A stretch of 64,000 nt of DNA from Altererythrobacter sp. ZODW24 (GTDB lineage: Bacteria > Pseudomonadota > Alphaproteobacteria > Sphingomonadales > Sphingomonadaceae), in contig NZ_CP031155.1 in NCBI RefSeq assembly GCF_003344885.1, positions 2,497,327 through 2,561,326 on the forward strand. Direction: 5' to 3'. The position numbers were made by a program, and so were the translations under genes. A model generated the notes under the pieces. The model made no database searches, was not told the origin of the DNA, and worked only from the letters and a program-made list of their open reading frames with translations. Shown here in pieces: positions 1 through 64,000 of the stretch (within the stretch, counting starts at the first letter, position 1; every line of letters begins with the position of its first letter).

Positions 1-2
1 GC

Positions 3-410
3 GAAGTAATTGCCGACAAGGCGACCATCCATTCCGACGTGGTTCTAAAAAAGACGCCGAAGATTGACCGCAGCTTCGAACTGCCGCGCGGCCTCTATGT
101 GACTATGGGGGCGTGCTATCTCGGCTTCCTCGCAATCATGGCTTTGGCTGTGTCGACCCCAGGCCTGATCATGCCCATGGCGATAATTGTTGTATTCATC
201 GGAATGTTCTTTGCAGTCCCCGGTATGATGCTGCGTCAAACTCCGAAGGCAGACAAATTCGTGAAGAGCTGGGGGCAGCTCATGTCACGCGGCATCGATA
301 CCAACACCGGACGCCTCGCAGGCTCCGAAGCTGCGGTGCAGATGCTGATCCTCCCGGTGCTCATCGTAGGGTGGGGGCTCGCGATGGCAGTGATTATCGC
401 TCTGGTCTGA
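3..410 (+). CDS. Small membrane protein, 5' end outside window
   Basis: The reading frame is open to the left edge of the window, so the start is probably outside it; the first internal start is a GTG at 39, which would give 123 residues. The protein has a polar N-terminal stretch, two adjacent hydrophobic segments (about residues 20-65 from the GTG), a polar connector, and a third hydrophobic segment ending at the C-terminus. This suggests a three-helix inner-membrane protein. I do not recognise the family. It ends 8 bases before the stop of the convergent fnrL gene. The coding call rests on an intact frame and a sensible membrane topology; the function is unknown. Confidence 0.7.
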   Translation, partial: EVIADKATIHSDVVLKKTPKIDRSFELPRGLYVTMGACYLGFLAIMALAVSTPGLIMPMAIIVVFIGMFFAVPGMMLRQTPKADKFVKSWGQLMSRGIDTNTGRLAGSEAAVQMLILPVLIVGWGLAMAVIIALV

Positions 411-418
411 GCGTTTAA

Positions 419-1099
419 TCAAACCGGTGAGAGAAGCGCGGGGTCGACCAGTTCGATCCCGCGCGAACCGTTGCGGCGGATCGCCCCGGCTTTTTCCAAA
501 CGGGTGATCTGGCGGCTGACGGTTTCAATTGTCAGCCCAAGCATATTCGCCATATCTCCCCGGCTGAGCGGTAGATCGAAGTGATCGGCCGGATGGCAGG
601 GAGACGAGCTGGCGGCATTGGCCAGTGCCAATAGGAACGAACCGACTTTCCCGGCGGCGCTATGTTTACCGGCCAGTTCCATCAATTCGCGGCTGGCATG
701 TAAATCTTCTTGCGAGCGACGCAGCAGTGCGCGGCTTAGCGCCGGATACCGCTCGATTGCGCCCTCGAGATCTACCTTGGCAAAGGTGCAGAGCTTACTG
801 TCGGTGAGGGCCACCACATCATGATGGGCAAATGGTGAGAACAGTTCACCGATAAAGCCCGATGGGTGGACGAGCGCCAAAATGCGTTCGTTCCCGTCTA
901 CGTCTGTTGAACATACCTTCAACGCGCCCGTGACCAGCGTTGCGCAGGCGGCATCTTCGTCGCCTGCGGCAAAAAACATTTCGCCGCGTTTGAGGTTGCG
1001 TGTTCGGCCGGCAGCGGAAAGCACCTCGTGCTCATCCTCGGTCAGAACCGAGCAGGCGGCGCTGTCACGGACGGGGCAGGTGGCGCAAGCGAGGCTCAT
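419..1099 (-). CDS. fnrL: FnrL-type oxygen-sensing Crp/Fnr regulator
   Basis: This 226-residue Crp/Fnr regulator has an N-terminal C-x2-C-x7-C cluster (Cys5, Cys8, Cys16) and a further Cys near residue 108, giving the four ligands expected for an oxygen-labile [4Fe-4S] cluster of the FnrL type. A cyclic-nucleotide-binding-like beta barrel fills roughly residues 20-130. The C-terminal helix-turn-helix carries ETVSRQ, whose E-x2-SR pattern is the FNR recognition set for TTGAT-N4-ATCAA sites. It would switch genes between aerobic and microaerobic life in the cytoplasm. It lies 7 bases downstream of a lipoprotein gene on the same strand, so the two are probably cotranscribed. An AAGGTGA sequence precedes the ATG. 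Confidence 0.88.
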   Translation of the reverse strand: MSLACATCPVRDSAACSVLTEDEHEVLSAAGRTRNLKRGEMFFAAGDEDAACATLVTGALKVCSTDVDGNERILALVHPSGFIGELFSPFAHHDVVALTDSKLCTFAKVDLEGAIERYPALSRALLRRSQEDLHASRELMELAGKHSAAGKVGSFLLALANAASSSPCHPADHFDLPLSRGDMANMLGLTIETVSRQITRLEKAGAIRRNGSRGIELVDPALLSPV

Positions 1100-1106
1100 T
1101 GGAAGC

Positions 1107-1619
1107 TCACCTTACGCTCTGCCCGCGAAGTCTTGCGAGTACCGCGTCTTCTTCAGCGATCAGGCCCAGAACTTCACTGCGGGCCGCTGTGATCGAATCC
1201 AATTGCTGCGCTTCCAGTCGGGCATCAACATAGACCGATTCGATATCGGCTAGGGCAACGGCGGCGCGGCTGCGAATCGATTCGAGATCGGACAGCGCGA
1301 CTTGAGCCGAGGCCCAGCTATCGCTGGCGACTGACGATCTGTTGGCTGAGGAAACAACTCGTGATGTCTTGGGGACCGCTCGTTCGAATTCTGCATGGAT
1401 TGCGGTGGCGGATGCGGTCAAATCTGCAAGACGCCGAATTGTATCTGCGCTGGGCGCTGCCACCGGGGTGGGTAGCGCGGATTCACCCGTGTCGACGGGG
1501 TCAAATGATCCCTGCACACGCTCCACATCACGGATTTCGAGCGAGGGATAGCGGTCTCCGCTTCCGGCGCAGGCGCTTAGGGAAAATAGGGAAATTGCAA
1601 TGACGGCTTTACGTATCAT
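1107..1619 (-). CDS. Putative lipoprotein upstream of fnrL
   Basis: I chose the ATG that starts MIRKAVIAIS because it gives a clean lipoprotein signal peptide: a charged n-region, a short hydrophobic core and an LSAC lipobox with Cys at residue 16. The frame stays open 13 codons further upstream. The mature part is about 155 residues, Ala/Ser-rich, with a long predicted helical region in its second half (many Ala, Glu, Asp and Arg in heptad-like order), compatible with a coiled coil. I do not recognise a family. The short gap to fnrL suggests one transcript, and a periplasmic or outer-membrane location is inferred. Confidence 0.7.
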   Translation of the reverse strand: MIRKAVIAISLFSLSACAGSGDRYPSLEIRDVERVQGSFDPVDTGESALPTPVAAPSADTIRRLADLTASATAIHAEFERAVPKTSRVVSSANRSSVASDSWASAQVALSDLESIRSRAAVALADIESVYVDARLEAQQLDSITAARSEVLGLIAEEDAVLARLRGQSVR

Positions 1620-1744
1620 AGAAACCGCCATAGCAGCTTGCGCAACGCTTGCCAGCAAGACGAAAAAATCAACTGCTAAAACCGGTCACTAAAGTTGACA
1701 GGTCAGGCAGGTTCGCTTAACGGCTCCCATCTTTCCGGCACCCT

Positions 1745-1773
1745 TTGCGGGCCGCCGGCGCATTGTCTATGTA
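1745..1773 (+). promoter_or_regulatory. Candidate promoter for rplU-rpmA
   Basis: TTGCGG (1745-1750) and TATGTA (1768-1773) are separated by 17 bases and would place a transcript start about 55 bases before the rplU ATG. A second, weaker option uses the exact TTGACA at 1695-1700, with only a poor -10 (TAACGG) after it. Either would serve the ribosomal protein operon. This is inferred from sequence alone. Confidence 0.35.
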
Positions 1774-1835
1774 AAGCCTTCGCAAGATGGCGATGCCGGA
1801 TGATGCGACACACGACAATGAACGGATAGAACACC

Positions 1836-2375
1836 ATGTTCGCAGTAGTGCGCACTGGCGGCAAACAGTATCGGGTTGCTGCCGGAGACAAAATCGCGGT
1901 TGAAAAGCTTGCTGGCGAAGCAGGCGATACCATTTCGCTGGGCGACGTTTTGATGGCAGGCGATGCCGACGGCGTTAAGGATGCGGCCAAGGTCGCAGTC
2001 TCAGCTGAAATCATCGCTCAGGCGAAGAGTGAGAAGGTTGTCGTTTTCAAGAAGCGTCGCCGTCACAACTATCGTCGCAAGGCAGGCCACCGTCAGCAGA
2101 TGACGCTTCTGCGCATCATGGCTGTCGGCGATTCAAAGGCTCCTAAGAAGGCTGCTGCTGCGAAGTCAGAAGAAGCTCCTAAGAAGGAAGCCAAGGCCGC
2201 CGCTCCTAAGAAGGAAGCAGCCAAGAAGGCACCGGCGAAGAAGGCAGCCCCTAAGGCTGACGACAAGCCAGCAGCCAAGAAGGCCGCTCCTAAGAAGGAA
2301 GCAGCGCCTAAGAAGGCCGCAGCCGCCAAGAAACCAGCTGCGAAGAAAACCGCAGCGAAAAAGAAGGCCGATTGA
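1836..2375 (+). CDS. rplU: Ribosomal protein bL21 with long Lys/Ala-rich C-terminal tail
   Basis: Residues 1-103 form a standard bL21, starting [14 protein letters not shown] and including the basic [16 protein letters not shown] patch, which binds 23S rRNA in the large subunit. The protein continues for about 75 more residues of almost pure Ala, Lys, Pro and Glu, with repeats of the type APKKEA. This resembles the tail of histone H1 and is absent from E. coli L21 (103 residues). The tail is in frame and precedes rpmA by 29 bases, so it is not an artefact of a missed stop. It is likely disordered and strongly cationic. The rplU-rpmA order is the usual one. Confidence 0.96.
2142..2316 (+). repeat. 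Five copies of CCTAAGAAGG encoding the L21 tail
   Basis: The ten-base word CCTAAGAAGG occurs exactly at 2142, 2178, 2205, 2289 and 2307, each time encoding Pro-Lys-Lys. A degenerate copy (CCCTAAGGC) lies near 2250. The near-identical codon choice suggests the tail grew by local duplication. Confidence 0.85.
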
Positions 2376-2404
2376 GGCCTCAATAGAATTCGGAGTATTT
2401 CGCA

Positions 2405-2674
2405 ATGGCACATAAAAAAGCAGGCGGCTCATCGCGCAACGGTCGCGATTCAGCAGGTCGCCGTCTTGGCGTGAAGAAGTTCGGTAGCCAGGAAGTCGTT
2501 CCAGGCAACATTATCGTGCGCCAGCGCGGTACCAAGTTCTATGCTGGCGCGAACGTCGGCATGGGCAAGGATCACACATTGTTCGCCCTCGAAGGCGGCC
2601 GTGTACGATTCCACTCCGGCAAACTAGCCCGCAAATACGTCTCCGTAGACGTGATGGCAGAAGCCGCCGAATAA
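2405..2674 (+). CDS. rpmA: Ribosomal protein bL27
   Basis: This 89-residue protein begins [16 protein letters not shown], the conserved N-terminus of bL27 that reaches the peptidyl-transferase centre. It continues with the family core ([24 protein letters not shown]). The protein acts in the large ribosomal subunit. It lies 29 bases after rplU, in the classical pair. In many proteobacteria obgE follows, but here a GNAT acetyltransferase comes next and no obgE is seen in the window. Confidence 0.97.
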
Positions 2675-2692
2675 TCGGACGACTCAATAAAA

Positions 2693-2714
2693 GGGCCGTC
2701 CACCAGGATGGCCC
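2693..2714 (+). terminator. Probable rplU-rpmA terminator hairpin
   Basis: GGGCCGTCC pairs with GGATGGCCC (9 bp with one G-U) around an ACCA loop, starting 18 bases after the rpmA stop. No clear T-run follows, so termination could be imperfect. Confidence 0.5.
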
Positions 2715-2736
2715 CGCCAAGCAGTGATTTGGCGTT

Positions 2737-2782
2737 ACGAGGGAGACGGGGCCACCTTTTACGAGGGGTCCGTCTCCCTCGT
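2737..2782. repeat. Perfect 13-bp inverted repeat in the rpmA-GNAT gap
   Basis: ACGAGGGAGACGG (2737-2749) is exactly matched by its reverse complement at 2770-2782 across a 20-base spacer. It follows the terminator-like hairpin and sits about 80 bases before the GNAT start. It could be a strong RNA hairpin, a processing site or an operator. A further copy of the word TCCCTCG occurs at about 2793. The 188-base gap holds no credible ORF. Confidence 0.75.
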
Positions 2783-2862
2783 CGCATTTCTAGCTCCCTC
2801 GCAATGAAAACGTCACGCAGCTGCATTATCGCGCAGCTGTAGGGGGCGAGAGGAGTTCGACA

Positions 2863-3408
2863 ATGTTTATCCGCACCGACAGGTTGTTCCTGCGGCCCGC
2901 CTTTCCCGAAGATTGGCAAGCGATGTATAACCGGCTGGATGATGAGGGCATTGTCCGCAATCTGGCGCGTGCGCCGTGGCCTTATCGCGCGGAAGACGCC
3001 CAAGCCTTTGCCAAACGAGCGCAAGACCCGTGGCGGCCCGGCTTTGTTATCACCATGCCTGGCGCGGACGGTACGCCCATGGTGGGCCAAATGGGCCTCG
3101 GCGATGACGAAGGCGATACGCAGATCGGCTATTGGATTGCTCGCCCTTACTGGGGCCGGGGCATCGCTAGCGAGGCAGGTGCTGCGGTGCTGGAAGTCGC
3201 GCGGATGCTGGGCCACAAGCGCCTTGTGGCGGGGCACTTTACCGATAACCCCGCATCGGGCCGTGTCCTATCGAAACTCGGCTTCCGCTCCACCGGCGAA
3301 ATCCGCATGGATTTCAGTTGTGGCCGCGGCGCGAAGGCACCTGCGATGCGTTATGAAATGCAACTGGGTGAGGACAGCGAAGAATGCGAGGTGATGCGCG
3401 CGGCTTAA
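2863..3408 (+). CDS. GNAT family N-acetyltransferase (RimJ/RimL-like)
   Basis: This 181-residue protein starts RTDRLFLRPAFPEDW, the typical opening of RimJ/RimL-type GNAT proteins. The acetyl-CoA pyrophosphate-binding region is seen as YWGRGIASEAG (Q/R-x-x-G-x-G/A type), followed by HFTDNPASGRVLSKLGF, where the Asn and the LGF motif are diagnostic. The substrate could be a ribosomal protein N-terminus or a small amine and cannot be told from sequence. It directly follows rpmA on the same strand after the two hairpins. GAGAGGAG upstream is a good ribosome binding site. Confidence 0.88.
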   Translation: MFIRTDRLFLRPAFPEDWQAMYNRLDDEGIVRNLARAPWPYRAEDAQAFAKRAQDPWRPGFVITMPGADGTPMVGQMGLGDDEGDTQIGYWIARPYWGRGIASEAGAAVLEVARMLGHKRLVAGHFTDNPASGRVLSKLGFRSTGEIRMDFSCGRGAKAPAMRYEMQLGEDSEECEVMRAA

Positions 3409-3511
3409 ACCCCGCGCGCATTCACACTTTTGCACCGCACACTTGCAGGGGAGAACGGGTGGTTCTACTCCTTTGCAGACCAAGCAGGCTGACAATCGAG
3501 ACCCGATACAA

Positions 3512-4102
3512 ATGACCACTCGCCGCCGCCTATCGCCTGAGGAAAGCCGCCGCACCGCGCTTGAAGCTGCACGTGCGCTGCTGATCGAAACTGGGCCGCA
3601 GTCTGTGACTTTGAAGGCCGTGGCCTCAAGGATCGGGCGCACCCATGCCAATTTGCTCCACCATTTCGGTTCTGCGTCAGGTTTGCAGAAAGCACTCGCC
3701 AAACATCTCGCAGCAGTAATTTGCGCCACGATCCGCGAGGCGGTCTTCGCTCAGCGCGCGGGGCTAGGCAGTCCGCGCGAGATCGTTGATTTGACCTTTG
3801 ACGCATTTGACCGCGAGGGCGCGGGGGCGTTGGCTTCGTGGATGCAAATCTCGGGCAATGAAGATGCACTTGATCCGATTGTCGAGACGATTCACGAACT
3901 GGTTGACGAGCTTGCTGGTGGTCATGAGGACGCCGAACCGCTCCATAAGACTACGCTTACGCTAGTGCTTATGGCGCTGGGTGATGCGTTGATGGGCTCC
4001 GCCATGTCGCAGGCGCTGGGATTGCCGCGTGACGAAGCGCGCAATGCTGCCGCCGCCATGCTGGACCGCTCGATTGAAGAAAACGGCGTTCTAGCGGGTT
4101 AA
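3512..4102 (+). CDS. TetR family transcriptional regulator
   Basis: The chosen ATG begins MTTRRRLSPEESRR; the frame runs 23 codons further upstream but that part looks non-coding. Residues about 10-60 form a TetR-type helix-turn-helix: RRTALEAARALLIETG, then VTLKAVASRIGRTHANLLHHFGS. The rest is an all-helical ligand/dimer domain. The target is unknown; such proteins often repress a neighbour, but neither flanking gene is an obvious efflux or degradation gene. Its stop overlaps the stop of the convergent ygfZ gene by 4 bases. Confidence 0.85.
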   Translation: MTTRRRLSPEESRRTALEAARALLIETGPQSVTLKAVASRIGRTHANLLHHFGSASGLQKALAKHLAAVICATIREAVFAQRAGLGSPREIVDLTFDAFDREGAGALASWMQISGNEDALDPIVETIHELVDELAGGHEDAEPLHKTTLTLVLMALGDALMGSAMSQALGLPRDEARNAAAAMLDRSIEENGVLAG

Positions 4103-4827
4103 AGCTTCAACCAAATTGGTGCGAGGTCCGGTTCAAGATCAGCGACTCGTAGATGGTCGATCGCGAGGCCGAGGTCAGGATAAGCGATCCGGCGGCGTTT
4201 TTCGTCCGAGCGATCAAGCGGAACCACCAGCAAGCGGCGATTTATCTTCTGTCGCCAGTTCATCCGCGCAGTGTTCTCTTGCCCGACGTAGCAGCCCTTT
4301 TCAAAATTCACGCCCTGCAGTTCGGCCGCATTGCATTCCAGCCATAACGTTTCGCCGTCGCCCAATTCGGCGCGGCCCTCGGGAACTGCGAGTGAAAGCC
4401 GGTGAGCGTGCCATTCGGTATCGGCGGCAGCATCGCTATCGGAAGTGGGCGCAAGCCAGCGTGTTCCCAGATCACCGAGCCGCGGGTCTGGCACACCATG
4501 ATCGCCGGCTTCTTTCTGCCAATGGACGCCCAAGCCTTCATCGACCTCGATCGAAACCTTGCGGCGCAGACGGTATAGAGAAAGGCGTTTGACGAGCGCT
4601 GGCGCGGCATCCGCTTCGCAATCAATCAGCAATGCGCCGTTTTCACCGGGCCACACCATGAAATCGAACAGCGCCTTGCCCTGCGGCGTCAGCAGCGCTG
4701 TCCAGACAGGCAGTACTCCAGCAACATCGCTGGTGACGAGCCCTTGCAAGAAATCGGTTACGTGTTCGCCAGCCTCGCTCGGAGCGAGGCGAATTACGGC
4801 GCGATCAAACAATCTGGTTGCAGTCAT
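4099..4827 (-). CDS. ygfZ: Folate-binding YgfZ-like protein (Fe-S cluster maintenance)
   Basis: This 242-residue protein has the YgfZ signature KGCYVGQE around the single conserved cysteine, preceded by an N-terminal GcvT-like domain (FLQGLVTSDV; LLTPQGKALFDFMV). In E. coli, YgfZ binds tetrahydrofolate and supports repair or assembly of certain Fe-S enzymes such as MiaB. The start was placed at MTATRLF, because upstream codons would run towards the divergent pyrC gene. Only 38 bases separate the two start codons, so each promoter must lie partly inside the other gene's 5' region. Confidence 0.88.
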   Translation of the reverse strand: MTATRLFDRAVIRLAPSEAGEHVTDFLQGLVTSDVAGVLPVWTALLTPQGKALFDFMVWPGENGALLIDCEADAAPALVKRLSLYRLRRKVSIEVDEGLGVHWQKEAGDHGVPDPRLGDLGTRWLAPTSDSDAAADTEWHAHRLSLAVPEGRAELGDGETLWLECNAAELQGVNFEKGCYVGQENTARMNWRQKINRRLLVVPLDRSDEKRRRIAYPDLGLAIDHLRVADLEPDLAPIWLKL

Positions 4828-4865
4828 GGGTGACAGATAGGTGCGTAGACCATTAAGGGGAAGGC

Positions 4866-5915
4866 ATGAGCGCACCGGCAACAGATTCGATCACCATCCG
4901 CCGCCCCGATGATTGGCATGTCCACTTGCGTGACGGGGATATTATGCAAGGCGTCGTGGCGCATACGGCCAAGCAGTTTGCCCGCGCGATTGTGATGCCG
5001 AACCTATCACCGCCAGTGACCGGTGCAGCAGCGGCGGTCGCCTATCGCGAGCGGATCGAAGCGGCTTTGCCAGCCGATATGAATTTCACGCCGCTGATGA
5101 CCTGTTATCTGACTGACGCCAGCGATCCGGATGAAATGGAGCACGGGTTCAAATCGGGCGCATTCGTCGCGGCGAAACTTTATCCGGCCAATGCGACGAC
5201 CAATTCAGCGCATGGTGTCAGCGACATTTCGGCTATTCGTCCTGCGCTGGAGCGGATGCAGAAAATTGGAATGCCGCTGCTCGTCCACGGCGAAGTCACA
5301 GACCATGATGTCGATATTTTCGACCGTGAGGCTGTATTTATCGAGCGCACTATGGCCGGGATCGTGCGTGATATGCCTGGGCTCAAGGTCGTGTTCGAGC
5401 ATATCACTACGGCTGATGCGGTAGCTTTTGTCGATGCCAGCGGCCCGCAAGTGGCCGCGACCATCACGCCGCAGCATTTGCATATCAACCGCAATGCCAT
5501 GCTCGTGGGCGGAATGCGTCCGCACGCTTATTGCCTGCCTGTCGCCAAGCGCGAGAAGCACAGGCTGGCATTGCGTAAAGCAGCGACGTCAGGCTCCGAG
5601 AAGTATTTCCTTGGCACAGACAGCGCGCCGCATGCGGTTGAGGCGAAGGAATCGGCCTGCGGCTGTGCGGGCATCTTCAACGCGCCCTTCGCCATCGAAA
5701 GCTATGCCGCTGTATTCGATGAAGAAGACGCGCTGCATAAACTCGAAGGCTTCGCCAGCCTAAACGGCCCAAAATTCTACGGACTGCCGGTGAATGAAGA
5801 CACGATCACGCTCGAAAGGGCGCCGCATGAAGTGCCAGCATCAATTGATGCAAATGGCACCAGCGTCGTTCCATTCCATGCTGGCGAAACGCTCAGCTGG
5901 CGGCTGAGGCCTTAA
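4866..5915 (+). CDS. pyrC: Dihydroorotase (type II)
   Basis: This 349-residue dihydroorotase closes carbamoyl-aspartate to dihydroorotate in pyrimidine synthesis. Metal-site motifs are clear: DWHVHLRDG with His18 and His20, [13 protein letters not shown] containing the carboxylated Lys, LLVHGEV and VFEHITT with the other His ligands, and the catalytic Asp in GTDSAPH. Length and motifs match the E. coli PyrC class rather than PyrC/PyrX of the aspartate transcarbamoylase complex. GGGGAAGG just before the ATG is a strong ribosome binding site. The 3' end overlaps convergent rarD by 23 bases. Confidence 0.97.
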
Positions 5916-6810
5916 CAGCGATACGGCTGCGCTGGACAATATCCCAAACGAAAATCGCCGCTGCGCTCCAGATCATGACGAAACAGGCGAGCTGTACCAG
6001 CTGCAGCTCTTCCTCGAATACGGTCAGGCCCAGAATAAACACGATCGTCGGCGCGAGAAACTGGATGAAGCCGAGCGTCGAGTAGTTCATCCGGCGTGCC
6101 GCAATTGCGAAGAGCAGCAACGGTATCGCGGTTAGCGCGCCGCCCAACATGATCGACAGCGTCAATTCGGCACTAACCGCAACAGCGGATCCATCGGGGC
6201 CTGCTGCGAACACCCAAGCGATGCCGAGGGCCAGTGGCAATAGCAGCGCTGATTCGATCGTCAGGCCAGGCAGGGCGCCCACGGCGACCTGCTTGCGCAA
6301 CAGGCCATAGGTGGCGAAACTGCCTGCAAGCGTAAGGCTGATCCACAAGGTTGTCAGCGCCCCGCCCAACAGCAACGCGATGCCTGCCGCCGCTAGCCCG
6401 GCAGCGAACCACTGCCGCCGCGTCAACACCTCGCCAAGGAAAACGGTACCCAGCACCACATTGAGCAGCGGGTTTATGTAATAGCCAAGGCTGGCAGCAT
6501 AGACGTTGCCGTTCTGGATCGCCCAGACATAGACGAACCAGTTCACCCCGATCAGCGTCGCGCTACCCAAAAGTGTCAAGATCACGCGCCGATCGGTCAG
6601 TGCTGCGCGGATTTCCGGCATTTGTCGCCGCAGCATCACGATCAACAGGCAGATCGGTACCGTAAAGATTATCCGCCATGCGACGAACTCCGTCGGCGGA
6701 ACCACCTGCACCAATATCAAATAGAGTGGGAGGAAGCCCCACATCACGTAAGCGCTCAGCGCAGCGAGCAGTCCCGTGCGGTCCGGTGTTGAGGTCTGCG
6801 GTGTGGGCAA
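5893..6810 (-). CDS. rarD: RarD-like EamA-family transporter
   Basis: This 305-residue protein has about ten hydrophobic segments in the two-repeat pattern of drug/metabolite transporters. It carries the RarD-type opening ([18 protein letters not shown]), [24 protein letters not shown] and [15 protein letters not shown]. coli RarD was linked to chloramphenicol sensitivity, but the true substrate of this subfamily is uncertain. It acts in the inner membrane. No coupling with neighbours is apparent; it is convergent with pyrC. Confidence 0.9.
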
Positions 6811-6958
6811 AACGGCGGCTCCAGCAAGCGAAGACGGCGTCTAGGGGCTGGTCCTTCAGTCCGCAAGCGCCGTGGATAGCGTCAAATGCAATCGGTTCAT
6901 CGGTTAAAACCACACAGCTCACCGCCAATTATCGTTCCTGACACCACAGTTGTAGTTT

Positions 6959-6986
6959 GTTCAGGAAAGCAGTCCTATTTCTGAAC
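6959..6986. repeat. Weak dyad in the 233-base rarD/glycine-zipper gap
   Basis: GTTCAGgAAA and TTTCTGAAC form a near-perfect inverted repeat with one bulged G, about 60 bases before the next gene's start. It could be an operator for that gene. Nothing else recognisable was found between 6811 and 7043, the longest gap in this part of the window. Confidence 0.3.
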
Positions 6987-7043
6987 AGGTCGGACGAGAT
7001 AGCAACATCGAGTCGCCCGAATGAGCAGAAAAAGGTAAGCATT

Positions 7044-7493
7044 ATGAGCACGTTCACAATGAAATCCGCCGCAATAGCTCTGGCCATTCCAAGCCTCGCT
7101 TTTGCCGTTCCCGCAGCTGCTGCGACACCAGCGCAGTCAGTGCAGGGCACTTCGCAAGCTGCCACTTATGGCGCATCGATCCCTGGCGCAGAAATTTACG
7201 AGCACGGCCGCCACAAGCGTTACAAGCGTGGCCACAGCCACCGCCGCGATTACCGCAGTAACCGCCGCTATGACGAGCGCGTCGGTCGCAACACCCGCGT
7301 ATGGCAGGGCGATGATGGCCGGTATTATTGCCGCAAGGAAAACGGCACGACCGGTCTGTTGATCGGCGGCGTTGTCGGCGGCCTGGCCGGACGCGAAATC
7401 GCCCGTGACCGCACACTTGGCGCCATTATCGGCGCAGCTGGCGGCGCGCTGCTTGGCCGGGCGATTGATCGCAGCAACTCCCGCTGCCGCTAA
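7044..7493 (+). CDS. Exported glycine-zipper protein
   Basis: The ATG chosen begins MSTFTMKSAAIALAIP, preceded by AAAAAGGTAAGC; it yields a signal peptide cleaved after an AAA motif near residue 28. The mature protein has a very basic Arg/His/Tyr-rich middle (residues about 50-85), then a short YYC-containing segment. It ends in a glycine-zipper hairpin: LLIGGVVGGLAGREIARDRTLG followed by IIGAAGGALLGRAIDR. Such 2TM glycine-zipper proteins (PF05433-like) sit in the envelope, often in the outer membrane, and are stress-linked in other bacteria. The exact role is unknown. A strong hairpin follows the gene. Confidence 0.82.
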   Translation: MSTFTMKSAAIALAIPSLAFAVPAAAATPAQSVQGTSQAATYGASIPGAEIYEHGRHKRYKRGHSHRRDYRSNRRYDERVGRNTRVWQGDDGRYYCRKENGTTGLLIGGVVGGLAGREIARDRTLGAIIGAAGGALLGRAIDRSNSRCR

Positions 7494-7558
7494 GCCCACA
7501 ACCAGTTTTCGGTCATACGCCACCGTAGGGCCGAAATCACGGACTGCACCATCCGTGT

Positions 7559-7592
7559 GAAGGCGTCTTTCCCGCAAGGGGAGGGCGCCTTC
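7559..7592 (+). terminator. 15-bp hairpin with GCAA tetraloop
   Basis: Starting 66 bases after the upstream stop, GAAGGCG and CGCCTTC close a continuous 15-bp stem (several G-U pairs inside) capped by a GNRA-type GCAA loop. The short T-rich sequence TATCATTT follows. It is a likely terminator for the glycine-zipper gene. Confidence 0.7.
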
Positions 7593-7657
7593 TATCATTT
7601 GCGGTTCCATCAGGCCGGGTCAGCGATTCCTTAACGGGCGCCGCGTATGAGGTGAGC

Positions 7658-8392
7658 ATGATCGAGCCTCGTCTCAGAACTATGGCACTCCGCGCAGCCG
7701 TTACGTCTTGCCTGCTGCTGGCTGCTTGCAGCGATTCCGAGGTCGAACTTCCCGCTCATCCCGATGATCCGATCATGTCACGCGCCCTTGGTGAAAGCAT
7801 GATGATTGATCCTGACCTTACCGGCCAGAACCAAGCCAATGCCGCGATTTCCGATGGTTCGCGTGATGGCTCTCTGCCGCCGCTGAATGTATCGCCAGAT
7901 GCGATATCGAAGGCCCGCGCGGAAGCTATCGATCAGGTCGGCGGCCTCGCAGAAATGCGCTCGATTGGTAGTCCTGCCGAAGTGACGGGCGAAGACGACC
8001 AACCGCTACCGCCGACACTGGTTGCGCGCATGGCGAAGTCAAAATTTGTAACGGGCGAGTGTGCCGGCAAGGCGAGTTATACCACTGCATGGGCGGCCAG
8101 AATGCCCGAGGCGCTGCCGGTCTATCCGCACGGCGCAGTGCAATCGGCAGCGGGAATCGCTGGGGGAACTTGCAGCACCAAGGCGGTGAACTTCCGCACC
8201 CCAGTACCTTTACCCGATGTGCTGGATTTCTATTTCACCAAGGCGGCCAAGGCTGGTTTCAAAACCGAGTTCAGCCAGATTGGCGGGGAACAAGTCTTGA
8301 GCGGGAAGAAGGGCGGCGAGAGCTTCGCGGTTTACGCACGAACTGTATCTGCCGGAATCGCCGGAATTGACTTGGTGACCAGCGGAATCTGA
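7658..8392 (+). CDS. Putative lipoprotein, unknown function
   Basis: From the ATG following GAGGTGAGC the protein has 244 residues. An LLLAAC lipobox with Cys near residue 24 marks it as a lipoprotein; a GTG 6 bases upstream is an alternative start. The first half is acidic and low-complexity. The second half contains LPVYPHGAVQ and a VLDFYFTKAAKAGF segment, a pattern seen in small periplasmic domains of sphingomonads, with two cysteines (GEC, GTC) that may form a disulfide. I do not recognise a named family. It ends 6 bases from the stop of the convergent astD gene. Confidence 0.75.
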   Translation: MIEPRLRTMALRAAVTSCLLLAACSDSEVELPAHPDDPIMSRALGESMMIDPDLTGQNQANAAISDGSRDGSLPPLNVSPDAISKARAEAIDQVGGLAEMRSIGSPAEVTGEDDQPLPPTLVARMAKSKFVTGECAGKASYTTAWAARMPEALPVYPHGAVQSAAGIAGGTCSTKAVNFRTPVPLPDVLDFYFTKAAKAGFKTEFSQIGGEQVLSGKKGGESFAVYARTVSAGIAGIDLVTSGI

Positions 8393-8398
8393 CGTGCC

Positions 8399-9814
8399 TT
8401 AGCTATCGCGGAAACCGACACCCACGGTTGCGCGCGGCTGCTCCAACTCGGTGCTTGCCACAGGATAGGCGCAGTAATCCGCCGCATAGAATGCGCTGGG
8501 GCGATGATTGCCTGACAGGCCGGTGCCGCCAAATGGCGCAGCCGATGACGCGCCATTGGTTGGCCGGTTCCAGTTCACGATACCGGCGCGGATATTGGCC
8601 CAGAAACGGTTATATTCCTGCGGCGTGCCGCCAACTAGGGAAGCAGCGAGACCAAAGCGTGTGTTGTTTGCCTCAGCAATGGCTTCATCGAAATCGTCCA
8701 CGCGGATGACTTGCAGCAGCGGCCCGAACAATTCGACATCGGGCCGGTCAGTCATTTTGGTCGTGTCGATGATCGACGGTGATAGGAATGGTAGATCGTC
8801 TTGCGGCTTAACCAGATGCTTGATCGCCTTGCCGCCATTGGACAGCAGATAGAGGAAGCTTTCGGTCAACTGGTCAGCGGCATCATTGTCGATAACCGGT
8901 CCCATGAAGGGTTGCGGATCGTCCATTGGCCCGCCCACGATGATCCGGTCAGCGAGTTTCTTCACCTCGACCATCAGATCATCATACATGCTGGATTTTA
9001 CGATCAAGCGGCGCGCTGCGCTGCATCGCTGTCCCGCAGTGGTGAACGCGGACTGGATCACCAGAGATGCTGCATCCAAGAACAGCGGCGTGTCCCACAC
9101 GATCAGCGGATTATTTCCGCCCATTTCGAGCGCAACGATCTTCCCCGGTTGGGTCGCCAGTTTCTTGTTGATCGCAATGCCCGCCTGAGCTGAACCTGTG
9201 AACAGCACCCCGTCGACGCCGCGATGCGCGACCAGTGCCTTACCTTCATCAGGGCCGCCGACTACCAGCTGGGCAACGGCTGATGGCAGGCCCGCCTTGT
9301 GAAGGCATTTGAGCAAGAATTCGCCCACAGCTGGCGTCTTCTCGCTTGGCTTGAAGATAACCGCATTGCCCGCGATCAGTGCTGGAATGATGTGGCCATT
9401 GGGCAAATGTGCAGGGAAGTTATACGGGCCAAGAACCGCCATAACACCATGCGGCTTGTGGCGAAGGGCAGCGGTGCCTTGCAGAGCGCTGTCGAGGCGC
9501 TTTTGACCGGTACGATCAGAATAGGCGCGGATGGAGATTTCGACCTTGTTGACCACGGCTTCGACTTCGGTGCGGGCTTCCCACATCGGCTTGCCGGTTT
9601 CGCGCGCGATCAGTTCGGCGAAGGTTTCATTTTCTTTGCGGACTTCATTGGCGAAACGGCGGACTGTCTCCATCCGCGTCGTCAGTGATTGCGCGGCCCA
9701 GGCAGGCCATGCGCGACGGGCACGGTCGACAATTGCATCGACATCGCTTTTCTCGGCGCGCCACAGTTCTTCGCCGGTTGCTGGCTCAACCGAGATGATC
9801 AAATTGTCGCTCAT
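8399..9814 (-). CDS. astD: N-succinylglutamate 5-semialdehyde dehydrogenase
   Basis: This 471-residue NAD(P)-dependent aldehyde dehydrogenase has the catalytic Cys in TTAGQRCSAARR and the catalytic Glu in VALEMGGNNPL. It also has the cofactor-binding FTGS element and the family's PYNFPAHLPNGHIIPAL. The PNGHIIPAL and GGNNPL variants are those I associate with AstD, the fourth step of the ammonia-forming arginine succinyltransferase pathway. The other ast genes are absent from this window, so they must lie elsewhere or the enzyme has another aldehyde substrate. The start after a short leader fits the family N-terminus. Confidence 0.85.
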   Translation of the reverse strand: MSDNLIISVEPATGEELWRAEKSDVDAIVDRARRAWPAWAAQSLTTRMETVRRFANEVRKENETFAELIARETGKPMWEARTEVEAVVNKVEISIRAYSDRTGQKRLDSALQGTAALRHKPHGVMAVLGPYNFPAHLPNGHIIPALIAGNAVIFKPSEKTPAVGEFLLKCLHKAGLPSAVAQLVVGGPDEGKALVAHRGVDGVLFTGSAQAGIAINKKLATQPGKIVALEMGGNNPLIVWDTPLFLDAASLVIQSAFTTAGQRCSAARRLIVKSSMYDDLMVEVKKLADRIIVGGPMDDPQPFMGPVIDNDAADQLTESFLYLLSNGGKAIKHLVKPQDDLPFLSPSIIDTTKMTDRPDVELFGPLLQVIRVDDFDEAIAEANNTRFGLAASLVGGTPQEYNRFWANIRAGIVNWNRPTNGASSAAPFGGTGLSGNHRPSAFYAADYCAYPVASTELEQPRATVGVGFRDS

Positions 9815-9921
9815 CCGTAGTTACCCAATTCGAAATCCCTGCCCACCTTCAGGCGTTTGATTGAGGCTGATAGCGCCCCCCGATTAACTAGACCAGTGCA
9901 GCAGGGTATATTCCCTATCAA

Positions 9922-11319
9922 TTAAAGATGTCCTGCCGGAACCGGAGCAGCGCCAAGCGCTTCGCCCATCCGCCGGATCGCAGCCACTTTGTCATAAAGC
10001 GGCTGCCAATCATCGCGTTCCGCAATTGCTGACCAGAGTGTTTCGACTTCATCGATCAGCATCGAAACTGGCGCCCCTTCGGACCAATAGGGATGATCGG
10101 AATCTGTAGTCACGTAAGGTTTCAGAGCATCGGCCAGAGCACCAGTTGCATCTCTGCCGCCGCGATATTGGAAGAAGAACTCGTCCGGTCCGATCTTGGC
10201 ATCGCGCATGGTCTGTTCAGACGCTTCCAGTACCTTTGTGTCACTCTCTGTCCCTTTAGGTTTCACGCCCAAACGCCAGAGCCAGCGGTTCGCCATAGCC
10301 TCTTGATAAAGCGGTCCGAAGCGCTCCAGCGCGCCGACCAGAGCATCGCGATCAGCGATCTGGCTGAATGAAATGGCGAGTTGTCCGCAATTCCAGTGGA
10401 TAGCTTCGGGCTGGCGGCCAAAGGCATATAGCCCAGTCTGGTCGAAGTAAGCTGCTGTAAATCCGGGTGCCCAAGAGGGTAACCAGCGCCACGGCCCGTA
10501 ATCAAAACTCTCGCCGCTGATGTTCATATTGTCGGTGTTGAGAACCCCATGAACGAAGCCTGCGACCATATAACTGGCTGCAAGATCAGCCATACGTTCA
10601 ATTACTTGGTGCAGCAGGATTATCGCTGGCTCTTCGCGTCCCGAAGCATCTTCGGGTGGGAGAGGTCCGGGGAAATGTTTGAGCGAGTAATCGATCAGAG
10701 CCCGTAGATGATCCTCTTCCTCTAGCACGGCGAGGCGCTGAAAACTGCCGATGCGGATATGGCCATGGCTCAAGCGAGTCATGACGGCCGAGCGTGTAGG
10801 CGAAGGTTCATCGCCGCGCTGCAGCTCTTCGCCCGTTTCAATAATTGCGAAGGTTTTGGAAGTGTTTGCGCCCAAAGCCTCAAGCATTTCCGTAGCAAGA
10901 ATTTCACGGACACCGCCCTTCAACGTCAGGCGTCCATCGGCAGTTCGGCTGTACGGGGTCGTGCCCGAACCCTTGGTACCGAAATCGAGCAAACGGCCAG
11001 AACCGTCACGCAATTGTCCGAACAGAAAGCCGCGTCCGTCACCGATGTCGGGGTTGTACGTTCGGAACTGATGGCCGTGATAGCGCATGGCTAGCGGCTC
11101 TTTTAGATTATCAGGAAGCGGCTCGAAGTGCCCGAAATATGTCGTAAATTTATCATCGTTGATGCCGTCAAGTCCAACCGCTTTGTCCCACCGATCATTG
11201 CGGAAGCGAAGTTCAGTCTTTGGAAAATCCGCCGCCTTGACTGGGTCGGCCAGCCATGCGGCCACCTCAAGAATTACGGGATCAGCAGAATAATCGGCGG
11301 CTTGCGGTTGGGATGGCAT
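9922..11319 (-). CDS. selO: SelO/YdiU-family protein adenylyltransferase (divergent)
   Basis: This 465-residue pseudokinase-fold protein carries the SelO hallmarks: MRYHGHQFRTYNPDIGDGRGFLFGQ, the LDFGTKGSGTTPYSR nucleotide region, and VHGVLNTDNMNISGESFDYGP with the metal-binding Asn and Asp. SelO enzymes transfer AMP to Ser/Thr/Tyr of redox and metabolic proteins. The start at MPSQPQAAD was chosen over an ATG 12 codons upstream. It contains one cysteine only (WNCGQ), and the C-terminus PVPAGHL lacks the Cys/Sec near the end of canonical SelO. It is divergent from an alpha/beta hydrolase gene, with about 60 bases between the starts. Confidence 0.85.
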   Translation of the reverse strand: MPSQPQAADYSADPVILEVAAWLADPVKAADFPKTELRFRNDRWDKAVGLDGINDDKFTTYFGHFEPLPDNLKEPLAMRYHGHQFRTYNPDIGDGRGFLFGQLRDGSGRLLDFGTKGSGTTPYSRTADGRLTLKGGVREILATEMLEALGANTSKTFAIIETGEELQRGDEPSPTRSAVMTRLSHGHIRIGSFQRLAVLEEEDHLRALIDYSLKHFPGPLPPEDASGREEPAIILLHQVIERMADLAASYMVAGFVHGVLNTDNMNISGESFDYGPWRWLPSWAPGFTAAYFDQTGLYAFGRQPEAIHWNCGQLAISFSQIADRDALVGALERFGPLYQEAMANRWLWRLGVKPKGTESDTKVLEASEQTMRDAKIGPDEFFFQYRGGRDATGALADALKPYVTTDSDHPYWSEGAPVSMLIDEVETLWSAIAERDDWQPLYDKVAAIRRMGEALGAAPVPAGHL

Positions 11320-11378
11320 GCAGCGATAAGTGGGGCTAAGGCGCAGACTAAGCAAGGTATGGGGAAATTAGCTCACCG

Positions 11379-12254
11379 ATGGATCAGGAATTTACCGACC
11401 GTTTCTGGGACAGCCCTGACGGGCTGAAGCTGCATTTCCGTGACTATGCCGCCCATGCGGACGTCCCCGCGGATCGTCCTCCGGTGATCTGCCTTCCTGG
11501 CCTCACTCGCAATGCGCGTGACTTCGACGGGGTCGCGTCGCGTATCGCGGGTGAGTGGCGGGTCATCTGCATCGACAATCGCGGCCGTGCGCAGAGCGAA
11601 TACGCCAAGGAAAGCGCGACCTATAATCCGCTTACTTATGTTGGCGATCTGCTGGCTTTGCTAGCGCAGGAGAGCATCGACCGCTTTGTGGCAATTGGGA
11701 CTTCGCTGGGCGGGTTGATGACGATGTTGCTCGCGGCGACCGGTCCTGAGCGGATCGCAGGGGCCTTGCTAAATGATATCGGCCCGGAGCTTGATCCAGC
11801 CGGTATCGCAAGGATCAGTGGCTATGTCGGGCAAGGGCGTAGTTTCCCCACTTGGATGCACGCCGCCAGAACATTGGCTGACGGTAATGGTGATTACTTT
11901 CCAGACTTTGAAACGGCTGACTGGCTGACTATGGCGAAGCGGAATATGTGCGTGACCAGCAATGGCCGTATCGGTTTTGACTATGATATGAAGATCGCCG
12001 AGCCGATTGCTGCTGATGAAAGCAATGCTGCGCCGCCAAACCTTTGGCCGGCATATGAAGCGCTGGCAGGACGTCCGGTGACAATTCTGCGCGGTGAGCT
12101 GTCGGACCTGTTCTCAAAAGAAACGTTTGAGGAAATGCAGCGCCGCATCCCGGACGCTGAGGGCGTGACGATACCGCGCGTCGGCCATGCGCCATTCCTT
12201 GAGGAACCAGAATCACAGGCTGCGATAGACCGGCTGTTGGAGCGCGTGCGGTGA
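11379..12254 (+). CDS. Alpha/beta hydrolase
   Basis: This 291-residue hydrolase has the oxyanion region ICLPGLTRNARDF, the nucleophile elbow GTSLGG, and a C-terminal catalytic His in RVGHAPFLEEP. An acidic residue in RGELSDLF fits the triad Asp. It has no signal peptide and is likely cytosolic; the substrate is unknown. The stop TGA overlaps the GTG start of the glycosyltransferase downstream (GTGA), indicating translational coupling, which hints at a shared pathway or simply compact packing. Confidence 0.9.
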   Translation: MDQEFTDRFWDSPDGLKLHFRDYAAHADVPADRPPVICLPGLTRNARDFDGVASRIAGEWRVICIDNRGRAQSEYAKESATYNPLTYVGDLLALLAQESIDRFVAIGTSLGGLMTMLLAATGPERIAGALLNDIGPELDPAGIARISGYVGQGRSFPTWMHAARTLADGNGDYFPDFETADWLTMAKRNMCVTSNGRIGFDYDMKIAEPIAADESNAAPPNLWPAYEALAGRPVTILRGELSDLFSKETFEEMQRRIPDAEGVTIPRVGHAPFLEEPESQAAIDRLLERVR

Positions 12255-13414
12255 AGACTGCCGAGGCCGGGCCTCCGCGCGTCCTGCATCTTCATTCGAC
12301 CTTCAATGCGGGCGGTAAAGAGCTGCGCGCGGTTCGCCTGATGAATGCGTTTGGCAACAAACTGCACCACACGGTTGTGTCCGCCGAAGCGGACCGGATG
12401 GAAGCCGCCACTAGGCTCGACAAAAGCATACAGGTCAGTTTCCCGAAGGATTTTCCGTCGCTTAAGGGCAAGCCAACGCCTGGCAGATTGCAAAAAATTG
12501 CCAAGGCGATGCAGGGTTTTGACCTGATCCTGACCTACAATTGGGGCGCGATGGATGCGGTGATGGCACATACGCTTTTCGCGCAAGCCTTGTCGCTGCC
12601 GCCGCTGGTCCATCATGAGGATGGCTTCAATGCGGACGAGATTCACAAGCTGAAGAAAACCCGCAACTGGTTCCGGCGGATTGCGCTTGGCCGCACGGCG
12701 ACGTTGGTTGTACCGTCCGAAAAGCTCGAGGGTATAGCACTGGTTGATTGGCAGCAGCCGATTGGCCGCGTTACCCGCATTCCCAATGGAATTCCGACAC
12801 GCGCCTATGCGAAAAAACCGAAACCCGATGCGATCAGAGGTGTCGTGAAGCGCAAGGGCGAGCATTGGGTCGGCACAGTTGCGGGCCTTCGCGAAGTGAA
12901 AAACCTTCCGCGTTTGGTTCGCGCATTCGCGCCGTTGCCGAGTGAATGGCAATTGGTGATTCTCGGCGAAGGGCCCGAGCGCCAGGCAATCCGCGACACA
13001 GCAGATGAGTTGGGAATTGCGCACCGCGTCCATTTGCCCGGTTTTGTTGCTGATCCGTCGGCTGCAGTCGGTCTGTTCGATATCTTTGCGCTATCGTCCG
13101 ATAGTGAGCAGTTCCCGCTGTCCGTAGTGGAGGGCATGGCGGCTGGCTTACCTATTTCCGCACCCGATGTTGGTGATGTGAAGCATATCGTGTCGGAAGA
13201 AAATCTGCCCTATATTTCGCCCTCAGGGAACGTGGAACGGCTATCCGAGAATTTGTTTGAGTTGGCTAGCGACCGTCTGCTGCGGACAAAACTTGGCGAG
13301 GCAAATCGCCAGCGTGCGCTTGGCGAATTTGATGAAAAGGCCATGATCACCGCCTATGGCCGTTTGTACGGGCGCTGGCTTGAATTGGAGGGATTGGCGC
13401 GCGAAACCGCCTAA
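12251..13414 (+). CDS. Glycosyltransferase family 4
   Basis: This 387-residue GT-B enzyme opens with RVLHLHSTFNAGGKELRAVRL, where the GGKE loop is typical of GT4 donors binding. The C-terminal half has VGTVAGLREVKN, ILGEGPERQAI and a complete EX7E motif (Glu-QFPLSVV-Glu) followed by GMAAGLPI. It would transfer a sugar from a nucleotide sugar to a lipid or glycan acceptor at the inner face of the inner membrane. It starts at GTG, overlapping the hydrolase stop. It is about 10 kb away from the large polysaccharide locus, so membership in it is uncertain. Confidence 0.9.
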   Translation: MKTAEAGPPRVLHLHSTFNAGGKELRAVRLMNAFGNKLHHTVVSAEADRMEAATRLDKSIQVSFPKDFPSLKGKPTPGRLQKIAKAMQGFDLILTYNWGAMDAVMAHTLFAQALSLPPLVHHEDGFNADEIHKLKKTRNWFRRIALGRTATLVVPSEKLEGIALVDWQQPIGRVTRIPNGIPTRAYAKKPKPDAIRGVVKRKGEHWVGTVAGLREVKNLPRLVRAFAPLPSEWQLVILGEGPERQAIRDTADELGIAHRVHLPGFVADPSAAVGLFDIFALSSDSEQFPLSVVEGMAAGLPISAPDVGDVKHIVSEENLPYISPSGNVERLSENLFELASDRLLRTKLGEANRQRALGEFDEKAMITAYGRLYGRWLELEGLARETA

Positions 13415-13539
13415 AACGCCGCTCCCTTGCTTAATAGGCGGTTCACGCTGCGGGGGACACTTAGCAACACGCGCATTGCATCAGCCATGCCATCGGCTAA
13501 ACAGCCGCAAGCCAATAACGACCAATCGGAAAGCGCCCC

Positions 13540-14334
13540 TTGGCCAAGAAACCAGAACCCAAATCCCGCGAAGAGAAACAGGCAGACAAGCAAGCTGCGT
13601 CCGAGGACGTATTACTGCGCGAAGTCGATGATGCCGTGAGGCAGGATCAATACTCTGACGCCGCCAAGAAATATGGTGTGCCAGCGATCGCGCTTCTCGT
13701 GCTCGGCCTAGCTGCTTTTGGCGGTTATCTGTTTTGGCAGGGGCAAACTGCCGCTAGCGATGAAAAACGCAGCGAACAGCTGGTTCAGGCGCTCGATCAA
13801 ATCGAAGCCGGCAACTTGAAGAGCGGCAGCGATGCGCTCGAACCATTGGTTGCAGATGGCGGGGGCGGCACGAAGGCTGCTGCACAGATGCTTAAGGCGG
13901 GAATCGCGCTTGAGCAGGGCCGTAAGGCCGAAGCTGTTGGTCTGTTCGCCGCAATTGCTGACGATTCCGGGGCACCAGAAGCGTATCGTTCAATTGCGCG
14001 CATCCGCGAAGTCGCCAGCAATTTTGATGCGATGAAGCCGGAAGATGTGATCGCGAAACTCCAACCACTGGCTGTGCCTGATACGCCGTTCTTCGGCAGC
14101 GCGGGCGAGCTGGTTGGCATTGCATACCTTGAGCAGGGCAAAAATGCCGAAGCCGGGGCGCTGTTCGCCTCCATCGCACGTGATGAAAGCGTGCCTGAAT
14201 CGCTGCGCAATCGTGCGCGGCAAATGTCCGGCCTTCTGGGCGTGGATGCGATCGACGATGTCGACGACGTGCTGGGTGATAGTGCCGCGTCTGCCGGTGC
14301 CGCCGGCGCGCAGGCACCGCAACCTGGCAACTGA
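13540..14334 (+). CDS. YfgM-like TPR membrane protein upstream of bamB
   Basis: The only workable start is TTG with GGAAAG upstream, because an in-frame stop lies eight codons earlier. The 264-residue protein has a charged cytosolic N-terminus (about 45 residues) and one transmembrane helix (IALLVLGLAAFGGYLFW). A periplasmic helical domain with TPR-like repeats follows (LKAGIALEQGRKAEAVGLF; GIAYLEQGKNAEAGALF), and then a low-complexity Ala/Gly tail. Architecture and position before bamB match E. coli YfgM, a SecYEG-associated ancillary subunit. The function is inferred from that synteny. Confidence 0.85.
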   Translation: MAKKPEPKSREEKQADKQAASEDVLLREVDDAVRQDQYSDAAKKYGVPAIALLVLGLAAFGGYLFWQGQTAASDEKRSEQLVQALDQIEAGNLKSGSDALEPLVADGGGGTKAAAQMLKAGIALEQGRKAEAVGLFAAIADDSGAPEAYRSIARIREVASNFDAMKPEDVIAKLQPLAVPDTPFFGSAGELVGIAYLEQGKNAEAGALFASIARDESVPESLRNRARQMSGLLGVDAIDDVDDVLGDSAASAGAAGAQAPQPGN

Positions 14335-14359
14335 CAAGATTTTTCAAAGGAATATCCGT

Positions 14360-15706
14360 ATGATTAGCCGTAAAGCTGTCACAGGTTTGACCCGAAACGC
14401 CATGATGCTCACGCTCGCAGCGGCTGTTGCCGGTTGCGGCGTCTTGGGCGGCAAAGACCCCAAGACCACGCCTACGGTCGGCAATCGCAGTCCGATTCTC
14501 TCTCAAATTGAGAGCGGCGCGGTGGTTGATCCGGCACTTGCCAGCGTCGCGGTGGTTCTGCCGCCCGCGCAGGTCAATGCCGACTGGGCGCAGGTTGGCG
14601 GCACAGCTTCCAAATCATACGGGCACCTCGCGCTTTCGGCAGCCCCTTCTCGCGCTTGGACGAGCTCGGTCGAAGGCGGGTCTAACCGCCGCCGTCTTGC
14701 GGCGTCACCGGTAGTCGGCGGCGGAGCCGCATATCTGGTTGGCACCGATGGAATGGTCCACGCCCTTGATGCGGCCACTGGCGCGAAGCGCTGGACCGCC
14801 GAGATTGGCATTGAAGATAGCCTTGAGGCATCGGCCTTTGGCGGTGGCGCATCCTACGACGCGGGCCGCATTTACGCCACGGACGGTGTTGGTGATGTGG
14901 TTGCGCTCGATGCGACCAACGGCAGCCAGCTATGGAAGGTGAAGCCCGCCGGCCCGCTACGCGGATCGCCCACGCTCGCCTTCAACTCGGTGTTCGTGAT
15001 GACGCAGGCGAATGAGATTTTCAGTCTCAACGCCGCCGATGGCACGCTCAACTGGCAGGATTCCGGTTCGCAAGGTCAAGCCGGTGTCTTTGGTGTGGCC
15101 GCTCCGGCTGCCGCACAAGGTTCCGTCATTGCCGGCTACAGCTCCGGCGAGCTGGTTGCGCACCGTTATGAAAATGGCCGTGTATTGTGGTCAGACGCCC
15201 TGTCGCGCACCTCGATTTCAACGCAGGTTGGGACGCTAACCGACATTGACGCCGATCCGATTATTGACCGTGGCCGCGTTTACGCGCTTGGTCAGGGCGG
15301 CCGTATGGCCGCTTATGAGCTGGTCACCGGTCAACGTATCTGGGAACTCAGCGTTGCGGGTATTTCGACTCCTGCGATTGCAGGCGAGTGGATTTTTGCA
15401 CTGACTGACCAGGCGCAACTACTTGCAATTGCCCGGACCACCGGCAAGATCCGTTGGTTGACGCAGTTGCCGCAGTTCAAGGATATGAAGGACAAAAAGG
15501 GCCGTATTTCATGGGTCGGCCCGGTCTTGGCGGGCGGACGTCTGTGGCTCGCCAATTCGCGCGGACAGGTTGTTTCTGCTGCCGTCGAAGATGGCTCGGT
15601 AACAGACTTCGTGCGGCTTGATGATGCTGTTTCGCTTCCTCCAGTTGTTGCCAATCAAACGCTCTATGTCCTCGACGAAGGCGGCAAGATTCACGCATTT
15701 CGTTGA
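14360..15706 (+). CDS. bamB: Outer membrane assembly lipoprotein BamB
   Basis: From the ATG after AAAGGA the protein has 448 residues. It has a lipoprotein signal ending AAAVAGC and then an eight-bladed PQQ-type beta-propeller, seen in repeated motifs such as VHALDAATGAKRW, VVALDATNGSQLW, IFSLNAADGTLNW and MAAYELVTGQRIW. BamB is anchored in the outer membrane and helps BamA fold beta-barrel proteins. It follows the YfgM-like gene by 25 bases, as in E. coli. The usual next gene der is not here; an ICMT-like methyltransferase gene follows. Confidence 0.95.
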   Translation: MISRKAVTGLTRNAMMLTLAAAVAGCGVLGGKDPKTTPTVGNRSPILSQIESGAVVDPALASVAVVLPPAQVNADWAQVGGTASKSYGHLALSAAPSRAWTSSVEGGSNRRRLAASPVVGGGAAYLVGTDGMVHALDAATGAKRWTAEIGIEDSLEASAFGGGASYDAGRIYATDGVGDVVALDATNGSQLWKVKPAGPLRGSPTLAFNSVFVMTQANEIFSLNAADGTLNWQDSGSQGQAGVFGVAAPAAAQGSVIAGYSSGELVAHRYENGRVLWSDALSRTSISTQVGTLTDIDADPIIDRGRVYALGQGGRMAAYELVTGQRIWELSVAGISTPAIAGEWIFALTDQAQLLAIARTTGKIRWLTQLPQFKDMKDKKGRISWVGPVLAGGRLWLANSRGQVVSAAVEDGSVTDFVRLDDAVSLPPVVANQTLYVLDEGGKIHAFR

Positions 15707-15768
15707 GGCACGGTGGTAAGGGAGCGCCGTTACCGCGGCTTTAACCCTTTTCCCCTAATGCCTGAGCG

Positions 15769-17151
15769 ATGGAAATGCGCGCAATCTCCGGGGGCACGCC
15801 CCTAGAAGGTACCAGGCCCGAACCACCCACGTCCGATGTTTCGGCGATGGTTGGAATCGTTGGTTTGGCAGGGTTGTTCGCTTGGCTGCTTTTCTGCCGC
15901 TTTTACCCTGAAATTGCGACTGCATTGGATTTACCGGGAACGCGCGAACGGCTGTCGGGCCCCTATGCTGCCTTATTGGCGCTTGTCTCATCAGGTTTGC
16001 CAATGGCCCTATGGTCGGTGCTGCATGACAAGGTGCACCGCAGAGCCTCAACTGGCATCGACTGGGACAATTCGCGCCCGCTTTCTGAAGTTATTGAAGT
16101 ATCTGTAACCAAGCTTGCCGGACTGTGGGCGACTTGGGCGCTTATGGGTATATTCTACTGTGTCGCGCGTTGGTATTGGTCTGGCCAATATCTCTTTGCG
16201 ATGGAAGTGCTCGGGGCGGCAGCGATACCGCTGTTCATCCTCTCTGTGCCCTATGTCTTGTGGATCGACCGCAAACTGAAGGAACCGCGCGATCACGCGT
16301 GGCACTTTGGCGCGATGCTCATCGGCCGCGAACCTTGGAGCGCGGAAGAGGTTAAACGCCATTGGCGCGCATGGATCATCAAGGGTTTCTTCGGAGCCTT
16401 CATGATCTCAATTCTACCGGGCGGTTGGAACGCCGTCGTATCGACGAATTTTAGCGACTTGGCTGCCGATCCGGTTCGCACCGGTGTGCTATTGTTCCAA
16501 CTGTTGTTTCTGATCGACGTGCAGATCGGCACGGTTGGTTACCTCCTGACAATGCGTCCACTCGATGCACACATCCGCAGCGGTAACCCATTCCTTGCCG
16601 GGTGGGTGGCTGCATTGATGTGCTACCCGCCATTCGTGGTCGGTATCATGGCGGGCGAGGGGATCATCGCTTACGAGGTAAATACCGCCGACTGGGCCTA
16701 TTGGTTCGAGGGTCAGACCACCATCCTATGGATTTGGGGCGGGCTTCTAGCCTTCCTGACTGCAATTTACGCGTGGGCGACTGTCGCATTCGGTATGCGG
16801 TTCTCCAACCTCACCTATCGCGGCGTCATCACGAATGGCCCGTACCGCTTCACGCGGCATCCGGCCTATCTGTCGAAGAACCTGTTCTGGTGGTGTTCAA
16901 CCATGCCGTTCATGGTCACGAGTGGCAGCATGGTTGATGTCATCCGCAACACGATGTTCTTGGGCATCGTCAGCGCCATCTATTACTGGCGTGCGCGCAC
17001 CGAAGAAGCGCATATGCTGAGCGAAGATCCGAAGTACCGCGAATATTACGACTGGATGGCCGAGCACGGCACCGTCACGCGCCGCCTCGCCAAGATGATC
17101 TCGGTGTTTCGTCCGAAAGGCCGCGCGGCTGCAATTCAGCCTGCAGAGTAA
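15769..17151 (+). CDS. Large membrane protein with ICMT/PEMT-type methyltransferase domain
   Basis: This 460-residue polytopic protein has about ten hydrophobic segments. The C-terminal 130 residues carry the membrane methyltransferase signature: GVITNGPYRFTRHPAYLSKN, then EEAHML and KYREYYDW, as in isoprenylcysteine carboxyl methyltransferases and phospholipid methyltransferases (SAM-binding RHP and EE motifs). ICMT-like bacterial proteins are usually near 150-220 residues, so the N-terminal 300 residues of extra membrane helices are an addition of unknown role. The substrate may be a lipid or isoprenoid. It is 62 bases after bamB on the same strand. Confidence 0.78.
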   Translation: MEMRAISGGTPLEGTRPEPPTSDVSAMVGIVGLAGLFAWLLFCRFYPEIATALDLPGTRERLSGPYAALLALVSSGLPMALWSVLHDKVHRRASTGIDWDNSRPLSEVIEVSVTKLAGLWATWALMGIFYCVARWYWSGQYLFAMEVLGAAAIPLFILSVPYVLWIDRKLKEPRDHAWHFGAMLIGREPWSAEEVKRHWRAWIIKGFFGAFMISILPGGWNAVVSTNFSDLAADPVRTGVLLFQLLFLIDVQIGTVGYLLTMRPLDAHIRSGNPFLAGWVAALMCYPPFVVGIMAGEGIIAYEVNTADWAYWFEGQTTILWIWGGLLAFLTAIYAWATVAFGMRFSNLTYRGVITNGPYRFTRHPAYLSKNLFWWCSTMPFMVTSGSMVDVIRNTMFLGIVSAIYYWRARTEEAHMLSEDPKYREYYDWMAEHGTVTRRLAKMISVFRPKGRAAAIQPAE

Positions 17152-17154
17152 CGC

Positions 17155-17454
17155 TTAGAGCGGGATACCGTCGCCCGCTTCGTGCATCTTGATATCGCGC
17201 TCCATGATGCCCAACGTCGCAGCGACCTTGCCGAACTCTGCCATATGTGGCGCTTGGCCATGGGCTTTCAGCGCTTCGGCTGATTCCCATGCTTCGGTAA
17301 CATGCACGATCTCAGGGTCGAGCAGGTCGCGCGCAAAGGCGTAGCGAATACAGCCCTCTTCCGCGAGGGTAGCAGTGATGAGCATATTCATCGCGTCTAA
17401 TGCCTGATCTTGTGAGGCGACCGGCATTTTAAGGTGTCCGTTTACGATAATCAT
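17155..17454 (-). CDS. Antibiotic biosynthesis monooxygenase-domain protein
   Basis: The ATG preceded by GGGAG gives 99 residues: MIIVNGHLKMPV, then TATLAEEGCIRYAFARDLLDPEIVHVTEAWESAEALKAH. This is the ABM ferredoxin-like fold of small quinol monooxygenases such as YgiN. The pattern of Glu-Gly-Cys, followed by a strand and EAW, is characteristic. It probably acts on a quinol or other small aromatic without a bound cofactor. It is 36 bases upstream of the gshA stop on the same strand as gshA, so it could be the last gene of that transcript. Confidence 0.82.
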   Translation of the reverse strand: MIIVNGHLKMPVASQDQALDAMNMLITATLAEEGCIRYAFARDLLDPEIVHVTEAWESAEALKAHGQAPHMAEFGKVAATLGIMERDIKMHEAGDGIPL

Positions 17455-17490
17455 TGCGTCATCTCCCATTCGGATGCGGACAGTCCGCGC

Positions 17491-18861
17491 TCAAAAGCTG
17501 TATTTGTAGACCTGCGAAATATCGCCATTCCATTCACCATGATACATGTCGAGCAGGCGTTGAGCCGGGGATTTTCCGCTACTGACGATTTCGTCCAGCG
17601 TGTCGAGGAAACCGGTTTCATTGTCGCCGCTAGTTCCGAGTTTTCCACGTTCGGACAGACCTTGGCGCGCAATCGCGAGTGCTTCCTTGCCCAGGTCTTG
17701 CAAAGTGCCCCCACCGGGAATCTTCGACGCCAGACCCAGTTTCGGCGCTGCGTTGCGCAGGTCTTCGCGCTCTTCCATCGTCCAATGCTTGACCAAATCC
17801 CAAGCTCCATCGAGCGCACCTTGATCGTAGAGCAGTCCCACCCACAGTGCTGGCAGAGCGCAAATACGGCTCCATGGTCCGCCATCGGCACCTCGCATTT
17901 CTAGGAAGCTCTTCAGACGCACTTCAGGGAAGGCAGTCGACAGGTGATCCCACCAATCGCTTTCCCTCGGTTTTTCGCCGGGCAGGGCGGGCAATTCACC
18001 CTTCAGGAAGTCGCGAAAACTCTGCCCTGCCGCATCGATATATTTGCCGTCGCGGAAGACGAAATACATCGGGACATCGAGCATATAGTCGACGTAGCGT
18101 TCATAGCCGAAGCCGTCCTCGAACACGAAGGGCAGCATGCCGGTGCGGTGCGGATCAGTGTCCGACCAGATGTGGCTGCGATAGCTGAGGAAACCGTTGG
18201 GCTTTCCCTCGGTAAAAGGCGAATTGGCGAATAGCGCCGTGGCGAGCGGTTGGAGCGCCAGACCGGTACGGAATTTTTTCGCCATGTCGGCTTCGGATGA
18301 ATAGTCGAGATTGACCTGAATCGTACAGGTCCGCAGCATCATGTCGAGGCCGAGATCGCCGACTTTGGGCATATGCCGCATCATAATTTCATAGCGGCCC
18401 TTGGGCATCACGGGCAGCTCTGCGCGCGTTTTGTCAGGCCACATGCCAAGGCCGAGAAAACCAACGCCGCAACGTTCGCCGATGGCTTTTACTTGTTCAA
18501 GATGACGTCCCGTTTCGTTACAAGTCTCATGCAATGTTTCGAGCGGAGCCCCAGACAATTCCAGCTGGCCCGCTGGCTCAAGGCTAACCGCGCCGTCAGG
18601 GCCAGACATGGCAATAACCTTGCCGTTCTCTTCAACCGGGTTCCAACCGAACTCCGTGAGCGCCATTAGCAGGTCGCGGATACCGCATGGCTCATCATAG
18701 GATGGGGCGTGGTGGTCCTCGGATTTGTAGACGAGCTTTTCATGCTCGGTGCCGATACGCCATGCGGATTTTGGCTTTTCGCCTGCTTGCATGGGAGCAA
18801 CCAGCTGGTCGCGGGACTCGATCAGAGGATCGTTGCTTTCTGAAACCGAACGTGTGCTCAT
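17491..18861 (-). CDS. gshA: Glutamate-cysteine ligase, plant/alphaproteobacterial type
   Basis: This 456-residue enzyme joins glutamate and cysteine in the first step of glutathione synthesis. The class II (plant-like) family is shown by RIGTEHEK at residues 36-42, SLEPAGQLELSGAP, MPKGRYEIMMRHMP, the LRTCTIQVNLDYSSE segment, and LEMRGADGG. This differs from E. coli GshA. A thiol/disulfide pair controls the plant enzyme; whether it applies here is not visible. The ABM-domain gene follows on the same strand. Confidence 0.95.
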   Translation of the reverse strand: MSTRSVSESNDPLIESRDQLVAPMQAGEKPKSAWRIGTEHEKLVYKSEDHHAPSYDEPCGIRDLLMALTEFGWNPVEENGKVIAMSGPDGAVSLEPAGQLELSGAPLETLHETCNETGRHLEQVKAIGERCGVGFLGLGMWPDKTRAELPVMPKGRYEIMMRHMPKVGDLGLDMMLRTCTIQVNLDYSSEADMAKKFRTGLALQPLATALFANSPFTEGKPNGFLSYRSHIWSDTDPHRTGMLPFVFEDGFGYERYVDYMLDVPMYFVFRDGKYIDAAGQSFRDFLKGELPALPGEKPRESDWWDHLSTAFPEVRLKSFLEMRGADGGPWSRICALPALWVGLLYDQGALDGAWDLVKHWTMEEREDLRNAAPKLGLASKIPGGGTLQDLGKEALAIARQGLSERGKLGTSGDNETGFLDTLDEIVSSGKSPAQRLLDMYHGEWNGDISQVYKYSF

Positions 18862-18924
18862 GGCAGCTTGCTAATGGCACCCACGGCTTTTCGCCAGCCA
18901 AAATCATCGGGGTCAAGAAAACCT

Positions 18925-19677
18925 TTATCGGTCCTGCCAATCGCCCGCACAGGCCATCCAGACCGATAAGGCAGCGATTGCAGCAGTCTCTCCGCGTAAA
19001 ATACGTGGGCCGAGACTTATCGCTTTCGCTTGAGGCAAAGCGCGAATGGCGGCGCGTTCTGCATCGTCGAAACCGCCTTCTGGGCCGATGATGATTGCGG
19101 CAGGGCCGCTGTGAGAGGAAAATTCGGCGGCAGCGAGCGCTCCGCCGGTCTCATCCGCAAAGAAAAGTGCACGGTCTTCAGGCCAATCGCGCAACGAAGC
19201 GTCCAGCTTAATCGGTTCGCTTAACGCGGGCAGGGCAGTGCGCGCGCATTGCTCGGCAGCCTCGGTCACAATTGCTTTGGCGCGATCCAGATTGAGACGG
19301 TCAGCAACGCAGCGGCGGGTGATAATAGGTTGGATTGCGCGGACGCCTAGCTCGGTCGCCTTCTCCATCACGAGGTCGAAGTTCGGTTTCTTCAATAATG
19401 CCGCGCATAGCGTCAGATCAGGGACCTGCTCGCGTGGACGGAGCCGCTCCACCAGCTCGACCGCGATTGAACGTTTGTTCGCCGCAGTAACGCGGCTGGC
19501 CCACTCGCCAGTGCGATTGTCGCACAGGATGACGGCGTCGCCTTCAGCTGCACGCATCACGCGAGAGAGATAATGCGCCTGATTACCCTCAAGCGTCACG
19601 ACTTGCCCCAAGGACAAGGGTTCATCGACAAACAAGCGGGGTGCGCTGCGCGGCGGCCATGCGGGTGTAGCGGGCAT
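18925..19677 (-). CDS. rsmE: 16S rRNA m3U1498 methyltransferase RsmE
   Basis: This 250-residue SPOUT methyltransferase has an N-terminal PUA-like domain (RLFVDEPLSLGQVVTL; HYLSRVMRAAEGDAV) and the SAM-binding trefoil knot seen in IIIGPEGGF and SLGPRILRGETA. LLKKPNFDLVMEKATELGV is also a family hallmark. It methylates U1498 of 16S rRNA in the small subunit. It sits just upstream of gshA on the same strand with a 63-base gap and is divergent from the next gene. Confidence 0.96.
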   Translation of the reverse strand: MPATPAWPPRSAPRLFVDEPLSLGQVVTLEGNQAHYLSRVMRAAEGDAVILCDNRTGEWASRVTAANKRSIAVELVERLRPREQVPDLTLCAALLKKPNFDLVMEKATELGVRAIQPIITRRCVADRLNLDRAKAIVTEAAEQCARTALPALSEPIKLDASLRDWPEDRALFFADETGGALAAAEFSSHSGPAAIIIGPEGGFDDAERAAIRALPQAKAISLGPRILRGETAAIAALSVWMACAGDWQDR

Positions 19678-19724
19678 CAGGGGGTTCTAGTCATTGCCGA
19701 TGCCTTGCGATAGTGGATGCGAGC

Positions 19725-20096
19725 ATGAGCGCGAAAATGACCCAATATGCCATCGGCGCAGTGTTTCTTGTCCTTGGCGGATGGGCGCTGCTGTTTCCGG
19801 CTTCGGTGATTGAGCTGGCGATCCGGCCTGAGTATCAGAGCAAGGATTTCCTCGCAGTATTCGCAATGGGTTGCTTCGGCGCGCAGGCATGCCTGTTTGC
19901 CCTGGTCGCCTTCACCGCGCGCTTCACCAAGCGGACATTTGCGGCATACGGCATCGCGCTGCTGCCGTTCTTCGCGTTCAACTGGTATTTCTATAGCCAA
20001 GTGCCTGTGCTGAACGAGCTGGGCCTGCTGGATTTGCTCGGAAATCTGATCATGCTGGGCCTATGTTGGCATGGTTGGCGAGTGGCTGAGGAATGA
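19725..20096 (+). CDS. Small membrane protein coupled to ubiA
   Basis: This is a 123-residue protein from the ATG that starts MSAKMTQYAIG; a GTG four codons upstream is an alternative. Four hydrophobic helices span almost the whole length, with short charged connectors (RPEYQSKD; TARFTKRTF). I do not recognise the family. The last codon and stop overlap the ubiA start (ATGA), so it is translated together with the ubiquinone prenyltransferase and may be functionally tied to the membrane; that is inference only. Confidence 0.75.
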   Translation: MSAKMTQYAIGAVFLVLGGWALLFPASVIELAIRPEYQSKDFLAVFAMGCFGAQACLFALVAFTARFTKRTFAAYGIALLPFFAFNWYFYSQVPVLNELGLLDLLGNLIMLGLCWHGWRVAEE

Positions 20097-20995
20097 CCGA
20101 AACAGTCACGCCCGACAGCGAATATCGCGGCCTGGTCGCGCGATTGCCGCAAATGCCGCGCGATTTGGCACTGCTCGCCCGCTTTGACCGGCCAATAGGC
20201 TGGTGGCTGCTGTTCTGGCCTTGCGTGTGGGGAGTGTGGCTGGCTGGCGCAGGGTGGCAACTGCTGCTGCTTGGCTGGCTGCTGCTCGGCTCTATCGCGA
20301 TGCGAGGCGCGGGCTGCGTGTTCAACGACATTGTTGATGCCGATCTGGACAAGAAAGTGGCGCGCACCGCCGTGCGTCCAGTGGCTAGCGGCAGAGTAAG
20401 CAAGAAAACCGCTGTGCTTTGGCTTTTTGCGCTTTGCTTAATTGGTCTGGTCGTGCTGCTGCAATTGCGCTGGGAGGCGCAGTTGGTTGCTCTTGCGAGC
20501 GTGGCGCTCGTCGCTGCCTATCCGTTCATGAAACGCATTACCTGGTGGCCGCAGGCTTGGCTCGGGATGGTGTTTACTTGGGGCGCACTGGTGGGCTGGA
20601 CCCAGTTTCGCGGCGACAATCTCGATGTGCTCGCGGCGCTCTATGCTGGTGCAGTTTGCTGGGTCATTGGCTTCGACACGATCTACGCATTGCAGGACCG
20701 TGAGGATGACGCACTGGTCGGCATCCGGTCCAGTGCGCTCAGGATGGGAACAAAGGTGAAGGGCGGGGTAGCCGCATTCTACGTTGCGGCAATCGCCTTG
20801 TGGGCAACCGCCTTCTGGCTGCTGCGTGAAGACTGGTTAGCCCTATTGGCGCTTATCCCCGCCGCTCTTCATTTGCTGTGGCAAGTGGCGACGCTGGATC
20901 CGGACGATCCGGCGAATCCGCTCGGCCGCTTCCGCTCTAATCGCTTTGCGGGTCTCCTGATGGCGGCTGCTTGTTTCGTTGTGGGCAACGCTTGA
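20093..20995 (+). CDS. ubiA: 4-hydroxybenzoate polyprenyltransferase
   Basis: This 300-residue intramembrane prenyltransferase attaches the polyprenyl chain to 4-hydroxybenzoate in ubiquinone synthesis. The first Asp-rich motif is NDIVDADLD (residues 78-86), followed by KVARTAVRPVASG. The second is DTIYALQDREDD. About eight hydrophobic segments fit the UbiA fold. It overlaps the upstream small membrane-protein gene by 4 bases. The convergent VOC gene ends 33 bases downstream. Confidence 0.95.
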   Translation: MTETVTPDSEYRGLVARLPQMPRDLALLARFDRPIGWWLLFWPCVWGVWLAGAGWQLLLLGWLLLGSIAMRGAGCVFNDIVDADLDKKVARTAVRPVASGRVSKKTAVLWLFALCLIGLVVLLQLRWEAQLVALASVALVAAYPFMKRITWWPQAWLGMVFTWGALVGWTQFRGDNLDVLAALYAGAVCWVIGFDTIYALQDREDDALVGIRSSALRMGTKVKGGVAAFYVAAIALWATAFWLLREDWLALLALIPAALHLLWQVATLDPDDPANPLGRFRSNRFAGLLMAAACFVVGNA

Positions 20996-21028
20996 GCGCT
21001 GCCCCATCTCCAGTTCCGGACGAGGGGC

Positions 21029-21403
21029 TCATTCATAACTGACCACCTCGAACTCAATGCCGTCCCAATCGAAGAAATAAAAGCTCCTTGGACCTGGATC
21101 ATAGGTGCTGTGGCTAAAGGGTTCGAGGCCGGCGCCGATGATGATCTTCTCCGCCGCATCCAGATCGTCGACTTGCATGCCGAGATGGTTGAGCGGCTGG
21201 CCCTTGGCATAATCGCCGGCCACTCGTTCATTGGTGTAGAGCGCGAAGTAGCTGTGGTCGTTTCCGACATGGATAGTCTCACCGCCCATTGCCGATGGGC
21301 CGCGCCAGCGTTCTTTCCAGCCGAGTAATGACTGGAACAGCTCGCTGCTGCGCTGCGGATTGGTAACGGAGAGGTTGGTGTGTTCAATTGTTCCGATGGG
21401 CAT
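21029..21403 (-). CDS. VOC-family protein, probable SoxR target
   Basis: The ATG preceded by AAAGGA gives 124 residues, in preference to one five codons upstream. The sequence has the glyoxalase/bleomycin-resistance fold: IEHTNLSVTNPQRSSELFQSLLGW, LNHLGMQVDDLDAAEKII and a final strand DWDGIEFEVVSYE. The His and Glu positions are those that bind a metal in this superfamily. The substrate is unknown; it may handle a toxic electrophile or quinone. A SoxR-type promoter reads into it from the intergenic region shared with soxR. Confidence 0.85.
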   Translation of the reverse strand: MPIGTIEHTNLSVTNPQRSSELFQSLLGWKERWRGPSAMGGETIHVGNDHSYFALYTNERVAGDYAKGQPLNHLGMQVDDLDAAEKIIIGAGLEPFSHSTYDPGPRSFYFFDWDGIEFEVVSYE

Positions 21404-21445
21404 AGTGCATCCTTTCAAACTATACGCGAATCATTGCGCTTGATC

Positions 21446-21476
21446 ACTATGCAACCTCAAGCTAAGTTGAGATCAA
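21446..21476 (-). promoter_or_regulatory. SoxR-type promoter of the VOC gene
   Basis: Read on the minus strand, a -35 TTGATC and a -10 CATAGT are separated by 19 bases, the overlong spacer that MerR-family activators such as SoxR correct by DNA untwisting. The SoxR box fills the spacer. The transcript would start about 35 bases before the VOC ATG. The arrangement copies the E. coli soxS promoter base for base in spacing. Confidence 0.75.
21455..21472. promoter_or_regulatory. SoxR box (operator)
   Basis: CCTCAAGCTAAGTTGAGA matches the E. coli SoxR operator CCTCAAGTTAACTTGAGG at 15 of 18 positions, keeping the CTCAA-N6-TTGAG half-sites. It lies between the divergent soxR and VOC genes. Confidence 0.85.
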
Positions 21477-21516
21477 GCTTTGTTTTTCGAGCATGTAAAT
21501 TCAGGGGGTTGCAGGC

Positions 21517-21963
21517 ATGACCAGAGATGATCTCTTACCTATTGGTGGTTTAGCGCGGAGAACGGGTCTCGCCGTCTCGGCTATCCGTTTCTATGAAGAA
21601 AAGGGCTTGCTGCGGGCCTTCCGCACATCCGGGAACCAGCGGCGTTTCATGCGATCTGATATTCGTCGGCTCAGTTTTATCCTGATCGCTCAGAAGCTTG
21701 GTTTGGGTCTTTCAGAGATTGAAGAACAGTTAGGTACTTTGCCGCAAGGGCGTACCCCGAACCAGCGGGATTGGCAGAAGATCAGCCTGTCGATGCGCAG
21801 GGCTATCGACGCAAAAATTGCTCTGCTCACGCGCACGCGGAACCAGCTCGATCAATGTATCGGTTGCGGGTGTTTGAGCCTGAAGAAGTGTCAGCTTTAT
21901 AACAAGGAAGACAAGCTGGCTGCCGGAGGCACAGGCCCCCGGCTGGTGCTCACTGCAAAGTGA
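21517..21963 (+). CDS. soxR: Redox-sensitive MerR regulator SoxR
   Basis: This 148-residue MerR-family activator has an N-terminal winged helix-turn-helix (LPIGGLARRTGLAVSAIRFYEEKGLL), a dimerisation helix, and a C-terminal CIGCGCLSLKKC cluster: Cys114, Cys117, Cys119 and Cys125. This is exactly the SoxR [2Fe-2S] ligand spacing. SoxR senses redox-cycling compounds; outside enterics it usually controls small local regulons rather than soxS. Here the divergent VOC gene carries a SoxR box, so it is the most likely direct target. No soxS is present. Confidence 0.95.
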   Translation: MTRDDLLPIGGLARRTGLAVSAIRFYEEKGLLRAFRTSGNQRRFMRSDIRRLSFILIAQKLGLGLSEIEEQLGTLPQGRTPNQRDWQKISLSMRRAIDAKIALLTRTRNQLDQCIGCGCLSLKKCQLYNKEDKLAAGGTGPRLVLTAK

Positions 21964-21972
21964 GCCGTTAGC

Positions 21973-23508
21973 TTACAGGCAGGCTTCCAGATACGCTTGG
22001 TCGAAGCCGAACTGGCGCGCTTTTTCGAGCGTATAGGGACGCAGGCCAGATGGGCGATATTCGCCGATGATCTTGCCGTCGTCATCCTCGTCCAGATATT
22101 CGAACTTGAACAGTTCCTGGGTAATGATCACTTCACCTTCCATCCCGATAACTTCGGTAATGTTGGTGGTGCGGCGCGAACCGTCACGAAGACGTTTCAC
22201 CTGCACAATGATGTCGACCGATTCCGCAATCTGGCGTGAAATAGCTTCCTTCGGGATCTTAATGTCACCCATTAGAATCATGTTTTCCATACGGCCAAGG
22301 CACTCGCGCGGGCTGTTGGCGTGAAGCGTACACATCGAACCATCGTGGCCCGTGTTCATAGCGGCGAGAAGATCGAAACATTCCGCGCCACGAATCTCAC
22401 CAAGGATAATACGGTCAGGACGCATACGCAGGGCGTTCTTCACGAGATCGCCAATGGTAATCGCGCCTTGGCCTTCGAGGTTAGGCGGACGTGTTTCGAG
22501 CGGCAGCCAGTGCGGTTGTTGCAAACGAAGCTCGGCGGCATCCTCAATGGTCAGCACGCGCTCACCCGGGTCGATCATTTTCGACAGCGCGTTGAGCATG
22601 GTGGTTTTACCCGAACCCGTACCGCCTGAAATAACGATGTTCATCTGGCACGCACCGGCAATTTTTAGGGCGGTGGCCATCTTGTCGCTCATGGAACCGA
22701 AGTCCTTGAGCATGTCGATCGTGATCGGTTTCTCGGAGAACTTACGAATGGAAATCGCCGTGCCTTTGAGGCTCAGCGGCGGAACGATCACGTTGACACG
22801 CGAACCGTCCTTCAAGCGGGCATCGGCCAGCGGCGTGGTCTGGTCGACGCGGCGACCGACCTGGTTCACGATGCGCTGGGCGATCTGGAACAGATGCTGT
22901 TCGTCGCGGAAACGGATCGGCGCAAGTTGCAGCTTACCGCTTTTCTCAATGTACGTCTGGTCCGGCCCGTTGACCATGATGTCCGAAACGTCAGGATCGC
23001 CGAGCAGTTCTTCGAGCGGGCCAAAGCCCAGCAGTTCGTCGATAAGAACTTTTTCAAGCGCGAATTGCTCGCGGCGGTTCAGTGTAACTTTTAGCTCAGC
23101 TAACACTTCCATGATGATCGGACGGAATTCTTCCGACAGCTCATCCTTGGTCAGCGTTGCGGCAGCTTCGGGGTCGACACGTTCGAGCAGACGCGGAAGC
23201 ACTTGCTCCTTAATCTTATGGACGCTGGCTTCGAAGCCTTCGGCCTTATGCTCACCGGACACGACATTGTTTGCACGGTCGGTAAGGCGCGCCATCGCAT
23301 CCGCAGGTTCGGCGCTTGGCTTACCGGCACCGCCGTCGTTCGGGAGAGGAGGGAATTGCTCACCGCCGGCATCTGCGCCGGGCAGTGGTGCTGCTTCGGT
23401 ATCGGCGCTCTTGCCGTCGCCGCCTTTCATCGGGCGCGCTACGCCAAAGGCTGGGCGTGCCCCGCCTTGCATACCGCCTGCTCCGCTCTTGCGTCCGAAA
23501 GCACTCAT
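21973..23508 (-). CDS. cpaF: CpaF/TadA-type pilus assembly ATPase
   Basis: The ATG at MSAFGRKSGAGG gives 511 residues; the first 90 are a low-complexity Gly/Pro/Ala region. The rest is a VirB11/TadA secretion ATPase: N-terminal helical domain, FGPLEELLGDPDVSDIMVNG, Walker A GGTGSGKTT, the Asp box ERVLTIEDAAEL, MRPDRIILGEIRG, and the His box TGHDGSMCTLHANSP. It powers Flp/Tad pilus assembly at the inner membrane. The other cpa/tad genes are not in this window, so cpaF is separated from its usual cluster. It converges with soxR with 9 bases between stops. Confidence 0.93.
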   Translation of the reverse strand: MSAFGRKSGAGGMQGGARPAFGVARPMKGGDGKSADTEAAPLPGADAGGEQFPPLPNDGGAGKPSAEPADAMARLTDRANNVVSGEHKAEGFEASVHKIKEQVLPRLLERVDPEAAATLTKDELSEEFRPIIMEVLAELKVTLNRREQFALEKVLIDELLGFGPLEELLGDPDVSDIMVNGPDQTYIEKSGKLQLAPIRFRDEQHLFQIAQRIVNQVGRRVDQTTPLADARLKDGSRVNVIVPPLSLKGTAISIRKFSEKPITIDMLKDFGSMSDKMATALKIAGACQMNIVISGGTGSGKTTMLNALSKMIDPGERVLTIEDAAELRLQQPHWLPLETRPPNLEGQGAITIGDLVKNALRMRPDRIILGEIRGAECFDLLAAMNTGHDGSMCTLHANSPRECLGRMENMILMGDIKIPKEAISRQIAESVDIIVQVKRLRDGSRRTTNITEVIGMEGEVIITQELFKFEYLDEDDDGKIIGEYRPSGLRPYTLEKARQFGFDQAYLEACL

Positions 23509-23642
23509 TGTGTGGTCCCCGCCCATTCAAATTTAATTACGCTCCACCTGCTGGCTTCCCAGCGGATGGCTTATGCTTACTAATCAAGAATGGTAAATAA
23601 TCCGGAAAGGTTATTTTTTACTGAAAGGGAGGAGGCGAAAAT

Positions 23643-24521
23643 TCAGCCCCGAACCGCGCTGCGCAGCAAATGCGGCAGGCTTTGAAACAGCGTTTGCGTG
23701 GGGCGTTGCACAAGCGATGATGCAATTCCTGCCAAGATCATGCCCCGGTCACCGAAGCGACTGCCGATTTCAGCTCTTAAATATTGATGCATTGCGGTTA
23801 CGTAGCGTTTGTCTGCAACATCGCTCAATCCAGCAAGAGCCCGGTCTTGGACTATTGCGTGGCCATCCAGCACCTTGTCGCGCCCGCTGGTTATCCGGTC
23901 ATGGTCGCCAATATCCTGATATGTCAGCGGCTCGTCGATGAAGGCGGCGCTGCCTTGGCCAAGCAGTTTGAGCCACAGATCCCAGTCCTGACAGCTGGGC
24001 AAAGCAGGATCGAAGCCGCCGACATGCCGGAATGCGTCCACGCGGAAACATACGCTGGAACAGCCGCCAATGTGGTTGCGTCCAGCCAGAGTCACGGCGA
24101 GCGGGCGAGCGGCATGTGGGCCTTCACCATAATGATTGCAGACATCGCCCTCTCCGCTGCGAGTCAATGCTGCGCGGTTATAGCTGAGGACGGTATTTTC
24201 ACGTGCGAGCGAGGCGCGGTGGCGCTCAAGCCGGTTCGCAGTCCACCAATCATCGGAATCGAGTGTCGCTATGTAATCGCCCTTAGCTGCAGCAATCGCC
24301 CGATTGCGAGCGGTGGGAGCTCCCTTGCTTTGATCAAAACGGATCAACTGCGCCTTACTTGTCTGCCCGACCAAGCCAGCGATTTCGCGCGCCTCATCCT
24401 CATCCGATCCATCATCGACGATGATAATCTCAATGTCCTGATCGCTTTGTTGCATGACGCTCGCCAAAGCGCGGCGTAACATCGCCGAACGGTTCTTTGT
24501 AGGGATAATGACGGAGAACAT
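23643..24521 (-). CDS. Glycosyltransferase family 2 (polysaccharide locus)
   Basis: This 292-residue GT-A enzyme starts FSVIIPTKNRSAMLRRALASVM. It has the nucleotide-sugar-binding EIIIVDDGSDED, the metal-binding DXD-like TLDSDDWW, and the acceptor/catalytic region SCQDWDLWLKLLGQG. The donor and acceptor sugars are not predictable. It follows the acyltransferase-sulfotransferase fusion by 7 bases and is the last gene of the operon that begins with the flippase. The 134 bases between it and cpaF are AT-rich, with a weak hairpin around 23600 and no gene. Confidence 0.9.
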   Translation of the reverse strand: MFSVIIPTKNRSAMLRRALASVMQQSDQDIEIIIVDDGSDEDEAREIAGLVGQTSKAQLIRFDQSKGAPTARNRAIAAAKGDYIATLDSDDWWTANRLERHRASLARENTVLSYNRAALTRSGEGDVCNHYGEGPHAARPLAVTLAGRNHIGGCSSVCFRVDAFRHVGGFDPALPSCQDWDLWLKLLGQGSAAFIDEPLTYQDIGDHDRITSGRDKVLDGHAIVQDRALAGLSDVADKRYVTAMHQYLRAEIGSRFGDRGMILAGIASSLVQRPTQTLFQSLPHLLRSAVRG

Positions 24522-24528
24522 CGGGCTC

Positions 24529-25899
24529 TTAGCGCCAATCCGGATAGAGGCGATCCATTATCTCGCCGCACCATTTTTCGTGGATTTGGTGCTCTTCCGA
24601 GGTCCAAGCTTCGGTCTTGTGCCTCCCGTGGACGGCCTTGTTTTCCTGAGTAACCGGGATCGAATGCGGGGGGGCACCTGCAAAGCTGATAATGTCGTCC
24701 GCCTGGTCAGAGAGGTCCTCCAGTCGGACCAGTAATTTGCGGTTCTCAGGAAGTCCGTCAAACGCCGCCTCTATCGAGCGGTTCACATGTGCCCAATACC
24801 AAGCGCATTTCTCGAACTGCGACATTGCTGCAAAGCCCTCGACCGCCGGGGAAGTGAGGTTACCTTGGACGCGCCAATGCTCACGGAACCACGGGTTTTT
24901 GCTTTCCTGAAAGTTCTCGGCCTCCTGTGAATACCATCCGCGTCCGATTACTGAGGCGACGACTTTGGGTGACTGACGCACCAGCCAGATGAACTTGGAA
25001 TTGGGCAATGCGTCTTGCAGGATCGGGATCAGATTGTAGAATTTCTGGTCAGATTCGAGATGGATTTTCGCAGGATCATAAACGCTGCCATCCAAATAGA
25101 GATCGCGGATCAGCGCGGTCGCTTCTGCCTTGTCGATCTTCCCTTCATCAAGCTCCGTCGACCATTTGATCAACTGCCTGCGCGGTTCGTGTTGACCGTT
25201 GATTTGCGGATGCCGGTTGCACCAATTGCCCAGCGTTTGCGTACCGGAGCGGCCCGTGCTGGCCACAAAGACAATGCGCGGTTCTCGCTCGCGAGCTGTC
25301 GGCCACTGGGTTGCCACTTGAGCAGGAGAAAGAGGCTGACCATTTTTTCCGCCATAGGCGTCGGCGTCGTCCGCGGCGACCGTGATGGCAGCGTCGCGTT
25401 GACCGATTGTTCTCTGACCCGCAGATGCAACAATCTCGCCGGGCTGCACGTCTTTTGAAACGATTGCGCCCATCGCCACGATTGCACCGTCTCCGATGGT
25501 CACGCCGGGCAGGATGGAGGCGTTCATGCCTATCCAGACATTGCGGCCGATGATGACCTGACGCCAACTGCGCGTCTTTCCGTAAGGCAGCCGTGCTTCC
25601 GCGCGAAAATCATGGTCCGATCCGTAAATCGTGACGCGGCGCGAAATATGGGTGTTGTCGCGGATCTGTACGCCGCCCTCGGCATGGATGAAGCAATCCG
25701 CGCCGATGAAGACATTGTTGCCAACTGACAGGCCAAGCGGATCCATAACAGTGACGGTGGGATCGATATTACCACCGACGCCGCAGCGCTGCATTGATGC
25801 GCGCAAATGCTCCGCCTTATCGGCACTCAGCAGCGAATTGCCTCGACCGACCAATTTGGCCAGAATGCGCAGGGCCTTATCTGTCAGGCTGGAACTCAT
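24529..25899 (-). CDS. Acyltransferase-sulfotransferase fusion protein
   Basis: This is one uninterrupted 456-residue frame with two enzymes. Residues about 40-165 are a left-handed beta-helix acyltransferase of the WbbJ/MaaT kind: LSVGNNVFIGADCFIH, IRDNTHISRRVTIYGSDHDF with the catalytic His, and VWIGMNASILPGVTIGDGAIV. After an Ala/Asp-rich linker, residues about 205-456 form a bacterial sulfotransferase. Its PAPS-binding 5' loop is FVASTGRSGTQTL, and the 3'-phosphate site is LVRQSPKVVAS. The likely role is to O-acetylate and sulfate a surface glycan or its lipid-linked unit. It overlaps the flippase stop by 4 bases (ATGA). Confidence 0.87.
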   Translation of the reverse strand: MSSSLTDKALRILAKLVGRGNSLLSADKAEHLRASMQRCGVGGNIDPTVTVMDPLGLSVGNNVFIGADCFIHAEGGVQIRDNTHISRRVTIYGSDHDFRAEARLPYGKTRSWRQVIIGRNVWIGMNASILPGVTIGDGAIVAMGAIVSKDVQPGEIVASAGQRTIGQRDAAITVAADDADAYGGKNGQPLSPAQVATQWPTAREREPRIVFVASTGRSGTQTLGNWCNRHPQINGQHEPRRQLIKWSTELDEGKIDKAEATALIRDLYLDGSVYDPAKIHLESDQKFYNLIPILQDALPNSKFIWLVRQSPKVVASVIGRGWYSQEAENFQESKNPWFREHWRVQGNLTSPAVEGFAAMSQFEKCAWYWAHVNRSIEAAFDGLPENRKLLVRLEDLSDQADDIISFAGAPPHSIPVTQENKAVHGRHKTEAWTSEEHQIHEKWCGEIMDRLYPDWR

Positions 25900-27473
25900 T
25901 CACTCTGTCCTTCGAACGTATCTTTGCCAAGCAACTGGCGTATCCATTGGCCCGATTGCTGGAAGGCGTTTCTGGTCGCCCCATCGAGCATAACCACGAT
26001 GGCTACACCAACAGCATAAATTACCAATGTCATCATAATCGAAAGCGCGGAAGCTGCGAGACCTGATCCGCCGAGCATTGCGCGTAAATCCAACCCTCTG
26101 CTTATCAACACCGCGGCTAAAGCGGCTGCCGCAATCGGCCCGGTGACGCGCAAAAGACCGGTAGCGCTTACCGGGCTGCGATGCGCTGCGTAGAATACCG
26201 AAGGTACCGCAACGGCAAGATGCACCAGGCTAAAACCAAGAGCGACGCCTAAAGCGCCATATGGCAATCCCAGCAGCATGCCTGCGATAAACAGCGGCAG
26301 AGTGAGCAATTGCCAGCGCAGCATTCGGCCCGTCTGACCCAGCGAAAGGAATATCCACGGGTTTGCACTCATGAGCGATCGGGCGAACATCGAAATACCG
26401 AAAATGCTCACAATTTCTGCAGCTTGGCCCCAGTCAGGGCCGAGCAGAATACGCACGATGTCCCGCGCGTTCACCGTCAACATCGCAGCCAGCAGGAAAG
26501 TAGCGAGCGCGATGATCCTGACTGAGTTAGTCAGCATATCGCGCCATTGTTCAGGATCACTTTGCAAGCGGCTGAGCGCTGGCACAATGGCGCTCGAAGC
26601 CGGTCCGGAAACCATGGTCTGCGGTATCATCAGGACCGAATAAGCGCGGCTGTAGAAACCCAGTTCAACAATGCCCCAGCGCGAGCCGATCAGGATGTCG
26701 TCAAACCGGCGATTAAAGAAATAGACCAATTCGGTTCCGGTCAACGGCAGGCCAAACTTCAACGCGTCGCGTGCACCTTGCCAATTGCCGACCCGTGACG
26801 GCCGCCAAGTGGAAACCGCCCACAGCAATCCGGTCTGAACAAGGACGATCAGCCACGCATTTGCGACAAGCGCCCAATATCCGATATCGGTTGTGAGCAC
26901 GAGAGCGATGGAAATCGCGCTGGCTACAGCGACTGCGACTAGATTGATCCAGCGGTCTTGAATAATTTGCATATTCCGGCGCAAAAGGGCTGAATGTTGC
27001 GCTCCGACCGCTGCGATCAGAATTGTGCCTGAAGACACCATGATCAGCGAGGTCACCCGGCCATCGCCGAAAAACGCACCTGCCAGCGGGGCACATACAA
27101 TACCGATCAGCATCAATATCGCTGCCACACCGATGTTGAAAACATACACGCCGCTCAACGTATCTTGATCGAGCCGTTCCTTCTGAATAATCGCGGCGGA
27201 GCAGCCCATGTCTCTGAAAAGTGCGATGAATGCGATGATTGAGGTTGATATGGCGACTAAGCCGAAGTCGGCAGGTGCCAAAACCCGCGAGAATACCGCT
27301 ATATTGGCAAGCTGGATGAGCACCACGATGATCTGCGTGCCGATTGCGAACGCGCCGCCGCGCCCGGCCTTGATGCCGAGCTGTGATTTGCTTTGTTCAT
27401 GGCCGCCACTTGCCCCTTGATAATCAGGAGCAGGCGAAGCACTACTGGGAGCATGGGGATTTTGGTCAGTCAT
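25896..27473 (-). CDS. Wzx-type oligosaccharide flippase
   Basis: The ATG after GGGGAGATATCGCA gives 525 residues; the frame extends 31 codons further upstream but without a good ribosome site. After a polar N-terminus of about 45 residues, 12-14 hydrophobic helices follow the polysaccharide-export MOP pattern (GTQIIVVLIQLANIAVFSRVLAPADFG; SRWGIVELGFYSRAYSVLMIPQ). It should flip lipid-linked repeat units across the inner membrane. It is the first gene of a three-gene minus-strand operon and is divergent from a GT2-led operon, with a 127-base promoter region between them. Confidence 0.9.
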   Translation of the reverse strand: MTDQNPHAPSSASPAPDYQGASGGHEQSKSQLGIKAGRGGAFAIGTQIIVVLIQLANIAVFSRVLAPADFGLVAISTSIIAFIALFRDMGCSAAIIQKERLDQDTLSGVYVFNIGVAAILMLIGIVCAPLAGAFFGDGRVTSLIMVSSGTILIAAVGAQHSALLRRNMQIIQDRWINLVAVAVASAISIALVLTTDIGYWALVANAWLIVLVQTGLLWAVSTWRPSRVGNWQGARDALKFGLPLTGTELVYFFNRRFDDILIGSRWGIVELGFYSRAYSVLMIPQTMVSGPASSAIVPALSRLQSDPEQWRDMLTNSVRIIALATFLLAAMLTVNARDIVRILLGPDWGQAAEIVSIFGISMFARSLMSANPWIFLSLGQTGRMLRWQLLTLPLFIAGMLLGLPYGALGVALGFSLVHLAVAVPSVFYAAHRSPVSATGLLRVTGPIAAAALAAVLISRGLDLRAMLGGSGLAASALSIMMTLVIYAVGVAIVVMLDGATRNAFQQSGQWIRQLLGKDTFEGQSE

Positions 27474-27600
27474 TGCGATATCTCCCCTCCCTTGCTTGGT
27501 GCCGGGCCCGCGATTGTCGGGCTTCCCTGCGCCATAGCGGCATTTGGTAAACAGACCGGTAACCATAGCAAGTCAGTGATTTTTGCGATGCGAGAGCCTC

Positions 27601-28479
27601 GTGGCTGAGCGGCCCGCCATCTCTGTCATTATCCCCGTATGGAATGGTGAGCGATACTTGCGCTCCACAATGGATGCGCTTGCGGCCCAGACAGCGCCGG
27701 GGGATCGCTATGAGATCATCGTGGTCGACAATGGATCTACCGATAGCTCGGTGACGATTTTGCGTGATTATCCCGAGATTACTGTGCTCAGCGAACCGAG
27801 GCCCGGTTCCTATCGCGCAAGAAACCATGCGGTAGGTAGCGCTTCTGGGGAATATTTGCTGTTCACAGACGCCGACTGCCGGCCGCATCCGGACTGGATC
27901 GAAAAGGCTCTGGCTATAGCGGATGCAGATAAGGTTGCGGGCGTTACCGGCGGAAGAATCACGCTCTATCGTGAGGGGCCGGGCAATCACTCTGCGGCTT
28001 TGTTTGAGGAGCTAACAAGCTTCAATCAGGCTCAGTATATCGCCGCAAAGCGCTGCGTCACCGCCAATTGGCTGTGCCGGAAGTCGGTTTTGCTCGAGGT
28101 CGGCGGCTTTGATGCTGAAATGCTCTCGGGCGGCGATTTCGACTGCGCTCGTAAGGTCATCGAGGCGGGATATGAAATCCGCTACGCACCCGAGATGACG
28201 GTCGAGCATCCCGTCCGAGCAGAAGTTGCTGGCCTGATTGCCAAGCGCCGCCGCGTGGTCGGCGGCATGTGGACTAAGGACGGGCTGAAGGACCAATCTG
28301 CGCCGCATGCGCTGTTTGGCTTGGTCAAAGCAGGCGCGCGGCAAATGGGCACGATTATGCGCAGTGATATTCCCGGCGGATCGAAGCCCGGGGTGCTAGC
28401 CATTTCTGCGCTCATCACCGCCGCAAGCCTGTTTGAAACGATAAGATTGAAGAGCGGCGCTTCGCCGTATCGTTCGTAA
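27601..28479 (+). CDS. Glycosyltransferase family 2 (polysaccharide locus)
   Basis: The GTG at VAERPAISVIIPVWNG is the most likely start, with GCGAGAG upstream; a TTG six codons earlier is possible. The 292-residue GT-A protein has EIIVVDNGSTDSS, the metal motif FTDADCRPHPDW, and WLCRKSVLLEVGGFDAEMLSGGDFD, typical of family 2 transferases. The stop overlaps the ATG of the GT4 gene that follows (TAATG). It heads a four-gene plus-strand operon of glycosyltransferases. Confidence 0.9.
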   Translation: MAERPAISVIIPVWNGERYLRSTMDALAAQTAPGDRYEIIVVDNGSTDSSVTILRDYPEITVLSEPRPGSYRARNHAVGSASGEYLLFTDADCRPHPDWIEKALAIADADKVAGVTGGRITLYREGPGNHSAALFEELTSFNQAQYIAAKRCVTANWLCRKSVLLEVGGFDAEMLSGGDFDCARKVIEAGYEIRYAPEMTVEHPVRAEVAGLIAKRRRVVGGMWTKDGLKDQSAPHALFGLVKAGARQMGTIMRSDIPGGSKPGVLAISALITAASLFETIRLKSGASPYRS

Positions 28480-29702
28480 TGGTTAGCATCCTCCACATCA
28501 GCCATTCGGATGAAGCAGGCGGTGCAGCAATCGCGGCGCGGCGCATGGTTGAGGCGCAGCGCGCGCAGGGGCTTGATGCGCGAATGCTGGTGATCGAGCG
28601 CAAGGGACAGCGGGATTTTGTCGAACAGGCGGGCAATCCCGGCCGTGTTCGTCTCGCACGCATGGCCGCAAAGCGGATCGCTCGTTTGGGCGCGCGCAAA
28701 GACAAGGACGGCATGCGTTCGCTTGGATTTATCGCGTCAGGTTTGGGTGCAGCGATCCGTGACCGGTCCCCCGATGTCGTGCATTGGCACTGGGTTGGAG
28801 TGGAGAGTGTCTCTCTGGCCGAAATGGCTTCGACCGGCATTCCGTGTGCATGGACGTGTCACGATCAATGGGCGTTTTGTGGCGCTGAGCACTACGCACC
28901 GGATCGCCGCTTTGAGACTGGTTATGCCGGCGCGGGTTCGTTTGACATTGATGCGATGACTTTCAGACGTAAACACGCGGCTTGGACCGGATGGCGGCCA
29001 ACGCTGATCGCTCCGAGCGAATGGATGGCCAAGGAGGCTCACAGCAGCGCGTTATTTGGCGATGCGCCCATTGTGACCATTCCCAACACTGTGAGTACGG
29101 CGATTTTTGTGCCGAGCGATAAGCAGGAGGCGCGCGTCGGGTTGGGGCTTCCAGCAGATCGCAAGATTGTGCTTTTTGGAGCAGACAGTGGAACGGTCGA
29201 TCCTCGCAAGGGCTTTGACTTGCTGATGGCCGCGCTGAAAACTATGCCCGAACCAAGCCGCGAGCAGATCGCGCTTGCAACATTTGGCGGCAGTGTCCGC
29301 GCTTCGGGCAAGATGGCCGGCTTTGATCACATCGAGCTTGGTCGTTTTAATTCAGACGAAGATGTCGCGCAGTTATATTCTGCAGCTGATGTGTTTGTGG
29401 CGCCATCACGGCAAGACAATCTGCCCAACACTATGGTGGAGGCGCAGACATGCGGATTGCGGAGTGTGGCTTTCGATATCGGCGGCATGGGTGACATCAT
29501 CGCTTCGCCGGAATTGGGCGAGTTAGTGCAGCCATTTGACGTGGGCGCGTTCGGAGCCGCTATCTTGTCGGCAGCGACGACTGAGTATGATCGCGGTGCT
29601 GTCCATCGACGTGCCGCAGAGCGCTTCGGCGCTGAAACGGTCGTCCGTCAATGCACAGCTGTTTATGACCGGCTGATCGCTGAGCGGAGCGCAGCATCGT
29701 GA
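28479..29702 (+). CDS. WcaC-like glycosyltransferase family 4
   Basis: This 407-residue GT-B protein opens with ILHISHSDEAGGAAIAARR. It contains DVVHWHWVG, TCHDQWAFCGAEHY, PNTVSTAIF, a phosphate-binding FGADSGTVDPRKGFDLL, and SRQDNLPNTMVEAQTCG. In the last motif the first Glu of EX7E is replaced by Asp. These features match the WcaC subgroup of colanic-acid glycosyltransferases. The sugar is unknown. It overlaps both neighbours (TAATG before, GTGA after), so all are translated from one message. Confidence 0.9.
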   Translation: MVSILHISHSDEAGGAAIAARRMVEAQRAQGLDARMLVIERKGQRDFVEQAGNPGRVRLARMAAKRIARLGARKDKDGMRSLGFIASGLGAAIRDRSPDVVHWHWVGVESVSLAEMASTGIPCAWTCHDQWAFCGAEHYAPDRRFETGYAGAGSFDIDAMTFRRKHAAWTGWRPTLIAPSEWMAKEAHSSALFGDAPIVTIPNTVSTAIFVPSDKQEARVGLGLPADRKIVLFGADSGTVDPRKGFDLLMAALKTMPEPSREQIALATFGGSVRASGKMAGFDHIELGRFNSDEDVAQLYSAADVFVAPSRQDNLPNTMVEAQTCGLRSVAFDIGGMGDIIASPELGELVQPFDVGAFGAAILSAATTEYDRGAVHRRAAERFGAETVVRQCTAVYDRLIAERSAAS

Positions 29703-30451
29703 TTGAGCAGCAGAAACCGCGCATCTCAGTCGTCACGGCAGCATACAACGCTCTTGATGGTCTTCGCACAACCATCGCAAGTGTCGCGGAGCAAGACTTT
29801 GATTCAGTCGAACATATCGTGGTCGATGGAGCATCGAATGATGGCACGGCTACGTATCTTGAAGGGCTAGGCGACAACGTGCGCTGGATCAGCGAGCCTG
29901 ACAAGGGCATTGGCGATGCCATGAATAAGGGTGTCGCTATGGCGCGGGGTGACTATGTCCTTGTGCTGCACGCCGAGGACTATTTCGCGAGCGAGCAAAG
30001 CCTGACTGAGGTCGCCAAGTATCTCGATGGCACTGACATTGTTTCATTCGACGTGATGATCACCGATGAGGGAGCAGAGCGAATTTTCCCGACACGAGGC
30101 TTCGGTCTCAAGGCGGAATTCTTCGCCACCGTCCCGCATCAGGGCGCCTTCTGTCGCCGCGATTTGTTCGACTGGATTGGCGATTTCGATCAACAATATC
30201 GTATCGCGATGGATTATGAGTGGATGCTGCGTGCCAAGCGTGCGGGGGCGAGCATCAAGCAGATCAACCGTCATGTCACCGTGATGCCCGCAACGGGCAT
30301 TAGCGCCCAGCTCGATTGGCCCAGCTTGGAAAAACGGCTTGCGGAAAACCGGTTGGTTCAAGACCGCATGGGTAACTCTCTGCTTGCACCGATTCGCGAC
30401 GCATTTTGGGTGGCATATCCGGTTTACAAACGTTGGCGGGTGGGCGGATGA
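29699..30451 (+). CDS. WcaE-like glycosyltransferase family 2
   Basis: Starting at GTG within GTGA, this 250-residue GT-A enzyme has ISVVTAAYNALDGLRTTI, IVVDGASNDGT, ISEPDKGIGDAMNKG and the metal-binding VLHAEDYF. It also has the acceptor-site VPHQGAFCRRDLF and AMDYEWMLRAKRAG. The SEPDKGI-DAMNKG string is typical of the WcaE/colanic-acid type family 2 enzymes. Together with the preceding WcaC-like protein it suggests a capsule-like heteropolysaccharide. The stop overlaps the next gene by 4 bases. Confidence 0.9.
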   Translation: MIEQQKPRISVVTAAYNALDGLRTTIASVAEQDFDSVEHIVVDGASNDGTATYLEGLGDNVRWISEPDKGIGDAMNKGVAMARGDYVLVLHAEDYFASEQSLTEVAKYLDGTDIVSFDVMITDEGAERIFPTRGFGLKAEFFATVPHQGAFCRRDLFDWIGDFDQQYRIAMDYEWMLRAKRAGASIKQINRHVTVMPATGISAQLDWPSLEKRLAENRLVQDRMGNSLLAPIRDAFWVAYPVYKRWRVGG

Positions 30452-31218
30452 TTACCTTTGTCATTCCGTATTTTAACGAGCAGGATTACCTCGGTGAGAC
30501 GCTGGCGAGCCTTGCCGCGCAAGGTGATCGGCGCTTTGACCTGATTCTCGTCGACAACAAATCAACCGACCGAAGCGCTGAGATTGCGAGGGAGGCGGCG
30601 GCGGCAATGCCCGATATTCAAGTGCAGTTCTTGAGCGAGGATCGCGCGGGCAAATTGTTCGCACTTCGCAGCGGGATCGCAGCTGTGGGCACCGAATTGC
30701 TAGGCACGATGGATGCCGACACGATTTATCCGCCGGACTATGTGGGCAAAACGCTGGCACTGTTCGCAGCCAGCCCGAAATGTAGCGGCGTGATGGCGTT
30801 CAATGCACTGGGCGAAACGGTTTCTGTGTCAAAGTGGCTACAGGTGAGAGTACGGCCAGATCACTGCCACACTGGCGGCTATGCGCAGAACTTTCGCACG
30901 GCGGCGATCAAGGCTGTGGGGCAATATGATCCGGCCATCTGGCCCTATGTTCTGGAAGACCACGAAATTCTGCACCGAGTGCTGGAACACGGGCCTGTCA
31001 TCTACGCGAAGGATCATGTTTGCCGAACGTCGGATCGCCGCGACGATCGGACTGATGTGAGTTGGACGCTCTCGGAACGGATACTCTACAAATTGTTGCC
31101 GCAAAGCCGGATGAAGTGGTTCTTCCACCAGTTTCTAGCGCGGCGATTTGAGGCGCGTGGGCTTTCAAACATCCGCTTGCGTGAGCAGCAATGGCAGTCT
31201 GATCAGTCGCCTGAATAA
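30448..31218 (+). CDS. Glycosyltransferase family 2 (polysaccharide locus)
   Basis: The ATG in ATGA gives a clean start, MITFVIPYFNEQDYLGETL. The 256-residue GT-A protein has DLILVDNKSTDRS, the metal motif TMDADTIYPPDYV, GGYAQNFRTAAIKAVGQYD, and LEDHEILHRVLEHG as catalytic region. It is the last gene of the plus-strand operon. Its 3' end overlaps the 3' end of a convergent GT4 gene by 16 bases, so the two transcripts are antisense over a short stretch. Confidence 0.9.
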   Translation: MITFVIPYFNEQDYLGETLASLAAQGDRRFDLILVDNKSTDRSAEIAREAAAAMPDIQVQFLSEDRAGKLFALRSGIAAVGTELLGTMDADTIYPPDYVGKTLALFAASPKCSGVMAFNALGETVSVSKWLQVRVRPDHCHTGGYAQNFRTAAIKAVGQYDPAIWPYVLEDHEILHRVLEHGPVIYAKDHVCRTSDRRDDRTDVSWTLSERILYKLLPQSRMKWFFHQFLARRFEARGLSNIRLREQQWQSDQSPE

Positions 31219-32258
31219 TGCGTGGCCGTCTCGCGCGCGACGCGGGACCAAGAGTAATGTTCGCGCGCAGACTTCATCGCTCTCGCGGTGAATTTCTGGC
31301 GATCAGCCAAGGGCCATTCGGCGACCTCGGTGATCTGTTTTATCCATGCGTCGGCATTGCCGCTCTCTATCAGAAAGCCGGTTTTTCCTTCGATCACCGC
31401 TTCACTCAGGCCTCCGCAATTAGCGGCGAGAGTAACTCCGCCAGCGGCGGACGCCTCGCTGGCAATCAGCCCGAAGCCTTCGAACTCGCCATTGGGAAGT
31501 TCAATGTTGGGGAGCACCACCGCAAGTGCAGAAGCGTAAGCGACTTTCAAGTCATCGCTACCGAGCCGCCCGATGAAGTTGACGCGTGGATGACTGAGAG
31601 CGGCGTTTTCATCAGGGTCCCAGCGTGTTCCGGCTACGTCGAGCGTGATGTCTTGTGATAGACGGTTCAGCACATTCTCGGTGAACCAGCGCAATCCTTT
31701 GCGCTTCACCAAACGCCCCGCGAAGAGAATGCTCTTGGTCGGCGCGTCCTTGGGGGCATCTGCCACTATGTCCGTTGCGAGCGCAACAATTGCGGTATTG
31801 CGCCACCCGTATTCATACAGCGCTGCTTCGGTTGCGGCGGAGTTCGCAATGGCTTTTACGCGGCGTAGCAATCGCGCGCCCAACCGCAGATATGCACCGT
31901 ACAGTATCCCTTTGATGCCGCCACGCCTTGGATAGGAAACGTCCGTGCCATGCGCGGAAATTACAAGTGCGGTCTTGCGCGGTGCGAGCAGACCAATAGG
32001 CCACAAGGCCATATCAGCGATATGCAGGATGTCCGGCGCTGTATCGCGGTCGAACCAGCGGCGCAGGACAGTCAAGGGGAAGGCTATTAGCGCGGAAGTG
32101 CTGGGCGGACTGCCATCATCGCGCCCAGGGAGTGCCACGACGTCCAACTCGTAATCGTTCGCAAGCTCTTCAGTTAGCCGGTGGCAATAGGTCTCCATCC
32201 CGCCCATCGCGGGTGCCCATTTGCGGGTAACGAACATGAGGGACGATTTGCCGGACAT
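31203..32258 (-). CDS. Glycosyltransferase family 4 (polysaccharide locus)
   Basis: This 351-residue GT-B protein starts SLMFVTRKWAPAMGGMETYCHRL, with the donor-loop GGMET. It has the C-terminal KSILFAGRLVKRKGLRWF, VNFIGRLGSDDL and a full EX7E motif (Glu-GFGLIAS-Glu), followed by ASAAGG. It is the third gene of a minus-strand operon after the DPM1-like and GT39-like genes, with a 4-base gap to the latter. Its job is presumably another sugar addition in the same glycan. Confidence 0.9.
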   Translation of the reverse strand: MSGKSSLMFVTRKWAPAMGGMETYCHRLTEELANDYELDVVALPGRDDGSPPSTSALIAFPLTVLRRWFDRDTAPDILHIADMALWPIGLLAPRKTALVISAHGTDVSYPRRGGIKGILYGAYLRLGARLLRRVKAIANSAATEAALYEYGWRNTAIVALATDIVADAPKDAPTKSILFAGRLVKRKGLRWFTENVLNRLSQDITLDVAGTRWDPDENAALSHPRVNFIGRLGSDDLKVAYASALAVVLPNIELPNGEFEGFGLIASEASAAGGVTLAANCGGLSEAVIEGKTGFLIESGNADAWIKQITEVAEWPLADRQKFTARAMKSAREHYSWSRVARETATHYSGD

Positions 32259-32262
32259 CCGG

Positions 32263-33960
32263 TTAGAAATCCGTCCAATATGGGCGCTCTGGTGGCGCCG
32301 CTTCCGGGGGCTTGAGATTGTCGCCCCAAGTTAGCCTCGCGGGTGCTTCGGCAGCGTTCGAAAGCGTTACGGAGCCTCGTTTCAGTTCGACAACCGCACC
32401 TTTGGGATATGCCTGGCCATTTACCGATAAGCCGGTTCCCATGACCGTGTATGGTCCAGGGACATGGACTTCCCAGGCGGAATTTGTGCCTGCTTCAACT
32501 TCGGTACCGGCGATCCAAAATGGGCCCCAGAACTGCCGATATGTGGTGAGCAAAACTTCCCTGTCGCGCGGGCGGAACAGCGGTGAATTCTCGTCCTCCT
32601 GCAGCAAATGCAGGAAGCTTGGATTGAACTGAGGGTCGTCGGCTAACAGTAGCGGCACAGGCTTACGGGCTAGAATTTGCTCATAGGATGGACCTTCACC
32701 GCGAAGATATCCCTCGATACCCCATAGAGTCATGAAGACATTTGCCTTTTTGAATTCAGGCAACATCGCGGGAAAATCGAAATATTGGACGGGTTCGGGG
32801 AAGATCGTTGCGGCGGCTTGCTGGATCTGTCGCTGCTTGTCGATGTGGCTGGGGCCAGACAGAGCTGTAATCACCAGCGCATTGGCGACTAGCGGCGCAG
32901 TAACCAGTAAAGTCCCATATTTCCGCGTGCCTGCATCTAGCGCCAGCGCTGCCGCTGCAACTACCGGAGGCAACATGAAGGCGTAATAATAAGGCAGCGT
33001 GTTGTGATAGAAAAACAGTGTGCTGAGTGGCAAAAATAGCCCTGCCAAAGCCCATTTCTCTGCGCCAGAATGCTGCGACCGATAAATAATGAGCGGGGTC
33101 ACAAACAGAGCAATATAGAGTGGCAATGCGGTTAGGCCGAACATCCCGAAGAAGCCTAGAAACTGCGGCTTCCCGAGGAAGAACATCTTCGATCCAGACG
33201 AGCTGACCATTGCCTGAGCCTGCTGGGCTTGCGCGGCCTGCGTTACCTGTTCCGGCATTGCGGCCATATGGGCGAGCAGTATCAGTCCGAAGAATGCTCC
33301 GGCAGCAGCGACGCTTGCCGCAATGCGCGCAAGCATTGCCAGCGACCGTTCGGCTTCGTTCCAGCGCAGCCATGCCACGCCTGCGAAGGCGGGCAAGATC
33401 AGAATGCTCTTCATCGTCACCATGCCAGCGAGACCCACTAGCACGCCGAAAATCAGGATGCGCCACCAATCGAGGCGAGAGCGTAGGAGAATGCACAAAG
33501 CGGCCATCAGCAGCGCAATGGCGAGCGGATCAGTGCGGAAGGAGAAGCCGTTTTCGACGACAAAGCCCGCCGAGAGATAGGCGAGGGAGGCCAGAAGCGC
33601 CGAATTGCGCGCAACAAAGCGGCGAGCGATGATGAATATCGCCGTGGCACTTACGCATTCGCAGGCGAGCATTACCAACCGCCCGGCGATGATCTTGTCG
33701 ACGCCGGTGCCGGGGAGGGCGGCTAACCAACCGAACAGGCGGACATGAATTGTCTGAAGTGGCGCCCGCAATTCACCGCGCATGAACTGCTCGATTTGCG
33801 CGTAATAGTAAAACTCGTCCCAATTGATCGCACGGGTGAATGCGAGCCACAAATGCATCGCAAGCACAGCGCAGATAGCCCCCCTGATCCACACGAAGTG
33901 GCGGGGCTCTTGCGCGTCGTCATGAACTTGGCGCTGGCCTGATGCGGCCATGCTGGTCAT
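32263..33960 (-). CDS. GT39/ArnT-like membrane glycosyltransferase
   Basis: This 565-residue protein has about ten transmembrane helices in the first 370 residues and a C-terminal periplasmic domain of about 190. The first periplasmic loop carries AINWDEFYYYAQIEQF, where the Asp-Glu pair is the catalytic signature of PMT/ArnT-type GT-C enzymes using polyprenyl-phosphate sugars. It is preceded by and overlaps (ATGA) a DPM1-like gene that would make exactly such a donor. The pair probably decorates a glycan or lipid on the periplasmic side. Confidence 0.85.
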   Translation of the reverse strand: MTSMAASGQRQVHDDAQEPRHFVWIRGAICAVLAMHLWLAFTRAINWDEFYYYAQIEQFMRGELRAPLQTIHVRLFGWLAALPGTGVDKIIAGRLVMLACECVSATAIFIIARRFVARNSALLASLAYLSAGFVVENGFSFRTDPLAIALLMAALCILLRSRLDWWRILIFGVLVGLAGMVTMKSILILPAFAGVAWLRWNEAERSLAMLARIAASVAAAGAFFGLILLAHMAAMPEQVTQAAQAQQAQAMVSSSGSKMFFLGKPQFLGFFGMFGLTALPLYIALFVTPLIIYRSQHSGAEKWALAGLFLPLSTLFFYHNTLPYYYAFMLPPVVAAAALALDAGTRKYGTLLVTAPLVANALVITALSGPSHIDKQRQIQQAAATIFPEPVQYFDFPAMLPEFKKANVFMTLWGIEGYLRGEGPSYEQILARKPVPLLLADDPQFNPSFLHLLQEDENSPLFRPRDREVLLTTYRQFWGPFWIAGTEVEAGTNSAWEVHVPGPYTVMGTGLSVNGQAYPKGAVVELKRGSVTLSNAAEAPARLTWGDNLKPPEAAPPERPYWTDF

Positions 33961-34985
33961 TTCTTGCCTGCGCTCACGCTCCGAACCGGCTTCACGGTGC
34001 GAGCTTTCGGCTTCACCTCAGTCTCGGCCTTGGACAATTCGTCCAACCGATCACTCAGCCGCCGCGTTTCAAGCAGGCTCGTTTCCATCAGTTTACGGTT
34101 GCTGGCGATCAGATCAGCCAGAACACCCATGATGGCCACAAGCACGCCGAGTACGAGCAGGGATCCGCCTATTACCAGAGACTGGATATGACCTTCGCCT
34201 GCACCATTCAGATAAAACCAGATGAAGCGCAGGATCGGGATCGCGCCGATTAAGGCCATGATCAGGCCAGTGCCGACGAAGGCACGCAGCGGGTTATAGG
34301 TCGTATAAGCACGCGCCATGGTGATGCCGGTGTGCATGATAAAGCGCGGCACACTGCGGAACAGCCGCGAGGGGCGCGGGGTTTCATGCGTGCGGATTGG
34401 CACGCTGGTGATGGCTAGGCGTTTGCGGCCCGCCTGGATCAGCATATCAGTGGTGTAGCTGAATTCGGTGGTGATATTGATCCGCTGGGCTACATCGCGG
34501 CTCATGGCGCGGAAGCCGCTGACAGCATCGGTTATGTCGGTGTTAGAGAGCTTGCGAACAACGGAACTGCCGATGCGCTGGAGGCGGCGCTTCAAGGGTG
34601 AGAAATGCGCGTTCTTTGCCACGCCGCGGTCGCCCACGACTATATCAGCCTCACCTTTGACGATTGGTTCAACCAGCAGCGCGATGTCCGCGCCTTCATA
34701 TTGGCCGTCTGCATCTGTGTTCACGATGATGTCTGCGCCAGCCTTTAGCGAAGCGGCAAGTCCGGTCTGGAATGCCGCTGCAAGGCCGCGATTACCCGCA
34801 TGATGCACAACATGCTGGACACCGGCCGCACGGGCGACCTGCGCGGTGGCATCGCTGCTGCCGTCGTCGATAACGAGCACTTCAATCTCGTCCACACCGT
34901 CAATCTGCCGGGGCAGTGCGACGATCGTCTGAAGCAGCGTTTCCGCCTCATTCAAACACGGTATCTGGATAATCAGTTTGGTCAT
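33957..34985 (-). CDS. DPM1/GtrB-like polyprenyl-phosphate glycosyltransferase
   Basis: This 342-residue protein has a GT2 domain (LIIQIPCLNEAETL; VLVIDDGSSDAT; IIVNTDADGQYEG; VSGFRAMSRDV), two C-terminal transmembrane helices (FVGTGLIMALIGAIPILRFIW and SLLVLGVLVAIMGVLA), and a basic coiled tail. This layout is that of enzymes that load a sugar onto undecaprenyl phosphate. It begins the operon feeding the GT39-like enzyme. The 150 bases upstream contain a CtrA-like sequence and no gene. Confidence 0.88.
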   Translation of the reverse strand: MTKLIIQIPCLNEAETLLQTIVALPRQIDGVDEIEVLVIDDGSSDATAQVARAAGVQHVVHHAGNRGLAAAFQTGLAASLKAGADIIVNTDADGQYEGADIALLVEPIVKGEADIVVGDRGVAKNAHFSPLKRRLQRIGSSVVRKLSNTDITDAVSGFRAMSRDVAQRINITTEFSYTTDMLIQAGRKRLAITSVPIRTHETPRPSRLFRSVPRFIMHTGITMARAYTTYNPLRAFVGTGLIMALIGAIPILRFIWFYLNGAGEGHIQSLVIGGSLLVLGVLVAIMGVLADLIASNRKLMETSLLETRRLSDRLDELSKAETEVKPKARTVKPVRSVSAGKK

Positions 34986-35039
34986 GGGCCCCCGGGGCGA
35001 ATTTATTGGCGCGTGTGCACCCTATGTCGGTCCTAACCA

Positions 35040-35054
35040 CTAAGGAACCGTTAA
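35040..35054 (-). promoter_or_regulatory. CtrA-like site upstream of the DPM1-like gene
   Basis: On the minus strand TTAACGGTTCCTTAG fits TTAA-N7-TTAA with one mismatch in the second half-site. It lies about 55 bases before the DPM1-like start, between it and the divergent EamA gene. A chance match is quite possible. Confidence 0.25.
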
Positions 35055-35135
35055 CCATAGTTACCGGGCGATGATACGCGCGCCAATTGCCTTCGCTGCT
35101 GTGATGGCCGATAGGCGCATTGCACCCAACGCAGG

Positions 35136-36077
35136 GTGTTAGTTTTTCCCCGCAAGCTGAGGCCAATTTTGCATCAATCGGACCGTTCAGGACTGCTGTT
35201 TGCCTTGGCCGGCTTTTCGATCCTGTCGCTGGGCGACGGAGTGATCAAAAGCATGGCGGGTGAATGGCCAGCCACCGGCGTGGCGGCTCTGCGCTATGCG
35301 ATTGGCGCAGCAGGTCTCGCTATCATCTTGCTGATAAAGGAGGGCCGTGCAGGTTTCGTCTTCCCGCATCCGGTTGCGCAGTTGATGCGCGGTGTGGGCA
35401 TGGGTGTGGCAACTGTGTCCTTCTTCAGTGCAGCATTCTTGATGCCATTGGCAACGGCGACCGCCATCGCATTTACGGCTCCAATGATAACCGCGATCCT
35501 CTCACGTTTCATTTTGGGAGAGCCGGCACCGCGCGCGACTTGGCTCGCCTCCATCGCCGCTTTGGTTGGCGTGCTGATTATGTTGAGACCCAGCTTCGCC
35601 GATATTGGCTGGCCTGCATTGCTCCCGCTTCTCGCTTCGGTTGGTTTCAGCATTTCGATCATCGGCAACCGCATGGTCGCCGGGCTGGGCAGCACGCTGT
35701 CGATGCAAGTGATCGTGGCCAGTATCGCAGCGGTCTTTTTGGTCTGTGCCGCATCACTTGGGTCGGTCAGCGGCATTCCGCAGCTGGCAGTGACGGTGCC
35801 GGATTGGACGATATTGGCCCGCTGTGCGCTGGTGGCAGTTACCGCGAGCAGTGCGCATTGGCTGGTCTATATCGCCACTACCAAGGCTGGAGCGGCAACG
35901 ATTGTCCCGATGACCTATGTTCAGTTGCTCGTCGCTGCCATGCTCGGAATCATGTTCTTTGAGGACGTTCCAGATGCGATGACGCTGCTGGGTGCGTCAA
36001 TCATCATCGGCGCAGGGCTGTATCTATGGCGCGAGGGCGGACAGCAACGCCGCGCGAATATGGCTGCCAATAGCTGA
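35136..36077 (+). CDS. EamA-family (DMT) transporter
   Basis: This is a protein of up to 313 residues from GTG. A TTG at 35169, preceded by GAGG, would remove 11 residues and avoids a small hairpin (CACCC...GGGTG, then TTAGTTTTT) that overlaps the GTG. Ten hydrophobic segments in two EamA repeats are visible (LLFALAGFSILSLGDGVIKSM; FSAAFLMPLATATAIAFTAP; GEPAPRATW; TYVQLLVAAMLG). The substrate is unknown. It is convergent with atpC, with a bidirectional terminator between. Confidence 0.85.
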   Translation: MLVFPRKLRPILHQSDRSGLLFALAGFSILSLGDGVIKSMAGEWPATGVAALRYAIGAAGLAIILLIKEGRAGFVFPHPVAQLMRGVGMGVATVSFFSAAFLMPLATATAIAFTAPMITAILSRFILGEPAPRATWLASIAALVGVLIMLRPSFADIGWPALLPLLASVGFSISIIGNRMVAGLGSTLSMQVIVASIAAVFLVCAASLGSVSGIPQLAVTVPDWTILARCALVAVTASSAHWLVYIATTKAGAATIVPMTYVQLLVAAMLGIMFFEDVPDAMTLLGASIIIGAGLYLWREGGQQRRANMAANS

Positions 36078-36082
36078 AACGA

Positions 36083-36110
36083 AAAAGGGCCGCCCGAAGG
36101 CAGCCCTTTG
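36083..36110. terminator. Bidirectional terminator between EamA gene and atpC
   Basis: AAAGGGC and GCCCTTT form the outer stem, with an inner GCC/GGC closing a CGAA loop. The A-rich left flank and T-rich right arm let it act on both strands, ending the EamA transcript and, from the other side, the atp operon. Confidence 0.75.
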
Positions 36111-36133
36111 AAACCATTTAGATGCCGAGTGGC

Positions 36134-36391
36134 TTAGCCGTCGACGTGTTCCGCCAGAACCGTAAGCCCATTGTTACCCACTTCGGCAAAACCGCCGCGG
36201 ATTTCGATGACTTCGGGCGCGCCGCCTTCGGTCTTGAAGACTTGCACAGCGCCGTCGCGGATCGTTGACATGAAAGGCGCGTGGCCCTCAAGCACACCGA
36301 ACTCGCCTTCCGCACCGGGAACGACCACCATGTGGACATCTTCGGAGCGGACCAGCTTGGCCGGTGTTACGAGTTCGAAGTGAAGTGCCAT
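36134..36391 (-). CDS. atpC: F1 ATP synthase epsilon subunit, short form
   Basis: This 85-residue protein starts [18 protein letters not shown] and holds only the N-terminal beta-sandwich ([38 protein letters not shown]). E. coli epsilon has about 139 residues, including a C-terminal helical hairpin that can inhibit ATP hydrolysis; here that part is absent. Short epsilon subunits are usual in sphingomonads as I recall, and alphaproteobacteria can use the separate zeta protein as inhibitor. It is the last gene of the atp operon, 5 bases after a small exported protein gene. Confidence 0.93.
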
Positions 36392-36396
36392 TTTGA

Positions 36397-36971
36397 TTAC
36401 TTTCTTTCGATACGTGCAACGGTAATGATAGCTTGGATACCGGCGCCATCATTGAGGACGACTTGCGGGCCGTCGACCATCGCATAGTATGTCGGTTTCA
36501 AGGGGTCTGTCCCGAGTGAAAAAGCTTCGCGCATTAAGCCGCCTTGAGTTCCGCTTCGCGTTTTATCTGGTATCCAGGCCTTTGTTTTGAACAGTTCACC
36601 TGAGAAGTTCAGTCTTGTCCTTAGCGGATTTTTTGCATCCGAAAGAGTAACTTTGCACACGTTCAATCTGGCTTGCGAAGTAATCCAGACGACACCCTCA
36701 TCAGATTCGATCATCGCGTAAGTCGGGGCCTTGAAAAGCTGGCTAGCCATCAACTTTACATCCGCCGGAGGATCGTCGCGGATAATGATCTTGTCCTGAG
36801 CCAGTAGTTCGGCTTTCTCATTCTCCAAGTATGAACCCTGAGAAACTTGCATCATACATGCACGAAATCCGCGTTCGAGTGCCGATATCTCGATTGGCGC
36901 TGCCTCCTGCGATGCTGCCTGAGGTAATAGCGCTGCGGCTATAGCGATTGGCAGGCTCGCGAAGGAGCCCA

Positions 36972-36972
<1 letters not shown>
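36397..36972 (-). CDS. Exported protein of unknown function inside the atp operon (between atpD and atpC)
   Basis: This 191-residue protein has a Sec-type signal peptide ([21 protein letters not shown]). The mature part is about 170 residues with two cysteines (FRACMMQ; LNVCKV) and a beta-rich look ([28 protein letters not shown]). I do not recognise the family. Its ATG overlaps the atpD stop (TAATG) and it ends 5 bases before atpC, so it is translated with F1 genes although it is exported. The base composition looks less GC-rich than atpD. Confidence 0.75.
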
Positions 36973-39082
<2,110 letters not shown>

Positions 39083-39083
39083 A

Positions 39084-39953
39084 CTAGAGCGCTTCCGCGC
39101 CTGCGATAATTTCGATGAGTTCAGTGGTAATCGCGGCCTGACGGCTGCGGTTATACTGGATGGTGAGTTTCTGGATCAGATCGCCTGCGTTGCGCGTGGC
39201 GTTGTCCATTGCGGTCATCGAGGCACCCTGTTCTGAGGCCATGATTTCCAGCAACGCACCGAACAACTGCGTCTTCACATAACGTGGGAGCAGTTCTTCG
39301 AGAATTTCCTCTTCGCCCGGTTCATATTCAACAACCGCATCTGAACTTTCTTCAGTCGCCGGAGCGGGAACAGGAATGATCTGATCGATAGTTGGATCTT
39401 GCGCGAGCGCGGATTTGAACGTTGGATAGATCAAATGCGCGATGTCGAACTTGCCGGCTTCGTACATTTCGACCAGTTCGTCGGCGATCTTCGCAGCTTC
39501 TTCGAAGCCGGGATAGCGCACCACACTGGTGTCGAACTGGTTACCGATTTGGTTCGGGAAGTTGCGCTTTAGCGGCGCACGACCCTTCTTACCGACGAGG
39601 TAGAACTCAACGTCCTTACCTTCGGCTTCCAGTGCCTTAGCCTTCACACCAACCGCGCGAACGAGGTTGGAGTTGAGACCGCCGCACAGGCCCTTGTCGG
39701 TATTCACAACCACCAGAAGGTGGCGTTTGTCCGAGCCGGTTCCGGCGAGAAGCTTTGGCGCATCGTCACCCGAGACCTTGGAGGCAAGGGCGGCCATGAC
39801 CGAAGCGAGACGCTCCGCATAGGGGCGTGCTTCTTCAGCTGCTGCCTGCGCCTTGCGGAGCTTGGCAGCTGCGACCATTTGCTTGGCCTTGGTGATCTTC
39901 TGAGTCGACTTAACCGACCCGATCCGATCCTTGAGTGCTTTAAGCGAGGCCAT
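39084..39953 (-). CDS. atpG: F1 ATP synthase gamma subunit
   Basis: This 289-residue rotor shaft has the conserved N-terminal coiled-coil ([33 protein letters not shown] in continuous helix pattern) and the matching C-terminal helix ([35 protein letters not shown]). [17 protein letters not shown] is the family signature. It turns within the alpha3beta3 head. It follows atpA by 26 bases and is itself followed by an exported-protein gene rather than atpD. Confidence 0.97.
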
Positions 39954-39979
39954 ATTGGCTCCTTAATTCTCTCTCAGGT

Positions 39980-42096
<2,117 letters not shown>

Positions 42097-42310
42097 GCGA
42101 GAAGGTCCTCTTGGATCACAGAAAAAGAATTGTCGTGTATGCCGTAGCGACAGGTCGGAAACCCCTCTGGCAAGCTCGGCGCGCGCCTAGCATTGAGCCG
42201 AAACGGATGCAAGCCGACTCCTGACAGAATCCTCACGATTGATGCGGCACCCCTTAATGATGTAATGCTGCCGCCAGAAGGCCCGCAGAGGCCAAATTTG
42301 GAGAGATGCG

Positions 42311-43138
42311 ATGAAACTGACCCCGATGGCGCCAGAGTGCGGCGTGGAAATTTCCGGAATCCAGATTGCGGACGCAGCTGGCGGCGACATAGATGCCATC
42401 AAGAAGGCCATTTATACGCATGGTGTCGCGGTGTTCCGCGATCAGGAGCTTACTCCGGATCAGCACATTGCCTTTGCGAAGCGCTGGGGCGGGATCGATG
42501 TGAACCAATATTTCCCACTCGAGGAAAAACATCCTGAAATCGCGGTTGTTCGTAAGAGCGCGCATCAGGAAACCAATATCGGCGGCGCATGGCATACGGA
42601 CCATTCCTACGATCAAATTCCGGCGATGGGCTCCATTCTTGTGGCGCGTGTTCTGCCGCCATCGGGAGGCGACACGCTGTATGCGCACATGGGCGCTGCT
42701 TACGATTCGCTTTCGACGGAGCTGAAGCAGGATATTGAAGGTCTTGAAGCATTCCACACTGCCGACCATGTCTACAAAGAAGATGGCCTCTATGCGCAGT
42801 CGGATATGGGCAGTGACCTTCGCGGACAGGATCAGCGAACTGGTGCGACGCACCCCATCGTGATTCGCCACCCGCATACGGGCCGCAAGCTGCTTTATGT
42901 AAACAGCGCCTTCACGATCAACATCGTCGGCAAAACCCGCGAGGAAAGCCTGCCGCTGCTCAACCGTCTGTATGATGCCGCTGTAAGCGAAGACAATCAG
43001 GCGCGTGTTGAGTGGAAACCTGGCACGATTGCGATCTGGGACAACCGCGTGACATGGCACAACGCCATGAACGACTACCAAGGCCACGCCCGCGAGATGC
43101 ACCGCATCACGCTAAGCGGTGAGGCGCTTGCGGCCTAA
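42311..43138 (+). CDS. TauD/TfdA-family Fe(II)/2-oxoglutarate dioxygenase
   Basis: This 275-residue dioxygenase has the iron-binding H-x-D in WHTDHSY, the distal His in VTWHNAMNDY, and the 2-oxoglutarate-binding Arg in REMHRITLSG. VAVFRDQELTPDQHIAFAKRWG is the family opening. TauD-type enzymes release sulfite from taurine or hydroxylate other acids; this subgroup's substrate is unknown. GGAGAG precedes the ATG. There are no tau transporter genes nearby. It is convergent with the protease gene, separated by 3 bases. Confidence 0.9.
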   Translation: MKLTPMAPECGVEISGIQIADAAGGDIDAIKKAIYTHGVAVFRDQELTPDQHIAFAKRWGGIDVNQYFPLEEKHPEIAVVRKSAHQETNIGGAWHTDHSYDQIPAMGSILVARVLPPSGGDTLYAHMGAAYDSLSTELKQDIEGLEAFHTADHVYKEDGLYAQSDMGSDLRGQDQRTGATHPIVIRHPHTGRKLLYVNSAFTINIVGKTREESLPLLNRLYDAAVSEDNQARVEWKPGTIAIWDNRVTWHNAMNDYQGHAREMHRITLSGEALAA

Positions 43139-43141
43139 GGG

Positions 43142-44707
43142 CTACTCGCCCTCGACCTGACAATTATAGACCAGCCGCTCGTTCGGGCGGTCGGGCAGCA
43201 GGGCTAGGATCGTTTCCTGCTTGCTGCCCAAGTCTTGTGCTGTCTCTTCGCCGCCGCCGCATTGCGGAGCCTTGTAGTCGCCGCGTTCTTTGCGTGCCTC
43301 GGTGATTTCTGCGCGGCCAAGCAAGTAGCGCTCGACGCGGTATTCGGCGGTGTTAGCGTCGTAACTGTTTACCGACACAACCGCTTCTTCATTGGGTACG
43401 AACACGCGGTTCCACTTGCCGCTCGACAGGCCATATTGAGTGCGGCCGTTGACGCAGCCATCTTCGGCCCATTCGAGCGGTAGATCATCGGTTTGCGCGC
43501 CAGTGATTCGGCTGCGGGTGACGTCGATAGTGCAGAGCAACTTGCCGACGCCAGCAGTGCTCGGCGGTTCATCGGGGTTTGAGGTCTCGCCATTCGTCTC
43601 TGCGAGCTTTGCCGCAGTCCGGTCATCAAGCTCCGACATACCCGGACGGGTGAACCACATGGCGATGGCTGCAATCATTGCGACCCCGGCGATGCTGCCC
43701 GCGATCATTGTGCGGCGTTCATTGCCCGCCTGTTTGGCTTGGTAAGCGACGAAACCGGCCACTAGCGCAATCACGAGGAACATCGCTGCGAGCGCCATCG
43801 CGTTCTCACGCTCTTCCATGATTTCAAACTGGGCTGATTCGCGCGCCTTGGCACGGGCTTGCCTATTCGCCGCTTCGGCGCGTTCAGTCGCAGCGGCTGC
43901 GCTCATTTGCTTGCGATTAGCGGCTGCTCGCTCCGCTGCATCGAGGTCGGCTAGGCTGCGGCATGGCATGCCATTAACACGCGGCGTGACATCGTTGGCG
44001 CGCAGGAAGGGCAGCAGTTCACGCATAGAGACCGCGAAGAAAAACTCTGCATCGCCGCCATTCGAATCCGCGCCAAAGCTGTTTACGCCCAACACACGCC
44101 CGCAACTATCAAGTAGGGGGCCGCCGGAATTACCGCGCGCAATCGGGGCTGTGTGCAGGATTGTATCGAATTGCCGTGATGGGCGATTACCAGACAGAGA
44201 GCCGCGGCTTTTAACAGGCGGCTGGCTTTTGAAAATATCGGCGATTTGCAGACCCTGCGCCTGATCGACATTCATCGGGTAGCCGACCGCTGAGACTTCG
44301 CCGCTTTCGGGGCTAGCGGCACCGCCGAGTGTAAGGACTGGCAAGCGCAGGTTACCGGTTATCTCGACAAGCGCTAGATCGTTGCGCCGCGAAATGGAGA
44401 TGATCTTGGCATAGGCCGCGTCACCGCCCTCCGATGGAACGATACCAATTCGCAGGTCAGGATTGGTCACCACCTCTTCGACCACATGGGCGTTGGTAAC
44501 GATCCGCTTCGGGGTCACAGCAAATCCGCTGCCATGGCTGACCGGTATCACTTCACCATTTGCACCGTCGACAATGACCACGCGGACAACACCGCGAGCG
44601 GCGGCCGAGATATCCGAAGGATCAGCGCTGGCGGGCGCTGTTATAGTGAGGGAAGCCAAGAGCAACAGACTTATGGCGGCAAAGCGTTTTGCGAAGGCAG
44701 AAATCAT
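43142..44707 (-). CDS. Membrane-anchored trypsin-like serine protease
   Basis: The ATG at MISAFAKRF gives 521 residues with a signal peptide (LLLLASLTITAPASA). Residues about 35-235 are an S1C protease domain with the triad His in TNAHVV, Asp in RNDLALVEI and Ser in ARGNSGGPLL. An Ala/Glu/Arg coiled-coil segment follows. Then come two transmembrane helices (MALAAMFLVIALVAGFVAY; MIAGSIAGVAMIAAIAMWF) and a C-terminal domain of about 130 residues with four cysteines. No PDZ domain is seen, unlike DegP. It may cut misfolded envelope proteins or act as a signalling protease. Confidence 0.85.
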   Translation of the reverse strand: MISAFAKRFAAISLLLLASLTITAPASADPSDISAAARGVVRVVIVDGANGEVIPVSHGSGFAVTPKRIVTNAHVVEEVVTNPDLRIGIVPSEGGDAAYAKIISISRRNDLALVEITGNLRLPVLTLGGAASPESGEVSAVGYPMNVDQAQGLQIADIFKSQPPVKSRGSLSGNRPSRQFDTILHTAPIARGNSGGPLLDSCGRVLGVNSFGADSNGGDAEFFFAVSMRELLPFLRANDVTPRVNGMPCRSLADLDAAERAAANRKQMSAAAATERAEAANRQARAKARESAQFEIMEERENAMALAAMFLVIALVAGFVAYQAKQAGNERRTMIAGSIAGVAMIAAIAMWFTRPGMSELDDRTAAKLAETNGETSNPDEPPSTAGVGKLLCTIDVTRSRITGAQTDDLPLEWAEDGCVNGRTQYGLSSGKWNRVFVPNEEAVVSVNSYDANTAEYRVERYLLGRAEITEARKERGDYKAPQCGGGEETAQDLGSKQETILALLPDRPNERLVYNCQVEGE

Positions 44708-44804
44708 GCGCCGTGAATACGGATGGTGCACCGGCTTGACCAGCAATTTTGCTTACTTGGCACAATCGGCATAAGCTGACGGTCTGCTTGATAAGGAACG
44801 ATTG

Positions 44805-45194
44805 ATGGTATCGAAGAAACTCTCCGGCGTGTTGGCACTATTGGCTTGCGGCATCGCGGCACCCTCAGTCGCGCAGGATTATCCCGCGCATTCCGAAGAT
44901 GTCGAAGCGGTCCGTGATGCTGACAACAGTTGGACCGAGACGCCCGTCACTGGCGAGGCTATTACATGGGGCGGAAATATCCGGCTCGGCCCTGGTCTGC
45001 AGTTCGACCGAATTGGTAGCACCCTTCAGGGGCGCAGCGTTACGTTGCTTACCCGTACCGACCGTATGTGGCTTGATATGCCGTGGTTTAAAGTCCGGTT
45101 TTCGAATGGCCAGATCGGCTACATTGCAGGCGGATTGCTATGCTCGCGAGAGCCGGAAATCGAAGGACTTTTCAACAGCAACAATTGCCGTTGA
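44805..45194 (+). CDS. Exported SH3-domain protein
   Basis: From the ATG after AAGGAACG this is a 129-residue protein with a signal peptide ending SVAQDY. The body is a bacterial SH3 domain: ITWGGNIRLGPGLQFDRIGSTLQGRSVTLL, then MWLDMPWFKVRFSNGQIGYIAGGLLC. The last residues EGLFNSNNCR add a cysteine that could pair with the one in LLCSRE. Such SH3b proteins often bind peptidoglycan or partner proteins in the periplasm. It is divergent from the serine protease and upstream of ada. Confidence 0.83.
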   Translation: MVSKKLSGVLALLACGIAAPSVAQDYPAHSEDVEAVRDADNSWTETPVTGEAITWGGNIRLGPGLQFDRIGSTLQGRSVTLLTRTDRMWLDMPWFKVRFSNGQIGYIAGGLLCSREPEIEGLFNSNNCR

Positions 45195-45260
45195 TGCGCT
45201 TTTTGCTTTGAACGCAATTTTCGGGAAGCGCTGGGCGGTTTGTCGGCCTATCAAGGCCTC

Positions 45261-46292
45261 ATGAGCCAGATTGCTATCCCTAACGACAACGAAGCGTGGT
45301 CTGCCGTGATGCGGCGCGACCGCACGTTTGACGGGCGTTTTGTTACCGGAGTTCATTCGACAGGCATCTATTGCCGCCCATCCTGCGCAGCCCGGCATCC
45401 GGCGCGTAAGAATGTGGAGTTCTACGCTGATGGCGAAGCGGCCCGGCAAGACGGGCTGCGGGCGTGTAAACGCTGCCTGCCCGATGATGTTGCGCGTGAT
45501 GAAGCAGCTGTGGCCAAGGCACTGAAGCTTATGAAGGCGGCCCAAAGCGCCATGTTGCTTGACAATGTGGCGGCGGCGACAGGCTATTCGCCCACCCATT
45601 TCCAGCGCGTGTTTAAACGTAATGTCGGAATGACACCGGCGGCGTTTCAGCGCGCGCTCCGGCGTGAGCGCGCGGGGCAGGAACTCACCGTCGCAGACAG
45701 TGTGACCGAGGCGATTTACGCGGCGGGCTATAATGCCTCTTCGCGGTTTTACGAAGACGGGAAAGAGAGAATGGGCATGACAGCTTCGGCTTGGAAGAAT
45801 GGCGGCGCGGGCGTGACGATCCATTGGGCGGTTGTCGAAACGTCGCTTGGCTCCATGCTAGTCGGCGCGACCGACAAGGGCGTGTGTCGCCTGTCCTTCA
45901 ATGAGGGCCCCGAAGAGCTGGAGCGCCGGTTTCCGAACGCGGAGCTTGTAGTGGGTGGCGAGGAATTTGGCGCGTTGCTGGCAAAGGTCGTTTCAGCGGT
46001 CGAGCAGCCCGGAACTGCCAATGATATACCGCTCGACGTCAAAGGCACCGCCTTTCAAGAGGCCGTCTGGCAAGAACTCCGGCGTATCCCACCGGGCGAG
46101 ACGCGCTCCTACGCCGAAATCGCTACATCGGTGGGCAAGCCCAAGGCCGTGCGCGCGGCAGGCAGTGCAAATGGGGCGAATAATGTCGCCGTTCTGATCC
46201 CGTGCCACCGCGTGGTGCGCAGCGACGGCTCACTGGGCGGCTATGCTTATGGATTAGAAGTGAAGCGCAAGCTTTTGGAGAAAGAACAATGA
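45261..46292 (+). CDS. ada: Ada bifunctional DNA alkylation repair protein and regulator
   Basis: This 343-residue protein has three parts. The N-terminal Zn domain has GIYCRPSC and ACKRCLP (Cys38, Cys42, Cys69, Cys72), where Cys38 accepts methyl groups from phosphotriesters. An AraC-type helix-turn-helix (LLDNVAAATGYSPTHFQRVFKRNVGMTP) follows. The C-terminal O6-methylguanine methyltransferase carries PCHRVVRSDGSLGGYA. It repairs DNA and, once methylated, activates its own regulon. The TTG seven codons upstream is a less likely start. The stop overlaps the next gene (ATGA), implying that gene is alkylation-induced too. Confidence 0.95.
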   Translation: MSQIAIPNDNEAWSAVMRRDRTFDGRFVTGVHSTGIYCRPSCAARHPARKNVEFYADGEAARQDGLRACKRCLPDDVARDEAAVAKALKLMKAAQSAMLLDNVAAATGYSPTHFQRVFKRNVGMTPAAFQRALRRERAGQELTVADSVTEAIYAAGYNASSRFYEDGKERMGMTASAWKNGGAGVTIHWAVVETSLGSMLVGATDKGVCRLSFNEGPEELERRFPNAELVVGGEEFGALLAKVVSAVEQPGTANDIPLDVKGTAFQEAVWQELRRIPPGETRSYAEIATSVGKPKAVRAAGSANGANNVAVLIPCHRVVRSDGSLGGYAYGLEVKRKLLEKEQ

Positions 46293-47038
46293 CGAGCGTT
46301 TCTGAATTTGCGGCAATGCATGTGCCGGGCAATCCGCTGGTTTTGTGCAATATTTGGGATGCGGCCTCGGCCCGAATTGCGGCTGAAGCAGGAGCCAAGG
46401 CGCTGGCAACCGGCAGTTCGGCATTGGCAGGCGCGCTCGGCTTTGATGATGCGCAAGCCATTCCATTCGATATGCTGATCGGCGCGGTGGAGAGAATTCA
46501 GGCAGTATCTGACTTGCCGCTGACGGTGGATTTTGAGGCTGGCTACTCTGATGATCTGGCAGGCGTTGCAGAGAATGCGCAGCGGCTGACTGACATGGGC
46601 GTGGTCGGGTGTAATTTCGAAGATCAGGTGATCGGCGGGCAGGGGCTGATCGAGACTGCGCGCCAAGCGGAGTTGATCGCTGCCGTCGCTGCGACGGGGC
46701 TATTCGTCAATGCGCGCACCGACGTGTTTCTGGAGCGGCTGAGAGCTGGCGAAAACGCCAATGATCCCGAGCTGCTTCCCGAAGTCCTGGAGCGCGGGCA
46801 TGCCTATGCTGCGGCTGGGGCGGGTTCCTTCTTCATACCGGGTTTGAGCGACAGCACTTTGATCGCGGTCATCTGCGAGAAATCGCCGATCCCGGTGAAT
46901 GTGATGCGCCTACCAGACATGGCCAGCAATGCGGCACTTGCGGACCTGAGCGTGGCCCGCATCAGCTATGGACCCGCACCGTGGAACGAGGCGATGGCGG
47001 CGTTTCGCCGGATCGCTGAAGCAGCCTATTCGGCCTAA
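46289..47038 (+). CDS. Isocitrate lyase/PEP mutase-family enzyme
   Basis: This 249-residue TIM-barrel protein carries LVLCNIWDAASARIAAEAGAKALATGS, the Mg-site TVDFEAGYSDD, and VGCNFEDQVIG, typical of the ICL/PEPM superfamily. The isocitrate lyase KKCGH loop is absent, so it is not glyoxylate-cycle AceA; the activity may be a C-C or C-P lyase or mutase on a small oxo-acid. It overlaps ada at the start and the photolyase stop at the end. Placement after ada may mean co-induction by alkylation, which is an inference. Confidence 0.85.
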   Translation: MTSVSEFAAMHVPGNPLVLCNIWDAASARIAAEAGAKALATGSSALAGALGFDDAQAIPFDMLIGAVERIQAVSDLPLTVDFEAGYSDDLAGVAENAQRLTDMGVVGCNFEDQVIGGQGLIETARQAELIAAVAATGLFVNARTDVFLERLRAGENANDPELLPEVLERGHAYAAAGAGSFFIPGLSDSTLIAVICEKSPIPVNVMRLPDMASNAALADLSVARISYGPAPWNEAMAAFRRIAEAAYSA

Positions 47039-48591
47039 TCCCGCGCCCAGCCAGCTTTGGCGGGTTTGAGATCGTCTAATATCTGTTCGGCGCTATCCAG
47101 ATAATCGCCGCGCTTGTCCTCATCCATCCGGTCCCATGTCGAGAAGACGCGAGAGACGCGCGGGTTCTTCTGCAGGAAGTCTCGGTTGCGGACCATGAAG
47201 TCCCAATAGAGCGGGCCGAAGGGGCAGGCGCCTTCGCCGGATTTCTTAGACGGGGAGTAGCTGCATTCCTTGCAGTAATCGGACATCTTGTTGATGTAAT
47301 TTCCGCTGGCTGCATAGGGTTTGCTGGCCAGCTTCCCGCCATCGGCATGCAGCGCCATCGCGGCGACATTGGGCAGCTCGACCCACTCATAGGCGTCGGC
47401 ATATACAGCGAGGAACCAGTCCTCCACGTCTTGCGGCTTGATGCCTGCAATCAATGCGAAATTGCCGAGTACCATCAGTCGTTGGATATGATGGGCGTGG
47501 GCATTTTCGTGCGTCGAACGAACGCAATCGGCCATGCAGCGCATGTCGGTTTCGCCAGTCCAGTAAAAGTCTGGCAGCGGGCGCTCGGCCTTGAGATGGT
47601 TGGCATCTCGTAGCTCAGGCATTTCGAGCCAATACATTCCGCGAATATACTCCCGCCAGCCGATGATCTGGCGGATGAAACCCTCGACCGCGTTGATTGG
47701 TGCTGTGCCGGATTGGTAAGCTGCTTCCGCCGCCTCGCAGCATTTGATCGGGTCGAGAATGCCGAGATTAATCGAAGTGGAGAGCATCGAATGGAAGAGG
47801 TCATCCGACCCGTGGACCATGGCGTCCTGATACTTGCCGAAATCAGGTAGGCGTTGCTCAATGAAGGCGTCGAGCGCTTTTTCCGCATCGTCCGACGTCA
47901 CTGGCCAGCCGAAGTGATCGAGACCGCCGAAATGATCACCGAACTCCGCCTCAACCAACTCGATAACGTCTTGCGTGATTGCGCCGGGCGCAAATTTCGG
48001 CGTATCCGGCACGTCCATCGCGTCGTCGGGTGAGGCGCGGTTTTCCTTGTCGTAATTCCACTCACCGCCGATCGGATCATCGCCATCCATCAGCAGGCCA
48101 GTTTTGCGGCGCATCTCGCGGTAGAAATTCTCCATCCGCAGCATCTTGCGGCCCTGCGCCCAACCAAAGAATTCGGGAATTGAACATAGGAAGCGATCGT
48201 CATCGAGGATTTCGACTGGGCACTCCAGATCGCTATTCCAGTCTTTGATAGCCTGTTGGACACGCCATTCGCCGGACTCGACGACCTTAACTTCGCGCGC
48301 ATCGTGACGTTTCGCGGCGCGAGCAACCTCGCCAGAAAAGCTGTGGGTGTTTCCGCTATCGGTCAGCTTGATGTAATCGACTGTCCAGCCAGCATCTTCC
48401 AGCTCCGCCGCAAAATGCCGCATGGCAGAGAAAATCAGCGTGATTTTGGTCTTGTGATGCTTGACGTAAGTGGCTTCGTCACGGACCTCCATCATTAGTA
48501 TGACAGTATCGTCCTTGGTCCGCCCTCGCAGGCTGGCAAGTGTACGGGTTAGCTGATCGCCGAGGATCGGAACAAGGATAGGGCCGGACAT
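47035..48591 (-). CDS. phrB: FeS-cluster bacterial (6-4) photolyase / cryptochrome
   Basis: This 518-residue flavoprotein begins ILVPILGDQLTRTLASL, as do the DASH-unrelated FeS-BCP group. It has the four cluster cysteines at 356, 440, 443 and 456 (MADC; YCKEC; GACPFG). This is nearly the spacing of Agrobacterium PhrB (350, 438, 441, 454), a (6-4) photolyase. HENAHAHHIQRLMVLGNF supplies the conserved His pair, and GWREYIRGMYW is the FAD region. It repairs UV lesions using blue light. Its stop overlaps the stop of the convergent ICL/PEPM gene by 4 bases. Confidence 0.93.
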   Translation of the reverse strand: MSGPILVPILGDQLTRTLASLRGRTKDDTVILMMEVRDEATYVKHHKTKITLIFSAMRHFAAELEDAGWTVDYIKLTDSGNTHSFSGEVARAAKRHDAREVKVVESGEWRVQQAIKDWNSDLECPVEILDDDRFLCSIPEFFGWAQGRKMLRMENFYREMRRKTGLLMDGDDPIGGEWNYDKENRASPDDAMDVPDTPKFAPGAITQDVIELVEAEFGDHFGGLDHFGWPVTSDDAEKALDAFIEQRLPDFGKYQDAMVHGSDDLFHSMLSTSINLGILDPIKCCEAAEAAYQSGTAPINAVEGFIRQIIGWREYIRGMYWLEMPELRDANHLKAERPLPDFYWTGETDMRCMADCVRSTHENAHAHHIQRLMVLGNFALIAGIKPQDVEDWFLAVYADAYEWVELPNVAAMALHADGGKLASKPYAASGNYINKMSDYCKECSYSPSKKSGEGACPFGPLYWDFMVRNRDFLQKNPRVSRVFSTWDRMDEDKRGDYLDSAEQILDDLKPAKAGWARD

Positions 48592-48627
48592 ATTCGCTCA
48601 ATGCACGGATCGGGTGTAAGTGCCTGA

Positions 48628-49473
48628 CTATTCTGTCGGGGCAACATCTTCGACGGGCCAAAGCGCCCAGCGGAACGCCGCCTCTTTCGTAGCGCGGTAG
48701 ATAGTGCTGTGCTGCTCCTGCGGTTCGGGCACATAGGTCCAGCGCAGCGCTTCAGGTGCGCTGATCTCAAGCACTTTGGCCAATGCGTCCGTGTGCAGCT
48801 TGATGTCCTCGGCGTCAGAACTTGCAAACCATAGCGAGGCATCTTCGGCGTTCATGGCTTGAAGACGCCGCTCAGACATTTGCACCAGCGCATGATTGTT
48901 CCACCACAGCGACGGATCCATGGCGATGTGGCGTTGGAAAACTTTCGGCTCTCGAAGGAAGCTATCGACAATGAACAGCCCGGCTAGCGATTCCCCAACA
49001 ATCGCTCGCTCACCATTGGTGCGGTACTTCGCCTCAATCGTCGGGATCAATTCGTCACGCCAGAATGCGCGAAAGTTTGCGCCACCGTCAGTCATTGGGG
49101 CGTATTGTTCGTCATCCGCTGTCTGGGAATCCGGCGTCATGTCCCGGCCGCGCTCGGTATTAGCCGCACCGACAAGAATGACAGGACTGATATCACCGGC
49201 AGCGATCAACTCGGCGAGCGTATTGGCAACATGGGGAAAATCCTCCTGCACTCCGCCGTCGGGCATGTAGACTACCGGGTATAGCTCCCCGCTGCTTGCA
49301 TAGCCGGGCGGAAGCCAGACTGCGATCTCGCGGGTTTCGTTCAGTATTTTCGATTCAAGCTGAAGCGCCTGATGTTCGGGCAGCGGATCACCTGCAGCGT
49401 AGTTCGTCTCGCTGTCGCTGCACGCCGCAAGGCAAAGCGCGATCAAAGCGATCAAGACGTGACGAATCCCCAT
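48628..49473 (-). CDS. Esterase lipoprotein (alpha/beta hydrolase, esterase D-like)
   Basis: The ATG at MGIRHVLIA gives 281 residues and a lipoprotein signal with CLAAC as lipobox; an upstream ATG would add 13 polar residues. The core is the Fes/esterase-D fold: REIAVWLPPGYASSGELYPVVYMPDGG, VGAANTERGRDMTP, and the nucleophile GESLAG. A late His (EQHSTIY) can complete the triad. It likely hydrolyses an ester in the periplasm; enterobactin-type esters are one known substrate class, but none is indicated here. It is 37 bases before phrB on the same strand. Its start lies just inside the end of metH. Confidence 0.85.
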   Translation of the reverse strand: MGIRHVLIALIALCLAACSDSETNYAAGDPLPEHQALQLESKILNETREIAVWLPPGYASSGELYPVVYMPDGGVQEDFPHVANTLAELIAAGDISPVILVGAANTERGRDMTPDSQTADDEQYAPMTDGGANFRAFWRDELIPTIEAKYRTNGERAIVGESLAGLFIVDSFLREPKVFQRHIAMDPSLWWNNHALVQMSERRLQAMNAEDASLWFASSDAEDIKLHTDALAKVLEISAPEALRWTYVPEPQEQHSTIYRATKEAAFRWALWPVEDVAPTE

Positions 49474-49487
49474 GCGCCCTTCGTGGC

Positions 49488-52115
49488 CTAGTCGAGATTT
49501 GGACGCAACCACCGCTCGGCTATCGGCAATTCGACATCGCGGCGCTGGGCATAGTCCTCAAGCTGGTCGCGGCCTACCCGTGCAACTCCGAAGTACTGGC
49601 TTTCTGGGTGTGCGAAATAGAACCCGCTGACTGCAGCGGTCGGCAGCATGGCGTAACTCTCGGTCAACGATATGCCGACCGACTTTTCGGCGTCCAGCAG
49701 CTCGAACAAGATCGGCTTGAGCGAGTGGTCAGGGCAAGCTGGATAGCCGGGGGCAGGGCGGATACCGCGGTATTGCTCTTTCACCAGCGCTTCATTGTCG
49801 AGCTGTTCGCCGGGAGAATAGCCCCACAAGTCGGTGCGGACATGCTTGTGTAGCCGCTCGGCAAAGGCTTCGGCAAAACGGTCGGCCAACGATTTAAGCA
49901 AGATGTCCGAGTAGTCATCATTATCCGCTTGGAAACGCGTAATATGCTCGTCGATTCCGTGGATGCCAACCGCGAATCCGCCGATCCAGTCGCCCGCCGG
50001 GTCGATAAAGTCAGCAAGGCACATATTGGCGCGGTCGCGGCTCTTCTTCACTTGTTGGCGCAGGAAGGGGAGGGTGACATGCTCCTCTCGCTTCACGCGG
50101 TGTATGGTCACATCATCGCCGTCGCGGGCACAGGGCCAGAAGCCGCAAGTTCCGCGCGCGCTAAGCCACTTCTCATCAATGATCTTGTCGAGCATCGCTT
50201 GGGCATCGGCGAATAGAGATGTCGCGCTTTCGCCGACCACTTCGTCCGTCAAAATTGCAGGGTAGTTGCCGTGCAATTCCCACGCCCTGAAGAACGGGGT
50301 CCAGTCGATATAGTCTCGCAGATCTGCGAGCGACCAATCGTCAAACACATGCACGCCCGGTCGGAGCGGAGGTGCGGCCTTGTCGCTTAGGTAAGGATCA
50401 TAGGCGTTGGCGCGCGCATCTTCGAGGCTGAGCAAGGCGCTTTGCCCCTTGCCCGCGCGAACATCGCGGACGTGTTCGTAATCGGCAGCGGTCTTCTCAA
50501 CAAAGCCGTCGCGCTGAGTGTCAGACAGCAATTGTGATGCCACGCCTACTGCGCGGCTGGCGTCGAGGACGTAGATAACCGGCCCGTCATAGGCAGGATC
50601 GATGCGCAGCGCCGTATGGACCTTGCTGGTGGTCGCGCCGCCAATCAGCAGGGGCATGGTCATTCCGGCGCGCTGCATTTCTTCTGCGACGGTCACCATC
50701 TCGTCGAGCGAAGGTGTAATCAGACCGGAAAGTCCGATCATATCGACGTCTTGTTCTTTGGCGACTTCGAGAATTTTCGGCCAAGGCACCATCACGCCAA
50801 GGTCGATCACTTCATAGCCGTTGCATTGCAAGACCACGCCGACGATATTCTTGCCGATGTCATGCACATCGCCTTTTACGGTCGCCATGATGATCTTGCC
50901 CTTGGCGCGCGCGCCTTCTTCCTTCTCCGCCTCGATATAGGGGATCAGATGGGCGACGGCTTTCTTCATAACCCGGGCTGATTTCACGACCTGCGGCAGG
51001 AACATCTTGCCGCTGCCGAACAGATCACCGACGACATTCATGCCGTCCATTAGCGGGCCTTCGATAACCTCGATGGGACGTCCGCCAGCCGCTTCGGTCG
51101 CGGCGCGCATTTCTTCGGTGTCGGCTACAACATCCGCGTCGATCCCTTTGACGAGCGCGTGTTCGAGGCGCTTCTCAACTGCCCAGCCGCGCCATTCGGC
51201 TGTGGCCTTTTCCTGCGCCGCGTCAGTACCGCGGAAGCTCTCGGCCAGCGTGATCAGGCGCTCTGTTGCAGTCTCTTCGCCCTCAACAGGGCGCATCAGG
51301 ATCACATCTTCGCAGGCGTCACGCAGGACAGGATCGATCTGGTCGTAAATGTCGAGCTGACCCGCATTGACGATGGCCATGTCGAGGCCTGCCGGGATCG
51401 CGTGATAGAGGAATACCGAATGCATCGCGCGCCGGACGGGCTCGTTGCCACGAAAGCTGAAGCTGAGGTTCGACAGGCCGCCGCTGGTCAGCACATGGGG
51501 GCAGGCCGCTTTGATCTCGCGAACCGCTTCAATGAAATCGAGGCCGTAGCGGTCATGATCTTCGATACCGGTTGCGACGGCGAACACATTGGGATCGAAA
51601 ATGATGTCTTCAGGCGGGAAGCCAATTCCGACAAGCAGGTCGTAAGCGCGCTTGCATATCTCGACCTTGCGTTCTTTGGTGTCGGCCTGTCCCGTTTCGT
51701 CGAAGGCCATGATGACGGCTGCAGCGCCGTAATCCATGCATTTGCGCGCTTGTTCGAGGAACTGCTCTTCGCCTTCCTTCATGGAAATCGAATTGACGAT
51801 CGGCTTGCCGGAAACGCACTTCAGACCCGCTTCGATCACATCCCATTTGGAGCTGTCGATCATCACCGGAACGCGCGCGATATCCGGTTCTGCGGCGATC
51901 AGTTTCAGGAACGTCGTCATGGCGTGAACTGCATCGAGCAGCCCTTCATCCATATTGACGTCGATCACCTGCGCGCCGTTTTCAACCTGCTGGCGGGCAA
52001 CCTCGACTGCAGCGGTATAATCGTCCCCCATGATCAGCTTTTTAAAGCGGGCCGATCCGGTCACGTTGGTGCGTTCGCCAATATTGACGAAACGGGAGGT
52101 GTTGGGCGTGGTCAT
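49488..52115 (-). CDS. metH: Methionine synthase, folate/cobalamin/activation part
   Basis: This 875-residue protein holds the last three modules of B12-dependent methionine synthase. They are the pterin-binding barrel ([26 protein letters not shown]), the cobalamin domain with GDVHDIGKN supplying the axial His, and the SAM-binding reactivation domain ([29 protein letters not shown]). The homocysteine domain is a separate gene just upstream. The two frames touch as TAATG, at a natural domain border, so this is a real gene split and not a sequencing error. It needs cobalamin; CobT is encoded about 6 kb away. Confidence 0.96.
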
Positions 52116-53161
52116 TAGGCCGCTATTTCAAATGGTTCGAGACCCGCTAAACGCGTTACCGTTTCGGTTTCTGGCAAGGCCCGCGGCGCTACACCTTCGA
52201 CCGATTTTGCAATCGCCGCGATATGGGCAGGAGTCGACCCGCAGCATCCACCCAGCACATTTACCTGGCCGCCCCGCGCCCATTCGCTGACCAGCGAAGC
52301 GGTTGTTTCGGGTTCCTCGTCATACTCACCCAGGTCATTGGGCAGGCCAGCGTTGGGGTAGGCCATCAGAAGCGTATTCGCGCGTTCAGCCAGCACCTTC
52401 ACATGCGGGCGCAACTGTTCTGCGCCGAAACTACAATTGAGGCCGATGGTAATTGGTTTTGCGTGGCGCACTGCGTTCCAGAACGCCTCAACCGTGTGGC
52501 CCGACAGGTTGCGGCCAGAAAGGTCGGTCAGCGTCATGGACATCATGATCGGCACATCGCGGTCCAGCTCCGCTGCCAGTTGGCGCACGGCCATGATGCC
52601 TGCCTTGGCGTTGAGCGTGTCGAAGACGGTCTCAATCAGAATGAAGTCCGCACCGCCTTCGATCAGAGCGGCGGCTTGTTCGTGATAGACGCCAACCAGA
52701 TAGTCGAAATCAATCTCACGAAAGCCGGGGTCTTCAACGTCGGGAGATAGCGACAACGTCTTGTTGGTCGGCCCGATTGCGCCCGCGACAAAGCGCTGCC
52801 GACCGTCCTTGGTTGTATATTCGTCAGCAAGTCGCCGGGCGATTTGCGCCGAGGCAATGTTGATTTCGCTAACGAGGCCTTCAGCACCATAATCGGCTTG
52901 GCTGATGCTGTTGCTGGAAAACGTATTGGTCGAAACGATGTCCGATCCAGCATCCAGATAGGCGCGGGTAATGCTTTCGGGTACATCGGGCCGGGTCAGC
53001 GCCAGAATGTCATTATTGCCCTTCTGATCATGCCCCAGCTTCAGATCACCGGCATAATCTTCCTCAGCCAGTTTCCAGTTCTGAATTTCGGTGCCGAAGG
53101 CTCCGTCTGTCACAAGAATGCGCTTTGCCGCGGCGGCGTTGAAGGTTTCGCGGATTATCAT
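52115..53161 (-). CDS. metH: Methionine synthase, homocysteine-binding part
   Basis: This 348-residue protein starts [27 protein letters not shown] and matches the N-terminal homocysteine S-methyltransferase module of MetH. The Zn-binding cysteines are seen in GLNCSFG and LGGCCGST. It must work with the adjacent folate/cobalamin protein to move a methyl group from methyl-cobalamin to homocysteine. The ATG overlaps the metF stop (ATGA). The open frame extends far upstream, but that part runs inside metF and is not real coding. Confidence 0.95.
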
Positions 53162-54087
53162 TTGGCGGCATCCTTGGGGCGCATGCCCAGCATATGGCAG
53201 ATCGCATAGGCCAAATCGGCGCGGTTGAGAGTGTAGAAATGGAGGTCGCGCACACCGCCCGCATAAAGTCGGCGGCACAGCTCTGCAGCGATGGTTGCAG
53301 CAACGAGCTGGCGACTGGCCGGACGCTCGTCGAGTCCTTCGAATAATCCGTCCATCCATTCGGGAATTTTAGCTCCGCACGCGCCCGCAAACTTGCGCGC
53401 CTGCGCGACGTTGGTGACGGGCAGAATTCCGGGAAGGACGGGTGTGGTGATGCCGCGAGCCGCCAACTTGTCCTGAAAGCGGAAGAATGTGTCTGCGCTG
53501 AAGAAGAATTGTGAGATTGCGCGTGTCGCCCCGGCATCCAATTTGCGGGCGAGATTGTCGATGTCGCTATCCGGGCATGACGCATCCGGATGCGTTTCGG
53601 GATAGGCTGCGACCGAAATTTCGAAATCAGCGATGTCTTTTAAGCCGCGCACCAGATCGGCTGCTGTCGCATAGCCTTCTGGATGCGGTTGAAACGGCGC
53701 GCCCGGCTCGCCGGCATCGCCGCGCAGGGCCACGATATGGCGAACGCCTGCTTCCCAATATTGCTCCGCAACTTCGCGGATTTCAGCCTTACTGGCATCG
53801 ACGCAGGTTAGATGGGCGGCTGCGGGGAGGTCCGCCTCGCGGATGATGCGGGCGACAGTGTTATGAGTGCGTTCGCGGGTGGAGCCGCCCGCGCCGTAAG
53901 TTACCGACACAAAGCTGGGGTCCAGCGGGGCCAATTGCTGAACCGCGTCCCACAGCTGCGCCTCCATCTTCTCGCTCTTTGGCGGAAAGAATTCGAAAGA
54001 CGCGCGAATATCGCCCGGCAGTGACGCGAATAAAGGCGTGTCAGTTGCGGTCTGCGCTTCGTGGATCGGATCAAGAATATCGGTCAT
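53158..54087 (-). CDS. metF: Methylenetetrahydrofolate reductase
   Basis: This 309-residue FAD enzyme makes 5-methyl-THF for methionine synthase. Hallmarks are IRASFEFFPPKSEKME, FVSVTYGAGGSTRERT, IVALRGDAG, AISQFFFSADTFFRF, and GILPVTN. It heads the metF-metH(N)-metH(C) run, all joined by overlaps. The start at MTDILDP was chosen over an ATG 12 codons earlier. The 90 bases between priA and metF show no obvious SAH or SAM riboswitch fold, only a 5-bp TTGGC/GCCAA hairpin. Confidence 0.96.
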   Translation of the reverse strand: MTDILDPIHEAQTATDTPLFASLPGDIRASFEFFPPKSEKMEAQLWDAVQQLAPLDPSFVSVTYGAGGSTRERTHNTVARIIREADLPAAAHLTCVDASKAEIREVAEQYWEAGVRHIVALRGDAGEPGAPFQPHPEGYATAADLVRGLKDIADFEISVAAYPETHPDASCPDSDIDNLARKLDAGATRAISQFFFSADTFFRFQDKLAARGITTPVLPGILPVTNVAQARKFAGACGAKIPEWMDGLFEGLDERPASRQLVAATIAAELCRRLYAGGVRDLHFYTLNRADLAYAICHMLGMRPKDAAK

Positions 54088-54177
54088 TTGATGCCCGCAT
54101 AGCAAATGTTGGCGCGAGGCCAAGCTACAATGGCTTTATGAGAGGATTAGCCAGCTTTTCTGCCCAAGAAAGCGATT

Positions 54178-56343
54178 TCAAACGAAACTATAAGGGTCGA
54201 TATCGATGCCGATACGAACGCCATTGGGAAACTTCATTTCACCGAGCCAATGGCGGATTACATCTTGCACCGCTGCTGTCCTGCGAGCGTTGACAAGCAA
54301 GCGATAGCGATAACGGCCTCGCAAAAGCGCCATAGGGGCCGGGGCAGGACCGAGCACCATCAGATCATCCATCTGCGGGCGGCGACCGCCGATGGCTCGC
54401 GCCGCGTCACGCGCTTCGGCCTCGTCCTCGCTCGATACGATGATCGCGGCCCAGCGGCCAAAGGGCGGGGCGCCTGCGCTGCGGCGGGCTTCGGTTTCGG
54501 CTTCGTAAAAAGCGTCGCGGTCACCGACGGCGAGGGCGGCGATGACAGGCGCTTCGGGATGGCGGGTTTGGATCAGGACTTCACCCGGCTTGCTGCCACG
54601 ACCCGCGCGTCCGGCGACCTGCGCGACTTGTTGGTATGTCCGCTCGGCTGCCCGCAGGTCGCCGCCTTCGAGGCCAAGATCGGCGTCCACCACACCCACC
54701 AATGTGAGTTCTGGAAAGTGGAAACCCTTCGTCACCAACTGCGTGCCAACGATCACATCGATCGCGCTGCCTTCCGCCTCGGCCACAAACTGGGCAGCCT
54801 TTTCGGGCGAGTTGAGTGTGTCAGATGTCACCACAGCAACGCGCGCGTCCGGCATGATTTCACGCACTTCGTCGGCAATACGCTCCACACCGGGACCGCA
54901 AGCGACCATGCAATCAGGCTCGCCGCAATCAGGGCAAGTTTCCGGCGGTGCTGTTTCATGACCGCAATGGTGGCAGGCCAGCCGCTGGCTTAGCCGGTGT
55001 TCGACCAGCCATGCTGAACAGTTCGGGCATTGGAAGCGGTAACCGCAATGGCGGCACAGTGTCAGCGGCGCATAGCCGCGCCGATTGAGGAACAGCAGCG
55101 ATTGCTCGCCCTTCTCCAGCCGCAGTTTCAACTCTTCAACCAGACGCGGGGCTAACCAATGTCCGCGGTTAGGTTTTTCCTCGCGGAGATCGACAACGCT
55201 GATGTCGGGCAATTGCGCACCGCCGAAGCGGCTAGCGAGGACTAGTTTTTCGTAAATTCCGGTGTCCGCCATATGCAGACTTTCGAGTGCTGGTGTGGCG
55301 CTGGCGAGCACCACGGGTACCTTCTCGAAACGGCCACGCATCACCGCAACATCGCGGGCGTTGTAGCGGACACCTTCATCTTGCTTGAAGGACACTTCAT
55401 GTGCCTCGTCCACGACAATGAGGCCGAGGTTGCTATAAGGCAGGAATAGCGATGAACGCGCGCCCACAACTACTTGTGCCCGCCCACTCGCGATGGCGCG
55501 CCACGCGCGCCTGCGTTCGGTCGCCTTAAGTGACGAATGCCACAGGATCGGCGGCGCGCCGAAGCGATCTTCGAACCGGCGCAGGAACGCTTCCGTAAGT
55601 GCAATCTCCGGCAGCAGAACAAGCACTTGCCGATCGTTCCTGAGCGCGGTGGCCAAGGCTTCAAAATAGGTTTCGGTTTTGCCCGATCCGGTGACGCCGT
55701 CGAGCAGGAAGGGAGCAAATTTCTCCTCCTTCACAGCCTTGACCAGCCGCGCAGAAACCTCGCGCTGGCTTGGCTCCAGCTCCGGCGGATTGTGGTCCGC
55801 ATGGGCGAGCGGATAGGGCCGGTCGATGTCCACTTCGACAGGCTCCAAAACGCCCTGACTAACCAATCCGCGCAACACGCCGTCGCTGACGCCTGAAAGC
55901 TCGGCCAGTTCGCGGATTGTTGCTTGTTCTCCGTCTAATGCTTCAATTGCGACCTGGCGCTGCGGGGTCATCCTTTCAGGTTCAGCGCCTGTCAGTCGAT
56001 ATTCGGTCATGGTTGCTGCGCCCTTGAGCGCTGCCCCGCTCGACAAAACCATGCGGGCGACCGAGGCCAGTGGCGCGCAGTAATAGTCGGCGGTCCATTC
56101 GATCAGGCGGCGTAATTCAGTGCGCAGCGGCGGCACGGGCATCACGCCGCGTATTGGGCGCAGCTTGCTGTCAGGAACGCTCGCCGATGGCAGTCGATCT
56201 TCCTCCCAAACAATGCCGACAATTTCGCGCGGTCCCAGCGGAGCGCGCACAACCGAACCGGGACCCACCTCCATGCCATCAGGCACTCGGTAGTCCAGCG
56301 GGCCTAAAGCGGCATTGAAGACAAGAAGTCGGACGCGGTTCAT
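54178..56343 (-). CDS. priA: Primosomal replication restart helicase PriA
   Basis: This 721-residue protein has the N-terminal DNA-binding domain (VRLLVFNAALGPLDYRVPDG), Walker A GVTGSGKTE and the DEAH box in VVDEAHEVSFKQDEG. A cysteine-rich Zn insertion has eight Cys in paired C-x2-C motifs (CRHCGYRFQCPNC; CHHCGHETAPPETCPDC). Helicase motifs V and VI are seen in GTQLVTKGFHFP and QVAGRAGRG. It reloads the replisome at broken forks. It is upstream of metF on the same strand and divergent from the DUF4197 gene. Confidence 0.97.
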   Translation of the reverse strand: MNRVRLLVFNAALGPLDYRVPDGMEVGPGSVVRAPLGPREIVGIVWEEDRLPSASVPDSKLRPIRGVMPVPPLRTELRRLIEWTADYYCAPLASVARMVLSSGAALKGAATMTEYRLTGAEPERMTPQRQVAIEALDGEQATIRELAELSGVSDGVLRGLVSQGVLEPVEVDIDRPYPLAHADHNPPELEPSQREVSARLVKAVKEEKFAPFLLDGVTGSGKTETYFEALATALRNDRQVLVLLPEIALTEAFLRRFEDRFGAPPILWHSSLKATERRRAWRAIASGRAQVVVGARSSLFLPYSNLGLIVVDEAHEVSFKQDEGVRYNARDVAVMRGRFEKVPVVLASATPALESLHMADTGIYEKLVLASRFGGAQLPDISVVDLREEKPNRGHWLAPRLVEELKLRLEKGEQSLLFLNRRGYAPLTLCRHCGYRFQCPNCSAWLVEHRLSQRLACHHCGHETAPPETCPDCGEPDCMVACGPGVERIADEVREIMPDARVAVVTSDTLNSPEKAAQFVAEAEGSAIDVIVGTQLVTKGFHFPELTLVGVVDADLGLEGGDLRAAERTYQQVAQVAGRAGRGSKPGEVLIQTRHPEAPVIAALAVGDRDAFYEAETEARRSAGAPPFGRWAAIIVSSEDEAEARDAARAIGGRRPQMDDLMVLGPAPAPMALLRGRYRYRLLVNARRTAAVQDVIRHWLGEMKFPNGVRIGIDIDPYSFV

Positions 56344-56401
56344 ATTCTCCTGTGCTATATGGGCGGTGAAACGCCTGAACTACAAGCATGGGGACCTAAG
56401 T

Positions 56402-57091
56402 ATGACCGATTTGATCCAAGCAGCCAGCAGCCGCCGGAAATTTATCGCCGGTTTGGGCGTGGGCGGTATTGTTTTGACGCTGCCTGCTTGCGCTGGGTTG
56501 CCCGGATTTGGTCTTACGGATGCCCTTTCCCGCCTGCTGTTGCTCTCAAGCGAACGAGCTTTTGCAAGACTGACGGCTGATGGCGGCTTCTGGGATCAGC
56601 AAGTCGCGACGGTTGGACTTAGTAATTTCCTCGGCGCGCGGGGCAATGTCCTTGGCGACATTCTGACATCCAGTCTATTCAAGCGCCGCCTTGAAGGCGC
56701 ATTCGCTGATGTCGCAGTCGAAGGTGCAGAACGCGCTGCGCCGATTGTGGCCGACACAGTCCGCACCATCGGTTTCCGCAATGCCGAAGCGCTCATTCGC
56801 GGCGGACCGACCGCTGCCACTAGCTTCTTGCGCGGCGAAATGGGCCTTTCGTTGGTCGAAGCGATGGTCCCTGAACTGAGCGACTTCATGGTTGCAACGC
56901 AAGACCCGCTGATCGGCCAGGCGCTGGCCGCGCTAACCGGCGTGAACTTGTCAGGCGCAGCCCGAAACATCTCCACTTCGGTCGACGATGTGATCTGGGG
57001 CGAGATTGGCAAGGAAGAGGCGCTGATCCGCCAAAACCCCCGCAGCACCAACGATCCGCTCATAATCGGTGTATTTGGCACGGGATTATGA
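56402..57091 (+). CDS. DUF4197-type Tat lipoprotein
   Basis: The ATG starting MTDLIQAASSRRKF gives 229 residues. The leader has a twin-arginine motif (SSRRKFIAGLG) and an LPAC lipobox, so it would be exported folded and lipidated. The mature domain contains FADVAVEGAERAAPIVADTV, then IGFRNAEALIRGGPTAATSFLR, which I recognise as the DUF4197 pattern (A-x-AP, F-x-A, GG-TAAT-FR). The function of the family is unknown. It sits between the divergent priA and tal. Confidence 0.8.
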   Translation: MTDLIQAASSRRKFIAGLGVGGIVLTLPACAGLPGFGLTDALSRLLLLSSERAFARLTADGGFWDQQVATVGLSNFLGARGNVLGDILTSSLFKRRLEGAFADVAVEGAERAAPIVADTVRTIGFRNAEALIRGGPTAATSFLRGEMGLSLVEAMVPELSDFMVATQDPLIGQALAALTGVNLSGAARNISTSVDDVIWGEIGKEEALIRQNPRSTNDPLIIGVFGTGL

Positions 57092-57161
57092 GCGTTCGGG
57101 GGTGGTTTAGGCTCTGGGGCTTTCCTATAGCCGTCTGCAGAATCACCATCCGGAGCGCGCC

Positions 57162-57815
57162 ATGAAATTCTTCGCCGACACTGCAGAGATTGACGACATC
57201 AAAGATCTGGCCGCCACTGGCCTGCTCGACGGTGTGACCACCAACCCCAGCCTGATTGCTAAATCGGGCCGTGACTTCATGGAAGTGACGAAGGAAATTT
57301 GCGGTCTGACCGATGGCCCCGTCAGCGCAGAAGTGGTCGCTCTCGATCACGCTACGATGATGAAAGAGGCTGATGTCCTCCGCAAAATCGCGAGCAACGT
57401 CTGCATCAAAGTGCCGTTGACCATAGACGGGCTGAAGACCTGCAAGGCGCTGACGAACGACGGCACCATGGTCAATGTCACACTTTGCTTCAGCGCCAAT
57501 CAGGCGCTGCTGGCGGCAAAGGCTGGCGCGACATTCATCTCGCCATTCGTTGGCCGCCATGATGATAATGGCACGAACGGCATGGATCTGATCCGCGACA
57601 TCCGCACGATCTATGACAATTACCTGTTCGACACGGAAATCCTTGTCGCCAGCGTTCGCCACGCGACGCATGTGCTTGAAAGTGCACTGATTGGTGCCGA
57701 TGTCATGACTGCACCGCCCAAGGTGATCATGGCGCTCGCCAACCATGTGCTGACCGACAAAGGCATCGAAGGTTTCATGGCTGATTGGAATAAGACAGGT
57801 CAGTCGATCCTCTAA
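57162..57815 (+). CDS. tal: Transaldolase / fructose-6-phosphate aldolase-type
   Basis: This 217-residue small transaldolase has [26 protein letters not shown], the Schiff-base Lys83 in [24 protein letters not shown] and [11 protein letters not shown]. It belongs to the short subfamily that includes FSA and microbial TalC-type enzymes. The Phe in TLCFS rather than the FSA-specific Gln favours... a transaldolase role in the pentose phosphate pathway, although either activity is possible. It is cytosolic. It precedes cobT by 13 bases with the same direction. Confidence 0.9.
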
Positions 57816-57828
57816 TTAAGTAAGCTAT

Positions 57829-59655
57829 TTGTCAGACCAAACTCCCCTCGACCTGTTTAAACAGGCTTTGACCGGCACTGCGCGGGCGCTCGCGCATGAG
57901 GCTGAGGTGGAGCTTGGCTGGAGTGCGGATACGCCGACGCTTTCGGGCAAGGCGATGAAAGTGCCGCTGCCGGGGCGCAGCTTGCCGCCCGAACAAGCCG
58001 CCGAGGCGCGCGGTTTTGCCGATAGCTTCGCGCTCAAACTGCGGCACCACAATGAAACGCTGCATATGAAGAATATGCCAGCCGAACCGTCTGCGCGCGC
58101 GGCCTATGATGCGGTAGAGCTGGTGCGTTACGAAGCGCTGGGCGCCCAGCGTTACGCCGGGATTGCCGAGAATATCGAGGCGGCGACTGATCTGCGAACT
58201 GCGGTTGATCCAATCACCCGCGCGCAGAGCCTAGATGATGTGCCGCTCGAATCCGCATTGTCATTGATGCTGCGTGAGAAGCTGACCGGCCAGCCGATTC
58301 CCGAACGCGCGCAAAAGGGCGTCGATCTGATGCGCGAGTTTATCCAAGACCGTGCAGGCGATGATTTCGAAGCGCTGGCGGGTTCGCTTGGCGATCAGAA
58401 GGCATTTCAGGCTCTCTCGCTCGATCTACTCCGCCACCTAGACCTCACGCTGCCCGAAGATGCCGACAGCGGCTCTGACGAAGACAGCGACGACGAAGAA
58501 GGCGAAACGCCCGAAGAGGACGAGACCGACGAAGAGGACGAAGGCGGCGCAGAACCGCAATCGACCGAGATGGCAGGCGAGCCGACAGAAGGCGACGCGG
58601 AAGGCGATAGCGAAACCGAACCGGGCGACGAAGACGAAATGTCCGACGGCGAGATGGGGGATGAGGGCGAAGAAGGCATGATGCCCGTACGCCCGAACCG
58701 CCCGTGGACCGATCTGCCTGACAATTTCGATTACAAAGCCTTCACCGACAGTTTCGACGAAGTGGTCGAAGCGAATGAGCTGTGTGACGCGGAAGAATTG
58801 GACCGGCTGCGCGCGTACCTCGACAGCCAACTGACCGGCTTGCAGTCCATCGTGACGAAGCTCGCCAACCGGTTGCAGCGCCGTTTGATGGCGCAGCAGA
58901 ACCGCAGCTGGGACTTTGATCAGGAGGAGGGCATGCTTGATGCCGCCCGCCTCGCGCGCGTGGTTACGATGCCGGGTCATGCACTCAGCTATAAGATTGA
59001 GCGTGATCAGGAGTTCAAAGACACGATCGTCACGCTGCTGATCGACAATTCCGGCTCGATGCGCGGACGGCCGATTTCTATTGCCGCGATCAGCGCCGAT
59101 ATTCTCGCCCGTACGCTGGAGCGTTGCGGCGTGAAAACCGAAATTCTCGGCTTTACGACCCGCGCCTGGAAAGGCGGAGAAAGCCGCGAAGCATGGCTCG
59201 CCGCAGACAAGCCCGCCGCACCGGGCCGTCTCAATGATTTGCGCCATATCATTTACAAAAAGGCTGATGAGCCATGGCGCCGCGCGCGCCGGAACCTCGG
59301 CCTGATGATGCGCGAGGGACTGCTGAAGGAAAACATCGACGGTGAGGCGCTGCTATGGGCGCACACCCGCCTGCTGGCGCGCCCCGAAGATCGCCGCATC
59401 ATGATGGTGATTTCCGACGGCGCACCGGTCGATGATTCGACCCTGAGCGTAAACACCGCCGGCTATCTCGAAATGCACCTGCGCCGCGTGATCGACTGGA
59501 TCGAAAAGCAGTCACCTGTCCAGCTCGTCGCCATCGGTATCGGGCATGATGTGACCCGCTATTACAAACGCGCCGTGACGATCATGGATGTGGAACAACT
59601 AGGCGGCACGATTATTGAGCAGCTGGCCGGGCTGTTTGAGGATGATAAGCGATGA
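57829..59655 (+). CDS. cobT: CobT-like cobaltochelatase subunit
   Basis: This 608-residue protein starts at TTG. The N-terminal 200 residues are helical, followed by a very acidic linker (residues about 206-288, mostly Glu, Asp and Gly). The C-terminal von Willebrand A domain has an intact MIDAS motif DNSGSM (Asp406, Ser408, Ser410). This is the layout of CobT, which with CobS (AAA ATPase) and CobN inserts cobalt in aerobic B12 synthesis. CobS is usually next door but is not in this window. The stop overlaps the nitroreductase start (ATGA). Confidence 0.9.
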
Positions 59656-60326
59656 ACGTATCTGAAGCAGTCGAAACTCGCCGCTCCGTCCGGGCATTTA
59701 CCGATCAGCCGGTTGATCCAGCAGCCCTTCAGCGCGTGCTCGACAAGGCGGCGCTCAGTCCCTCGGGCGGGAACACCCAGCCGTGGAGCGCTGTGATCGT
59801 GACAGGCAATGCGCTTGCGGACATCACGGCCAAAATCAAAGCGAAGGTCCAATCCGCGCCGATGGGTGAGGATATGGAATATGCGATCTATCCCGAGGGA
59901 TTGGACGGGCGTTATGAGGAGCAGCGCCGCGCGATTGGCAAGGCGATGTTCAATTCCATTGGCCTTGAACGCGGTGACGGGGCTGGCCGGATCGCGCAAA
60001 TGGCCAAGAATTGGGACAGTTTCGGCGCGCAGGTGCAACTGTTCACTTACACCAGGAAATACATGGGCCCGCCGCAATGGTCAGACATGGGGATGTGGCT
60101 GCAAACGGTCATGTTGCTGTTGCGCGAGGAAGGGCTGGATAGCTGCGCGCAGGAAATCTGGGCGATGTACGGCACCTATATGCGCAAGCTGCTCGATATA
60201 GATGACGATCATATCTTCTTCTGCGGAATGGCGATTGGCCACCGCGATGAAAGCGATCCGATCAACAATTTCGACCGTCCGCGTACTCCGGTTGGTGACA
60301 CGGTGCGCTGGATGGGGTTTGAATAG
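59652..60326 (+). CDS. Nitroreductase-family flavoprotein
   Basis: This 224-residue FMN enzyme starts [28 protein letters not shown]. It shows the FMN phosphate motif [22 protein letters not shown], and a C-terminal [13 protein letters not shown]. Nitroreductases reduce quinones, nitro groups or enones with NAD(P)H in the cytosol. The overlap with cobT (ATGA) recalls the BluB/nitroreductase fold in B12 ligand synthesis, but BluB-specific features are not apparent, so I keep the general name. Confidence 0.87.
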
Positions 60327-60348
60327 GCCGCTCGATCTGAAGTTATGG

Positions 60349-60398
60349 TGTAACCTTGACTTCCCTTATTCTCGCCAGTAAGGGAACTAAAGGTTACA
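60349..60398. promoter_or_regulatory. Perfect nested 50-bp dyad (candidate operator)
   Basis: Two inverted repeats share one centre: TGTAACCTT/AAGGTTACA (60349-60357, 60390-60398) outside and TTCCCTTA/TAAGGGAA (60361-60368, 60379-60386) inside. They are separated on both sides by 3 bases, with a 10-base centre. A TTGACT at 60356-60361 and TAAGGG at 60379-60384 are 17 bases apart and overlap the arms, so a protein bound here would cover the promoter. It ends 12 bases before the next ATG. The XRE regulator downstream is the natural ligand. Confidence 0.8.
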
Positions 60399-60410
60399 TC
60401 GGAGAACATC

Positions 60411-60824
60411 ATGACAGACGAAACATATGCTTCACGCGCTGACAGCCTCGGCACCATCCGGCGCGTTCTGCTTGGCATAAGCGGGATAGCGTTGCTCGGC
60501 CTTGGCCTCGTTGCTTTGCTAGGGGCGAGCGGTCCTACCGAATTTGCCTGGCTCGGCTGGCCATTGGGCGCGGTCCTGGTCGTGGGCATGCTGGGCGTTG
60601 CTTTGATCGCTGGTAAGGGAAGGCATTTCCTCGACGATGAAGTCGCCGTCACCGATTTCCAGCGCGCCCGGTCAGCCGGAATGAATGTGTTCTTTGTCGT
60701 CGCGGTTCTGAACGCGATTTGCATTCAATTCGGCATCCTTGACCTTGGGCGGGCCTATACCACGATTGTGTTCGTGCCGGCCGCCGCCGCGTTGTTGTTC
60801 ATGGCCTTCATCGGGCGCGATTGA
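60411..60824 (+). CDS. Four-helix membrane protein paired with XRE regulator
   Basis: This 137-residue protein has four hydrophobic helices: two after a polar N-terminus (VLLGISGIALLGLGLVALLG; LGWPLGAVLVVGMLGVALIAG) and two at the end (NVFFVVAVLNAICIQFGIL; TTIVFVPAAAALLFMAFIG). Between them lies a charged cytosolic loop, GKGRHFLDDEVAVTDFQRARS. I do not recognise a named family, but small multi-helix proteins next to a short XRE regulator are a recurrent two-gene unit. GGAG precedes the ATG, directly after the dyad. Confidence 0.82.
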   Translation: MTDETYASRADSLGTIRRVLLGISGIALLGLGLVALLGASGPTEFAWLGWPLGAVLVVGMLGVALIAGKGRHFLDDEVAVTDFQRARSAGMNVFFVVAVLNAICIQFGILDLGRAYTTIVFVPAAAALLFMAFIGRD

Positions 60825-60826
60825 TC

Positions 60827-61075
60827 ATGCCCGGTCAAAGTCCTGAATTACACAACCGGCTGCATGCGCTGCGGACGGAGGCAGGATTGACTCAGGCCCA
60901 ATTGGCCGAGATGGTCGGTGTGTCGCGCAAGTCGGTGAACAAGGTGGAGAACGGCATTTTCATCCCGTCTTCCGTGCTGGCGCTGAAACTGGCGCGCGCG
61001 CTGCGCTGTCCTATGGACCAGCTTTTTTGGCTACCAGCCGCGGCTGGCGCGGACGCTGATACCGACGACACTTGA
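60827..61075 (+). CDS. Short XRE-family transcriptional regulator
   Basis: This 82-residue protein is essentially one Cro/CI helix-turn-helix: LHALRTEAGLTQAQLAEMVGVSRKSVNKVENG, then SSVLALKLARALRCPMDQLFWL. It closely resembles YozG/YgzD-type regulators that lack a ligand domain. An alternative TTG start two codons earlier overlaps the previous stop (TTGA). It probably represses its own two-gene operon through the nested dyad upstream. Confidence 0.88.
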   Translation: MPGQSPELHNRLHALRTEAGLTQAQLAEMVGVSRKSVNKVENGIFIPSSVLALKLARALRCPMDQLFWLPAAAGADADTDDT

Positions 61076-61109
61076 CCGGATAGCTTCCCCCGCGCCAAAG
61101 CGCGGTGCG

Positions 61110-62570
61110 ATGACCGACACTCAACTCAAACTTTACAATAGCCTCACCCGCCAGATCGAGCCATTCGAGCCCGTCCACCCCGGAATCCCGGGTGTGCCGG
61201 GCAAGGAACCTGAGGCGCGCGTTTATACCTGCGGGCCGACGGTCTATAATTACCAGCACATCGGCAATATGCGCGCCTATGTGTTTGCCGATACGCTGGG
61301 CCGTACGCTCAGTTGGAAGGGCTATAAGCTCACCCATGTCATCAACATCACAGATGTTGGCCATCTGACGTCCGACGCCGATGAGGGCGAGGACAAGATG
61401 GAGAAAATGGCGGCGCGCGAGAGCAAGTCGGCATGGGACATCGCGGCGTTCTACGCAGCCGATTTTGAGAAAGATCTCGCGCGCCTGAATGTCCGTGAGA
61501 CCGCTCACCCCCGCGCGACCGAATATGTCGATGCGATGATCGAATGGGGCAAGCAGATTGCTCCTGAGCATTGTTACGAGCTTGATAGCGGCCTTTACTT
61601 CGACACCTCGACCGTGGCGGATTATGGCAAATTGGCCCGTGCTGTGACCGAGGATGGGGAGGGCCGGATCGATACGGTCGATGGCAAGCGCCACGCGGCA
61701 GACTTTGCCATCTGGCGCAAGACGCCGTCGGGCGAAACGCGCCAGATGGAATGGGATTCGCCTTGGGGTAAGGGCGCCCCGGGCTGGCATTTGGAATGCT
61801 CCGTCATGGGCGAGAAATTGCTCGGTTTCCCCTTTGACATTCACACCGGCGGGATCGATCACCGCGAGATTCACCACCCCAATGAAATCGCGCAGAACCA
61901 GGCATTTTGCGGCAGTGATGCGAGCGGCGCGCGTATCTGGATGCACAACAATTTCCTTGTCGAGCGCTCGGGCAAGATGTCCAAAAGCTCTGGCGAGTTC
62001 CTCCGTCTCCAACTGCTGATCGACAAAGGCTATCACCCGCTCGCTTACCGCATGATGTGCCTGCAAGCGCATTACCGCAGCGAATTGGAGTTTAGCTGGG
62101 AAGGGCTGACGGCTGCGCTGACGCGGCTGAAACGGATGGTGATGGCCACTGCGCCGCTTAGTGAACTTGCATCACAAGGCGTGGCTGCATCGACTGACCC
62201 TCAAATGGCTTCGCTACTGGAACGCTTTGCCGAAGCAATGTCCGATGATCTCAATACGCCTGTTGCGCTGACGGTGCTGGACGAAGTGTTAGCCCTCAAG
62301 AAGGTGGGCGCTGGTGAAAAACTTGCCGCCGTTGCAGGACTTGATGCTGTATTCGGCTTGGACCTGCTCACACTTTCACGCACCGATCTTCGTATCCGTC
62401 CTAAAGACGCCACGATTACCGAAGCCGAAATCGAAGACGCACTCGCGCGCCGCAAAGCCGCTCGCGCCGAAAAAGACTTCGCCACTTCCGACGCACTCAG
62501 AGACGAGCTTGCAGCCAAGGGCGTTGAAGTGATGGACGGTGACCCGCTGGAATGGGACTGGAAGCTATGA
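61110..62570 (+). CDS. cysS: Cysteinyl-tRNA synthetase
   Basis: This 486-residue class I synthetase has the Zn Cys41 in YTCGPTVYNYQHIGN with the HIGN motif at 50-53, HTGGIDHREIHHPNE, and the KMSKS loop SGKMSKSSGEF. The C-terminal helical domain (DALARRKAARAEKDF; SDALRDELAAKGVEVMDG) binds the tRNA anticodon region. It charges tRNA-Cys. The stop overlaps the start of a dehydrogenase gene (ATGA). Confidence 0.97.
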   Translation: MTDTQLKLYNSLTRQIEPFEPVHPGIPGVPGKEPEARVYTCGPTVYNYQHIGNMRAYVFADTLGRTLSWKGYKLTHVINITDVGHLTSDADEGEDKMEKMAARESKSAWDIAAFYAADFEKDLARLNVRETAHPRATEYVDAMIEWGKQIAPEHCYELDSGLYFDTSTVADYGKLARAVTEDGEGRIDTVDGKRHAADFAIWRKTPSGETRQMEWDSPWGKGAPGWHLECSVMGEKLLGFPFDIHTGGIDHREIHHPNEIAQNQAFCGSDASGARIWMHNNFLVERSGKMSKSSGEFLRLQLLIDKGYHPLAYRMMCLQAHYRSELEFSWEGLTAALTRLKRMVMATAPLSELASQGVAASTDPQMASLLERFAEAMSDDLNTPVALTVLDEVLALKKVGAGEKLAAVAGLDAVFGLDLLTLSRTDLRIRPKDATITEAEIEDALARRKAARAEKDFATSDALRDELAAKGVEVMDGDPLEWDWKL

Positions 62571-63505
62571 CGATTGCCGTATTATCCTCGCTGATTCGTC
62601 CCGCCATCGAACCGCATTTGCCGGATTGGGTGGAGCCGCGTTGGTTCGCCTCAACCGACGAATTGATGGAGATTGTTCCCGAGGCCGAGATTGGCTGGTT
62701 CGATCTGTATGATCATGCCCCAATGGCTGAGGCTGTGACCAAGGCGGGTAAGCTCAAATGGCTGAATTCCATCTATGCCGGACTGGATTTTCTACCGCTG
62801 GACTTGCTGGTGAAACGTGGCGTCACGGTCACCAATGGCGCGGGGATCAATGCGATCACGATTGCCGAATATACCGTCATGATGATGCTGACCTATGCGA
62901 AGGGTTACCGCGATGTCGTGCGTGCGCAGGACAAGCGTGAATGGCTGCAGGATTCGCCCGGCAAGATCGAACTGGCAGGCAGCAAGGCGTTGCTGCTTGG
63001 CTATGGCGCGATCGGCAAATTGATCGAAACGCGGCTGCAAGCGTTCGATGTCGATGTCACGGTCGTGCGGCGTTCGGGCGGTGACGGCGTGCTTGGTCCC
63101 AATGAGTGGCAGGCCGAGTTGGGCAAGTTTGACTGGGTCGTACTGGCTGTCCCCGCCACGCCCGAAACCGAAGGCATGATCGGTGCTAGCGAACTCGCCG
63201 CGATGAAAGATAGCGCCGTTCTGGTGAATATCGCGCGCGGTACAGTGGTGGATCAGCCAGCCATGATCGCGGCCTTAAAGGACAAGAGCATCGGCGCGGC
63301 ATTGCTCGATGTTACTGATCCGGAGCCGCTGCCCGCCGATCATGAGCTATGGACGCTCGGTAACGCCCACATCACCATGCATCTGTCGGGTAAGGCGCAG
63401 GAGCTGATGTTCCAGCGCTCTGCCAAGCGTTTTCTCGAAAACCTCGCCCGCTATCATGCCGGAACGCCAATGGAGCCGATTTTCGATCCGGCGCGGGGTT
63501 ACTAA
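62567..63505 (+). CDS. D-2-hydroxyacid dehydrogenase
   Basis: This 312-residue NAD(P)-dependent enzyme has the Rossmann motif LLLGYGAIGKLIETRL. The catalytic residues are Arg in VNIARGTVVDQ, Glu in TDPEPLPADHELW, and His in ITMHLSGKAQ. The first domain is shorter and unusual for the family. The substrate is unknown; GyaR- or phosphoglycerate-type activity cannot be told apart. It overlaps cysS at its start and the convergent small gene at its stop. Confidence 0.88.
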   Translation: MTIAVLSSLIRPAIEPHLPDWVEPRWFASTDELMEIVPEAEIGWFDLYDHAPMAEAVTKAGKLKWLNSIYAGLDFLPLDLLVKRGVTVTNGAGINAITIAEYTVMMMLTYAKGYRDVVRAQDKREWLQDSPGKIELAGSKALLLGYGAIGKLIETRLQAFDVDVTVVRRSGGDGVLGPNEWQAELGKFDWVVLAVPATPETEGMIGASELAAMKDSAVLVNIARGTVVDQPAMIAALKDKSIGAALLDVTDPEPLPADHELWTLGNAHITMHLSGKAQELMFQRSAKRFLENLARYHAGTPMEPIFDPARGY

Positions 63506-63861
63506 CCTTCCTCGAGCAGTAAAAGCTCAACCGTCACATCCAATCTTGGATTCGGCAGCATTGCGTGGTCAATTGATATCATAATGGCGTCCGCGACTAG
63601 CTGCCCGGGAATGGCAAATTCGTGATCGGGCAGTTCGGCGATCAGGCGTTCGGCTGCGGCAATGGCGTCGTCGCCTTCAAAGGCAAGATCGACTGTGTGG
63701 CGTGTGCCGGCAAAGGTGATGCTGGCCCATGACCGTTCGGCATGGCGCTCCACTGTGCCGTGGCCGCCAGCAAGATCGAGCAACGCTGCGCGCAATTTCT
63801 CGCCCAGCGACTTGCGCGCCGGGTTTGGCATACGCGGTTGGCGCTTCACATCACTCAGCAT
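63502..63861 (-). CDS. Small protein of unknown function
   Basis: This is a 119-residue protein from MLSDVKRQPRMPNPARKS. It looks like one compact alpha/beta domain (KLRAALLDLAGGHGTVERHAERSW, then VDLAFEGDDAIAAAERLIAELPDHEFAIPGQL), with no signal peptide and no cysteine. I do not recognise it. Its start is 8 bases inside the end of an upstream gene on the same strand, which supports translation as a pair. An ATG ten codons earlier is possible. Confidence 0.75.
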   Translation of the reverse strand: MLSDVKRQPRMPNPARKSLGEKLRAALLDLAGGHGTVERHAERSWASITFAGTRHTVDLAFEGDDAIAAAERLIAELPDHEFAIPGQLVADAIMISIDHAMLPNPRLDVTVELLLLEEG

Positions 63862-64000
63862 CGGCCATCTCCATATTGACTGTTTCGACATATTTGTTCA
63901 TGAAATGTTCTACTCGTTGTTCTGTGAGTGGCCGCGGTAGGCGTCCGTTGCGTAGATCGAGCACGAAACGCGGATCATGAGTGGCCAGGCGGCCGAATTT
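63851..64000 (-). CDS. Small probable regulator, 5' end outside window
   Basis: The frame is open to the right edge of the window; the visible 49 residues run from KFGRLATHDPRFVLDLRNG to the TGA at 63851-63853. FGRLATHDPRFVLDLRNGR and TEQRVEHFMNKY resemble small sphingomonad proteins with a degenerate helix-turn-helix (R-A/L-x-x-D-x-FV-x-x-L/I-x-x-GR). It overlaps the next gene by 11 bases. The role as a DNA-binding protein is a guess from this similarity. Confidence 0.6.
   Translation of the reverse strand, partial: KFGRLATHDPRFVLDLRNGRLPRPLTEQRVEHFMNKYVETVNMEMADAE

Follow-up and report, generated by a model that had tools for sequence, protein, structure and literature searches.

The window analysed here is a 64,000-nucleotide stretch of the Altererythrobacter sp. 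ZODW24 chromosome (contig NZ_CP031155.1), in which a single minus-strand gene, read from 25899 to 24529, starts with ATG, contains no internal stop codon and encodes a 456-aa protein joining an acyltransferase to a sulfotransferase. The gene lies within a cluster of glycan-related genes, the relevant features being the following:

24529..25899, minus strand: fusion gene encoding acyltransferase, linker and sulfotransferase (frame reading and homologous fusions)
25405..25782, minus strand: acyltransferase domain of the predicted left-handed beta-helix (hexapeptide) kind, residues ~40-165, with His96 (SDHDF) and Trp122 (NVWIG) (Pfam, solved relatives, conservation in 4/4 fusions)
25279..25404, minus strand: linker spanning residues 166-207 and bearing the (Y/F)GG..G..L motif common to the four fusions (alignment)
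24532..25278, minus strand: Sulfotransfer_3-type sulfotransferase domain, residues 208-456, with the PAPS loop at 215-220, Glu238, Arg308 and Ser316 (Pfam PF13469, TPST profile match, predicted fold, conservation in 4/4 fusions)
25896..27566, minus strand: flippase of the MOP family (Wzx-like), immediately upstream and sharing 4 bases (ATGA) with the fusion gene (Pfam Polysacc_synt_3, 1.5e-63)
23643..24521, minus strand: family 2 glycosyltransferase, starting 7 bases past the fusion stop (Pfam Glycos_transf_2, 1.1e-30)
27583..34985, both strands: rest of the cluster, comprising five more glycosyltransferases together with another family 2 enzyme and a membrane glycosyltransferase of PMT_2-like type (Pfam)
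21973..23526, minus strand: T2SSE-family ATPase, which we take to be CpaF-like, a conserved flank of a variable cassette (Pfam T2SSE)

A sequence-only reading of this stretch had proposed that one polypeptide carries both domains. Its coordinates were correct, the minus strand having gone unstated, and a domain search bears the proposal out, as Hexapep_2, Hexapep and Sulfotransfer_3 all score above their curated Pfam cut-offs (27 bits for each of PF14602, PF00132 and PF13469). The same reading had raised the worry of a frameshift separating two genes, which is answered by the one-contig genome and by three further genomes with the same fusion. The host assembly is a single contig of 2.81 Mb with a completeness of 99.99%, carrying the fusion full-length in single copy, and an equivalent fusion exists in Croceicoccus sediminis (G119, from the same family as the sphingomonad host), in Acuticoccus yangtzensis and in a genome of the same phylum and another class (G1054), so that a sequencing or assembly artefact is ruled out. 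With four genomes in all carrying the fusion, its linker motif conserved among them, a sequencing error fusing two separate genes has a negligible chance of being the explanation; the fusion is a real gene architecture. A separate internal start for the sulfotransferase half also appears unlikely, since GTG at residue 195 is the sole ATG, GTG, TTG or CTG codon between residues 165 and 211 and no Shine-Dalgarno-like stretch was seen ahead of it.

The N-terminal half matches Hexapep_2 (PF14602; 3e-14, 52.9 bits) and Hexapep (PF00132; 5.8e-13, 48.4 bits), the best stretches of these models falling at residues 114-148. Its nearest solved structures are those of maltose O-acetyltransferase (1ocx/6ag8, E ~6e-16), with whose loop histidine His96, within SDHDF (residues 94-98), aligns. 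Acyltransferases of the left-handed beta-helix fold form trimers. The hexapeptide repeats are accompanied by the loop catalytic histidine and the conserved tryptophan, the roles of which in acetyl-CoA-using members of the fold are described in PMC3046976; both residues are invariant in 14/14 aligned rows, eleven of which are stand-alone acyltransferases. Among the 25 NCBIfam models seen of the 44 matched, none reached its curated cut-off (the best scored 70 bits against 314), and the acyl half likewise falls below the cut-offs of the named acetyltransferase equivalogs MAT, WcaF, WbbJ and LacA. The acyl substrate and acceptor can therefore not be named from these models, although the group added is probably acetyl (O-acetylation).

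The C-terminal half matches Sulfotransfer_3 (PF13469) over residues 210-319 (1.7e-7, 32.2 bits). The three homologous fusions score 28.1, 24.3 and 52.7 bits against the same model, the Acuticoccus half lying just under the cut-off (24.3 vs 27 bits). As a single sequence, this half matches human TPST1/2 non-significantly (E 0.3-0.6), whereas a profile built from the four fusions yields a significant match (E ~5e-6). In the alignment, Arg217 and Glu238 coincide with an arginine and a glutamate of TPST2, presumably Arg78 and Glu99, with a spacing of 21 residues in both proteins. According to PMC6637879, three residues are essential in sulfotransferases: one basic residue of the 5' PAPS loop, a serine in the 3' motif and a His/Glu base between them. 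All four fusions possess them as Arg217 (in the window's protein within TGRSGTQTL, residues 215-223), Ser316 and Glu238.

The predicted structure also displays a sulfotransferase fold. A model built from 14 sequences has a mean pLDDT of 72.8 and a pTM of 0.61, a model from 3 sequences being weaker (60.4). The sulfotransferase half is mostly predicted with confidence (block pLDDT largely between 75 and 96, falling to 58-64 at residues 321-350 and 421-430), and the acyl half of the monomer model has block pLDDT values of 46-73. The fold comparison effectively covered residues 198-456, the span of all the fold-search rows, and gave human TPST1/2 with Z of ~16-17 (for TPST1, 5wrj_C, Z 16.8, rmsd 3.5 over 216 residues) and the CurM sulfotransferase domain with Z 15.4. 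Foldseek agrees, matching the sulfotransferase half to 4gbm at 3.7e-10.

All three homologous fusions combine the same parts. Those of Croceicoccus sediminis (458 aa, 55% identity to the window's protein) and Acuticoccus yangtzensis (625 aa, 51% identity), both alphaproteobacteria, display the same domain order; that of G1054 is 477 aa long counted from its ATG and 36% identical. Both catalytic motifs had been claimed to be intact, with a loss of key residues named as the result that would undo the claim. Twelve positions were looked up, and nine are identical in 4/4 fusions: His96, Trp122, Arg217, Gly219, Glu238, Asp284, Lys286, Arg308 and Ser316. The other three show mild variation (218 Ser/Ala, 220 Thr/Ser, 240 Arg/Lys). 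The claim of intact motifs thus withstands the comparison, the residues that bear on it (His96, Trp122, Arg217, Glu238, Arg308 and Ser316) being kept throughout. Among the three alphaproteobacterial fusions, identity is 64-79% in the acyl half and 44-48% in the sulfotransferase half; between the window and G1054 the values are 47% and 34%. The acyl half is therefore not decaying, as it is the more conserved of the two.

Each domain tree unites the four fusions in a single group: that of the sulfotransferase (26 rows) with an ultrafast bootstrap of 95, an SH-aLRT of 90 and recovery in 94% of bootstrap trees, and that of the acyltransferase (66 rows; quick search, without bootstrap) with an SH-aLRT of 98. 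Long-branch warnings were issued in both trees among the non-fusion rows. This grouping is consistent with a single fusion event that may have spread patchily, a result that denser sampling could alter. The greater length of the Acuticoccus protein includes an in-frame insert of ~119 low-complexity residues placed directly after the catalytic loop of its acyltransferase. Most of this insert corresponds to a GC-rich tandem repeat with 15/45/60/90-base periods (L035, 6965-7276), and a second array, with a 24-base repeat, is found at 8961-9299 of the same Acuticoccus locus.

The architecture is rare in the samples taken, which are not exhaustive. Fused copies were counted in 2/397 genomes of the host family, 1/385 of the class and 2/398 of the phylum, in 1/14 genomes of Croceicoccus (the genus of G119), around G1054 in 1/295 genomes of its family and 1/303 of its class, and in 1/196 genomes of the order. 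These samples overlap, every count includes the window's genome, G119 or G1054, and the counts are based on open frames reported or read. No fifth fusion was found in the sampled family, class, phylum, genus and order genomes, and the two same-genus genomes in the family sample (G060 and G132) are both without one. A pattern-limited scan of 84,980 species, which can miss sequences as distant as that of G1054, returned 97 relatives, with 2 full-length ones among the best 80 of the 97. Counting the architecture across genomes, as had been suggested from the sequence, thus shows it to be rare in these samples, with four fusions found, and not unique to the window's genome.

Other relatives of the sulfotransferase half recovered by profile search either occupy open frames 268-330 aa long or are linked to other domains. 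Two of them are fused to a methyltransferase domain (L135, 1444-3018, in G798; L156, 1-2328, in G1520), and this branch of sulfotransferases seems prone to fusing with other modifying enzymes. In G1458, a relative with a TPR tail adjoins flagellin and, judged by eye, apparent flagellar genes (L160, 7951-10397), which suggests sulfation of a flagellar glycan. A further relative, in G1577, sits in an 807-aa frame (L157) that has no Pfam match at 0.001; the same holds for L035:343-1074, L149:9736-11160 and L150:1-735. A phage or plasmid origin of the fusion was considered and rejected: the sulfotransferase half has no phage match, none of the 940 plasmid records that match covers 80% of the fusion protein, and the five matched PHROGs families are all confined to the acyl half. 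Two loci on viral contigs encode a relative of the sulfotransferase half that is 24% identical, with an open frame of 209 aa in the one read.

Pfam confirms the earlier placement of the gene between a flippase and a glycosyltransferase. In 4/4 loci the fusion gene is immediately preceded by a homologous flippase gene of the same orientation; the two genes share 4 bases in the window and in Croceicoccus, and are 17 bases apart in G1054 and 283 bases apart in Acuticoccus. The window's flippase is 46-48% identical to the other two alphaproteobacterial ones and only 23% identical to that of G1054, so that in the latter the pairing could reflect a common kind of neighbour instead of inheritance. 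A family 2-like glycosyltransferase follows the fusion in both the window and G1054 (L139), the two enzymes being barely alike, and the Croceicoccus cluster additionally contains a Sulfotransfer_2 gene. APS kinase is encoded in 4/4 fusion genomes, which means that PAPS can be made; this is permissive only, as most bacteria have the enzyme (11/14 control genomes among them).

The cluster had also been taken to imply a sulfated, acylated surface polymer. The context of glycan export stands, and the polymer goes beyond the evidence, the cluster having no recognised polymerase or export gene. Among the ten proteins scanned between 23643 and 34985, Pfam, which can overlook divergent polymerases, recognised no polymerase, chain-length, outer-membrane export or initiating sugar-transferase family. 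The flippase is thus the only member of the set required of a Wzx/Wzy polymer locus in this interval, and such a locus was rejected as a local assignment. A set of Bac_transf, Wzy_C, Poly_export and Wzz/GNVR genes is present in the same genome near 1.76 Mb, ~0.76 Mb away. This polymerase-type cluster (L149, 8017-12056; ~1.763-1.767 Mb) encodes a separate hexapeptide acyltransferase and a Sulfotransfer_3 protein ~2.6 kb apart, an unfused version of the acyltransferase/sulfotransferase pair in the fusion's own genome. Five further Sulfotransfer_3 loci occur in this 2.8 Mb genome (L115-L120), one of them in a 665-aa open frame.

G060, a genome of the same genus that lacks the fusion, has matching flanks, with EamA, PMT and two glycosyltransferase genes on one side and the T2SSE ATPase and MerR genes on the other, the T2SSE gene being 92% identical and at the same place. 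As these flanks enclose different glycan genes, the locus resembles an exchangeable glycan cassette or a hotspot for such exchange, the fusion being among the decorating genes that it contains. The G060 cassette (L153, 264-17482) contains a flippase 37% identical to that of the window, followed by a methyltransferase-like gene in the place of the fusion. A functional link between the fusion and the flanking T2SSE ATPase is unsupported, the same flank being present in G060 without the fusion.

We consider it reasonably probable that the protein is a bifunctional cytoplasmic enzyme that acylates and sulfates a lipid-linked glycan before its export by the co-transcribed flippase. The N-terminal half would assemble into a left-handed beta-helix trimer and acylate a sugar hydroxyl, the group most likely being acetyl donated by acetyl-CoA, with His96 as the base and Trp122 supplied by the adjacent subunit. 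Attached through the conserved linker, the C-terminal half would use PAPS to sulfate a sugar within the lipid-linked oligosaccharide that also receives the acyl group; here, the Arg217 loop and Arg308/Ser316 would hold PAPS, with Glu238 as the likely base. The decorated unit would then be exported by the flippase. What the sequences establish is the architecture and its conservation, intact motifs in the two halves, an adjacent flippase gene and a potential source of PAPS; from these we infer the two activities, trimerisation, co-transcription, a common acceptor, acetyl as the donated group and the succession of steps. Weighing against this reading are the low confidence of the acyl half in the monomer model, the distant flippase of G1054, the dissimilarity of the two downstream family 2 glycosyltransferases and, in Acuticoccus, the insert next to the catalytic loop and the wider gap to the flippase.

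It is also conceivable, though we hold it to be unlikely, that both halves are active on different glycans, or that the acceptor is not a polymer and the lipid-linked oligosaccharide becomes a glycolipid or is attached to a protein, for example pilin or flagellin. Several features of the neighbourhood are in keeping with such an outcome: the ten scanned cluster proteins lack the families for polymerisation, chain length and outer-membrane export, the cluster contains a family 2 enzyme side by side with a PMT_2-like membrane glycosyltransferase, a T2SSE ATPase flanks it, and the TPR-tailed sulfotransferase relative of G1458 lies beside flagellin. However, the Wzy_C, Poly_export, Wzz/GNVR and Bac_transf genes elsewhere in the genome could serve the cluster, and the T2SSE flank, which persists in G060 without the fusion, may be a mere chromosomal anchor. 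That one half is catalytic and the other a scaffold, with the beta-helix for instance merely trimerising the sulfotransferase, strikes us as very improbable. The established trimerisation of such acyltransferases would suit this arrangement, as would the greater divergence of the sulfotransferase half, whose Pfam score is near the cut-off in 3/4 fusions; yet His96, Trp122, Arg217, Gly219, Glu238, Arg308 and Ser316 are identical in four divergent fusions, and His96 and Trp122 are shared with all eleven stand-alone acyltransferases in the alignment.

The bifunctional decorating enzyme admits a bolder and quite improbable extension, a bacterial counterpart of the NDST logic. A trimeric beta-helix hub might carry three sulfotransferase domains, the two donors acting in obligate order on the same lipid-linked sugar so that one decoration gates the other. 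The co-transcribed flippase might export the doubly decorated unit only, and the module of flippase plus decorator might move between bacteria inside swappable cassettes.

The view that the fusion is undescribed was upheld by a literature search: among the matches listed, no open-access paper on an acyltransferase-sulfotransferase fusion was recognisable from its title or the start of its abstract. The fusion is thus apparently an undescribed enzyme design, each half of which is a known kind of enzyme. A word search of the available main text of a review on polysaccharide sulfotransferases (PMC11625862) found no occurrence of "fusion", "acetyltransferase" or "acyltransferase", and the latter two words are likewise absent from the searchable part of a paper on the sulfated capsule of Cobetia marina (PMC11766843). 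The same review reports sulfated polysaccharides from just six bacterial genera; an older source attributes bacterial sulfated polysaccharides to cyanobacteria only (PMC8205485). Most capsule sulfotransferases have no exact function assigned to them (PMC11641403). That the fusion is conserved suggests a connection, in these bacteria, between acylating and sulfating a single glycan. The fusion offers a marker for finding glycans that are both acylated and sulfated and a single protein in which to test both activities, and could serve as a tool for producing doubly decorated sugars.

Compared with known systems, the acyl half resembles maltose/galactoside O-acetyltransferase, WcaF, WbbJ and NodL in its hexapeptide repeats, catalytic loop histidine and NVWIG tryptophan, and is 38% identical to NodL over residues 19-166. 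Unlike the fusion, the known left-handed beta-helix O-acetyltransferases are single-domain proteins of ~180-210 aa. The sulfotransferase half has the PAPS loop, the 3' phosphate motif and the predicted fold in common with Sulfotransfer_3 (PF13469) proteins, TPST1/2 and the CurM domain, and by alignment also has a glutamate at the base position of TPST; it differs from them in its low identity (17-20% over aligned residues), its joined acyltransferase and its probable sugar acceptor. In Nod factor synthesis, NodL (acetyl) and NodH (sulfate) decorate one lipo-oligosaccharide as separate proteins. This pair likewise consists of a related acyltransferase and a PF13469 sulfotransferase, as NodH is classified in PMC11625862, but it is encoded by two genes. 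The capsule of Vibrio sp. KMM 8419 bears both sulfate and an O-acyl group, and, according to PMC11641403, the corresponding cluster encodes the acyltransferase (ORF_397) and the sulfotransferases as separate genes, with export by an ABC transporter, whereas the fusion is one gene. NDST, like the fusion, unites acetyl chemistry and PAPS-dependent sulfation of a glycan in one polypeptide, and NDST1, which deacetylates and sulfates (PMC10864358), represents the nearest described idea to the fusion. The direction of the acetyl chemistry sets the two apart, as NDST removes an acetyl group and the partner domain of the fusion should add an acyl group. NDST works in the Golgi, where it strips acetyl and sulfates the freed amine, and the fold of its partner domain differs from that of the fusion's acyl half.
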